From the NCBI GenBank assembly GCA_913055815.1, contig CAJXKR010000002.1:1-40282 (forward strand): DNA of 40,282 bases, given 5' to 3'. The notes below the pieces were generated by a model that had not been told where the DNA came from, made no database searches, and saw nothing but the letters and a program-made list of their open reading frames with translations. Positions 1-40,282 of the stretch are shown one piece after another. A program made the translations under genes and the position numbers. How positions within the stretch are numbered: position 1 is the stretch's first letter; the number at the start of each line of letters is the position of its first letter. The DNA is from an uncultured Desulfohalobiaceae bacterium (lineage in GTDB: Bacteria > Desulfobacterota > Desulfovibrionia > Desulfovibrionales > Desulfothermaceae).

Positions 1-468
1 AGCATTTTCTTCCCTCCTGACAGAGGTTTACGACCCGAGGGCCTTCTTCCCTCACGCGGCGTCGCTGGGTCAGGCTTCCGCCCATTGCCCAAGATTCCCC
101 ACTGCTGCCTCCCGTAGGAGTTTGGGCCGTGTTCCAGTCCCAATGTGGCTGATCATCCTCTCAAACCAGCTACCCATCGTCGCCTCGGTAGGCCGTTACC
201 CTACCAACTAGCTAATGGGACGCGGACCCTGCCAATGGCGCATGCTTGCATCAGAGGCACACTTTACCGCAAATCTCCCTGGAAATATGCGGATTATCCG
301 GTATTAGCCCCGCTTTCGCAGGGTTATCCCGAACCATCGGATGGGTTGTCCACGCGTTACTCACCCATCCGCCGCTTTACTCACCACCGAAGTGGCTTTC
401 TCGCTCGACTCGCATGTGTTAGGCACGCCGCCAGCGTTCATTCTGAGCCAGGATCAAACTCTCATATT
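1..468 (-). rRNA. rrs: 16S ribosomal RNA, 5' portion (truncated by window edge)
   Basis: Reverse complement contains AGAGTTTGATCCTGGCTCAGAATGAACGCTGGCGGCGTGCC and ACTCCTACGGGAGGCAGCAGTGGGGAAT, which are conserved 16S segments; mature 5' end is approximate. Confidence 0.97.
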
Positions 469-519
469 TAATCCTCAATATCTCTATGCGATATTACTTA
501 CCTTGCTGTCTATGCCCGA

Positions 520-547
520 CTCACTATTTAATTGTCAAAGAACCAAA
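520..547 (-). promoter_or_regulatory. boxA-like antitermination motif in the rRNA leader
   Basis: Minus strand reads GTTCTTTGACAATTAAATA just upstream of 16S, resembling the boxA-type rRNA leader motif. Confidence 0.5.
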
Positions 548-690
548 CACTAGTTAGATATCTCTTTCAGTTATACTGAAAAATTTTCCAATCTGCTAAC
601 TATGTATTTAAAGATCAAATTAGAGCTATTTCTCTTGAAATGTAGCTATGTGATGTGATCTATGCAGGAAGAACTTTATCTATAATTTTT

Positions 691-718
691 ATAATAATAA
701 ACTTTTTCGTCTTGTCAA
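691..718 (-). promoter_or_regulatory. Candidate rRNA promoter P2 (sigma70-type)
   Basis: Minus strand TTGACA (718-713), 16-nt spacer, TATTAT (696-691). Confidence 0.5.
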
Positions 719-789
719 TATCAAAAATTAAATTTACCAAGTGGTAAGTTTTAAATAAAGAAAGTTCCCGAAAACAGAAAATAATTTGT

Positions 790-813
790 ATACTTACTTT
801 ATTGCTTTGTCAA
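790..813 (-). promoter_or_regulatory. Candidate rRNA promoter P1 (sigma70-type)
   Basis: Minus strand TTGACA (813-808) followed by AAGCAATAAAGTAAGTATACAAATT; -10 assignment (TATACA or TACAAA) is ambiguous. Confidence 0.35.
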
Positions 814-841
814 CAATTATCTAAAAAAAATAAAGGAAAAT

Positions 842-1522
842 ATGAAGAGATTCGAAAATATCGTTCAAATAGCCGGAATCAAGTCCTTGCAGGAAGCAAG
901 GCTCCTGATGGAGTGTGGAGTGGATCTCCTGGGATTCCCACTTTTTCTCAAAGATAACATCGAGGACCTGAACACAGCTCAAGTAGCTGAGATAACTTGC
1001 CAAATAAAAAATATAACTACCTGCTCAGTAATAACTTATTTGGATAAATCTCAAGACATTATTGACATATGCAAACACATAGATATTTCAACTGTTCAGC
1101 TACACGGGGATATGTCTTTAAAAGAAATCAGGAAATTAAAATCCAAGGCCCCGTACATAACAATAATAAAAAGTCTGATAATCGGAAAATTCGACTGCAT
1201 GGCCCTGAAGAAACAACTAGCCGAATTTGAGCCCTATTGCAGAGCATTCATAACTGACACTTTTGACCCTCAGACAGGTGCATGCGGAGCCACAGGCAAA
1301 ATGCACGATTTAAACACCAGCAGGGAACTGATCTCATTATCAAACAGACCCGTAATTATTGCCGGGGGTCTTACACCGCAAAATGTTCATGATTCCATAA
1401 TGTTTGCTAGACCCGCTGGTGTAGATGCGCATACCGGGGTTGAGGATAGCGAGGGCAATAAAAGCGAAGCCAGGGTCAAAGAATTTGTTGAAAACGCACG
1501 AAATGGTTTTGCTGCTCTATAA
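842..1522 (+). CDS. Phosphoribosylanthranilate isomerase (TrpF)-like TIM-barrel protein
   Basis: TrpF-type motifs: STVQLHG, FITDTFDPQTGACGATGKMHD, IIAGGLTPQNV, GVDAHTGVE. N-terminal KICG motif is replaced by QIAG. Confidence 0.8.
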   Translation: MKRFENIVQIAGIKSLQEARLLMECGVDLLGFPLFLKDNIEDLNTAQVAEITCQIKNITTCSVITYLDKSQDIIDICKHIDISTVQLHGDMSLKEIRKLKSKAPYITIIKSLIIGKFDCMALKKQLAEFEPYCRAFITDTFDPQTGACGATGKMHDLNTSRELISLSNRPVIIAGGLTPQNVHDSIMFARPAGVDAHTGVEDSEGNKSEARVKEFVENARNGFAAL

Positions 1523-1550
1523 ACCATCAACATAGCCAATACCAAAGATT

Positions 1551-2363
1551 TCAAGCAGAATTTGCCCCTTGTACCAACATTTCCGGATCATCGCTCATAA
1601 TGCCGTCAACTCGCATTTCAAGGAACTCCCGCACCTTCTCCCTGTCATTCACCGTCCATACATGCACTTCAAAACCCATATCATGGGCAATTTTCAGATT
1701 ATCAGCCGACATCAGCCTATGTCCGTCGTAAAATTCCGGTATTTGAAGTGCACTCCCACTGGTATCAAAGCTATCTTCCATGTTCCCGGAAATCCAATCA
1801 AAAAACTCCCTGGTCTTTCGATATCCCAAGGCAAAAGGGATATTTTTATCAAGAACCCGTGAATTGCCATCTACAAGATGATCGTGCTCACTGGCCACTA
1901 AAACCCTTTCCTGGAGATTATATTCCAGGATCAAATCCAACGACCTTTCTACCAGATCAAAACTGTCCAGCTTAAAATCCAGGTTGAACATGGCTTGTGG
2001 AAAATGCCTCAAGACTTGTTCAAAAGTTGGGACGCTGAAATCGTGCAGATTAAAAATACTCAAGTTTTCACTGGCAGGAAGCATGGACTCTTTCGGGGTT
2101 AACTGCTTCAATTCCTCCAGGCTCAAATCGCTGATTTTGGCATCCGAGCCAAAGATTCTTGACAAGTATTGATCGTGATGTATTACCGGTACCCCGTCCC
2201 TGGTCAACCAAAGATCCATTTCCAGATACCGGACTCCACAGGCCAGGGCAGATTCAAAGGAAGGAAGGGTGTTTTCCACAACACGGGAAGGATTGCCCCT
2301 GTGTCCGAACAACCTGGGTTTGGGTAAATCAAAGAATTGTGATTTATTAATAACTGCCTCCAA
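1551..2363 (-). CDS. Glycerophosphodiester phosphodiesterase family protein
   Basis: FGHRGNPSRVVENTLPSFESALACGVRYLEMDLWLTRDGVPVIHHD and C-terminal VHVWTVNDREKVREFLEMRVDGIMSDDP are classic GDPD motifs. Confidence 0.93.
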   Translation of the reverse strand: MEAVINKSQFFDLPKPRLFGHRGNPSRVVENTLPSFESALACGVRYLEMDLWLTRDGVPVIHHDQYLSRIFGSDAKISDLSLEELKQLTPKESMLPASENLSIFNLHDFSVPTFEQVLRHFPQAMFNLDFKLDSFDLVERSLDLILEYNLQERVLVASEHDHLVDGNSRVLDKNIPFALGYRKTREFFDWISGNMEDSFDTSGSALQIPEFYDGHRLMSADNLKIAHDMGFEVHVWTVNDREKVREFLEMRVDGIMSDDPEMLVQGANSA

Positions 2364-2437
2364 AGCGAAGGGAAAAATTCAATCCGTTAAAAAATTTTCC
2401 TTTAACTAGTAAAACTGATCAGTTTCATTGTGCAGTT

Positions 2438-2827
2438 TTACTGACCTTCCTCTACCAAAGCTGTAACACTACCAGAGAGTTGATTAAGCTCACCCCAATC
2501 CGCTTCCACTTTGCCTATTTGATGTACAGGAAAGGCAGCGCGGATTTCGTCACCTTTACTGGCAGGAGTGGGGCCCCAGAAGATGCACAACCATCCCGTG
2601 TCCTGATGGAATGCCAAATCCCCCACGTCCATGATCTCCATACTGTCATCCTCAAAAGCTTCAACTGATGCGGATACTGGACCGTAAAGCTCTTCGCCCC
2701 ACTTATCCATGTTGGCCCTGAAAGGAAGTTGGTCCTTGAGCGCCTCTCCACCGGGAGTATCAAAAAGTTCCCCTTTTATCACGATTGCATCATTAAGAGT
2801 GATTCTAATGTTTTTGCCCATAAACAC
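2438..2827 (-). CDS. Cyclophilin-like fold protein (DUF369/TM1367-type)
   Basis: Small protein with DTPGGEALKDQLPF, EELYGPVS, VGDLAFHQDTGWLCIFWGPTPAS, characteristic of prokaryotic cyclophilin-like proteins. Confidence 0.65.
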   Translation of the reverse strand: MFMGKNIRITLNDAIVIKGELFDTPGGEALKDQLPFRANMDKWGEELYGPVSASVEAFEDDSMEIMDVGDLAFHQDTGWLCIFWGPTPASKGDEIRAAFPVHQIGKVEADWGELNQLSGSVTALVEEGQ

Positions 2828-2946
2828 CCTCTCCGGTTTTTGGCCTTGTAAATAATATTGCTTTATCGACTCCCTTCAGTTGTATTATAATACTTTAACA
2901 TGATTTCTAGCACTATTTTTATCCATTATCAAACTAATATTGTGTA

Positions 2947-3594
2947 TCACGGAATATCTAGAAATTTATGCACTTGCAGTCCCAGTCTCCAATTGGGATT
3001 TTGCAGGCAAAAATTGACAGCCGCTCGAAGATTTTCCTGATAATTATCCCCACTTTTGGGCTGCAGAAAAAAATGCTCAAAATCCCAGTGTTCGAACTCT
3101 ACAGGATCCAGCATATCCTGCGGAAAGATCAATTTCAACTCCTTCCCGGATCTGATCTTTACTTCGGTGTTGGCTTTGGGACTTACACAAACCCAATCCA
3201 AATTGGAAGGTAGATTCAAAGTACCGTTGGTCTCTACAGCGGTTTCAAAACCGGCATTATTAAAAAGCTGAACCAAATCTTCCCCCAATTGCAGGGCGGG
3301 TTCTCCACCGGTAAACACTACAAACGGCCGGCCCAAGTAATGATTACTTGAATTCACTGGCCAGAAGGAACTAACCCTTTCAAACAATTGCAAAGCGGAA
3401 TCGAATTTGCCGCCTGTATCTTGATCCAAATTTACAAAATCTGTATCGCAAAATCTGCACTCTGCAAACTCCCTGTCCTTTTCCAGCCCAGACCATAAAT
3501 TGCACCCGGCAAAGCGGCAAAAAACCGCTGTCCTGCCGGAATGCGCTCCCTCTCCCTGCAGTGAATAAAATATTTCCTTTACAGTATATCCCAT
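2947..3594 (-). CDS. queE: 7-carboxy-7-deazaguanine synthase (radical SAM)
   Basis: VKEIFYSLQGEGAHSGRTAVFCRFAGCNLWS...CRFCDTDF; FTGGEPALQLGEDLVQLFNNAGFETAVETNGT; VCVSPKA. Confidence 0.95.
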   Translation of the reverse strand: MGYTVKEIFYSLQGEGAHSGRTAVFCRFAGCNLWSGLEKDREFAECRFCDTDFVNLDQDTGGKFDSALQLFERVSSFWPVNSSNHYLGRPFVVFTGGEPALQLGEDLVQLFNNAGFETAVETNGTLNLPSNLDWVCVSPKANTEVKIRSGKELKLIFPQDMLDPVEFEHWDFEHFFLQPKSGDNYQENLRAAVNFCLQNPNWRLGLQVHKFLDIP

Positions 3595-3719
3595 ATTAAC
3601 CCATATGCCCTGCCGGGAACCGAAGTATGAAATATCCCTTGATTGTTGAACAACAAGGTTTCAACTCTTTTTTTTACTTAAACACGTAATCACATAATCA
3701 CGTAACCACTTCACTGATT

Positions 3720-4403
3720 TTACTCCCTGTACAAAGTGGGATCCTCCATGCCGGCTTCGGAAAATCCCTTTTTCCGCAGCACACAACTATCGCATTTTCC
3801 GCAGGCCAAACCGTTTTCGTCCGGATCATAACAGGAATGGGTCCAGCTGTAATCTATCCCCAGCTCTATACCTTTTTGGATTATTTCTCCCTTGGACATA
3901 TAAATAAGAGGTGTATGTATCTTATAAGTTAGTTCCCCGGTGGCACTTTTCTTGGTTGCCAGATTGGCCATATTCTCAAAGGCTTTTATGTATTCGGGAC
4001 GGCAGTCAGGGTATCCGGAATAATCCACAACATTCACACCAATAAAGATATCGCTCGAGCCCAGCACTTCCGCCCATCCAAGGGCATAAGACAAGAAGAT
4101 CGTGTTTCTGGCAGGTACATATGTGACCGGAATTTCAGAACCATGTTCAGCATCCGAATACTCGGGCACTTCCATATCCCGGGTAAGGGCGGAACCGCCA
4201 ATCTCCTGCAATGGAACCTTCAATGTCAAATAATGATTTATCCCCAATTTGGAAATGATTTTTTCAGCTGCCTCCACCTCAATGCTGTGCCTCTGGTGAT
4301 AGGAAAACACCAGGGGGCAGGGCTCAAATCCTTCGGACCTGGCTATTTCCAGACAGGTAGTGGAATCCAGTCCCCCGGAAAACAAAACTATCGCTTTACT
4401 CAT
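3720..4403 (-). CDS. queC: 7-cyano-7-deazaguanine synthase
   Basis: AIVLFSGGLDSTTCLEIA P-loop; VTYVPARNTIFLSYALGWAE; Zn-binding CYDPDENGLACGKCDSCVLRKKGF. Confidence 0.97.
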   Translation of the reverse strand: MSKAIVLFSGGLDSTTCLEIARSEGFEPCPLVFSYHQRHSIEVEAAEKIISKLGINHYLTLKVPLQEIGGSALTRDMEVPEYSDAEHGSEIPVTYVPARNTIFLSYALGWAEVLGSSDIFIGVNVVDYSGYPDCRPEYIKAFENMANLATKKSATGELTYKIHTPLIYMSKGEIIQKGIELGIDYSWTHSCYDPDENGLACGKCDSCVLRKKGFSEAGMEDPTLYRE

Positions 4404-4539
4404 GTATTATCCCTTACCTAGCCTGCTCGGATTCTTGATTTTAAAATCGGAACAAGTTATATTAAATAATTGTTAACATAATGTATGGTTGTAATAAACT
4501 GTTCAGGGCATCCCAGAATTATTCCCTGCAGACGGTTTG

Positions 4540-5853
4540 ATCATGAAAAATTCCGAGATCATCACCCAATTCGGCAATCAAATATTCAACAATCCGAATT
4601 ATACTCAGAATTACAAACAGAACACGGACTACCTGTCATCTAAAGACCACTATACAAATCTTTTCGCACAAAAAATAGAAAACAGCTATTCCGGGAGCCA
4701 ATTCAATAAAAGCCTGAACTATGCACTGTCAGTACTGGATGAAAGAACCAATGATTTTAGCAAGCTGTTAGATTCTTACCATCTTCCTGCAAGCAACAAC
4801 TCTGAATACTTTCGCACCACCAAAATTTCGGATCCGGAAAAAATGGATGCAATAGCTAGTTCAGAAGCTTCTCCCGGTTCTTACTATATCAAGATTGAAA
4901 ACCTGGCACAGTCCCAAATCAGCAAAAGCAAGCTACTGTCTTCCAACTCGGAAACGGAATTAAAAGAAGGTAAGTACGAGTTTAGCTTGAAGACCGATGA
5001 TTCCAGTCTGCTTTTCAGCGTGACTCTAAACAAGGAGCAAATTAGCACCAACAAAGACCTCTTGCAAGGTCTGGAAACTGAACTAAATTCCGTGGACACA
5101 AATCTGAACATAACTGTACAAGAGACCCCAAAAAAGACTTATACAGATTTTTCAGAAGCCATTTACGAGGACATGTCCTACTTGCTTATTAGCCATAACC
5201 GGAGCGGAGATGAAAAATGGTTCCAACTTCAGGATGAATCCGGAGGTTTAATCGATTTCTTGGACTTGAACAGCATGTCCTATGCCGGGCAAAATGCTTC
5301 ATTCTATTTAAACGGAAATCTGGAGTCTTCCCCGGACAATTCGATTTCACTGGATAATAACCAATTGGATATAAATTTCAAGGAAGAGTCTGAAAATTCG
5401 GTACTGCTGGAAGTGAAAAAAGGGGAAAAAGAGGTCACGGAACAAACCAAACAAATTGTGGATACTTACAACGACTACCTGAACTGGTTGGAAAACAACC
5501 ATTCCTTTATCGAACCCGGCCTTAGGTCCAATCTGGCGGACATGACGATATCCCGCTCCAAGGAACTGGCATCAATAGGTATAAACGTGGCAAACGAGAC
5601 TGCCAGAATGGAGTTAACCGATTATTTCGAGTCCGCACTTAGGAATAAAACTGAAAAAGTAAAAGAGACCCTTATTTCCGAGGAAGAAGGCTTGTTTCAC
5701 CAAATGAAAAAAAAATTGCAAGAAGTGCTCCAGGAACCAATTCAAAACTTCGGCAACAACCGGAAACAATTTGCAATTTATACCAAATGGGGGCTTAGCA
5801 GGCAAGAAGACACCTCGCAATCCTCGTTTGCAGCATTTGATCAATATATTTAA
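4540..5853 (+). CDS. Flagellar hook-associated protein 2 (FliD)-like protein
   Basis: YYIKIENLAQSQISKSKLL (FliD/FlgL-like N-terminal segment) and C-terminal segment with YNDYLNWLENN...GINV. Divergent, so family call is tentative. Confidence 0.5.
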   Translation: MMKNSEIITQFGNQIFNNPNYTQNYKQNTDYLSSKDHYTNLFAQKIENSYSGSQFNKSLNYALSVLDERTNDFSKLLDSYHLPASNNSEYFRTTKISDPEKMDAIASSEASPGSYYIKIENLAQSQISKSKLLSSNSETELKEGKYEFSLKTDDSSLLFSVTLNKEQISTNKDLLQGLETELNSVDTNLNITVQETPKKTYTDFSEAIYEDMSYLLISHNRSGDEKWFQLQDESGGLIDFLDLNSMSYAGQNASFYLNGNLESSPDNSISLDNNQLDINFKEESENSVLLEVKKGEKEVTEQTKQIVDTYNDYLNWLENNHSFIEPGLRSNLADMTISRSKELASIGINVANETARMELTDYFESALRNKTEKVKETLISEEEGLFHQMKKKLQEVLQEPIQNFGNNRKQFAIYTKWGLSRQEDTSQSSFAAFDQYI

Positions 5854-5994
5854 TACATTGATAACATCCCGACCCACAGGAAGCGTTCAATACAAACCTA
5901 CCTTGTTTGGCATATTATATACTTTGACATACAAATACATTTTTTCTAATCTGTTATCTTATCTACACTTAAAGTTAGAGGAGGTTGTTAAGAG

Positions 5995-6453
5995 ATGAGC
6001 AAGAGACTGAGCCTGGAGGATTTTAATACAGTAAAGGATATAACTCTGCTATGGGGAGACATGGACGCCTTTCAACACATAAACAACATCAAGCACTTCC
6101 GTTACTTTGAAACAGCCAGGATTCATTATATGGAAGAAATAGGACTTTTCGACTTAATGGCCCAAACAGGGGTGGGGCCAATATTGGCAGAGACCAGTTG
6201 TAAGTATATAACTCCCTTGGTTTATCCGGACACTATTTCAGTTGGAACGAGGACTACAGCGATCAAGGATTCGGAATTTCATCAAGAGTACTTGATCCTG
6301 AGTCAAAAGAACGAAATGAATGCCGCTATCGGCTACGCCAAAATAGTGGCCTTTGACTATCAACAACAACAAAGGACTCAACTTCCCAGGGAGATCATAG
6401 ACAGGATTGTACAAATAGACAAGGAAGCAGAACAGAATTATTCCCTGTCATAG
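5995..6453 (+). CDS. Acyl-CoA thioesterase (4HBT/hotdog) family protein
   Basis: LLWGDMDAFQHINNIKHFRYFETARIHYMEEIG is the hotdog thioesterase signature; AGAGGAGG upstream. Confidence 0.9.
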   Translation: MSKRLSLEDFNTVKDITLLWGDMDAFQHINNIKHFRYFETARIHYMEEIGLFDLMAQTGVGPILAETSCKYITPLVYPDTISVGTRTTAIKDSEFHQEYLILSQKNEMNAAIGYAKIVAFDYQQQQRTQLPREIIDRIVQIDKEAEQNYSLS

Positions 6454-7514
6454 AGTTTTTCCAGGTGGGCGCTTCGCATTTGTTTAAGTTTTTCTCCGGA
6501 GCGGGCGCCCAAACCTTGATCCTTTTCAGGCAGCCGAACTCCCATAATTTCCTTCAAATCCCTGTTCATTCTATCACTAAAATCCTTGTCCCGTCCTATC
6601 CTCACCAATTCAAAAATTTGCTGCAAAAATCCCTTTTTGTGCAGATCCATCAACAAATCCACCTTTTCAGTTGAAGGTAGTTCCGGATATTCCTCGGCTC
6701 GACTGGAATAATATTCCGCAGCGGTCCCGCCCTGGATAAATTTTTTTGGCAATCTCAATTTAATACCCAAATTCCCTGCCAAGGAGTTCTTCTGTTCCCT
6801 TTTTTGCCGAGCATCAACCACTCCCATGCCTTTTCTGCTGTCCTTAGCAAAATCCTGGCAAAGACCCATCCAGACAAGTAAAGGATCACCAGCCAACTTG
6901 TCCATCAAGGAAGCGGTTTGTTCCAGGGAGGACAGGGAGTGTAATTCCTCGAACCAGGGAGAAAGCAGATCTGTTTGCCGGATCATGCGCAAGAATCTCC
7001 CCGGCATCGTACATGAGCAAGCCTTTTTTAATTCCTGTCCCACCCTCTCGGCAGATACTTCCTGAAGAATATTCGATGCCCCCACCTGGCGCATAACCGA
7101 AAACAGGGATTCGTGCACTTTAAAATCCGTTAGACAAGCAGCAATCCGGGCTGCCCGATATACCCTCAGCCCGTCGTCAAAAAAATTCTTGTCCTGTACC
7201 GGACGCAGGACCTTGTTTTGCAGATCATCCAAAGCGCCTTTAATGGAAAACAGTTCACCCTGCTGGTTCTTGGCCAGGGAATTTATTGTCAAATCCCTGG
7301 ACCATAAATCCTGGTAAACATCTTCCTGCTCGGACAAGGTGTACTCACTGCCCCTGTATATATACACGGGCTTGTCTCCACCCACTTTCTTGGCCTGCGG
7401 AAAGGATTCCAAAAAATCCTTTTCCCGGGCACCAATCACTACATAGTCCTTGTCCTGAACAGTGCTTCCCAACAATTCGTCCCGGACCGATCCTCCTACC
7501 AGGTATATCTTCAA
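6438..7514 (-). CDS. cca: CCA tRNA nucleotidyltransferase
   Basis: MKIYLVGGSVRDELLGSTVQDKDYVVIGA; SRDLTINSLAKNQQGELFSIKGALDDLQNKVLRPV; DDGLRVYRAARIAA. Confidence 0.93.
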   Translation of the reverse strand: MKIYLVGGSVRDELLGSTVQDKDYVVIGAREKDFLESFPQAKKVGGDKPVYIYRGSEYTLSEQEDVYQDLWSRDLTINSLAKNQQGELFSIKGALDDLQNKVLRPVQDKNFFDDGLRVYRAARIAACLTDFKVHESLFSVMRQVGASNILQEVSAERVGQELKKACSCTMPGRFLRMIRQTDLLSPWFEELHSLSSLEQTASLMDKLAGDPLLVWMGLCQDFAKDSRKGMGVVDARQKREQKNSLAGNLGIKLRLPKKFIQGGTAAEYYSSRAEEYPELPSTEKVDLLMDLHKKGFLQQIFELVRIGRDKDFSDRMNRDLKEIMGVRLPEKDQGLGARSGEKLKQMRSAHLEKLYDRE

Positions 7515-7541
7515 GCCTTCCCTCCGATCTTACAAAAAATC

Positions 7542-7733
7542 TAGTGTCTTGTCATACTTTAAATGTCGGTCAGAATAAGCACGTTAATTGCAATTCTGTC
7601 ATCCCGGACCCCGTATCGGGGTACGGGGCAGGCTTTGATCCGGGATCCAGTCTTTTTTCTGTTTTTCTAGATTCCGGCCTTCGCCGGAATGACATTAGTG
7701 TAAAAGCGACAAATTATGTGTGACAAAGCACTA
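7542..7733. mobile_element. MITE-like non-coding element with ~15-bp terminal inverted repeats flanked by TA
   Basis: TAGTGTCTTGTCATA (7542-7556) versus reverse complement of 7719-7733 TAGTGCTTTGTCACA (12/15 identical); no plausible coding content. Confidence 0.6.
7597..7694. repeat. Internal palindromic repeat (TGTCATCCCGG...CCGGAATGACA)
   Basis: Inverted TGTCATCCCGG/CCGGAATGACA ends, plus internal hairpin ATTCCGGCCTTCGCCGGAAT. Confidence 0.7.
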
Positions 7734-7797
7734 GTACATTCATCCTGACATTATAATCCCGTTCTATGAATAATGCCCTTATTATTAGCAAGGATGA

Positions 7798-7968
7798 CTG
7801 GAGACTGAGTACGATTTGTTTTACAAGTCCAACGGTTTCGATCTGCTGTTACCCAGGCTCTTGGGAGGTAAGCAGACAACCCGGAAAGAACTCCCCGGAT
7901 TCGGTGAAGACAGCTTTTGCCTGGGCTGCAAGATATGCACCCGTCCCAAGTCCCCTTTTGCTAGATAA
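7798..7968 (+). pseudogene. C-terminal remnant of a Cys-rich protein (possibly a molybdopterin-binding-type protein)
   Basis: Frame reads LETEYDLFYKSNGFDLLLPRLLGGKQTTRKELPGFGEDSFCLGCKICTRPKSPFAR-stop, with in-frame stops (TAG, TGA) immediately upstream and no start. Confidence 0.4.
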
Positions 7969-8033
7969 TTGCGCTCAATAGGATAAAATTCTTACTGGGA
8001 AAAATTCAATCCGGCGGCACGGGCTTAATAAGT

Positions 8034-9392
8034 TTATCGATTGGAAAGCAGCCCGTGGTGGCTCATTTTGGTCCTTAGCTGCTTTCTGGAGATGCCCAGG
8101 ATCCTGGCAGCGGCACTTTGGTTCCATTCAGTTTGGTCCAGTGCCTTGCAAAGCACGTTCTTTTCCACTTCCAGAAGGTTAAGGTTGTTCGAGGTATGGT
8201 TTTCCTCCTTCAAATCCGTTAGCCTGGGAGGAATACAGGCAGTGGTGATATATTCCCCGGTACAGAGCACCACCGCCCGTTCGATTACATTCTCCAATTC
8301 CCGAACGTTACCTGGCCAGTCGTAGGCCAAAAATATTTCCACAACCTCGTTCGCCACCCCTTCAATGGACTTGTTGTGCTTGGCATTGTAGCGCTCCAGG
8401 AAGAAATCGGCCAAAAGGCTGATATCCTCCTTGTGTTCTCTTAGTGGCGGCAGGTGCATGCTGATCACGTTGAGCCTGTAGTGTAGGTCCTCACGCCAGT
8501 TGCCATCCCTGATCTCCTGTTCCAGATCCTTGTTGGTCGCTGCCAGTATCCTGGCATTGATACTGAATTGCTTGTTACCTCCCACCCTGTTGAACTTCTT
8601 CTCTTGCAGGAATCTGAGTAGCTTTTTTTGTACTCCCAGGGGCAATTCCCCTATCTCGTCCAGGAAAAGGGTCCCGCCTTCAGCCATTTCTATTTGTCCC
8701 TTTTTATCTGCGGTAGCCCCGGTAAAGGCTCCCCTGACATGGCCGAAAAGTTCGGATTCCAGGAGTGTTTCCGGCATGGCGGCACAATCTATGGTTACAA
8801 AGGGCTTGTCGTGATACCCACTGGAATAGTGTATTGCCCTGGCTACCAATTCCTTGCCAGTACCTGTTTCACCTGTGATCAAGATATTGGATTCGTACCC
8901 CGCAACCTTTTCCAGCAGGTCAAAAAGATCCTGCATGGGCTTGCTTTTGCCCACAATGCCACCCAGGCTGTACCTTTGCCGCAATTGTTTTTTCAATTCC
9001 ACGTTCTCTTGTTCCAGGTTTTTCCTTTCCAGGGCTTTTTGCACCAACACGGAGAGCTCCTCCAGATTGACCGGTTTTGTCAAGTAGTTGTATGCCCCCA
9101 GCTTCATTGCCTGGACTGCGTTGTTGATGCTTCCATAGGCGGTGATTATAATAACCTTGATTCCCGGCCTGCACTCCACTATGTCCTGCAAGATATCCAG
9201 GCCGCTTTTCCCTGGGAGTTTCAAATCTGTTACAACCAAATGCACATCCGACTTGCCCAACTCGTTCCAAGCACCTTCTGCAGAGTTGGCGGTCAGCACC
9301 TCGTAGCCCTCCTTTTTCAGGAAGGTGGAGAGCACTTTCAGGGTGTTTGCCTCGTCATCTATAATAAGTATCTTTTGGTTTTCTTCCCGCAT
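8034..9392 (-). CDS. Sigma54-dependent response regulator (REC-AAA+-Fis HTH)
   Basis: KILIIDDEANTLKVL; VVTDLKLPGKSGLDIL; GETGTGKELVARAIH; ESELFGHVRGAFTGA; C-terminal QSAAARILGISRKQLRTKM. Confidence 0.97.
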   Translation of the reverse strand: MREENQKILIIDDEANTLKVLSTFLKKEGYEVLTANSAEGAWNELGKSDVHLVVTDLKLPGKSGLDILQDIVECRPGIKVIIITAYGSINNAVQAMKLGAYNYLTKPVNLEELSVLVQKALERKNLEQENVELKKQLRQRYSLGGIVGKSKPMQDLFDLLEKVAGYESNILITGETGTGKELVARAIHYSSGYHDKPFVTIDCAAMPETLLESELFGHVRGAFTGATADKKGQIEMAEGGTLFLDEIGELPLGVQKKLLRFLQEKKFNRVGGNKQFSINARILAATNKDLEQEIRDGNWREDLHYRLNVISMHLPPLREHKEDISLLADFFLERYNAKHNKSIEGVANEVVEIFLAYDWPGNVRELENVIERAVVLCTGEYITTACIPPRLTDLKEENHTSNNLNLLEVEKNVLCKALDQTEWNQSAAARILGISRKQLRTKMSHHGLLSNR

Positions 9393-9403
9393 AAATAAAC
9401 CTG

Positions 9404-11014
9404 TTACTCGTTGTTAAGACCCTTAACCAAACTGGTATCGGTTTTTACTCCGGGTATGGTTATGGTAAAGCTGCTCCCATACCCTGGCGTGCTTTGTACA
9501 TCAATACTACCCTGGTGTTCTTTTACATTCTGTTCCACAATTGCCAATCCAAGCCCGGATCCTTTGACTTTTCCGGTATAAAATGGCTTGAACATATCCT
9601 CTTGTTTGTCCGCTGGAATGCCTTCACCCGTATCCTGGATACAAAGGTGAACGTTATTATTTTCCAACCAGTTGTATACACGAATCATCCCGCCAGGGTC
9701 AGTGGCCTGGACAGCATTGACCAGGATGTTCAGCACTGCCTGCTTGAGCTTGGAGCCATCGAAATAAAAAGGAGGGATGCCCGGATCCAGGTTTGTCTCA
9801 AGCTCAATATCCTTGTCCTTGATCTCGCTATCTACAAGTTGCAGGGTTTCCCGTATCATTTGATTGAAATCCGACAACGTTATTTCAGCAGGGCCAGGTT
9901 TGGAAAAATTCAGGAAATCCTGGACAATATCGCTGAGTCTTTTGCTTTCTTCCTGGATGATGGATAAAAATTCCTGTAATAGCTTGCCGGAAAAATTGTT
10001 CTTCAAATAGTCGGCAGATCCCTTGATTGCGTTCAAGGGATTCTTTATCTCGTGGGCAACCTGGGAGGCCATCTGTCCCAGCAGGGACAATCTCTCCATC
10101 CTGTTCTTTTCCAGGTTTGCCTGCTCCAGCTTGTTTATATTCAGCTTCAAGTTCTTTACCATTTGGTTAAAGACCAGATTGAGCTCTCCTATCTCGTCTC
10201 CAGCAGCATGCTTGAACACTGGACAATTCATACACTTGCTCTGCTGCTGGAAATCGTTCAAGCTGGACATCCAGCACTGTTCCATATCCCTGGCTTCACA
10301 GTCAGGATTTAGACACTTGAAATAATATGCGCAGTCCATACTACGTTCATTGGAAATTTCCAGATCCAGGTCTCCCAGTTGTACCCGGTGCATGTTTTCC
10401 TTCAGCTTGCTTATTCTCTTGGTCATCATCCAGGCAAGCAAATAAGAGGAGAACATGCCCACAAAAAACAGTGCTGCGGAGAGGTAGAAAAGGTTGTAGC
10501 GCAACTCTTTTAGATTGGCAGCCACCAATTGAGATTCCTTGTACTTGTCTATCCCCAACACCGCCCACCCCAAGAGTTCTCCCCCCACCCGGACAGGGGC
10601 AAAATAATCCTGTATTGAAAGTCCCCTTATTTTTTTGTTCTTTATAAAAAAATCTTTTTTCTCGGGCAGTTGTACTTTATTACCCAGATTGGATCTATCT
10701 GTATGCGCTACTATCCTGCCCCTGGAATCGATAATATATGCATATTTGGACATTATGCTCTTTTGGGTGGATTTAACCAAACTGTCCAGTTGCTGGTAAT
10801 TATTCAGCAATAGCGGATCAACCGATTCCAAACTCAATTTTTTTACCATGCTGCGGTTTTTTTTCCTTAAATTTTCACTGAGATTTTGTGCATGGTATTT
10901 GTCTATGATTATAAAGAAGGCAATCAAGATTATCAGGATATTCACCAAAATGGCCAAGGTAAACTTGTGTTTCAGTTTCAACCTGTTCAGCAGGCTTGTT
11001 ACTCCGGTAATCAT
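9404..11014 (-). CDS. Membrane sensor histidine kinase with Cys-rich insertion in HAMP region
   Basis: Two TM segments around a Cache/PAS-like sensor, HAMP, CAYYFKCLNPDCEARDMEQCW...CMNC insertion, QVAHEIKNPLNAIKGSADYL H-box, GKVKGSGLGLAIVEQ. Overlaps upstream gene by 4 nt. Confidence 0.95.
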   Translation of the reverse strand: MITGVTSLLNRLKLKHKFTLAILVNILIILIAFFIIIDKYHAQNLSENLRKKNRSMVKKLSLESVDPLLLNNYQQLDSLVKSTQKSIMSKYAYIIDSRGRIVAHTDRSNLGNKVQLPEKKDFFIKNKKIRGLSIQDYFAPVRVGGELLGWAVLGIDKYKESQLVAANLKELRYNLFYLSAALFFVGMFSSYLLAWMMTKRISKLKENMHRVQLGDLDLEISNERSMDCAYYFKCLNPDCEARDMEQCWMSSLNDFQQQSKCMNCPVFKHAAGDEIGELNLVFNQMVKNLKLNINKLEQANLEKNRMERLSLLGQMASQVAHEIKNPLNAIKGSADYLKNNFSGKLLQEFLSIIQEESKRLSDIVQDFLNFSKPGPAEITLSDFNQMIRETLQLVDSEIKDKDIELETNLDPGIPPFYFDGSKLKQAVLNILVNAVQATDPGGMIRVYNWLENNNVHLCIQDTGEGIPADKQEDMFKPFYTGKVKGSGLGLAIVEQNVKEHQGSIDVQSTPGYGSSFTITIPGVKTDTSLVKGLNNE

Positions 11015-12654
11015 TTGAAATCCACCAAATTCTCCAAGTGTAAGTATTCGTTGTATTCAGTCCTGTTGAACCCGCAGATCCTGGCCTGTTTGATTTTTTC
11101 CACAGGTTGCAGTTCTATTAGGGCTTGTTCCACTTTTTGGATCAATTCATTGGAGGCTCCGGGAGTGGATACAAGCGGCCAGTTGGGGAAATAGGATGTA
11201 TAATCAACTACCCGGATTTTTTGCATGTCCACTGTTTCCCGGACCATGCTTAACGCTGCTTCCCGGATAAATCCTGCATCCACCTTGCCGCGGTAAACAG
11301 CCAAAACAACCTGTTCGTGCCTTTTGCCCTCGCTAATTTCCGCCTGTTCCTGGATATCTATACCCTTTTCTTGTAAAAGTAGTTTTTGAAACCAATGCCC
11401 CCCAGCCGACTTTTGAGAAACAATCATGATCTTTTTACCCACCAGGTCTTGCAGTTCCCGGATATCGCTATCCTTTTTGGCAATAATTGCTCCCCTGAAT
11501 TCGTCCCTGGGTTTCCTCGGTTCCGGGCTTACGGTTTGAACCAAGGGACGCAGATCGATTTCCCTGTTCAAAAGCAAAAATACGTAAGGATTCTGGTATG
11601 CAAAGTCCACTTTGTTCTGCTTTACTATGCGGACAAACTCCTCAAAATCCTTGGGAATAACCAATCTGAATTCCCTGCCAGTCTTTTGGGTCAAGTACTC
11701 TGCCAGTGGTGAAAACATCCGATACATCTTTATCGAGGAATACAGGGGCAAGATCCCCAGCTTCAGGGCATCAGGGGGGTAGGTCAAGTAGTTGTCCCCG
11801 GTTGTATTGTTGAGTGCGATGCGCACTATATTGTATTCCCGGTCCTGGACAGGGGCAAAGGAATGCATGCGCTCCCTGGAAGGGCGGTATTCCAGGAGGG
11901 CCTTTTTAAGGTCAGATGCCAATTCCTTGTCCATGTCCCTGGAAACACACAAAAGGTATTGGGGCAGGGGCTTGGACTGCTTGATCACCCTGAGCCCTGC
12001 GGAACGATATTTATTGGCTGTTTTCAGGCTTATACCCCCCACATCGAAATCACCCACCAAAACACTCAGAGCTACCTGATCCTCTTTTTGCAAGTATTCC
12101 ACCCTGGAAAAATCCTTTAATCCAAGGCCGATTTCGTTGAACATTGCCAAGGGCATTAAAGAGCTGGAGGTGGAGTGCCTTTTCCCCAGGGCCAGGCTTT
12201 TACCCCGGAGTTGGACAATCTTTTCCAGGCCGGAATCCTTCCTGGCTACCAGAGCAGATTTGTTGTGCGGTTCTCTGTTTTTATGGACCTTGACCAGGGG
12301 GGTTACCTTGTATTTGTGCCTGGCCCGGCAATAGGCGGAAGGATCCAAATAGGCAATATCTGCCTCGCCTTTTTCGATCCCCCTCAAAGTCGCTTCGAGA
12401 TCTTCCTTTACCCTCATGTTTATCGATATATCAAGTCTTTTTTCCAAGTACTTCTTTACCGGGAAAAATTGTCGATACATCAGGCTGACTTTTCCCACCG
12501 GCTGCAGGAATAAATTCAGTTGCTCCGCACCCTGCTTTTCCTTGGCCAGGACTTTTTCACCTGTGCCAAAAAGCACAAGACTCAAAACGAGCATCAAACC
12601 TGAAAATACCAGGAAGAAACCTTGTTTGCTTTCATGGACTTGCTTTTTATTCAT
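11011..12654 (-). CDS. Tandem PhnD/TtrS-like periplasmic substrate-binding protein
   Basis: Two PhnD-type repeats (LNLFLQPVGKV...GEADIAYLDPSAYCRA; LKLGILPLYSSIKMYRMFSPLAEYL...KVDFAYQNPYVFLLL) after a signal peptide. ORF track starts at 12729; start at MNKKQVHESK (12654) fits the signal peptide better. Confidence 0.85.
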   Translation of the reverse strand: MNKKQVHESKQGFFLVFSGLMLVLSLVLFGTGEKVLAKEKQGAEQLNLFLQPVGKVSLMYRQFFPVKKYLEKRLDISINMRVKEDLEATLRGIEKGEADIAYLDPSAYCRARHKYKVTPLVKVHKNREPHNKSALVARKDSGLEKIVQLRGKSLALGKRHSTSSSLMPLAMFNEIGLGLKDFSRVEYLQKEDQVALSVLVGDFDVGGISLKTANKYRSAGLRVIKQSKPLPQYLLCVSRDMDKELASDLKKALLEYRPSRERMHSFAPVQDREYNIVRIALNNTTGDNYLTYPPDALKLGILPLYSSIKMYRMFSPLAEYLTQKTGREFRLVIPKDFEEFVRIVKQNKVDFAYQNPYVFLLLNREIDLRPLVQTVSPEPRKPRDEFRGAIIAKKDSDIRELQDLVGKKIMIVSQKSAGGHWFQKLLLQEKGIDIQEQAEISEGKRHEQVVLAVYRGKVDAGFIREAALSMVRETVDMQKIRVVDYTSYFPNWPLVSTPGASNELIQKVEQALIELQPVEKIKQARICGFNRTEYNEYLHLENLVDFK

Positions 12655-12708
12655 GGATACCTTTTTAAATTTTTCCATGCAGTAGTTTTGTTTCACTGCG
12701 TGAGAGAA

Positions 12709-12758
12709 TTGTCCCAGGCAGAACAACAAAACATAGCATTTTGTCCTCTTTGGGACAA
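12709..12758. promoter_or_regulatory. Two tandem 18-bp inverted repeats, candidate activator (UAS) sites
   Basis: TTGTCC-caggca-GAACAA (12709-12726) and TTGTCC-tctttg-GGACAA (12741-12758), 32 bp start to start. Confidence 0.5.
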
Positions 12759-12809
12759 CAGTAAAAGTTAAAAAAATATCAACCCGGCAAAATCAATATC
12801 TTAGTACTT

Positions 12810-12825
12810 TGGCATGTTTTTTGAT
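12810..12825 (+). promoter_or_regulatory. Candidate sigma54 (-24/-12) promoter
   Basis: TGGCAT-GTTTT-TTGAT versus consensus TGGCAC-N5-TTGCA; adjacent locus encodes a sigma54 activator. The -12 GC is imperfect (GA). Confidence 0.4.
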
Positions 12826-12834
12826 ATAAGTGAC

Positions 12835-13100
12835 GGGTTTAAGATGAAAAAAGTTTTATGTTTTAGAGTTTTAAGGTGTAGAATAAGACTTTTCTCGCAA
12901 CGAAAGTATTCGTTGACGAGATTGCCCATCATTCGTTGTGGCCGCCAGGGCATGGGAGTTAACATGAAAAAGTTTTATGTTTTAGAGTGTTAAGGTTTTA
13001 AGTAAGAAAAAGAACCAATAGCCTGTTTATTCAACAAGTTGAGTACCTTTTCATGCTTCGTTGTGGCTGCCAGGGCATGGGAGTTAAGATGAAAAAAGAA
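12835..13100. repeat. Tandem cluster of a dispersed modular repeat family (three partial/complete units)
   Basis: GTTGTGGCCGCCAGGGCATGGGAGTTAACATGAAAAAGTTTTATGTTTTAGAG-type units recur here, at 18.9-19.1 kb and, inverted, at 39.0-39.17 kb. Confidence 0.85.
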
Positions 13101-13360
13101 GCCTTTAAGCTCAAAAGCTGTTGAATTTTTGAACAAGAATAAAAGAGAGATTATGAGCCCATAACTCCTTAACTGCTTCCTGCTTAACAGCTTTTTTCGC
13201 CCCGCCCTGTCAAGGCAGGGACGGGGTCGGGATCGCCCTTGCTTCGTTGTGTTTAATAGGAAAATACAGTCCAATACTGAGAGAGTTGGGTGTGTAATGA
13301 ATAAAGGCACTAACAGGAAACAATAAACTGTTATAAAACTAAAGCCCCCAAAAGGAGGAA

Positions 13361-15070
13361 TTGATGAGACAGCTGAAACCTGTGAAATGGATTTTTCCAA
13401 TTGTCGCGCTCTTGATGTTTTTATTGCCGCAGATCTTGTTCGCTGCTCAAGGGAAAATACAGGCCCAAATAGAAGGCAAAAAGCACAAGGCCGGGGACAA
13501 GATCACTATCAAAGGGCAAATACAGCCAGGGAGCGATCTGAACGTAGCTGTATTTTCGGAAAGGGAGTTTGCTCCGCAGGAAGCAGAAGGGGTGAACGAA
13601 AAAAAGGCCTTTAAGGATGCAGTAAGAAATCATGCGTTTGAGATGGATACATCCGTGCCTGTGTTTTACTACATGCTCACGAACGAGCCCTCGCAGTACG
13701 GGAACATCTCCAAGGAAAAGTTCGGTGGCCCCTCTTTTATCGATGGGCTGTACAGTACTACAATGTTCAATTTGACAAACTGGGACAATCTGGACACGCA
13801 GCTGAAAAACTATCTGGGACCTTTGGACTCCAGGGAAAAATGGTCCTTTTACAAGTACAACCACGAAAACACCTACGGAATTAATACTGTGACCAAGGAA
13901 AGGACCCAAGTGGGCAAGGTGACCATATTTTCCCGCAGTGTGCTCTCGGATCACGAGAAGAGCGGCAACTACTGGGACAAAGGCACAAGCATAGACCTGG
14001 ACAAAGAGACCGGTAAATTTACAGCCACTTTCAACTCCTTTAGGCATACCCCGCCGGACACTGACTTCAACGTCTATGTAAACGGGGAAAAGATCGGGAG
14101 CTACAACCTGGCAGGCAACGGTTTCTGGCTCTCCATGGGCGGAAGGTATATGAATCCCCTCTGGATCATTATAGGCGCCATCCTGGTAGGTGCCTTCTTC
14201 TCCCTGATCGGTGCAGCAGGAGGAATGCTCATGGCTGCCTTCCAGGTTATGGTGGTAAACACCATGGGCCCCGTAGGCTTGAATGCCGCCAATGTGCTCA
14301 GGCCTTCCAACGTGGCACTGACCCTGTTTTCTCCCCTGGGCGGTTTTTACCGCTATGCAGTAAAGGAAAAGCGCGTGGCCTGGCCTGTGGGGATATCGTT
14401 CGGTATAGGTATACTACTTGGCTCCATCTGGATAGGCAAATACGTAACCGAGCTTCTACCCATGTCCAGTTACAAGGAATGGCTGGCAGTTTTGGTCGTG
14501 CTAATGGCTATTAGAACCGTGTACGAACTGACCCCGAGGGTTATGGAGAAGCGCAAGAATATCAAGGCAATGACAGAAAAATTCAACCAGGAAGTACAAA
14601 AGGCCAGGGAAGAAGGCCGTGCCACTCAAATGGGCAAAATTGAACCCGTACAAAGGGGAATTTTCGATTACAGGTTCAAATTCTGGGGAGAAGAGTTCAG
14701 GATCAACCCATTTCTCTTTTTCATCATCGGAGTAGGTGTGGGGATTGTATCCAGGTGCTTCGGAATCGGCGGGGGATTTCTGCTCACACCGATCATGACC
14801 ATGATCGGGGCCCTGCCTATGTATGTTGCTGTTCCGGTGTCCCTGGTGGGTACCTGCTTCTCCAGTATCGGTTCCTTTATAGGCTATTTGGCCAACGGTT
14901 ATTTACCTGACTTCTGGATTGCCCTGGCCATAGTCATTGGCGGTTTTGTGGGCGGAGTAATCGGAAGCAGGATGCAAAAGATGTTCACCGAGGTGCAGCT
15001 TAAAATTATCCTGGCACTGGTACTCTTTTTCCTGTTCTTCCGCTTCTTCAAGATCGAGATCTGGATCTAG
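13361..15070 (+). CDS. Sulfite exporter TauE/SafE family permease with large N-terminal extracytoplasmic domain
   Basis: Signal peptide, ~240-aa soluble region, then TauE/SafE repeats (SLIGAAGGMLMAAFQVMV; GVGIVSRCFGIGGGFLLTPIMTMIGALPMYVAVPVSLVGTCFSSIGSFIGY; GGFVGGVIGSRM). AAAAGGAGG RBS; translation likely begins at the second M (13364). Confidence 0.9.
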   Translation: MMRQLKPVKWIFPIVALLMFLLPQILFAAQGKIQAQIEGKKHKAGDKITIKGQIQPGSDLNVAVFSEREFAPQEAEGVNEKKAFKDAVRNHAFEMDTSVPVFYYMLTNEPSQYGNISKEKFGGPSFIDGLYSTTMFNLTNWDNLDTQLKNYLGPLDSREKWSFYKYNHENTYGINTVTKERTQVGKVTIFSRSVLSDHEKSGNYWDKGTSIDLDKETGKFTATFNSFRHTPPDTDFNVYVNGEKIGSYNLAGNGFWLSMGGRYMNPLWIIIGAILVGAFFSLIGAAGGMLMAAFQVMVVNTMGPVGLNAANVLRPSNVALTLFSPLGGFYRYAVKEKRVAWPVGISFGIGILLGSIWIGKYVTELLPMSSYKEWLAVLVVLMAIRTVYELTPRVMEKRKNIKAMTEKFNQEVQKAREEGRATQMGKIEPVQRGIFDYRFKFWGEEFRINPFLFFIIGVGVGIVSRCFGIGGGFLLTPIMTMIGALPMYVAVPVSLVGTCFSSIGSFIGYLANGYLPDFWIALAIVIGGFVGGVIGSRMQKMFTEVQLKIILALVLFFLFFRFFKIEIWI

Positions 15071-15086
15071 TTTTGCCACCGTGTCC

Positions 15087-15120
15087 GCACCCATTAACCG
15101 GGGCTCCGGTTGATGGGTGC
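15087..15120. other. Strong intergenic hairpin (15-bp stem, 4-nt loop)
   Basis: GCACCCATTAACCGG-GGCT-CCGGTTGATGGGTGC, between the TauE gene stop and the next ORF. Confidence 0.75.
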
Positions 15121-15148
15121 AAATTTTATTAACAAGGATGTATCTTTT

Positions 15149-15778
15149 ATGGATGCAATTTGGCTTTTTATACTGGAATGCGCCAACCTGGCCAAAGTTG
15201 GCTTGAATCAAGCCTTCAGCCCCTTGCACTTCCTGGGGCCGGCATTTACCCTGTTTGTTATAGCCCTGTTGACCGCACTTCTAACCCACATCCTCTCCAA
15301 GCACATCAAGACCAGGAGGTTGCAAAAACTGCAACAGGAGTTCGAGTACTGGTACAAGATAAGACATCAGGCCCTGAATTCCGAACAAGACCAGGACAGG
15401 GGGAAACAAAAGGCCAGGGACATAGACAAGGGAAAGCTGAACGAATTATACTACAACTATTTTATAGAAGGGCTGTTGAACAATCTTTTGACCAAATACA
15501 TCCCTGTTCTCAGTGTATTGGTCTACATCAATCATGCATACAATCCAGAAAGGCTGCAGGCAGTCTTTGGCCGGGAATATGTTTTCAGTCTCTGGAACCA
15601 GGGTAGTGATCCCATCCTCGTGGGTTCCATATTCTGGTTTATTATCTGCCTTGTACTGAGTTATATATTTATTTTTGCCCTTAAGCATTACTTGGGGGCA
15701 AGAATACGCAAATCAAAAGAAACACCCGCATTGCGCGGAAAATCTGCTTCTGCAGCAAATACGGGAATGAATTTATGA
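15149..15778 (+). CDS. Small integral membrane protein (possibly YidC/DUF106-like)
   Basis: TM segment, basic/coiled cytoplasmic segment, further TM segments. ORF track start (15110, TTG) lies in the hairpin; ATG at 15149 (MDAIWLF) with upstream AAGGA is more likely. Confidence 0.6.
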   Translation: MDAIWLFILECANLAKVGLNQAFSPLHFLGPAFTLFVIALLTALLTHILSKHIKTRRLQKLQQEFEYWYKIRHQALNSEQDQDRGKQKARDIDKGKLNELYYNYFIEGLLNNLLTKYIPVLSVLVYINHAYNPERLQAVFGREYVFSLWNQGSDPILVGSIFWFIICLVLSYIFIFALKHYLGARIRKSKETPALRGKSASAANTGMNL

Positions 15779-16215
15779 AAGATACTCTGGAAGTTTTGGT
15801 CCAATGGCTGGACTTGAAGGTACCGAATTGGTTCGCCCTGATCTCCGGGGCCTCCTTGGGCATCCTGGGAGTCTGTGCCCTGGGTTTCCTGGTAGTGGTG
15901 TTCGCCCCGGACAAATCCATAATCCTAATGCCCGGCGTGGTATTGTTTTGCGGTATTAGTTGCGGATACAAGTTCTGGGAAAAAAGACAAAACGACATCA
16001 GGCTGCTCAAGATTGGCATGTATCTGCTGGCCGGTCTTATCACCGCCGGAGTGGGAATTGCGATCCAGTACAACCTGGACAGGTATTTATTTCAGACCCA
16101 GACTCCCCCAGGGGCAATACTGCTACTTATTGTTTGCGGTCCTTTGGGTGCAGTCCTGGGAGTATGGCTGCGTGATAAATATGAGAGACTGCAACAAACA
16201 GGTACGAATCCATAA
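15775..16215 (+). CDS. Small multi-pass membrane protein, unknown function
   Basis: Overlaps upstream ORF by 4 nt (ATGA); four predicted hydrophobic segments. Confidence 0.65.
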   Translation: MKDTLEVLVQWLDLKVPNWFALISGASLGILGVCALGFLVVVFAPDKSIILMPGVVLFCGISCGYKFWEKRQNDIRLLKIGMYLLAGLITAGVGIAIQYNLDRYLFQTQTPPGAILLLIVCGPLGAVLGVWLRDKYERLQQTGTNP

Positions 16216-16242
16216 AAAAGTGTTTCAACAGGAGTTAGTGAT

Positions 16243-18333
16243 ATGGCAGAACAAGTTTACAGCCAGTGCTTTATGTGTTCCATCCGTTGTCCCATAAAGG
16301 TTACAGTGGAAAACGGACAAGTTCGCTTCATCCAGGGCAATCCCCATGTACCGGGAATCAAGGGAAGCTTGTGTCCCAAGGGTGTCGCAGGGTCCGCTCT
16401 TGTGAACGATCCCCAGAGGGTGCAATCCCCCATGATCAGGAACGGCCCCAGGGGGAGCGGACAATGGAGAAGTGCATCCTGGGACGAGGCACTTGATTAT
16501 ATCGCGGACAAGGTAAACAAAATAAAGGAGCAATACGGGGGCAAAAGTATTGCCTTCGGGGAACGCGCCCAATTAAGCACCCATGTGAGCAAGACATTTA
16601 CCAGGGCTGTTCTGGAATCCCCCAACTACTTCTCGCACGATGCCCTTTGCAAGGGTTCTATAAATACCGCGTGCAGATCCTTGTTCGGTTATACCGACGG
16701 GCAGATCGGCATGGACTATTCCAACGCCAAACACCTGGTTCTTTACGGCAGGAATATATTCGAGAGCATCCAAGTCAAGCCGGTGAATCAAATCATGGAT
16801 GCCCTGGAAAACGGGGCAAAACTCACATATATCGATCCCAGGGTAACAGTTACCGCCAGCAAGGCCCACCGCTACTGGATGATTCGTCCCGGCACGGATC
16901 TGGCTTTGAATTACGGACTTATCCATACCATAATAAACGAAAGGCTCTACGACCAAACATTTGTGGATAATTGGGTCAAGGGCATGGATAAGCTAAGCCA
17001 ATTTATCCGTCCCTACACACCGGAATGGACTGAAGGGGAAACCGGGATACCGGCTACGGAAATCCGGGAATTTGCCCGGGAAGTTGCCAAGGACAAGCCC
17101 TCGGTGATCTTTCACATGGGATACAGGGGTGCGCACCATCAAAATGAAATCCACCTCAGGCGTTCCATAATGATACTGAACTCCCTCATGGGGAGCATAG
17201 AAGCCAAGGGAGGCAATTTTATCAAGAAAGGGCCTGGAGAAGTAGACGCAAAACCGGCCAGAAAACTTACAGAACAAGACCTTCCCCATGTGGATGAGGC
17301 CAGGTTCGACAAGGTGGGCACTCCGGATTTTCCCTTGCCAGATCCCAACCACGGAGTAGCCCAAATGTTGCCCCAGGCTATCCTGGACCAGGACCCATAC
17401 CCGATCAAGGGACTTTTTGCATTCAGGTTCGATCCCTTGATGTCCATACCTGATACCAACTTCACCAAAAAGGCTTTGCAAAAACTGGAACTGGTGGTGA
17501 GCATAGATATAAATTACAGCGACATAGCCTGGAATTCGGATGTAATACTCCCGGAATCCACTTATCTGGAGCGCATGGACAGTCCGCAGCAAGCAAACAG
17601 CCTGAAACCACAGATCTTTTTGCGTCAGCCGGCTATAAGCCCGGTGTTTGATACCCTGCCCGGGCCTATTATCCTGAAGCGATTGGCTGAAAAGATGAAC
17701 GCTGGCGAATATTTCCCCTACAACAGCATGGAGGAGTTGGTTGACTGGCAGCTGGAACCCACTGGATTTTGCCTGCAGGACTTCAGGGAAAAAGGCTTTG
17801 TATCCTATACAGACAAAAGTATCTTCTGGGACAGGGAAGATGGTCTCAAATTCAAGACCCCTTCGGGAAAGATAGAGTTCGATTCCTCACTTCTGGAAAA
17901 CGCTGGCTTTGATTCCTTTCCTGAATACGAATCAGCCTCCAAGCCCAAGCAAAAGGACGAGTTCAGGCTGATCGTGGGTAGATGTGCTCAGCACACGCAC
18001 GTATCCACGCAAAACAACCCCCTGCTCAACGAATTGGTCCCGGAGAACGTACTCTGGATTAATTCCAAAAAGGCGGAAGAACTGGGAATTGGTAACAATT
18101 CCCTGGTAAGAGTGGTATCCGGACAAGCTTCCGGTACAATAAAAGCCAAGGTTACTGACTGCATCCATCCGCATTCCGTATTTATGCTCCACGGATTCGG
18201 GCACGAATCCGAACTTGCCCTGCGCTCCTTCAACAAGGGGGTTTCGGATGCAACCCTGCAAAAAAACGTTACTGACAAGGTAGGCGGCAGTCCGGGATTG
18301 CACGAAACCTTTGTGCAAGTAAAGACAGCTTGA
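16243..18333 (+). CDS. Molybdopterin-dependent oxidoreductase, PsrA/PhsA-like catalytic subunit, no TAT signal
   Basis: CFMCSIRCPIKVTVENGQVRFIQGNPHVPGIKGSLCPKG 4Fe-4S motif; NYFSHDALCKGS candidate Mo-ligand Cys; DVILPESTYLERMDSPQ; C-terminal guanine dinucleotide binding domain. Confidence 0.93.
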   Translation: MAEQVYSQCFMCSIRCPIKVTVENGQVRFIQGNPHVPGIKGSLCPKGVAGSALVNDPQRVQSPMIRNGPRGSGQWRSASWDEALDYIADKVNKIKEQYGGKSIAFGERAQLSTHVSKTFTRAVLESPNYFSHDALCKGSINTACRSLFGYTDGQIGMDYSNAKHLVLYGRNIFESIQVKPVNQIMDALENGAKLTYIDPRVTVTASKAHRYWMIRPGTDLALNYGLIHTIINERLYDQTFVDNWVKGMDKLSQFIRPYTPEWTEGETGIPATEIREFAREVAKDKPSVIFHMGYRGAHHQNEIHLRRSIMILNSLMGSIEAKGGNFIKKGPGEVDAKPARKLTEQDLPHVDEARFDKVGTPDFPLPDPNHGVAQMLPQAILDQDPYPIKGLFAFRFDPLMSIPDTNFTKKALQKLELVVSIDINYSDIAWNSDVILPESTYLERMDSPQQANSLKPQIFLRQPAISPVFDTLPGPIILKRLAEKMNAGEYFPYNSMEELVDWQLEPTGFCLQDFREKGFVSYTDKSIFWDREDGLKFKTPSGKIEFDSSLLENAGFDSFPEYESASKPKQKDEFRLIVGRCAQHTHVSTQNNPLLNELVPENVLWINSKKAEELGIGNNSLVRVVSGQASGTIKAKVTDCIHPHSVFMLHGFGHESELALRSFNKGVSDATLQKNVTDKVGGSPGLHETFVQVKTA

Positions 18334-18397
18334 AAAAATGGCAATCCAAAAGGATGGAAAAACACAATAAAGCTAACAGTTAAGCGGAGCTAAAAAT

Positions 18398-18898
18398 ATG
18401 AGCAAATACTATCTGTTTCAGGATCAAAAGAAATGTATTGGTTGCGAGGCATGTGTGGCAGCCTGCAAAGTCAAGAACAATCTTTCTTACGGTCCCCTGC
18501 CCTGCCTGATAGTAACAGTGGGACCGAAATGGGTGGGTGAGCAGCCCAGGACTTCCTTTACCTATATGTCCTGTTTCCATTGCGAGAACCCCTGGTGTGT
18601 TGCTGCCTGCCCCACTGGTGCCATGCAGAAGAGGAGCGAAGATGGTATTGTCTTTGTGGACCAGAACCTGTGTGTGGGCTGCAAGACCTGTATGTCCGCA
18701 TGTCCATGGGGAGCCCCGCAGTGGGATCCTTCCAACGGCAAGGTGGTAAAGTGCGACTTGTGCATGGATCGCGTGGACGCAGGGCTGGATCCAGCCTGCG
18801 TTACTGTCTGCACCACTGACTGTCTCCATTTCGGGACCCCGGATCAAATACCGGAAATCAGGAGAAAGAGATATGCCCGGGCCAAGGCTTGGGAATGA
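18398..18898 (+). CDS. 4Fe-4S ferredoxin-type electron transfer subunit (DMSOR beta-like)
   Basis: KKCIGCEACVAACKVKNN; CFHCENPWCVAACPTGAM; CVGCKTCMSACPWGAPQWD; KCDLCMDRVDAGLDPACVTVC. Confidence 0.95.
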   Translation: MSKYYLFQDQKKCIGCEACVAACKVKNNLSYGPLPCLIVTVGPKWVGEQPRTSFTYMSCFHCENPWCVAACPTGAMQKRSEDGIVFVDQNLCVGCKTCMSACPWGAPQWDPSNGKVVKCDLCMDRVDAGLDPACVTVCTTDCLHFGTPDQIPEIRRKRYARAKAWE

Positions 18899-18902
18899 TA
18901 GA

Positions 18903-19119
18903 AAAGTTTTAAGGTTTTAAGGTGTTAAGGTTTTAGGTAAGAAAAACAACTAGTTATTCCAACTGACTACCGATATACAGACTACAGACGCACTGTTTTT
19001 GCCCGCAAGGGAATGGGAGTTAACATGAAAAAAGTTTTATGTTTTAGAGTTTTAAGGTTTTAAGGTGTAGAATAAGACTTTTCATCATTCGTTGTGCCCG
19101 CAAGGGAATGGGAGTTAAT
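18903..19119. repeat. Second locus of the dispersed modular repeat family, inside the operon
   Basis: TTAAGGTTTTAAGGTGTTAAGG tract, then two GCCCGCAAGGGAATGGGAGTTAA(C/T)ATG units. Confidence 0.8.
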
Positions 19120-21285
19120 ATGAATATAAGCAGATGCCAAGTGATAGAGACCTACGATTGGATCCAGGGGAAGCAGGATGCCGGAGAGTTGACACATCCG
19201 CGCTGCAGGCAGAAGGCTTCGGAAGCCCTGGAACTTGTGCACGATATCGCAACAGGCAGTGCAGGGAACGAACATTTGACCGCCCTGACATCCCTGGGCA
19301 AGACACTGGAACAAGAGGGACTCACCCCGGAATGTAAACAGCTGGGCCAAAAACTGAGCCAAATACTGCAAGAGAACCGGGAAGTCTTTCAAAGTCATAT
19401 ACTGACTCATACCTGCCCCAGCGGGGATTGTCCCCAACTCACCCCCTCCCCCTGCCAAATGGCCTGTCCGGCTGGAATCGATGTTCCCAGCTATCTCACC
19501 CTGATCGGACAGGGCAGATACGAAGAGGCAATACGCATAATCAGGCGGGACAATCCCTTTGCTTGGGTTTGCGGACTGGTCTGCACCCATCCCTGTGAGT
19601 TTATGTGTGTAAGGGGCAGGATGGACAGTCCCATTTCCATAATGCAACTAAAAGGATTTGCTGCGGAAAAGGCAATATCCGCACAGAGATATATAAACCC
19701 GGAACAACAGGAAGATAATGGGAAGAAGGTCTGCGTACTGGGAGCCGGTCCCGGAGGCTTGGCCGGGGCATACTACCTGGCCCTGATGGGCTACCGGGTG
19801 ACGGTGTTGGAGTCCCTTCCGGTTGCAGGCGGTATGATGATGGTGGGCATTCCCAGATATCGCCTGCCCAGGGAAGTTATAGACCGGGAAGTCTCCATGA
19901 TAGAAGATCTGGGTGTGGAAATCCGCCTGAACACCAAAGTGGGCAGGGATGTCAGCATCCAGGACCTGAAAAACGAGGGTTTTCAAGCCTTCTTGCTAGC
20001 GATTGGTGCACATACTTCCTACAAGCTGGGTATCGAGGGTGAAGACGATTATCAGCAGGTAGAGTCTGCAGTGGATTTCCTGCGCAGGGTGAATCTGGGT
20101 AATCACCGCAAACCCGGCAAGAGGGTTGCCATCGTGGGTGGCGGCAATGTCGCCATCGACGCTGCCAGGACCTGCATTCGCCTGGGGTGCGAATCCGTAA
20201 GCGTCCTCTACCGCAGAAGCCACGACCAAATGCCAGCGCACAAGGAAGAAGTGATCGAGGCTGAAGAAGAAGGAGTGGGCTTTTCCTTTCTTACCGTACC
20301 ATCCCGGATCGTGGGTGAACAAGGCAAGGTGTGCGGGATAAAATGCCTGCGGGCGGAACTAAGCGAGCCTGATGCAAACGGCAGGCAAAAACCAATGCCA
20401 GTTGAAGGTAGTGAACACACTATGGAAGTGGATGCTGTGATCCCGGCCATTGGGCAGGGAGTGGATGCTAGCGGCTTGGAAGACCTGCAGGAGATCAGCT
20501 GGACCAAAAGGAATACCATCTCCGTACATACCTCCAGCATGGAGACGCATTCACCCGGATACTTCGCAGCAGGAGACGTGGTAACAGGTCCGGCAACCAT
20601 AGTAGAAGCGATAGCAGGCGGAAAAAAGGCGGCACTGGCAATCAACCGCTATTTCGAGGACATTCCCCAGCCTTCGATGCCGCCTGTACCTGTCAGGAGG
20701 AGAAAACTGGACTTCCCTAATATACCCGCCTCCCTGAAGATGGACCTGGACAGGCCGAATGTGGAGGTACTAAACACTGAGAGGAGAAGGATCACCTTTC
20801 AGCAAGTGCACCTGGGACTGACTGAAGACAAGGCCAATAGTGAGTGTAAAAGGTGTTTGAGATGCGACGTTTGCATGAGGTGCGGCAAGTGTGTACAGAT
20901 TTGCAGGGATCAGATGGGAATAGACGCACTGCAAATCGGATACTTGGATTTTGATAATCCGGGCAGGACAGACTTGAAGATTGCCGCGGAACGTTGTATA
21001 TGCTGCGGAGCCTGCGCCACAAACTGCCCCACCGGGGCAATGCAAATGTACGATCAAGACGGAGAACGCGTTCTTTCCCTGTGTGGTACTGAACTGAACA
21101 GATTAAAGCTTGAATATTGCGAGTATTGTGGTAAGGTCTTGGGACCGAGGAGGTACCACGATTATATTACCAACAGGCTAAAGGACATAAGCCCGGCCCT
21201 GGGCAACCGCAGTATCTGCATAGATTGCGCCAGGAAGCACAGCGGTCAAGTGCACGCGGAAACCGAGCCCCCGAACAAATTTTAG
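19120..21285 (+). CDS. NAD(P)H-dependent FAD oxidoreductase (GltD/NfnB-like) with 4Fe-4S ferredoxin and C-terminal Zn-ribbon-like domains
   Basis: CQMACPAGIDVPSYL; CVLGAGPGGLAGAYYLALMGYRVTVLE; VAIVGGGNVAIDAARTCIRLG; CMRCGKCVQICRDQMG; CICCGACATNCPTGAM; CEYCGK...CIDC. ORF track start (19108) lies in the repeat; ATG 19120 has GGGAG at 19110-19114. Confidence 0.92.
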   Translation: MNISRCQVIETYDWIQGKQDAGELTHPRCRQKASEALELVHDIATGSAGNEHLTALTSLGKTLEQEGLTPECKQLGQKLSQILQENREVFQSHILTHTCPSGDCPQLTPSPCQMACPAGIDVPSYLTLIGQGRYEEAIRIIRRDNPFAWVCGLVCTHPCEFMCVRGRMDSPISIMQLKGFAAEKAISAQRYINPEQQEDNGKKVCVLGAGPGGLAGAYYLALMGYRVTVLESLPVAGGMMMVGIPRYRLPREVIDREVSMIEDLGVEIRLNTKVGRDVSIQDLKNEGFQAFLLAIGAHTSYKLGIEGEDDYQQVESAVDFLRRVNLGNHRKPGKRVAIVGGGNVAIDAARTCIRLGCESVSVLYRRSHDQMPAHKEEVIEAEEEGVGFSFLTVPSRIVGEQGKVCGIKCLRAELSEPDANGRQKPMPVEGSEHTMEVDAVIPAIGQGVDASGLEDLQEISWTKRNTISVHTSSMETHSPGYFAAGDVVTGPATIVEAIAGGKKAALAINRYFEDIPQPSMPPVPVRRRKLDFPNIPASLKMDLDRPNVEVLNTERRRITFQQVHLGLTEDKANSECKRCLRCDVCMRCGKCVQICRDQMGIDALQIGYLDFDNPGRTDLKIAAERCICCGACATNCPTGAMQMYDQDGERVLSLCGTELNRLKLEYCEYCGKVLGPRRYHDYITNRLKDISPALGNRSICIDCARKHSGQVHAETEPPNKF

Positions 21286-21356
21286 CAGTACTTGCGTGTC
21301 TTGGACTGAATAAGTCGGGCTAATCTGGAGATTTTAATAAGAAACGGGGTAACATT

Positions 21357-21566
21357 ATGACATTTAGCCAGGGACAAAAGGTGGAGATTTTTCAAAGCTC
21401 CGGGGACGAAAGCTGGGAGACCTACATGGAGGAATTTATAGGAATGCACGGGGTAATCACCGACCCGGATGCGAACAAGAACGACCCGGACGACCTGGTG
21501 GAAGTCAGCCTGGACGAGAAGGGCACTTTCCGCTTTCCCCAGGACTGCTTGAAGATAATTTCCTGA
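21357..21566 (+). CDS. Small acidic conserved-operon protein, unknown function
   Basis: 69-aa ORF in operon context between two redox subunits, MTFSQGQKVEIFQSSGDESWETYMEEFIGMHGVITDPD. Confidence 0.6.
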   Translation: MTFSQGQKVEIFQSSGDESWETYMEEFIGMHGVITDPDANKNDPDDLVEVSLDEKGTFRFPQDCLKIIS

Positions 21567-21584
21567 ACACGAGGATAATCGCAT

Positions 21585-22337
21585 ATGCCAGAGGTAATAC
21601 TGAACAATAGCCCAATTTCGGCAAGACAAGACCAAAACATCCTGGAACTGGCCCGTGAACATGATATCGAGATACCGGCGCTCTGTTACCACCCGGCGCT
21701 TTCTCCGGCCGCTTCCTGCAAATTGTGCGCAGTGGAAGTAAAGACCCCGGACAAGCCTTTCCAGATCAAGCTGGCATGTGTTACAAAAGTAAAACCGGGA
21801 ATGGAGATAAAGACAGAATCAGCAGCAGTTTACGAGGCCAGGACTACTGCCTTCAACACCCTTATAAGATATGCACCTGAATCCGAAGCTATTCGTGACC
21901 TGGCCCGCAAGTTCTCTATTGACCTTGGTCCTACACCGGACGAATGCATCCGTTGCAGGCTCTGCATCAGGGTTTGCAAAGAAGTAGTGGGGGCCGATGC
22001 CCTGGGTATGGAAAAGAGGGGAAGTGAAAATTTTGTAGTTCCCAAAGAGGGGAATGAATGTATCGGCTGCGGTACCTGCGCAAATATTTGCCCCACAGGT
22101 GCAATCAAAATGAAGGACCGGGACAATATTCGCTACATCTATATAAGGGATGAAATAATCAGCCAAAACCCCTTGCTTCGCTGCGAGGCCTGCGGGAAAT
22201 ACTTCGCTACCAGCAAGTTCCTGAACCTGGTACAACAAAGGGAGCGCGAGGCACAACATCCTGAATTGAAGGAACAACACAATTACTGTCCCACGTGTGC
22301 CAAACTCCTTTCTGACAAGACAAAACTATCTCCCTAA
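21585..22337 (+). CDS. 2Fe-2S/4Fe-4S electron transfer protein (HoxU/NuoG N-terminal-like) with C-terminal Zn-ribbon-like domain
   Basis: CYHPALSPAASCKLCAVEV 2Fe-2S; CIRCRLCIRVCKEVVG; CIGCGTCANICPTGAIKM; CEACGK...CPTC tail. Confidence 0.92.
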   Translation: MPEVILNNSPISARQDQNILELAREHDIEIPALCYHPALSPAASCKLCAVEVKTPDKPFQIKLACVTKVKPGMEIKTESAAVYEARTTAFNTLIRYAPESEAIRDLARKFSIDLGPTPDECIRCRLCIRVCKEVVGADALGMEKRGSENFVVPKEGNECIGCGTCANICPTGAIKMKDRDNIRYIYIRDEIISQNPLLRCEACGKYFATSKFLNLVQQREREAQHPELKEQHNYCPTCAKLLSDKTKLSP

Positions 22338-22688
22338 GAGCTGTCATTTCTCCAAAAATTTTTAGTATACTGGACAGTCAAAAGTTTTAACATAATCTTC
22401 TGAAACTACGATTTGTTATATCGCACCTGAATGCACCTTCCCTCCTTATAACATAACTCATTGTTTTAATTCAAAAAATCGAAAATAGAATCTAGAGCTT
22501 CGAACTCTTTCTTTAATTTGTTGTTTTAAAGATTTTCATTTTTTGGCTGAACTAAAATTAGAATTGCCGCAGGATAAAATAATCCATTGAAAAACAGAAT
22601 ACTTGCTGATAAAAATACGTATAAAATCAGTCTTTGGATGTGGAGTGGCTTCTATTAATTAAACTGATAATAATTGTGAGAGATAAGC

Positions 22689-25361
22689 ATGAACGACAAT
22701 TCAGTTAATGCAAACAAACAAATCAAATTCTTGCTAAAAACGATCAGAGAAATACCCACGATCCCCTCAGTAGCTGTAAAAGTACTGGAATCAACCGCTT
22801 CCGACGACATTGACATTACCTACCTAGCCAATATTATAGAATCTGATCCGGCACTTAGCTTAAAGATATTGAAACAGGCTAACCGTTCGGGTAACCCTTT
22901 GTCTCAACAAATCAATTCCATCCAACATTCTATCACCTATTTGGGAATGAATACCATCAGGTGTATCTTGTTGGGGATTTTATCCCAGGATTACCTTGGC
23001 AGTCAAAACCTGGACCTCCTGGAGTGGAAAAGACAAATCTGGGCCCATAGCTTGGCATGCGCAGTAGCAGCCCAATTGATAGCTGAGACCACTTATCCTG
23101 ATTTAAAGGATGAAGCCTTCACTGCCGGAATTTTGCACGACATAGGCAAAATAGTTATAATGACCGCGTTACCGGGAAAATATAAAGACATACTTCAGGA
23201 GGACGCTTCTCAGGGAGTTATGTACCAAGAGATGGAACAGGATATTTTTCATTGTGACCATACCCTTGCCGGTAAGTGGCTTGGCCAGAAATGGTCCCTA
23301 CCAGACTATCTTTTGAATACAATTTCTTATCATCATCAGCCAGTAGAATATCTAGACTCTTTGAGAGACAACAAGTATCTGGTCTTGATTCTTAAACTGG
23401 CAAACAATCTTGCACACGAATATTTCCTGGACTTAAAGTGGAACAACCAATTTATTCAAGAATACAAGTACTTAACTAGAGAACTCGAAATTGATCAAGA
23501 AACACTGGATAATATCAGACACAAAATACCTACACTATATTCCCAAAGGGCATATTACTTTGAACTGGAAAACGACTTGTACAAAATTCAGACCCCTTTA
23601 ATCCAGAAAGCCAATCAAAAACTTTCCTCTATCTCCGTGCAACTTGAAAACAAGAAACAAAAACTCCAAGAAAACAACAAGTTGCTTTTCTTTATCAATG
23701 ATCTGGCAATGAATTTATCCAACTCCGGTTCTTTTGACGATGTTTTCTATAACACAGCGAACACTTTTCTGGAATTCCACAAATTCTACGCAGGAGTGAT
23801 ATATATCGTAGATATAGAGAACAGGATGTTGGAAGGACGAACCTGGATACAGAATCAAAGAAGCAAAAAGCTGAACTGCTTTCTGGATAATGAAGGCCTG
23901 CCTATATGGGATCAACAAACAGAAAATTTTCCTACTGGACTAAAAGAAATCCTTTCCTCCTATAAGTCCAGACTGGAATTCCAAACCCCTCAACCTGATT
24001 TATTCAATGATAATATATACTTTAGGCATCCATTCTACATAATTCCTCTAATTTCCAATTCCCACAATATCCGGGGAGAATTTTGTTTTGCACTCAATAA
24101 AAAGGCATTGAACATCAGTAGCGAGGAAAGACAAGGCTTAAAACAAACTTCAAACCTGATAATATCTACCTTTGAAAAACTTAAACTGCAAGAGAACCTG
24201 GAAGTCAAGAATGAAGAATTGAGTTTGACCTTGAACAAAAATCAACAATTGAGCCAGGAGCTAATACAAACCGAGAGGCTAGCTGCGGTGGGACAATTGG
24301 CAGCCGGAGCAGCTCACGAAATTAACAATCCATTGGCTATTATAAATGCCAGGGCGCAACTTATTCACTCCAAGGAAAAAGACGAAAACAAAAAGCAGCA
24401 GTTAAATCAAATAACCGGACAGATAGAGAGAATAAGCGAGATTCTTTCCAATCTTATGGATTTTGCCAGGCCATCTCCTCCCCAATTTACCAAGGCTGAT
24501 ATCACATCTATTATTGACAAGGTACTCAACTTTGTACAACCCAAGCTAGATAAATTTGCTATTCAAACACACAAGGAATATCATCCTGACACCCCAATGA
24601 TTCAGGCTGACATAAATCAATTGGAGCAAGCCTTTTTAAATTTTATTATCAATGCGCAACATTCTATGGAAGAACAAGGGGGCACTTTGCAGATAAGGGT
24701 TTCTCCCTTTAGGAGAAAAAAATATCTAAAAATAACTATTGAAGACACTGGCATCGGAATACCCCCAAAAAATTTGAATAAAATATTCAATCCCTTTTAT
24801 ACCACCAAACAACCGGGAAAAGGAACTGGACTCGGCCTTTCCACCTCTCTTTCCATTATCGAGAACCACTACGGTAAATTGGATATCGACAGCCAGGAAA
24901 ATCATGGCACCTCTGTTACAATTCAATTACCTATAGATTTAGAAGAATTGCGACCGACAAAGGAAAGAATCTCATTACCCAAGCAAAACCAAAGCCAAAA
25001 ATCTCAAATCCTTATTGTGGATGATGAAAAACATATACGAGAGATACTCCACGAAACATTGGCTAACGAAAGCATGGAAATAACCACTTGTGAGAGTGCA
25101 GATCTAGCCCTTAACTACCTGGATGAACAAAACTTCGACCTTATGCTCTTGGATTTGCGTATGCCTGTGTTGGACGGTCTCTCCATGATCAACGAAATCA
25201 AGGAAAAAGAAATAGATCTGCCTATTATCGTGATAACAGGTTTAGCCACCTTTGAAGAAATGGAAGAAGCCCTGGGTAAAGGTGTCTACAAGTGTATAAA
25301 AAAGCCCTTTCATATAAAACATTTGGTCAAAGACATCTACGACGTACTCTCCAATAACTGA
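22689..25361 (+). CDS. HDOD-GAF-histidine kinase-REC hybrid signalling protein
   Basis: HDOD IREIPTIPSVAVKVLEST...GILHDIGKIVI; H-box AAGAAHEINNPLAIINARAQ; GKGTGLGLSTSLSIIE; REC QILIVDDEKHIREIL...LMLLDLRMPVLDG. Confidence 0.92.
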   Translation: MNDNSVNANKQIKFLLKTIREIPTIPSVAVKVLESTASDDIDITYLANIIESDPALSLKILKQANRSGNPLSQQINSIQHSITYLGMNTIRCILLGILSQDYLGSQNLDLLEWKRQIWAHSLACAVAAQLIAETTYPDLKDEAFTAGILHDIGKIVIMTALPGKYKDILQEDASQGVMYQEMEQDIFHCDHTLAGKWLGQKWSLPDYLLNTISYHHQPVEYLDSLRDNKYLVLILKLANNLAHEYFLDLKWNNQFIQEYKYLTRELEIDQETLDNIRHKIPTLYSQRAYYFELENDLYKIQTPLIQKANQKLSSISVQLENKKQKLQENNKLLFFINDLAMNLSNSGSFDDVFYNTANTFLEFHKFYAGVIYIVDIENRMLEGRTWIQNQRSKKLNCFLDNEGLPIWDQQTENFPTGLKEILSSYKSRLEFQTPQPDLFNDNIYFRHPFYIIPLISNSHNIRGEFCFALNKKALNISSEERQGLKQTSNLIISTFEKLKLQENLEVKNEELSLTLNKNQQLSQELIQTERLAAVGQLAAGAAHEINNPLAIINARAQLIHSKEKDENKKQQLNQITGQIERISEILSNLMDFARPSPPQFTKADITSIIDKVLNFVQPKLDKFAIQTHKEYHPDTPMIQADINQLEQAFLNFIINAQHSMEEQGGTLQIRVSPFRRKKYLKITIEDTGIGIPPKNLNKIFNPFYTTKQPGKGTGLGLSTSLSIIENHYGKLDIDSQENHGTSVTIQLPIDLEELRPTKERISLPKQNQSQKSQILIVDDEKHIREILHETLANESMEITTCESADLALNYLDEQNFDLMLLDLRMPVLDGLSMINEIKEKEIDLPIIVITGLATFEEMEEALGKGVYKCIKKPFHIKHLVKDIYDVLSNN

Positions 25362-26773
25362 TGGTTGGCACTATGACCCGGATAATTTCGGTAGCAAGCG
25401 GAAAAGGTGGAGTTGGCAAGACTTCGTTTTCCATAAATCTTGCCTTTTCACTATCAAGCTTAGGCAACAGGGTTTGTTTGGTTGATGCGGATTTGGGATT
25501 AGCCAATGTAGATGTATTACTGGATTTATACCCTGAATTCACCCTGGATAATATAATTTTCGACAACACCTCCCTGCAGGAAACCTTGCTGAGCATCGAC
25601 GAAAATCTGGATATTCTTCCCGGAGGATCTGGGATCACCAGTCTGGCCGATCTATCTTCTGAAGAAAGAAACAAATTGGTTCAAAGATTACAAAGACTTC
25701 AGGAATACGAATATATTCTTATTGATAATTCTCCGGGCATCACTGCCGGTGTGATATCCTTTTGTTTAGCTACCAAGGAATTAATCTTGGTTATATCCCC
25801 GGAAGTAACCTCGATTGCGGATGGTTATGCCCTACTAAAGAGTCTGAGGGAAAACGGGCTCAATCTTCCGCCTTTTCTGATTATCAATAAAGTTAACACT
25901 AAAAAGGAAGCCCAAAGAATACTAAACAAACTCAATACTGCTTCCAAAAAATTCCTGGGGTTATCTTTCTTGTTTTTGGGGATTATACCAGAAGATCCTT
26001 GTTTCAAGGCTGAATTGGAACACAATTGTCCAGTAGTAGATTTATATCCCCACAATCCTGCTTCTCAATGCTTTAACAACATTGCAAACAGGCTGCATTC
26101 AAGGCCACACAAGGAACAATTCCGCAGCTCTATTCAAGAATTCTGGGAAAAAACTCTAAATCAATTCAAGAATAGACTGCAGTCAAAAGAATCACACAAA
26201 AAATCTACACCTCCTGCGAAAACCAATGAAAACAAAGAACCACCCAGCAAGAATATTGAAGAACAAATCCGGACAATGAAAGAAACCATACATACCCTTC
26301 TCTCTTTGTCCAATTCCCAGCTTACAAATTATATTGAAAGAATATCACCACTTGACAATTTTTATGGGGATCTTTCGAACTTGTTAAAAAGAATGGAAAC
26401 ACAGCTCCCCCAAAATGTTCCTGCTTGCCGACGTAACGTTGGGATTATATCCAATGACGAAGATATGAAGAAACTGATTCACGATGTGTTAGCCAGTCAT
26501 GGTTTTAACCCGTTGGATTTAAACAATCGCCCGGAAAAAACAAAAGAATCGGACCTAATAATCTACAATTTCGAACGTTTTTTGGATAACGGCAATCAAT
26601 TGAAAATCCTGGACTCAGAAAACAAGATTCCGGTTATTTTTCTATTAGGTATTTACTATTACAATAATCCTCCTGTATTTTTGGAAAAAAAGACAGAAAA
26701 AAAACTAATTCCCGTACCTTTCAATATCAAAACTCTGTTTAATGCTATTAATGACCTGATTGTAGACAGTTAA
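25361..26773 (+). CDS. MinD/FlhG-like ATPase with C-terminal receiver-like domain
   Basis: ISVASGKGGVGKTSFSINLAFSLSSLGNRVCLVDADLGLANVDVLL; stop/start overlap TGATG with upstream gene. C-terminal ~110 aa VGIISNDEDMKKLIHDVLASHGF resembles a degenerate receiver. Confidence 0.85.
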   Translation: MVGTMTRIISVASGKGGVGKTSFSINLAFSLSSLGNRVCLVDADLGLANVDVLLDLYPEFTLDNIIFDNTSLQETLLSIDENLDILPGGSGITSLADLSSEERNKLVQRLQRLQEYEYILIDNSPGITAGVISFCLATKELILVISPEVTSIADGYALLKSLRENGLNLPPFLIINKVNTKKEAQRILNKLNTASKKFLGLSFLFLGIIPEDPCFKAELEHNCPVVDLYPHNPASQCFNNIANRLHSRPHKEQFRSSIQEFWEKTLNQFKNRLQSKESHKKSTPPAKTNENKEPPSKNIEEQIRTMKETIHTLLSLSNSQLTNYIERISPLDNFYGDLSNLLKRMETQLPQNVPACRRNVGIISNDEDMKKLIHDVLASHGFNPLDLNNRPEKTKESDLIIYNFERFLDNGNQLKILDSENKIPVIFLLGIYYYNNPPVFLEKKTEKKLIPVPFNIKTLFNAINDLIVDS

Positions 26774-26824
26774 GCTATTATAAAACCTAATAAACTTTAA
26801 ACTTGTATTTGTCCTGTTTGAAGT

Positions 26825-26846
26825 TTTAAACCCCGAAGGGGTTAAA
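26825..26846. terminator. Possible hairpin terminator
   Basis: TTTAAACCCCGAAGGGGTTAAA downstream of the MinD-like gene; T-tract weak. Confidence 0.4.
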
Positions 26847-26965
26847 TTGCGATTTGTAGCCTGAATAAATTTACAAAACATCTATTTTATATTAGGAAAG
26901 AACAAATATTTTTTTAATTTTATCTTTTGAATAATCCTCCAATCAAACCTAAAGGTATTTCATAA

Positions 26966-28441
26966 ATGGACAAGGAAAACCCAAATATACTGATAGCTGA
27001 GGATGAATACGAACTGAGAGAAATATGCTCTGAAGCCTTGCAAGCTTCCGGATACAATGTTTTTGAAGCCTCAAACGGGATTGAGGCATTGAATATATTG
27101 CAGGAAAAAGATATAGCTTTAGTACTTTCAGATATCCGAATGCCGGAGATGGATGGAATACAGCTCTTGAATCAGATAGTTATGGAGAATATAGATGTAG
27201 ATTTTATAATTATCACCGGCTTCGGCAGCATTGACACTGCAGTGGAAACAATCAAGAAAGGTGCTATTGATTACCTGCCCAAACCATTTAATATAGACCA
27301 CTTGAGACTACAAGTTGATAAAGCTATAAATCAACGCTTGGAGCGGGAAGAAAAAAACATTCTCGATAAGAGAGTCCAGGTCTTAAAATTAAGTCAAGAC
27401 TTGAACAAACATTTGGAACTAAATACATTGCTCGATGAATTCCTTTTTCATATAGAAAAAAATTTTTCACCTTCCAGTACCGGAATATTCCTAAAAGCCG
27501 ATCAAAGCAACGAACTGAAACAGGCCAGGGCAAGTGGAAAATTACTCTATGCCGATTCAACAACACTGAATATTATTCGAAAATTGTGCAAGGAAACAAT
27601 GGAAAAACAGCATTACAAACTGATAGATCCATATACTATAAAAAAAGATGCTTATCTGTACTCACTTTTAAGAGATTCTAAATTGAACTATTCCATGCTA
27701 TTCGCTCCAATCCTAAAACAAGAGGCTTGCTTGGGAGTTGTGGTATTAATGCGCGATAATACAAAGTCCTTTTATACCAATGATGATCTGCAGCTGTTAA
27801 AAGTATTTACTTCCCAGACTGCCTCAGCTATAGAAAATGCCAAGCTATACGGACAATTGCAGGTAATGAATCAAGAGATCATCAGATCTCTCACCCAGGC
27901 TGTGGAAGCCAAAGATATTTATACTCGAGGTCATTCCTATCAAGTAGCAAATTACGCAACCCAATTGGGAAAGAGACTGGGGCTCACATCCGGGGAATTG
28001 AGTCAATTATATTATGCCGGTTTGGTCCACGATATCGGCAAAATCGGCATCCCTGACAACATCTTAAATAAACCCGATACATTAACTCCTGAAGAATATT
28101 CCATTATGAAGAGGCATCCGGAATTGGGGAAGAATATTTTGCTACAGGTCAAAAGCCTGGAAAACATTTTACCCATAATTTATCATCATCACGAATATGT
28201 GGATGGTAATGGGTATCCGGACAAACTCAGGGATTCGCAGATTCCCTTTCTTGCCAAATTAATCAGTTTAGTGGACGCCTTTGATGCCCTGACTTCGGAC
28301 AGGGCCTATAGATATGCACTCTCGGTTCCTGAAGCCTTGAGTATAATACAAGCTAAGGCCGGCCAACAATGGGATACAGAACTAATTGAAATTTGGGTGG
28401 ATATTGTAAACAAGGAAAACCCAAAGGTAAATATCGGATGA
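26966..28441 (+). CDS. Response regulator with REC-GAF-HD-GYP domains (c-di-GMP phosphodiesterase-like)
   Basis: NILIAEDEYELREICSEAL; LVLSDIRMPEMDGIQLL; YAGLVHDIGKIGIPDNILNKPDTLTPEEYSIMKRHPELGKNIL; HHHEYVDGNGYPD; DAFDALTSDRAYR. Confidence 0.95.
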   Translation: MDKENPNILIAEDEYELREICSEALQASGYNVFEASNGIEALNILQEKDIALVLSDIRMPEMDGIQLLNQIVMENIDVDFIIITGFGSIDTAVETIKKGAIDYLPKPFNIDHLRLQVDKAINQRLEREEKNILDKRVQVLKLSQDLNKHLELNTLLDEFLFHIEKNFSPSSTGIFLKADQSNELKQARASGKLLYADSTTLNIIRKLCKETMEKQHYKLIDPYTIKKDAYLYSLLRDSKLNYSMLFAPILKQEACLGVVVLMRDNTKSFYTNDDLQLLKVFTSQTASAIENAKLYGQLQVMNQEIIRSLTQAVEAKDIYTRGHSYQVANYATQLGKRLGLTSGELSQLYYAGLVHDIGKIGIPDNILNKPDTLTPEEYSIMKRHPELGKNILLQVKSLENILPIIYHHHEYVDGNGYPDKLRDSQIPFLAKLISLVDAFDALTSDRAYRYALSVPEALSIIQAKAGQQWDTELIEIWVDIVNKENPKVNIG

Positions 28442-28445
28442 ATTT

Positions 28446-28488
28446 AGGGCATATATCCTTAAACTTAAATATCAGGATGATATGCCCT
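28446..28488. terminator. Bidirectional hairpin between convergent genes
   Basis: AGGGCATATATCCT...AGGATGATATGCCCT followed by ATAAAAAA. Confidence 0.6.
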
Positions 28489-28513
28489 ATAAAAAATCAA
28501 GGCTGCTATGTTC

Positions 28514-30553
28514 TTATTGCATCTGTTTAACTATTTGTTCCAGATCCTGGGCCAATCTATTCAACTCGGAAATGGCCTGCGAAGATTGCTGCATAGTTTC
28601 CGCCGCCTCAGTAGCGGTTCTGTTCACTTCTTCAGTGGATTGATTGACTTGTTCACTTGCAGAGGATTGCTCTTCAGAGGAAGTGGCTATGTTTTGCACC
28701 TGCTCGGCATTTGACTCTGCAAGTCCCACAATCTCCTGCAAGTAATTGCTGGCCTTGCGTGACTGTTCGGACGTCTCTTCCACCGCTTTTTCAGTTTCTG
28801 TCACCTCTTCCACATTCTTTTCCGTACCCGAGGTTATGGAACTTATGGTATTGCCCACTTCCTTGGTTGCCTCCATGGTCTTTTCAGCCAGCTTGCGCAC
28901 TTCGTCCGCCACCACTGCGAATCCCTTTCCGGCTTCTCCGGCACGAGCGGCTTCGATTGCCGCGTTGAGTGCCAGCAGGTTAGTCTGGTCAGCAATGTCG
29001 TTTATCATGTCCATCACCTGGTTTATACCCTGCACATCCTTACTGAGCTGGTCCATGGAACTTTTCACGTTTTGTGTCCTCTGGTTGACACTGTGCATAT
29101 ATTCGGATACCTGGTCCACTATCTCCTTGCCTTCGTTGGCCTTTTTCTTGGTGCTTTCGGATTGTTCCGCCGCGCTGGAGGCATTTCTGGATATTTCCAG
29201 TATGGAGGAATTCATTTGTTCCATGGCCGTGGACACTTCGGAAGCCCGTTTTTGCTGTTCCTCCGCTCCGGTACTGGCTTCTTCTATCTGGGCGGAGAGT
29301 TCCTCTGTAGCACTGGCCAAACGCTCGGAAACATCGTTTGCCTGGCTGGAGAGCTCATACAGTTGGGAGTTCTGTTCCTGGATCTTTTTCTCTTGTTCCT
29401 TTATATCAGTAATATCGGCTATGGTAATAAACACGCTTGCCAGTTCCCCCTTGTCGTCGAACAAGGGTGCTGAATCCACTTGAATATGCTTGATATTGCC
29501 CTTTCTGGTCTCGAATTCGGCCTGTGTGCCCAAAATTGGCCGCCTTTCCTGAATTGTCTTTTCCGTTATAGTAGACCTGGTGGCATCGTTGTAAAAGGCA
29601 AGGCCCGCTTTTTCCCCGATCAACCTCTCCTTGTCGTCTTCTTCCACCAGCATAGCGGCTGCCTTGTTGAATTTTTTGATATAAGCGTTCTGATCCGACC
29701 AAACCAGGGGAGTAGCCATTTCCTCCAAAACTGATTCGTAGTAATTTATGCTCTCCTTTATCTTCTCCGTCATTATGTTGATCTTTTCAGCAAGCTTACC
29801 TATCTCGTCGCTACGATCAATCTGCAGTTTTGCAATATCCAGGTTTCCATCGGCAATACTCTCAGCATGTCTGTCCATGTCAACAATGGGTCTGGAGATA
29901 CGCTTGGCCAGGTAAAAAATTCCCACTGCAATCACGGCAGTTATACCTATCCCGATTAAGGTTATTTTCAAAAACATGGAGACGATGCTATTCCAGACAT
30001 CATTGACATATATTCCTGAAACCAAGACCCATCCCCAGGGTTCGAATTCCTTAACATAGGACAACTTGGGTTCTTCACGGTCCTCGTCGTCGTAATACTG
30101 CCAGTGGTATTCTACAAACCCTGCTCCTTTGTCCTTGGCTACCTCCACCATCTCTTTAATTAAATATTTGCCGTTAGGGTCCTGGAGACCGGAAATATCC
30201 TGGCCCTCTAATTGGGGCTGGTACGGGTGCATTAACATTCTCGGCTTTTTATCGATTATATAAAAATAATTCCGTTCTTTCGGTCCGTACCTGACACCTC
30301 TTATGGCCTCTTGAGCAGAGGCTTTGGCTTTGGCTTCGCTCATCTCACCGTCCTTGGACAATTCATAATAGTGGTTCAGGATAGCCATTTGAGCCTGGGT
30401 CAGATTTTTCACCTTGCTTTTTTTCTCTTGCCATAGTGAATCGTAAACATCCGGAAAATAGACTAAACTCAATACTATCGAAAAGACAGCTATTAGCAGG
30501 ATCATGGTGACAACCAATTGATTCTGAAAACTCTTGAACCGAAAGAGACGCAT
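28514..30553 (-). CDS. Methyl-accepting chemotaxis protein (sCache-HAMP-PAS-MCP signal)
   Basis: Two TM segments, Cache-type sensor ([22 protein letters not shown]), HAMP, PAS, and [41 protein letters not shown]. Confidence 0.96.
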
Positions 30554-30923
30554 ATTACCTCCAAAATTATAAATTATTTTCTGTAACTTAAAGACACACC
30601 CTTATCTTTACACATAAGCACAAGGTCTACAACAACTTTCATTAATGTCAATACTGCAAACATAAATAAACATTGTTGCAAACAAGGTGCCAAAATCAAA
30701 AACTAACAAAAACCATTTAATTGCAGCAGGTTAGGTAAAAAAGGATGGAGTCGTAAAATTATATGGGTTTGTTTTTTTCAAGTTCAGCTTGAATCGAGTC
30801 AAACCAAATTTGACAAATAAAGATTAACAAATTCCAGACTGGTAAAGACGTTCCTGAAGGAAATCCAACTCCCCTTCCGTTTTGACCTAACTGAAAACTA
30901 AAGACATTGCCCCATCCCTTGTC

Positions 30924-33161
30924 TTATCCATAGATCCAGATTAGATAGCCTAGCATCATAAACAGCAAAACAGGTTGCAACGCTCGAATGCCCCATTCCA
31001 AAACCCGATATAATCTTTCATTTTTATAATAAAATGCGGTGCGTACTGCAATGGTAACCATGATCCCGATAAGAAGCCACATATAGACAAAGAAATACAC
31101 ATAGTCGATTGACACCAGATAACCAATATTGGGGAGTTGATCAGCCGTCATCAGGCTCAAGGAGACCGTGGTTAACAGCAGGATGACCCCCAAATTAAGC
31201 CTGGCGGCAAAAGGCGGACCCTCGGGAACAATAAAAGTCATGGCGTAGCCAAGAATAAAAATAAAGAACAAGGGGACCATGTTCTTGAATATGTAGCTGG
31301 CGGCATTGCGTTCGATCTTTGCCATGACATTGAACCGGGAATAAGTTATGCCCGTATCAGCATCGGAGTGGAACAGACGGGGATTCCCCAGTGTGGAGTC
31401 TGCCACTCCAATATCCGAATAGGCAAGGATATCTTGCAGTTGCCATTTGTTTTCTCCCTGAAAACCCGAGTGCTGCTGCAACCGGCTTAAGAGACTGCTT
31501 CCTTTGTGCCGTTGCATACCAATGTCGTCTGCCACAAAAATAAGCCGCTCCCTGTTGAGTTCTTTGTGCCGGAAGCGGATACGCAGGGTTTGCTCGTCAA
31601 AGGGGTAGTTGTGAAACTGAAATGGCTCCTGGAATTCAGACTTCACCCGGTAGGCACGGTAGTGCATATCGTCCACGGTGGTAGCCCTCATGGGATCAAC
31701 ATTTTCTCCCAACTGCACATCACTGTTAAAGAACTCGATCTTGGAGTAGTCCAGTGGATTCACATGCCGGAACCAAATGTAAAAGTCTGCGATAAAGCTC
31801 TCATTTTTTTGGTCAATGTGCACGATCTCATTTATATCCAGCCCGGTATAAACCACATCTGTTTTATAAAACAGATCATCCTGAAATGAAAGTAGATTGC
31901 CCTTCTGGATATGTTTGTCTACATCAAGGAGTTGGTCCGGATTGAGCACCGGGGTGAGTTGCACCGGGGCGGAAACGAGATTGTCCCTGACGTAGAGCCC
32001 AAAGGGTGAGGGATTGTCTGCATTGCCCTGTGCATCGAAATATATATGCCCGGTAACACCGGTATAGGACTTGTCTGGATTGGAATAACCTTGCAGGATA
32101 TCCCGCAGCTGCCTCCGCTGGCTGGAGAGTTCAGCATCCGGGTCTACACGCTCCAGGGCCTGCAGGACAAGTCCTGCGGCATCATAATTGCTTGCGCTCA
32201 AAGCATCTGGCTCTTGGTCATGTTCGTGTATGAAATCACGGCTGAATTGTTGGGCTTTCCTGTTGGCGATATCCCGGATAAAATAGGTAGTGGTGTAGAT
32301 CCCGTTGGTGTAGTCACCTGCATCTTCGGAGTCGCTTAGACCTGAAGCCACTTCCTTGGGAAATGTACCCAGCCCCAGGGAATCGCCCCCCAAAACAGGT
32401 ATATCCAGATTGGATTTTTGAAGACGTCGCACCAAATCCGCCGCCTCTTTATCCAGCAAGGCCACATACATCCCGCCGGAGTCTTTATCCTTTTGCAATT
32501 GCTCGATAATCCTGTCCAATTTTTGGGATACATTGTCCTCAAGAGAATTGATCCCCCAGTTATTCTTGATATTCAAGTCCAATTCCCGGGCAGCGGAACG
32601 AAAAGATTGCATCAATGTCCGGCCATAGGCATCATCTTCATATACGATGTTCACATCCGACTGATTCAAGACCCCGGACATATACAGAGCAGAGAGCTTA
32701 CCCTGCAACCTGTTGTCCGAGACTACCCGAAAATACCAGGGATTGCCTTCAGTAACATCAGGCGCGGCTGCACTCCCGGTTACTGCCGGAATCCCCCTGT
32801 CTTGATATATTTCACCTCCTTGCAGGGACAAGGAACTGTAATAGTGACCGATAACCGCCAGGCACCGGCTCTCATCAGCGATCCTCCTTGCCTGTTTGCG
32901 GGCCAACTTTTTGTCGTGCTTGTTGTCATAGACTTCAACAACAACTTCCCTACCCCGGATTCCTCCCTTGTCATTGATATTTTGCACCTGCAGGCGGACT
33001 CCGTTCACCATGGCATTACCGCTTTTTTTATCCTTGCCGCTCATGGGACCGATGACAGCAATACGCAGTGGCTCCTGGGCCTGGGCAACAGAAGAGATAC
33101 TGATGAGAATGGTTAGGCAGGCTATTGCCACTTTGATATAAAAGCTAAAGTAAGTATACAA
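30924..33161 (-). CDS. LIVBP-type periplasmic binding domain fused to pentameric ligand-gated ion channel (Cys-loop/Pro-loop family)
   Basis: Signal peptide; LRIAVIGPMSGKDKKSGNAMVNGVRLQVQNINDKGGIRGREV (type I SBP); ECD with FQEPFQFHNYPFDEQTLRIRF; four C-terminal TM helices including M2 AARLNLGVILLLTTVSLSLMTADQLPNIGYLVSIDYVYF. Confidence 0.88.
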   Translation of the reverse strand: MYTYFSFYIKVAIACLTILISISSVAQAQEPLRIAVIGPMSGKDKKSGNAMVNGVRLQVQNINDKGGIRGREVVVEVYDNKHDKKLARKQARRIADESRCLAVIGHYYSSLSLQGGEIYQDRGIPAVTGSAAAPDVTEGNPWYFRVVSDNRLQGKLSALYMSGVLNQSDVNIVYEDDAYGRTLMQSFRSAARELDLNIKNNWGINSLEDNVSQKLDRIIEQLQKDKDSGGMYVALLDKEAADLVRRLQKSNLDIPVLGGDSLGLGTFPKEVASGLSDSEDAGDYTNGIYTTTYFIRDIANRKAQQFSRDFIHEHDQEPDALSASNYDAAGLVLQALERVDPDAELSSQRRQLRDILQGYSNPDKSYTGVTGHIYFDAQGNADNPSPFGLYVRDNLVSAPVQLTPVLNPDQLLDVDKHIQKGNLLSFQDDLFYKTDVVYTGLDINEIVHIDQKNESFIADFYIWFRHVNPLDYSKIEFFNSDVQLGENVDPMRATTVDDMHYRAYRVKSEFQEPFQFHNYPFDEQTLRIRFRHKELNRERLIFVADDIGMQRHKGSSLLSRLQQHSGFQGENKWQLQDILAYSDIGVADSTLGNPRLFHSDADTGITYSRFNVMAKIERNAASYIFKNMVPLFFIFILGYAMTFIVPEGPPFAARLNLGVILLLTTVSLSLMTADQLPNIGYLVSIDYVYFFVYMWLLIGIMVTIAVRTAFYYKNERLYRVLEWGIRALQPVLLFMMLGYLIWIYG

Positions 33162-33532
33162 AAGAGCATTCCCCTTTGTGTATAAGGTCCTAGTCGTAAC
33201 TGGCAGGACTCAAACACAGCCGAACGGACAATTACCCGGGTTCAACTTTAATATTTTTTTGAGAAATGGCTTAATATTTGACTTGGTTATTTTAGAATTG
33301 TATAGACCTCGCATGATGTCAAGGGAAATATTGCTGCAAATCCAGAAAGACAATTTGATACTTGTTCTCGCTTATCTTTATATTTAAACCTTTCTTACGG
33401 GAATAGTATACATCTCAAGAGTAAATAATTCATTTTTTAAATCAAAACCCACACTGCAATAAATCTTTATAATTAAAAGAATAAAACAATACAGAAACAA
33501 TCTTTAAACTATCGGATTTTAATCTAGTTCCC

Positions 33533-33557
33533 ATCCGGAAACTCCTAATTTCCGGAT
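33533..33557. other. Hairpin in divergent intergenic region
   Basis: ATCCGGAAA...TTTCCGGAT, 9-bp stem. Confidence 0.5.
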
Positions 33558-33682
33558 TTCGTTGTGCTTCCCGGATATAACTAACAAATCCCCACAAGAA
33601 CAATTTCTAATTGCTTAAACAGTTTTTATCTAATATATTCTGAATCAAAATACCAAAGTGTATTCTGCAACAAGGAGCCTTA

Positions 33683-36600
33683 ATGAACTCAAACCTAGAT
33701 CCCCAGCAATGGGGGAAATCTCTTTTTGATGCAGTCACGGAACTAGTGACCACTCTGGATCTTAATATGCGGATCCAGTGGGCCAATCAGGATACTGCCA
33801 AGTCAGTAAATGAAAATCCCGAGAACCTGCTGGGACATTATTGCTTCCAGGTCTGGTACAATCGGGACATCCCCTGTGAAGAGTGCCCGGTCCAAATGAC
33901 CATACAGACCGGGGAATCCCAAGAAAGCGAAGTGGCATCACCCGACGGCAAGTATCAACATGTAAGGACCTATCCACTGAACTCCCAGGAGGGAAATTTA
34001 GAGGGAGTTGCCGTGCTTGGCAGGGATATCACCGAGTGGAAGCAGATGGAAAAGGAACTGCAGCAGCGAAGATCTGAATTGGAAAAGCAGGAAGAGCTGT
34101 ACCGCAGTCTGGTGGAAGATCATCCCTATTTTGTTGAACGCTTCCTGCCTGATACCACGATTATTTTTGCCAACAACGCCATGGCGGAATCCATTGGCTA
34201 TCCCCCTGAACAGCTCAAGGGCCGGAAATGGATAGATTTCATTCCCGAGGAGGAGCGCACCCTGATTCTGGAACAACTGGCAGAACTGACTCCTGAAGAT
34301 TCGATTTGCAGCTACGAGAATTCCTGTTTTGCCAGTAATGGTTCCAAGCGTTTGCACAGCTGGACCCACCAGGCCTTTTTCGACGACCAGGGTGAAATTA
34401 GCTACTTTCAGTCAGTCGGAACGGATGTCACGGAACGCAAACAGGCAGAAAGGGCCCTGCAAGAGTGGGAAAACTACTACCGCACCATATTCGAGACTTC
34501 GGGCTCGGCAATGTTTATTATTGAACACGATACCACCATTTCCCTCGCCAATTCAAACTTCGAACGAATGACCGGATATTCCAGACAGGAAGTCGAGGGG
34601 AAGAAATCCTGGACCGAGTTCGTGCACCCGGATGATGTGACCTGGATGAAGGAAAAGCACTACTTTCGAAGGCAATATCCCTCCGGAATCCCACTTGAAT
34701 ACGAATTCCGCTTCTTTGCACGCAATGGCGAACTGCGTCATGCCTATCTAACCATCGATTTGATCCCGGAGACTACAAAGAGCGTGGTTTCGGTTGTAGA
34801 CATAACAGAACGCAAAAACACCGAAGCAGCCATGCGCCGTTCCGAGAACTACTACCGCGCCATATTCGAGACTTCGGGGGCGATAATGTTTATTGTTGAA
34901 GAGGACACCACCATTTCGCATGTCAACTCCAACTTCGAGAATTTGACCGGATATTCCAGACAAGAGGTAGAGGGGGAAAAATCCTGGACCGAGTTCGTAA
35001 ACCCCGGTGATCTGGAATGGCTGCAGGAATACAATTATTCGCTGCGCCAGCATCCAAATACGGCACCACGCCAGAATGAAATAAACATAACCAACCGCCA
35101 AGGAGAAAGCAAGGATCTGTATTTGGCAGCAGCCAGGATACCGGGGAGCAATCAAAGGGTCGTCTCATGTATTGACATCACCGAAAGCAAGCGGGCAGAG
35201 GATTTGTTGCGGGAGAGCGAGGAACAATACCGCCTACTGGTGGAAAACGCCTTTGAAGGTATCGGGGTTGCTCAAGACGGTGAATTTAAATGGATAAATC
35301 CACGCATAGTCGAAATGATGGGTTGTTCCCAAGAAGAACTAACCACTATCTCTATTTTCGATTTTGTGCACCCGGAAGACAAAGAAGCAGTGATAAAAAA
35401 ACATTACCAGAGGATGCAGGAAATCAAGCCGCCTAGAATATACTCCTTCAGAATCTTGAGCCCTCAAAACGAAGTCCTGTGGTGCCAGGTATCAGTGATT
35501 GGCATAAATTGGCAGGGCAGGCCAGCGGATTTATGCTTTTTCTCCGATATATCCCAGCAAAAAAGGATCGAATCTGAACTGGAAGAGGCGAAACAAAGAG
35601 CAGAAGCAGCCAACAGATCCAAATCCGAGTTTTTGGCCAATATGAGCCACGAGATTCGTACGCCTCTAAACGGTATCCTGGGAATGTTGCAATTATTAAA
35701 GACCTCTGCCCTGGATGAACAGCAAGAAAGATTCGTAGACACCGGCCTGGATTCAACAAGACGGCTTAACAGGCTTTTGACCGATATCCTGGACCTCTCC
35801 AAGATCGAGGCAAACAAACTGGTAATCAAGCAGGAGGAATTCGTATTTACTGATGTGATACAAACCATAAGGGATATTTTTAATCAACTCACCCAAAAGA
35901 ACCAGAATGAAATCAATATCAGCCTGGACGAGAACATCCCGGAAATGCTAATCGGGGACAGCACCCGCCTGAATCAGATCCTGTTCAATCTGGTGGGCAA
36001 TGCAAATAAATATACCCAAAACGGCCAGATTGGATTGGAAGTGTCTCTATTGCCAGCTGTACAGCCTGACAACTGCAGACTACTGTTCGTGATCGCGGAC
36101 AATGGACAAGGAATCCCTGAAGACAGGATAGACAGGATCTTTGACATATTCACCCAGGGCAGCGATGCCTCTTACACCCGGGAATTTGAAGGCGCCGGCC
36201 TGGGCCTTCCCCTGGTCAAAAGGCTCGTGGATTTGATGAACGGCAGTATATCCCTTAGCAGCAAAGAGGGTGAAGGGACCACGGTTTATGTCAGCCTCCC
36301 CTTCGGGATACCGGAGTCCATGCAGCAAGACACGGATGACTCGCAGGCCGCTGAAAAGCCCTTTACAGCAAGCAATTCACGCGTGCTAGTGGTGGACGAC
36401 GACGAAACAACCCAACTCTATATTAAGCGCCTGCTGGAAATGCAGGGTGTTGCAACCAACGTGGCAGAGGACGGGAAAGAAGCCCTGGATTGGCTTGAAA
36501 AAGATGATTTCGACTGCATCTTGATGGATGTGCAAATGCCTGTACTGGACGGTGTAGAGGCAACAAAAAAGATCCGCTCTTCAAATGCGGACTTCAAAAA

Positions 36601-36739
36601 AATACCCATTGTCGCCATGACGGCTTACGCCATGACCGGAGACCGGGAAAAATTCCTGCAGGCAGGCATGGACGACTATATTGCCAAGCCGGTGGACAGG
36701 GATGGACTTTTGGCAATACTGGAGAGAAATATAAATTAA
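33683..36739 (+). CDS. Multi-PAS hybrid histidine kinase with C-terminal receiver
   Basis: Five PAS-like modules, H-box SEFLANMSHEIRTPLNGILGMLQLL, GAGLGLPLVKRLVDLM, REC RVLVVDDDETTQLYIKRLLE...CILMDVQMPVLDGVEA. No obvious TM. Confidence 0.95.
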   Translation: MNSNLDPQQWGKSLFDAVTELVTTLDLNMRIQWANQDTAKSVNENPENLLGHYCFQVWYNRDIPCEECPVQMTIQTGESQESEVASPDGKYQHVRTYPLNSQEGNLEGVAVLGRDITEWKQMEKELQQRRSELEKQEELYRSLVEDHPYFVERFLPDTTIIFANNAMAESIGYPPEQLKGRKWIDFIPEEERTLILEQLAELTPEDSICSYENSCFASNGSKRLHSWTHQAFFDDQGEISYFQSVGTDVTERKQAERALQEWENYYRTIFETSGSAMFIIEHDTTISLANSNFERMTGYSRQEVEGKKSWTEFVHPDDVTWMKEKHYFRRQYPSGIPLEYEFRFFARNGELRHAYLTIDLIPETTKSVVSVVDITERKNTEAAMRRSENYYRAIFETSGAIMFIVEEDTTISHVNSNFENLTGYSRQEVEGEKSWTEFVNPGDLEWLQEYNYSLRQHPNTAPRQNEINITNRQGESKDLYLAAARIPGSNQRVVSCIDITESKRAEDLLRESEEQYRLLVENAFEGIGVAQDGEFKWINPRIVEMMGCSQEELTTISIFDFVHPEDKEAVIKKHYQRMQEIKPPRIYSFRILSPQNEVLWCQVSVIGINWQGRPADLCFFSDISQQKRIESELEEAKQRAEAANRSKSEFLANMSHEIRTPLNGILGMLQLLKTSALDEQQERFVDTGLDSTRRLNRLLTDILDLSKIEANKLVIKQEEFVFTDVIQTIRDIFNQLTQKNQNEINISLDENIPEMLIGDSTRLNQILFNLVGNANKYTQNGQIGLEVSLLPAVQPDNCRLLFVIADNGQGIPEDRIDRIFDIFTQGSDASYTREFEGAGLGLPLVKRLVDLMNGSISLSSKEGEGTTVYVSLPFGIPESMQQDTDDSQAAEKPFTASNSRVLVVDDDETTQLYIKRLLEMQGVATNVAEDGKEALDWLEKDDFDCILMDVQMPVLDGVEATKKIRSSNADFKKIPIVAMTAYAMTGDREKFLQAGMDDYIAKPVDRDGLLAILERNIN

Positions 36740-36993
36740 AGTTATACTGCTAAACCCAGGAATAAAAAACACTTGCATCAAGGAGCCAAGATGAACGATG
36801 GACCTTGATCTGTCTAGAGCGTCAGGAAAACTCCCTTCTTGATTTTGTCAGGCTTTTGCAAGAGCCGGATGGGAACTTCTAATGCACAATGCACGGTCAA
36901 ACTCAGCAGCTACCGTATCCATTCTAGCCAATAACCAGTTGACACCCCAGGATAAAATTGCCGCAACTCTAAACAGGTCCAGTATGTTTTGCT

Positions 36994-37022
36994 TCCGGGA
37001 AGGGGCACAACCCCTTCCCGGA
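36994..37022. other. Perfect 12-bp stem hairpin downstream of the small minus-strand gene
   Basis: TCCGGGAAGGGG-CACAA-CCCCTTCCCGGA; no good T-tract, so terminator role uncertain. Confidence 0.6.
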
Positions 37023-37028
37023 CATATA

Positions 37029-37328
37029 TTAATCAACTTCCACTGAATAGTATCCCGGGCCCACAATCACCGTCTTGCCATCGGAAATAAAATATACAGT
37101 GGGACTGCCCTGATTGCTGTCAATCTTGAAATTTCCGGTCCAGACCTTCCTGCTTCCGTCATGGCCGGTCCAGACTACTTTTCTCTTTAATCCCATGGTG
37201 GAACTTTGAATACTCTTCATTTTCCTCTGACAACTCTCGCAGCCGTATACTCCGGAGAAGATAACAAACACGCTAAAAAGTGCCAGAATAACAAGTGTAA
37301 ACTTACCTGCCATACCTTTTGCCTCCAT
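37029..37328 (-). CDS. Small exported protein with CxxC, unknown function
   Basis: N-terminal hydrophobic signal ending GVYGCESCQRK; short beta-rich C-terminus. Confidence 0.6.
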   Translation of the reverse strand: MEAKGMAGKFTLVILALFSVFVIFSGVYGCESCQRKMKSIQSSTMGLKRKVVWTGHDGSRKVWTGNFKIDSNQGSPTVYFISDGKTVIVGPGYYSVEVD

Positions 37329-37580
37329 GATTTAACTCCTTTCTGATTTTATTTTTAATACAAGTTATAAAGCTGGACTTTATTCACTTAATCGATTCTG
37401 AACAAAATCCACCTTTCTGCATCTCAGATTAAAATTCACTACCAAACCCCTTGGCAATAGCTGTAACCTAACAAAAGGCAGTAATGCCATCTGGCCGGGA
37501 ATTTTATATTTGCTGAACCTATGCCAATGACTGCCTGTAAAAACCTGCTGAAAGTTTACAACAAATACCCGGCTTTGAAT

Positions 37581-38087
37581 TCAAGCGTTTATCTCCTTGA
37601 ACTCTTCCCTGTCAGCTCCGCAAACCGGGCACTTCTTGGGAGCCTTGCTCTCGTTCACATAGCCGCAAACCTGGCAAACATAGTATTCCTTCACTTCGTC
37701 CTTCATTACATGGTACATTGCCTGATCGTACAACTTGGCATGCTTTTTCTCCGCGTCCTTGGCCCGGCTAAAAGTCAAGGATGCGTCCTGTTCCCCTTCC
37801 TGTTCCGCATCCTTTACAAAATCAGGGTATTCGTTTTCACTTATGGACACCTCCCTGTTAAAGGACTCCAGCAAATTGGTTTCCGTATCCTTGATCACAA
37901 TATCCTGCAACAGGTTCAAGTGATTGCTTGCATGGACTCTTTCGGCCTCTGCTATAGCCTTGAACAAAAGTTCTGCCTGTTCCTCGCCCTCCTCCCGTGC
38001 TTTCTCCGCATAGGCCAAGAGCCGGAAATACGCCTTTGCCTCGCCTACAAAAGCCTTGTAAACATTTTCCCTGGTTTTTTCCTGCAT
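37581..38087 (-). CDS. rbr: Rubrerythrin
   Basis: Diiron four-helix bundle motifs (EAKAYFRLLAYAEKAREEG; EAERVHASNHL; AKDAEKKHAKLY) and C-terminal rubredoxin-like YVCQVCGYVNESKAPKKCPVCGADREEF. Confidence 0.95.
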   Translation of the reverse strand: MQEKTRENVYKAFVGEAKAYFRLLAYAEKAREEGEEQAELLFKAIAEAERVHASNHLNLLQDIVIKDTETNLLESFNREVSISENEYPDFVKDAEQEGEQDASLTFSRAKDAEKKHAKLYDQAMYHVMKDEVKEYYVCQVCGYVNESKAPKKCPVCGADREEFKEINA

Positions 38088-38304
38088 AAGACTTCTCCAA
38101 TAAGATTTAAATTAGTTCAATATGTTAAAACACTGCAACCAACAGATTTTACTTCCCTCAAGGTATACTATGCTAGTTGGAACAGTCTATAAATAAATAT
38201 CCATAAGATCAAGACAGCATTGTTATATATCAGCAATTCTAATTTTAAAAAATGTAACACCAACGCGAAAATTTTATATTAACTTACTGGTGTAACAACA
38301 TGTA

Positions 38305-38413
38305 TTTAAGCCGCAGCCGGGTGGTTCGCAGTGCGACTTGCTTAGCTTGCGACGTTTTAAACGTCGTAAGCTAAGCACCCGGAGCAAAAGCGAGCTACCC
38401 GGCAAGGCTTAAA
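38305..38413. repeat. Multibranched palindromic element (~109 bp)
   Basis: Outer stem TTTAAGCC-gca-GCCGGGT / ACCCGGC-aa-GGCTTAAA enclosing a 19-bp stem TGCTTAGCTTGCGACGTTT / AAACGTCGTAAGCTAAGCA and smaller hairpins. Confidence 0.75.
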
Positions 38414-38630
38414 GTTAGTGTTAAAAAATATTCAGTTTGGGCTGGATTAAAATTAGAATTACTGGTTATATATTTCCAAACTCCCAGCACAACAACACTG
38501 CAAATATACCACGGGGATCGGAAAAAGCAATAATCCGAGCTTTTTTTAAGAATATTTCTTTGCTACCATGCGGTATTATTTAATTCAGGAAAAGTTCTGC
38601 TTGTAAAACGATTAAATTGAATCTGTTGAT

Positions 38631-38864
38631 ATGCTGACTATACATTGCTCCGGCTGCAAGAGGAAACTGTACAAATACCGCAAGGTCGGTTCCGGAAAGG
38701 TCCTGCGCTGCCACAAAAAGAGAATAAACCAGATATATAACTGCGAGTTTTGTGCCCAGGCAATATGGTGTAAATGCGGTCAACGTATTGGCATTGACAA
38801 GGGCTTGTATTACAAGATGATCACCAACGCCTTTACTTACACCGGAACCAAGGACACGAAATAA
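38631..38864 (+). CDS. Small Cys-rich zinc-ribbon-like protein
   Basis: HCSGCKRKLYKYRKVGSGKVLRCHKKRI...CEFCAQAIWCKCGQRIG. Confidence 0.6.
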   Translation: MLTIHCSGCKRKLYKYRKVGSGKVLRCHKKRINQIYNCEFCAQAIWCKCGQRIGIDKGLYYKMITNAFTYTGTKDTK

Positions 38865-38958
38865 CCTGGCACCACCATTTTTGGGTAAATGTTTGGATGC
38901 CAAGACCTTAACCCACATGACCTACGGGCCAGAACGAAATCTGGAATAGCTGTTAAAT

Positions 38959-38985
38959 TGTTCTCGACTACGAAGTAGCGAGAAC
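38959..38985. other. Hairpin adjacent to third repeat locus
   Basis: GTTCTCG-a-CTAC-gaa-GTAG-CGAGAAC. Confidence 0.6.
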
Positions 38986-38993
38986 AACTCCTT

Positions 38994-39165
38994 CATTTTA
39001 ACTCCCATGCCCTGGCGGGCACAACGAAGCATGGGCAATCTCGTCAACAAACACTTTTGTAGCGAGAAAAGGTACTCAACTTGTTGAATAAACAGGCTAT
39101 TGGTTCTTTTTCTTACTTAAAACCTTAACACTCTAAAACATAAAACTTTTTCATGTTAAACTTTC
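38994..39165 (-). repeat. Third locus of the dispersed modular repeat family (near-complete unit, inverted)
   Basis: Reverse complement AACATGAAAAAGTTTTATGTTTTAGAGTGTTAAGGTTTTAAGTAAGAAAAAGAACCAATAGCCTGTTTATTCAACAAGTTGAGTACCTTTTC matches 12962-13052 almost exactly. Confidence 0.9.
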
Positions 39166-39217
39166 ACAAGCAGACCTTTAGCAACAGCTTATTGGCCTGC
39201 CTATCCGGAGTTGTTTT

Positions 39218-40126
39218 ATGCAGGGAGCCTGGTATGCCCTGGGACTTACTCTTTTCGCGGGTTTGGCCACCGGCATCGGAAGTATAATTGCCTTTACCGC
39301 AAAAAGGCACAGTCACCGCTTCCTCTCAATCACCACCGGATTCTCGGCTGGTGTAATGCTGTACGTTTCCTTTGTCACAATACTCCCTAAAGGTGCGGAA
39401 GCGCTCACTGCCAGGTACGGAGATCACTGGGGACAATGGCTAAACATGGCAGCCTTCTTCGGGGGTATCTTTTTGATTTCCCTGATAGACACCTTGATTC
39501 CGGAGGCGGAAAACCCTCATGAGACACATTCGGATCAAGAACTCTCCCTTCTTCAAAACCCCTCGCCCCCCAATGGTCAGGTCCAGGGAGAATCCGGGAC
39601 CGGGGCTACAGGCTCAGCACCGGGGACCCATGAGCACGGCGCCGATAACAAGGGGCTCATGCGCATGGGAATGTTTACTGCACTTGCTATTACCATACAC
39701 AACTTTCCGGAGGGCCTGGCCACCTTTGTTTCCGCCCTGCAAGATCCGAGTCTGGGCGTGGCCATCGCTATCGCAGTTGCCTTGCACAACATTCCGGAAG
39801 GTGTTGCAGTCTCGGTACCCATATTCTTCGCTACTGCAAGCAGAAAAAAGGCGTTTGTATATTCCCTTCTTAGCGGCTTGTCCGAACCAGCAGGCGCAGT
39901 TGTAGCATTCCTGGGCCTGTACATATTTGCAAGCAAGGAAACCGGAACCCTCCCCCTGGAGATCATGGGCATACTCTTCAGTGCAGTGGCCGGAATAATG
40001 GTCTACATCAGCGTAGACGAACTGCTGCCCACGAGCAAGGCCTATGGCAAGGGACACGACAGCATCCTCGGGTTGGTGACAGGGATGTTCGTAATGGCCC
40101 TGAGCCTCCTATTGATGAAGGCATGA
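39218..40126 (+). CDS. zupT: ZIP family metal transporter (ZupT-like)
   Basis: [86 protein letters not shown]. Confidence 0.93.
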
Positions 40127-40282
40127 CATCTGTCCCACAAGAGGTTAACAAACACTCCAACACGGCAATTTTGTTCTAAATAAAATATTCTTTCTTATCA
40201 ATAAATTATCTTTTTACTCCAGTTTTGCTTTGAAAATTTATAACTATTTAAACGCTTGATGTTCAAGTTTTCATTAAATCTT

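Follow-up and report, generated by a model that had tools for sequence, protein, structure and literature searches.

A gene in the 40,282-nucleotide stretch of DNA analysed here (the window), from an uncultured Desulfohalobiaceae bacterium, encodes a single chain in which a signal peptide is followed by a type I periplasmic binding protein (PBP-I) domain, the extracellular domain (ECD) of a pentameric ligand-gated ion channel (pLGIC) and four transmembrane helices. The product is quite probably a Cys-less pLGIC, presumably pentameric, in which each subunit carries a periplasmic PBP-I and an amino-acid-type ligand bound to that domain would open the pore; this is the best explanation of the data. 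The larger discovery is that one sensor module, PBP-I plus pLGIC-type ECD, is found on two unrelated channel superfamilies, pLGIC and MscS. The gene has the following parts, given by their positions in the window.

30924..33161, minus strand: whole gene of the PBP-I–pLGIC fusion (745 aa, TTG start, stop included)
33078..33161, minus strand: signal peptide, residues 1-28 (from the sequence, which reads ...SSVAQA and then QEP; cleavage predicted between AQA and QEP)
31950..33071, minus strand: type I PBP (LIVBP/LivK-like) domain, residues 31-404 (PF13458, 3hut, Foldseek 3td9, pocket positions)
31308..31898, minus strand: pLGIC extracellular beta-sandwich, residues 422-618, no cysteines (AF2 strands, hhalign, profile match)
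31572..31607, minus strand: Pro-loop YPFDEQTLRIRF, residues 519-530 ([YH]PF[DE] in 13/13 PBP-pLGIC and 0/63 PBP-ECD-MscS proteins)
31308..31310, minus strand: pre-M1 arginine R618 (R in 12/13 and K in 1/13 of the pLGIC type)
30930..31304, minus strand: transmembrane domain (TMD), with M1 620-643, M2 649-674, M3 680-711 and M4 715-744 (AF2, PF02932, phmmer to DeCLIC)
31140..31217, minus strand: M2 pore helix FAAR(0')LN(2')LGVILLL(9')TT... (alignment; no acidic residue at -1'/-2')

Thirteen proteins, including that of the window, form a PBP-pLGIC family with one domain order, distributed over Desulfobacterota, SAR324 and Cyanobacteria. Scanning genome contigs with the single protein revealed no relative, and a seven-row alignment (A1) was too diverse for scanning; a three-row alignment (A2) worked and, used as a profile against 85,462 named species genomes, recovered 80 loci. 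Eleven of these encode PBP-I, ECD and pLGIC TMD in proteins of 734-792 aa. Members from an Olavius algarvensis Delta 3 symbiont and a Desulfosarcinaceae MAG show 50 and 49% identity over the channel part, and the other fused members are from Desulfobacterota, including Desulfonema magnum NZ_CP061800 (a complete isolate chromosome), a SAR324 MAG and two Cyanobacteria. Desulfonema magnum and a D. limicola MAG each contain two tandem paralogues (L052:2531-7056 and L054:5351-9319; a 4-bp overlap in Desulfonema magnum), so that heteromeric receptors are possible. L054 was rejected as a stand-alone pLGIC, since an assembly gap interrupts what is a fused gene; adjoining the channel genes there is a gene whose 907-aa product combines PBP-I with a following SBP_bac_5 domain, of PBP-II type (L054:2631-5354). 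A whole-phylum sample of 395 genomes contained 17 with a pLGIC-like match, comprising a second PBP-I fusion (L017, 729 aa), several Cache-pLGIC fusions, plain channels and a locus, L033:201-2548, in relative G101 of the same phylum, where PBP-I and pLGIC lie in separate adjacent frames, which either represent a genuine two-gene arrangement or result from a frame error.

At 67 of the 80 loci, PBP-I and the same pLGIC-type ECD are joined to an MscS channel domain, in proteins of about 930-1,160 aa when complete (within L055-L122, e.g. L108:4702-7767, L089:4687-7770 and L063:4717-7695). PF00924 was matched in 30/30 and PF13458 in 29/30 of a scanned subset of this type, and the hosts include Azospirillum and other Rhodospirillales, Rhizobiales, Magnetococcales, Methylococcaceae, Gallionellaceae and Desulfamplus. 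Such proteins are apparently undescribed; no report of a PBP-I/pLGIC-ECD/MscS combination was found in the open-access literature. In Azospirillum, a gene of this type lies directly beside type I secretion genes for ABC and HlyD proteins (L013:4962-11677, L014:1749-7928, L015:1605-7937), and at L013 the neighbours also include genes for TolC and a large VCBS-domain protein.

The relationship of the two ECDs to each other and to those of plain channels is supported by profile comparison and by strand order. In hhalign comparisons, which are pairwise, not calibrated against a database and gave control values of about 0.3 against PBP domains, the window ECD matched plain pLGIC ECDs with a probability of 99.6, and the MscS-type ECD matched PBP-pLGIC ECDs at 100 over 186 columns and unrelated plain pLGIC ECDs at 98 over 168 columns. 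The AlphaFold2 (AF2) models of the window protein and of L108 have the same order of ECD strands, at 429-450, 455-466, 475-477, 492-496, 499-511, 523-532, 540-544, 573-588 and 604-618 (span 423-618) in the former, and at 447-468, 473-485, 493-495, 509-513, 516-528, 541-549, 557-561, 627-640 and 658-670 in the latter. The 13-member family profile matches 4yeu over residues 479-743. PF02931 was unmatched in the window protein by single-sequence Pfam and found nothing over its own genome, likewise nothing in 14 controls; the model is too narrow for its silence to be taken as evidence of absence. G440, W463, H532, D545 and G548 do not vary in either type, and R465 hardly varies.

The Pro-loop tetrad and the pre-M1 arginine couple the ECD to the pore in GLIC and in animal receptors. 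The tetrad, YPFD in the window protein (residues 519-522, window 31596-31607), is present as [YH]PF[DE] in 13/13 of the pLGIC type versus 0/63 of the aligned MscS type, and the position of R618 is R or K in 13/13 of the former and unconserved in the latter. Both elements are thus kept in all proteins with the pLGIC pore and lost together in those with the MscS pore, which is the pattern expected if the ECD drives the pore in the window protein, and argues that this protein still uses pLGIC-style coupling. The Pro-loop Asp has become Gly in 60/63 MscS-type proteins. The Pro-loop proline itself is kept in 26/63, so that a simpler version, with this proline invariably missing from the MscS type, was discarded; it is the tetrad and the Asp that are lost. 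The MscS-pore family therefore provides a natural domain-swap experiment, which separates ECD residues kept for folding and sensing (W463, R465, H532, D545, G548) from those kept only with the pLGIC pore (YPFD and the pre-M1 Arg).

In an ECD tree with other pLGICs, the MscS type forms one clade (100/100) and the PBP-pLGIC proteins fall outside it; the PBP-I tree agrees, placing the MscS type on one side of a branch with SH-aLRT 99. Both trees contain the same groups, namely the window protein with L044 and L074, a cyanobacterial pair and the MscS clade, so that PBP-I and ECD have been inherited together as one unit. The pore has apparently been exchanged once between unrelated channel superfamilies. 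Transfer from pLGIC to MscS is the likelier direction, since the ECD is of pLGIC origin, with the deep branches forming a polytomy. The reading favoured, albeit tentatively, is of a portable sensor in which PBP-I and pLGIC-ECD gate the pLGIC pore here and were transplanted once onto MscS, with decay of the coupling motif and a change in the amino-acid pocket. The outcome would be a ligand-gated, rather than purely tension-gated, MscS family in Alpha-, Beta- and Gammaproteobacteria, Magnetococcales and Desulfamplus.

The PBP-I domain of the window protein is LIVBP/LivK-like. PF13458 (Peripla_BP_6) matches residues 31-358 (E=3.4e-39, above the curated cut-off), with the domain running to about residue 404, and 3hut is matched at E=5.8e-28. 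The two-lobed type I fold is present in the AF2 model, with a Foldseek TM score of 0.90 to LivK 3td9 by target length; mGluR ectodomains are also among the matches. For both full-length models (window and MscS-type), the best 50 Foldseek matches are of PBP-I type only, as this domain dominates the comparison, and the fold of the ECD and TMD rests on profile searches and strand order. The ligand contacts of E. coli LBP, which we take to be S79, G100/A101, T102, Y150 and E226, were mapped by phmmer alignment onto S109, S130/A131, A132, Y179 and D260, respectively. Each of the pocket residues S, A, Y and D is kept by 12/13 members of the PBP-pLGIC family, and of the 371 PBP columns, the 48 with the highest conservation include four of the six pocket columns (hypergeometric p about 0.003). 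Most LivK/LivJ alpha-amino-acid contacts (S109, Y179, D260) thus appear to be kept, and the loss of the pocket that might have undone the sequence-only reading was not observed. That reading had named amino acids as a possible kind of ligand, which is probably right; judged from the pocket, the most plausible ligand is an alpha-amino acid or one of its close analogues. At the ligand-contacting T102 position the window protein has A132, with T in 8/13 relatives, a difference that leaves room for another kind of ligand. In the MscS type the pocket positions are unconserved, with S109 mostly P/A, Y179 mostly Q and D260 mostly S/R. To our knowledge, no PBP-I-bearing pLGIC has been characterised so far; as the pocket suggests a ligand class, the purpose and the opener of bacterial pLGICs become testable in the PBP-pLGIC family, which offers a handle on what these channels do and what opens them.

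In the proposed mechanism, an alpha-amino-acid-like solute would close the PBP-I clamshell, and the closed domain would push on the beta-sandwich ECD through a short linker (about residues 404-422). The ECD would in turn act by way of YPFD in the Pro-loop, the pre-M1 arginine and the loop between M2 and M3, leading to opening of the M2-lined pore, and the role of the protein is probably nutrient sensing through altered membrane potential or ion balance. An alternative, unlikely but deserving of serious attention, is that PBP-I serves for modulation or assembly, in the manner of the amino-terminal domain (ATD) of ionotropic glutamate receptors (iGluRs) or the N-terminal domain (NTD) of DeCLIC, and that the true agonist, or a proton or ion, acts at the ECD interface. 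In iGluRs as in DeCLIC, the extra N-terminal domain is modulatory and the agonist site lies elsewhere. The NTD of DeCLIC seems to speed gating, and Ca2+ binds in both the ECD and the NTD of that channel (PMC12664993). Furthermore, Y438, G440, W463, H532, D545 and G548 of the ECD are as invariant in the family as any PBP column. Nevertheless, retention of the amino-acid pocket in 12/13 argues for real ligand binding, and the joint transfer of PBP-I and ECD to another channel type speaks for the two together being the input device.

The TMD places the protein among pLGICs. PF02932 matches residues 652-719 by single-sequence Pfam (E=1.4e-5; 25.9 bits, below the curated cut-off of 28.1), and phmmer finds DeCLIC (E=1.2e-6 and, for the TMD, 7.7e-7 to 9.5e-7). 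Matches of the 13-member profile to solved pLGICs have E values of about 1e-12 to 1e-16, including GLIC (609-743) at about 3e-12, an ELIC/GLIC chimera (479-743) at 1.3e-12 and DeCLIC at 2e-13; GABA-A chains are also matched over the TMD, and a GABA-A chimera over 479-743. M2 reads AR(0')[LM]N(2')LGV in the window protein, L074 and L044; like receptors selective for anions, these three have no ring of acidic residues at -1'/-2'. In the other members M2 varies widely. The absent ring and the R at 0' make an anion-permeable or poorly selective pore the better guess, albeit a low-confidence one. M2 and M4 are strongly diverged in several relatives (e.g. L017, L051, L053), so that not all family members need be conducting channels, and PF02932 is matched by only 4/13. 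These observations would also suit a protein that is no longer a channel but a ligand-binding membrane protein on a pLGIC-derived scaffold with another signalling route. This is improbable for the window protein, which, with L044 and L074, keeps the GABA-A-like M2 (ARxNLGV), Pro-loop, pre-M1 R and M1 proline, the last within VPLFF.

The gene itself is well defined. Its frame is unbroken across 745 codons, and AAAGGGG, a good ribosome site, lies about 9-10 nt upstream of the TTG start (...AAAGGGGAATGCTCTT immediately before TTG). The signal peptide has a hydrophobic segment at 7-25 in the sequence and a helix at 2-24 in the AF2 model. That model, a monomer obtained with the family alignment, shows PBP-I, beta-sandwich and four TM helices with a mean pLDDT of 83.2 and a pTM of 0.78. 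The frame, the domain matches and the model bear out the sequence-only reading of one 745-aa open reading frame with signal peptide, PBP-I and complete pLGIC; its domain positions are near the refined ones listed above, its ECD without Cys-loop cysteines has indeed no cysteine, and the pLGIC part stands by the AF2 model and by the profile matches to GLIC, DeCLIC and GABA-A. The source genome is a draft (353 contigs, 85% complete, 6.5% contamination) and G101 has the two parts in separate frames, but a spurious join, made in assembly or annotation, between genes for an ABC solute-binding protein and for a pLGIC is refuted by the absence of a frame break and by 12 further fused proteins of the same domain order in independent assemblies from several phyla, one of them the complete Desulfonema magnum chromosome. 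This recurrence also rules out chance, and the fusion is real.

Likeness to known systems is partial. In an iGluR the agonist domain is of PBP-II type and is interrupted by an inverted K-channel pore, and the LIVBP-like domain is modulatory. The convergence on the iGluR plan proposed from the sequence therefore stands as an analogy only: a LIVBP-like domain lies outside a membrane receptor, as in the amino-terminal domains of iGluRs and class C GPCRs, but the membrane parts are unrelated and the window protein has neither a PBP-II ligand-binding domain nor a K-channel-like pore, with no SBP_bac_3, Lig_chan or Ion_trans match in Pfam. LivK/LivJ proteins (3hut, 3td9, 4gnr, 1usg) share the PBP-I fold (TM up to 0.90) and most pocket residues but are soluble ABC-transport receptors with no channel fused. 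GLIC and ELIC share the Cys-less prokaryotic core but have no N-terminal sensor domain. The best solved matches to the window TMD are DeCLIC (PDB 6v4a and others) and 9ftg. DeCLIC likewise comes from a desulfo-bacterium and is a multidomain pLGIC whose N-terminal domain is periplasmic, although its NTD consists of two jelly-roll lobes that bind Ca2+ (PMC12664993), whereas the N-terminal part of the window protein is PBP-I, and not NTD1/NTD2, by Pfam and AF2.

Novelty of the basic fusion is not sustained, as the architecture has been known since 2005. In M. magnetotacticum and B. japonicum, Tasneem et al. 2005 (PMC549065) described bacterial pLGICs (ART-LGICs) with PBP-I fused at the N-terminus, in the order signal peptide, PBP-I, LBD and 4-TM, and proposed that they serve in chemotactic sensing and sense amino acids or small molecules. 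Compared by published description, the window protein likewise has PBP-I, LBD and 4-TM in one chain and is from a different phylum; it adds a member of an uncharacterised kind. The Magnetospirillum-type relatives retrieved here, L080 and L108, carry an MscS and not a pLGIC pore, and in L108 the ECD is followed by four strongly hydrophobic segments, so that the M. magnetotacticum example needs re-checking. Fusions in which Cache replaces PBP-I as the sensor domain ahead of the pLGIC were described in the same study (PMC549065), and are present in the phylum of the window protein (L019, L020, L026, L030).

Signalling genes surround the fusion gene. Upstream and divergent is a gene for a PAS-rich hybrid histidine kinase (33683-36739), and downstream on the same strand are genes for a methyl-accepting chemotaxis protein (MCP) with sCache and PAS domains (28514-30553) and then an RR-GAF-HD-GYP protein. 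The segment 22689-28441 is a signalling cluster encoding an HDOD-histidine kinase-receiver protein, a ParA-like ATPase and a receiver-GAF-HD-GYP protein. With at least 14 MCP genes and dsrA in the source genome, the host is a chemotaxis-equipped and probably sulfate- or sulfur-metabolising bacterium. The signalling neighbours, and amino-acid genes near a relative, are at most suggestive of a sensing role, since gene neighbours are not conserved between PBP-pLGIC relatives. At L074, from the Olavius symbiont MAG, the second gene upstream of the one for the PBP-pLGIC protein encodes a GluR0-type glutamate-receptor channel (2824-3909), and genes of amino-acid catabolism, for 2,4-diaminopentanoate dehydrogenase and a PLP enzyme, follow downstream (7584-10528).

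Follow-up and report, generated by a model that had tools for sequence, protein, structure and literature searches.

Architecture of the gene and its product

The window, that is, the whole stretch of 40,282 nucleotides that was analysed, carries on its minus strand an intact gene for a protein of 745 amino acids (30924-33161), read from a TTG start as listed within an open frame of 761 residues. The span 30924-31300, to which an earlier note on this DNA referred, encodes only the C-terminal four-helix domain of a gene reaching 33161; the fused type-I periplasmic binding protein (PBP-I) domain was not mentioned there. From the N-terminus, the protein consists of a signal peptide, the PBP-I domain, a Pro-loop receptor extracellular domain (ECD), and four membrane helices, all encoded on the minus strand.

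The putative signal peptide (residues about 1-29; 33075-33161) is a hydrophobic run ending in AQA. The PBP-I domain (residues about 30-400; 31962-33074) is LivJ/LivK-like. It matches the Pfam family PF13458 (LivJ-like; E 3.4e-39, residues 31-358) and solved branched-chain amino-acid binding proteins, with PDB 3hut at E 5.8e-28. It lies in the same open frame as the channel, and a PBP-I domain is likewise fused in the related loci L060, L064, and L079. The ECD (residues 401-622; 31296-31961) is a beta-sandwich according to a GLIC ECD profile match, the predicted fold, and Foldseek. It includes the Pro-loop HNYPFDEQ (residues 517-524; 31590-31613), which in the family alignment is the counterpart of the Cys-loop and corresponds to RRYPFDSQ in GLIC. 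No cysteines occur at this loop, and the disulfide closing the beta6-beta7 loop, a metazoan Cys-loop trait, is absent. The M1 helix with its conserved proline (YIFKNMVPLFF, residues 623-645; 31227-31295) was placed by the family alignment, the predicted fold, and segment identities, and the M2 pore helix, which spans -2' through P23' (residues 652-677; 31131-31208), by family alignments. M3 (residues 684-712; 31026-31112) and, after a short M3-M4 loop, M4 (residues 726-745; 30927-30986) follow from the predicted fold and segment comparison.

The assignment to the pentameric ligand-gated ion channels (pLGICs) draws on several comparisons. Pfam PF02932 alone scores 25.9 bits on the protein, below its cut-off of 28.1. 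A single-sequence search of the PDB retrieves, in the transmembrane domain (TMD), DeCLIC first (1.2e-6) and then GABA-A beta subunits. A profile of 12 family members retrieves GLIC and GLIC-GlyR and GLIC-GABA-A chimeras with both ECD and TMD aligned, at E-values down to 1e-20 (about 1e-17 for GLIC). An AlphaFold2 model of the monomer, built from a 12-sequence alignment (pLDDT 70.5), displays four helices together with the strands to be expected of such a channel. The best 50 Foldseek matches to it are all pLGICs (E about 1e-15 to 1e-17); GABA-A, DeCLIC, GluCl, and sTeLIC are matched at 1e-16 to 1e-18. The traits of the superfamily are present: a beta-sandwich ECD with a Pro-loop of the form aromatic-P-F-D-x-Q, and four transmembrane helices with the M1 proline and an M2 bearing a basic 0', L9', and P23'. 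On sequence and predicted fold, the product is a pLGIC fused to a PBP-I domain. The earlier assignment to a Cys-loop-type channel is thus borne out by the PDB profile and the fold, and the M2 motif recurs in three relatives.

Elsewhere in the window, on the minus strand at 8034-12729, adjacent genes encode a phosphonate-binding-type periplasmic protein (two matched stretches), a Cache sensor kinase, and a sigma-54 response regulator, a trio that likely constitutes a separate solute-sensing operon.

The pore helix and its close relatives

The segment AARLNLGVILLLTTVSLSLMTADQLPNIGYLVSIDYVYF is encoded on the minus strand, and its selectivity-filter residues A-2', A-1', and R0' (residues 652-654), defined by family alignments and channel comparison, fall at window positions 31208-31200. 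With R0', L9', and the LP pair at 22'/23' as anchors, M2 reads A-2', A-1', R0', L1', and N2', followed by L9', S13', and D20'. The earlier note had assigned A-2', A-1', R0', N2', L9', and S13' by counting from LP, and all six positions are correct, although the serine at 13' is replaced by F, L, or I in the relatives. E-7' and D20' are the closest acids on either side of the filter, with none between -6' and +19', so that a shift of one or two residues places no acid at -2' or -1'. A register shift that would bring an acid there was considered and ruled out, as no acid is near enough. Since R0' and L9' also align without gaps across the family, the M2 observation is confirmed. As had been claimed, the acidic ring of GLIC and the nicotinic receptors is absent, as is that of DeCLIC, both -2' and -1' being alanine.

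Relatives were collected by scanning 84,980 species genomes once with an ECD-anchored alignment, which yielded 79 loci; a single-sequence scan of genome contigs recovered no relatives. A full-length search in the relatives returned, besides the gene itself and among the matches listed, only matches to the PBP half, and the channel half was therefore searched alone. The nearest three proteins are those of a Desulfobacterales MAG (L060, 53% identity), a Desulfosarcina MAG (L061, 52%), and the Olavius symbiont Delta 3 (L079, 49%), and all share the architecture of the window protein. Their filters from -2' to 2' read VARMS, VARMN, and VARMN, respectively. Together with the window protein they form one clade (support 100/99) with the pattern [AV]-A-R-[LM]-[NS], in which A-R occupies -1'/0' in four of four members and -2' and -1' are never acidic. 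The proline found at -2' in GlyR is absent, with A in the window protein and V in the relatives. By alignment, the filter belongs to the A-R (anion) type and is kept across the clade of four.

Identity to the three relatives is highest in M2 (64-70%), followed by the ECD (52-56%), the PBP domain (46-49%), and M3/M4 (27-38%). M2 being the best-conserved segment, the pore appears to be under the strongest constraint. The glutamate at -7' is Q in L061 and L079, which leaves the clade's M1-M2 linker without a conserved acid (it is acid-free in two of the three close relatives), and D20' is likewise unconserved. The channel proteins of L061 and L079 have signal peptides ending in lipobox-like ISAC and MSAC, which suggests that their PBP domains are lipid-anchored.

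Filter residues and charge selection

In animal receptors, glutamate at -1' goes with cation channels and A-[RK] with anion channels (PMC8011927). The A-1'E substitution renders GlyR cation-selective and E-1'A renders 5-HT3A weakly anion-selective, whereas alpha7 with E-1'A alone remained cationic experimentally (PMC8011927). For bacteria, Tasneem et al. (2004) read A-[RK] members as anion type (PMC549065), while Jaiteh et al. call the pre-M2 motif in general insufficient as a predictor of selectivity in prokaryotes (PMC4795631).

In the bacterial comparison, as many as 26 of 37 channels, the window protein included (25 of the 36 others), have no acid at -2' or -1', so that such an absence alone is weak evidence, and many of them carry D or E at -4' or -5'. 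Narrowing the 37 to those with A or P at -1', a basic residue at 0', and no acidic residue over -5' to 2' leaves seven: the four proteins of the window clade, L063, L064, and L017 of Streptomyces. R0' occurs in both selectivity classes and is uninformative. The resemblance of M2 to GlyR and GABA-A, offered earlier as a sign of anion selectivity, was dropped as evidence. A cyanobacterial control with glutamate at -1' (L065, filter KER) retrieves GABA-A chains first in the PDB, just as L061 does, and TMD likeness to GABA-A/GlyR therefore says nothing of charge. The anion-channel proposal itself thus keeps the A-R-type filter, the conserved clade, and the missing acid ring, and loses the resemblance argument as well as part of its weight to the 26 acid-free channels. 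Also counting against it are the missing proline at -2' and the hydrophobic residues at 13' in the relatives. Literature searches found no selectivity measurement for any near relative. From the filter, preferential permeation of anions by the window channel is about an even prospect.

A different view of the same pore is that it favours cations or discriminates poorly between ions, the selection of charge falling to other rings or the ECD vestibule and not to -2'/-1'. No functionally studied bacterial pLGIC is known to be other than a cation channel (GLIC and ELIC, with DeCLIC so classed by sequence; PMC9897478), and the -4'/-5' acids in most acid-free-filter members outside the window family suggest that other solutions exist. 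The cationic alpha7 mutant and the E-7' and D20' of the window protein itself point in the same direction. These two residues, however, are not conserved in the clade, no position from -6' to +19' is acidic in the window protein, and an arginine ring lacking a partner acid should disfavour cations. A cation-conducting or poorly selective pore is accordingly put at roughly one chance in three.

Within the wider family the filter itself varies. Nostoc (L065) and Oscillatoriales (L067) have the KER filter, and their adjacent tandem paralogues carry KER and KDR; these cyanobacterial tandem genes for PBP-I-bearing pLGICs lie at L065:5039-7345 and L067:2901-4940. Their sister L064 (support 97/92) has VPR. 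Glutamate stands at 2' in L066 and L013; the latter is from the same order as the source bacterium and encodes a PBP-pLGIC with an SSRVE filter (L013:1462-3447, minus strand) that is only 27% identical. The alignments thus show that acid and no acid at -1' were switched within one receptor family, a change that presumably affects ion passage. The VPR and KER sisters may be regarded as a natural selectivity-switch experiment in one receptor family.

Other fusions were also encountered. L062 (2681-6316) and L063 (283-3903) encode a PBP-I domain, an ECD, four transmembrane helices, and a C-terminal SBP_bac_1 domain (E 1.8e-37 and 9.5e-31), and so are channels with binding proteins at both ends. 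In L066 (2-2608) and L068 (1-2655), a PBP-I domain joined to SBP_bac_5 is encoded directly upstream of the channel gene.

Sensor, ligand and relation to known receptors

The PBP-I and ECD module also occurs on another pore. In 66 of the 79 loci (L069-L078, L080-L091, L093-L100, L102-L130, and L132-L138; additionally L014, L015, and L016), the ECD is followed by an MscS channel, and PF00924 is found in 66 of 66. Profile-profile comparison aligns the whole ECD of the MscS-fusion and 4-TM groups (probability 100%, E 1.9e-48). The model of L074 displays a beta-sandwich, then helices, then the MscS domain, and Foldseek matches it to MscS and, lower down, to GLIC and an acetylcholine-binding protein. 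Three Azospirillum plasmid genes follow the same plan. Literature searches found no description of this fusion, which does not by itself establish that it is new. Because MscS assembles as a heptamer and a pLGIC ECD as a pentamer, the stoichiometry of these fusions is puzzling.

As to the ligand, the relatives' neighbourhoods and the LivK residues were considered. The channel gene is preceded on its own strand, in L061 and L079, by a GluR0-like K+ channel gene (L061:1542-2648 and L079:842-1927), whose SBP_bac_3 domain is split by an Ion_trans_2 pore bearing TVGYGD; this K+ channel gene directly adjoins the receptor gene in L061, and one small gene intervenes in L079. L060 retains a remnant of 43 residues with 77% identity (1804-1932). 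After the L079 channel gene come two genes of ornithine fermentation (L079:5602-8546), Ord (2,4-diaminopentanoate dehydrogenase, 477.9 bits against a cut-off of 400) and OrtB (802 bits against 550), and before that of L061 an ornithine-aminotransferase-like gene just under its cut-off (L061:199-1488). Of the Ser/Thr/acid residues that contact the ligand in LivK, the close relatives keep most, and the window protein has Ala in place of Thr. These neighbours and residues make a basic amino acid, ornithine or some other, the best guess. The genome that carries the window is 85% complete; neither Ord nor a GluR0-like gene was found in it, and its matches to OrtB were weak and all under the cut-off. 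Ornithine as the ligand of the window protein is hence a weak suggestion from relatives.

The explanation we favour is that the gene product is exported and forms, probably as a homopentamer (the model being monomeric), a Pro-loop receptor channel of the prokaryotic kind whose ECD is topped by a LivJ-like PBP-I domain. The ligand, an amino acid or some comparable small solute, would bind either to the PBP-I domain or at the interface between ECDs, binding would be relayed by the ECD to M2, and the pore, opening with its R0' ring and no acid ring, would prefer anions. It is grounded in the domain order, the four helices, the Pro-loop, the M2 register, and the clade-wide acid-free cytoplasmic filter, and this PBP-I-fused, ligand-gated, anion-preferring channel, taken as a whole, has in our judgement a chance of about one half. 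Going further, PBP-I plus ECD may be a portable sensor placed on three outputs, an anion-type pLGIC pore in the window clade, a cation-type one in the cyanobacterial KER/KDR proteins, and an MscS pore, with the window protein as an amino-acid-gated bacterial anion channel; this broader proposal is tentative, its likelihood falling somewhat short of even. If it held, one could speculate on a joint Cl-/K+ conductance with the GluR0-like partner of two close relatives, resembling inhibitory signalling or osmotic adjustment.

It is also conceivable, if improbable, that the receptor does not conduct in the cell and acts as a binding or signalling scaffold, e.g., coupled to chemotaxis. The gene that follows on the minus strand, 370 bp downstream (window 28514-30553), encodes a Cache-HAMP-PAS-MCP chemoreceptor, chemotactic roles were proposed by Tasneem et al. 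(PMC549065), and the PBP-I plus ECD module serves another output, MscS, in relatives. Against this, the conservation of M2 fits a pore under selection, and the 370-bp gap and the absence of this neighbour from the close relatives leave an operon with the MCP gene unsupported.

The fusion of PBP-I to pLGICs and the anion prediction are both known since Tasneem et al. (2004), who described such prokaryotic ART-LGICs in Magnetospirillum and Bradyrhizobium and predicted both selectivities, including A-[RK] members (PMC549065). Like the window protein, these have an N-terminal PBP-I domain, a pLGIC ECD, and four transmembrane helices, and the window protein joins them. The window clade occurs in other bacteria; several alphaproteobacterial PBP-I plus ECD proteins found here, including some from Magnetospirillum, end in MscS instead of four helices and are not necessarily the 2004 sequences. 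What is added is a conserved clade, a control that weakens the resemblance argument, a pair of sisters whose filters are opposite, and a pore swap involving MscS. Literature searches found no test of the 2004 prediction of anion-selective bacterial relatives of the GABA-A and glycine receptors, for which the four [AV]AR members are clean candidates. If their anion selectivity were true, charge reversal at the filter would not be an animal invention.

Among characterized bacterial channels, DeCLIC (PDB 6v4a) is likewise a multidomain pLGIC with an extra N-terminal domain, and is the best single-sequence TMD match, but that domain is not a PBP (PMC12664993) and two acid rings line its cytoplasmic mouth (PMC9897478). 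GLIC (PDB 3eam) shares the Pro-loop ECD and 4-TM fold and differs in being cation-selective, with E at -2', proton-gated, and free of a PBP. The vertebrate GlyR and GABA-A receptors share A-1', R0', L9', LP at 22'/23', G4' (GlyR), and a strong TMD likeness, whereas they have the Cys-loop disulfide, Pro at -2', T at 13', a long M3-M4 loop, and no PBP. The window protein is a bacterial relative of the neurotransmitter-gated channels of the brain, fused to an amino-acid-type binding protein, for which anion preference is a plausible prediction.
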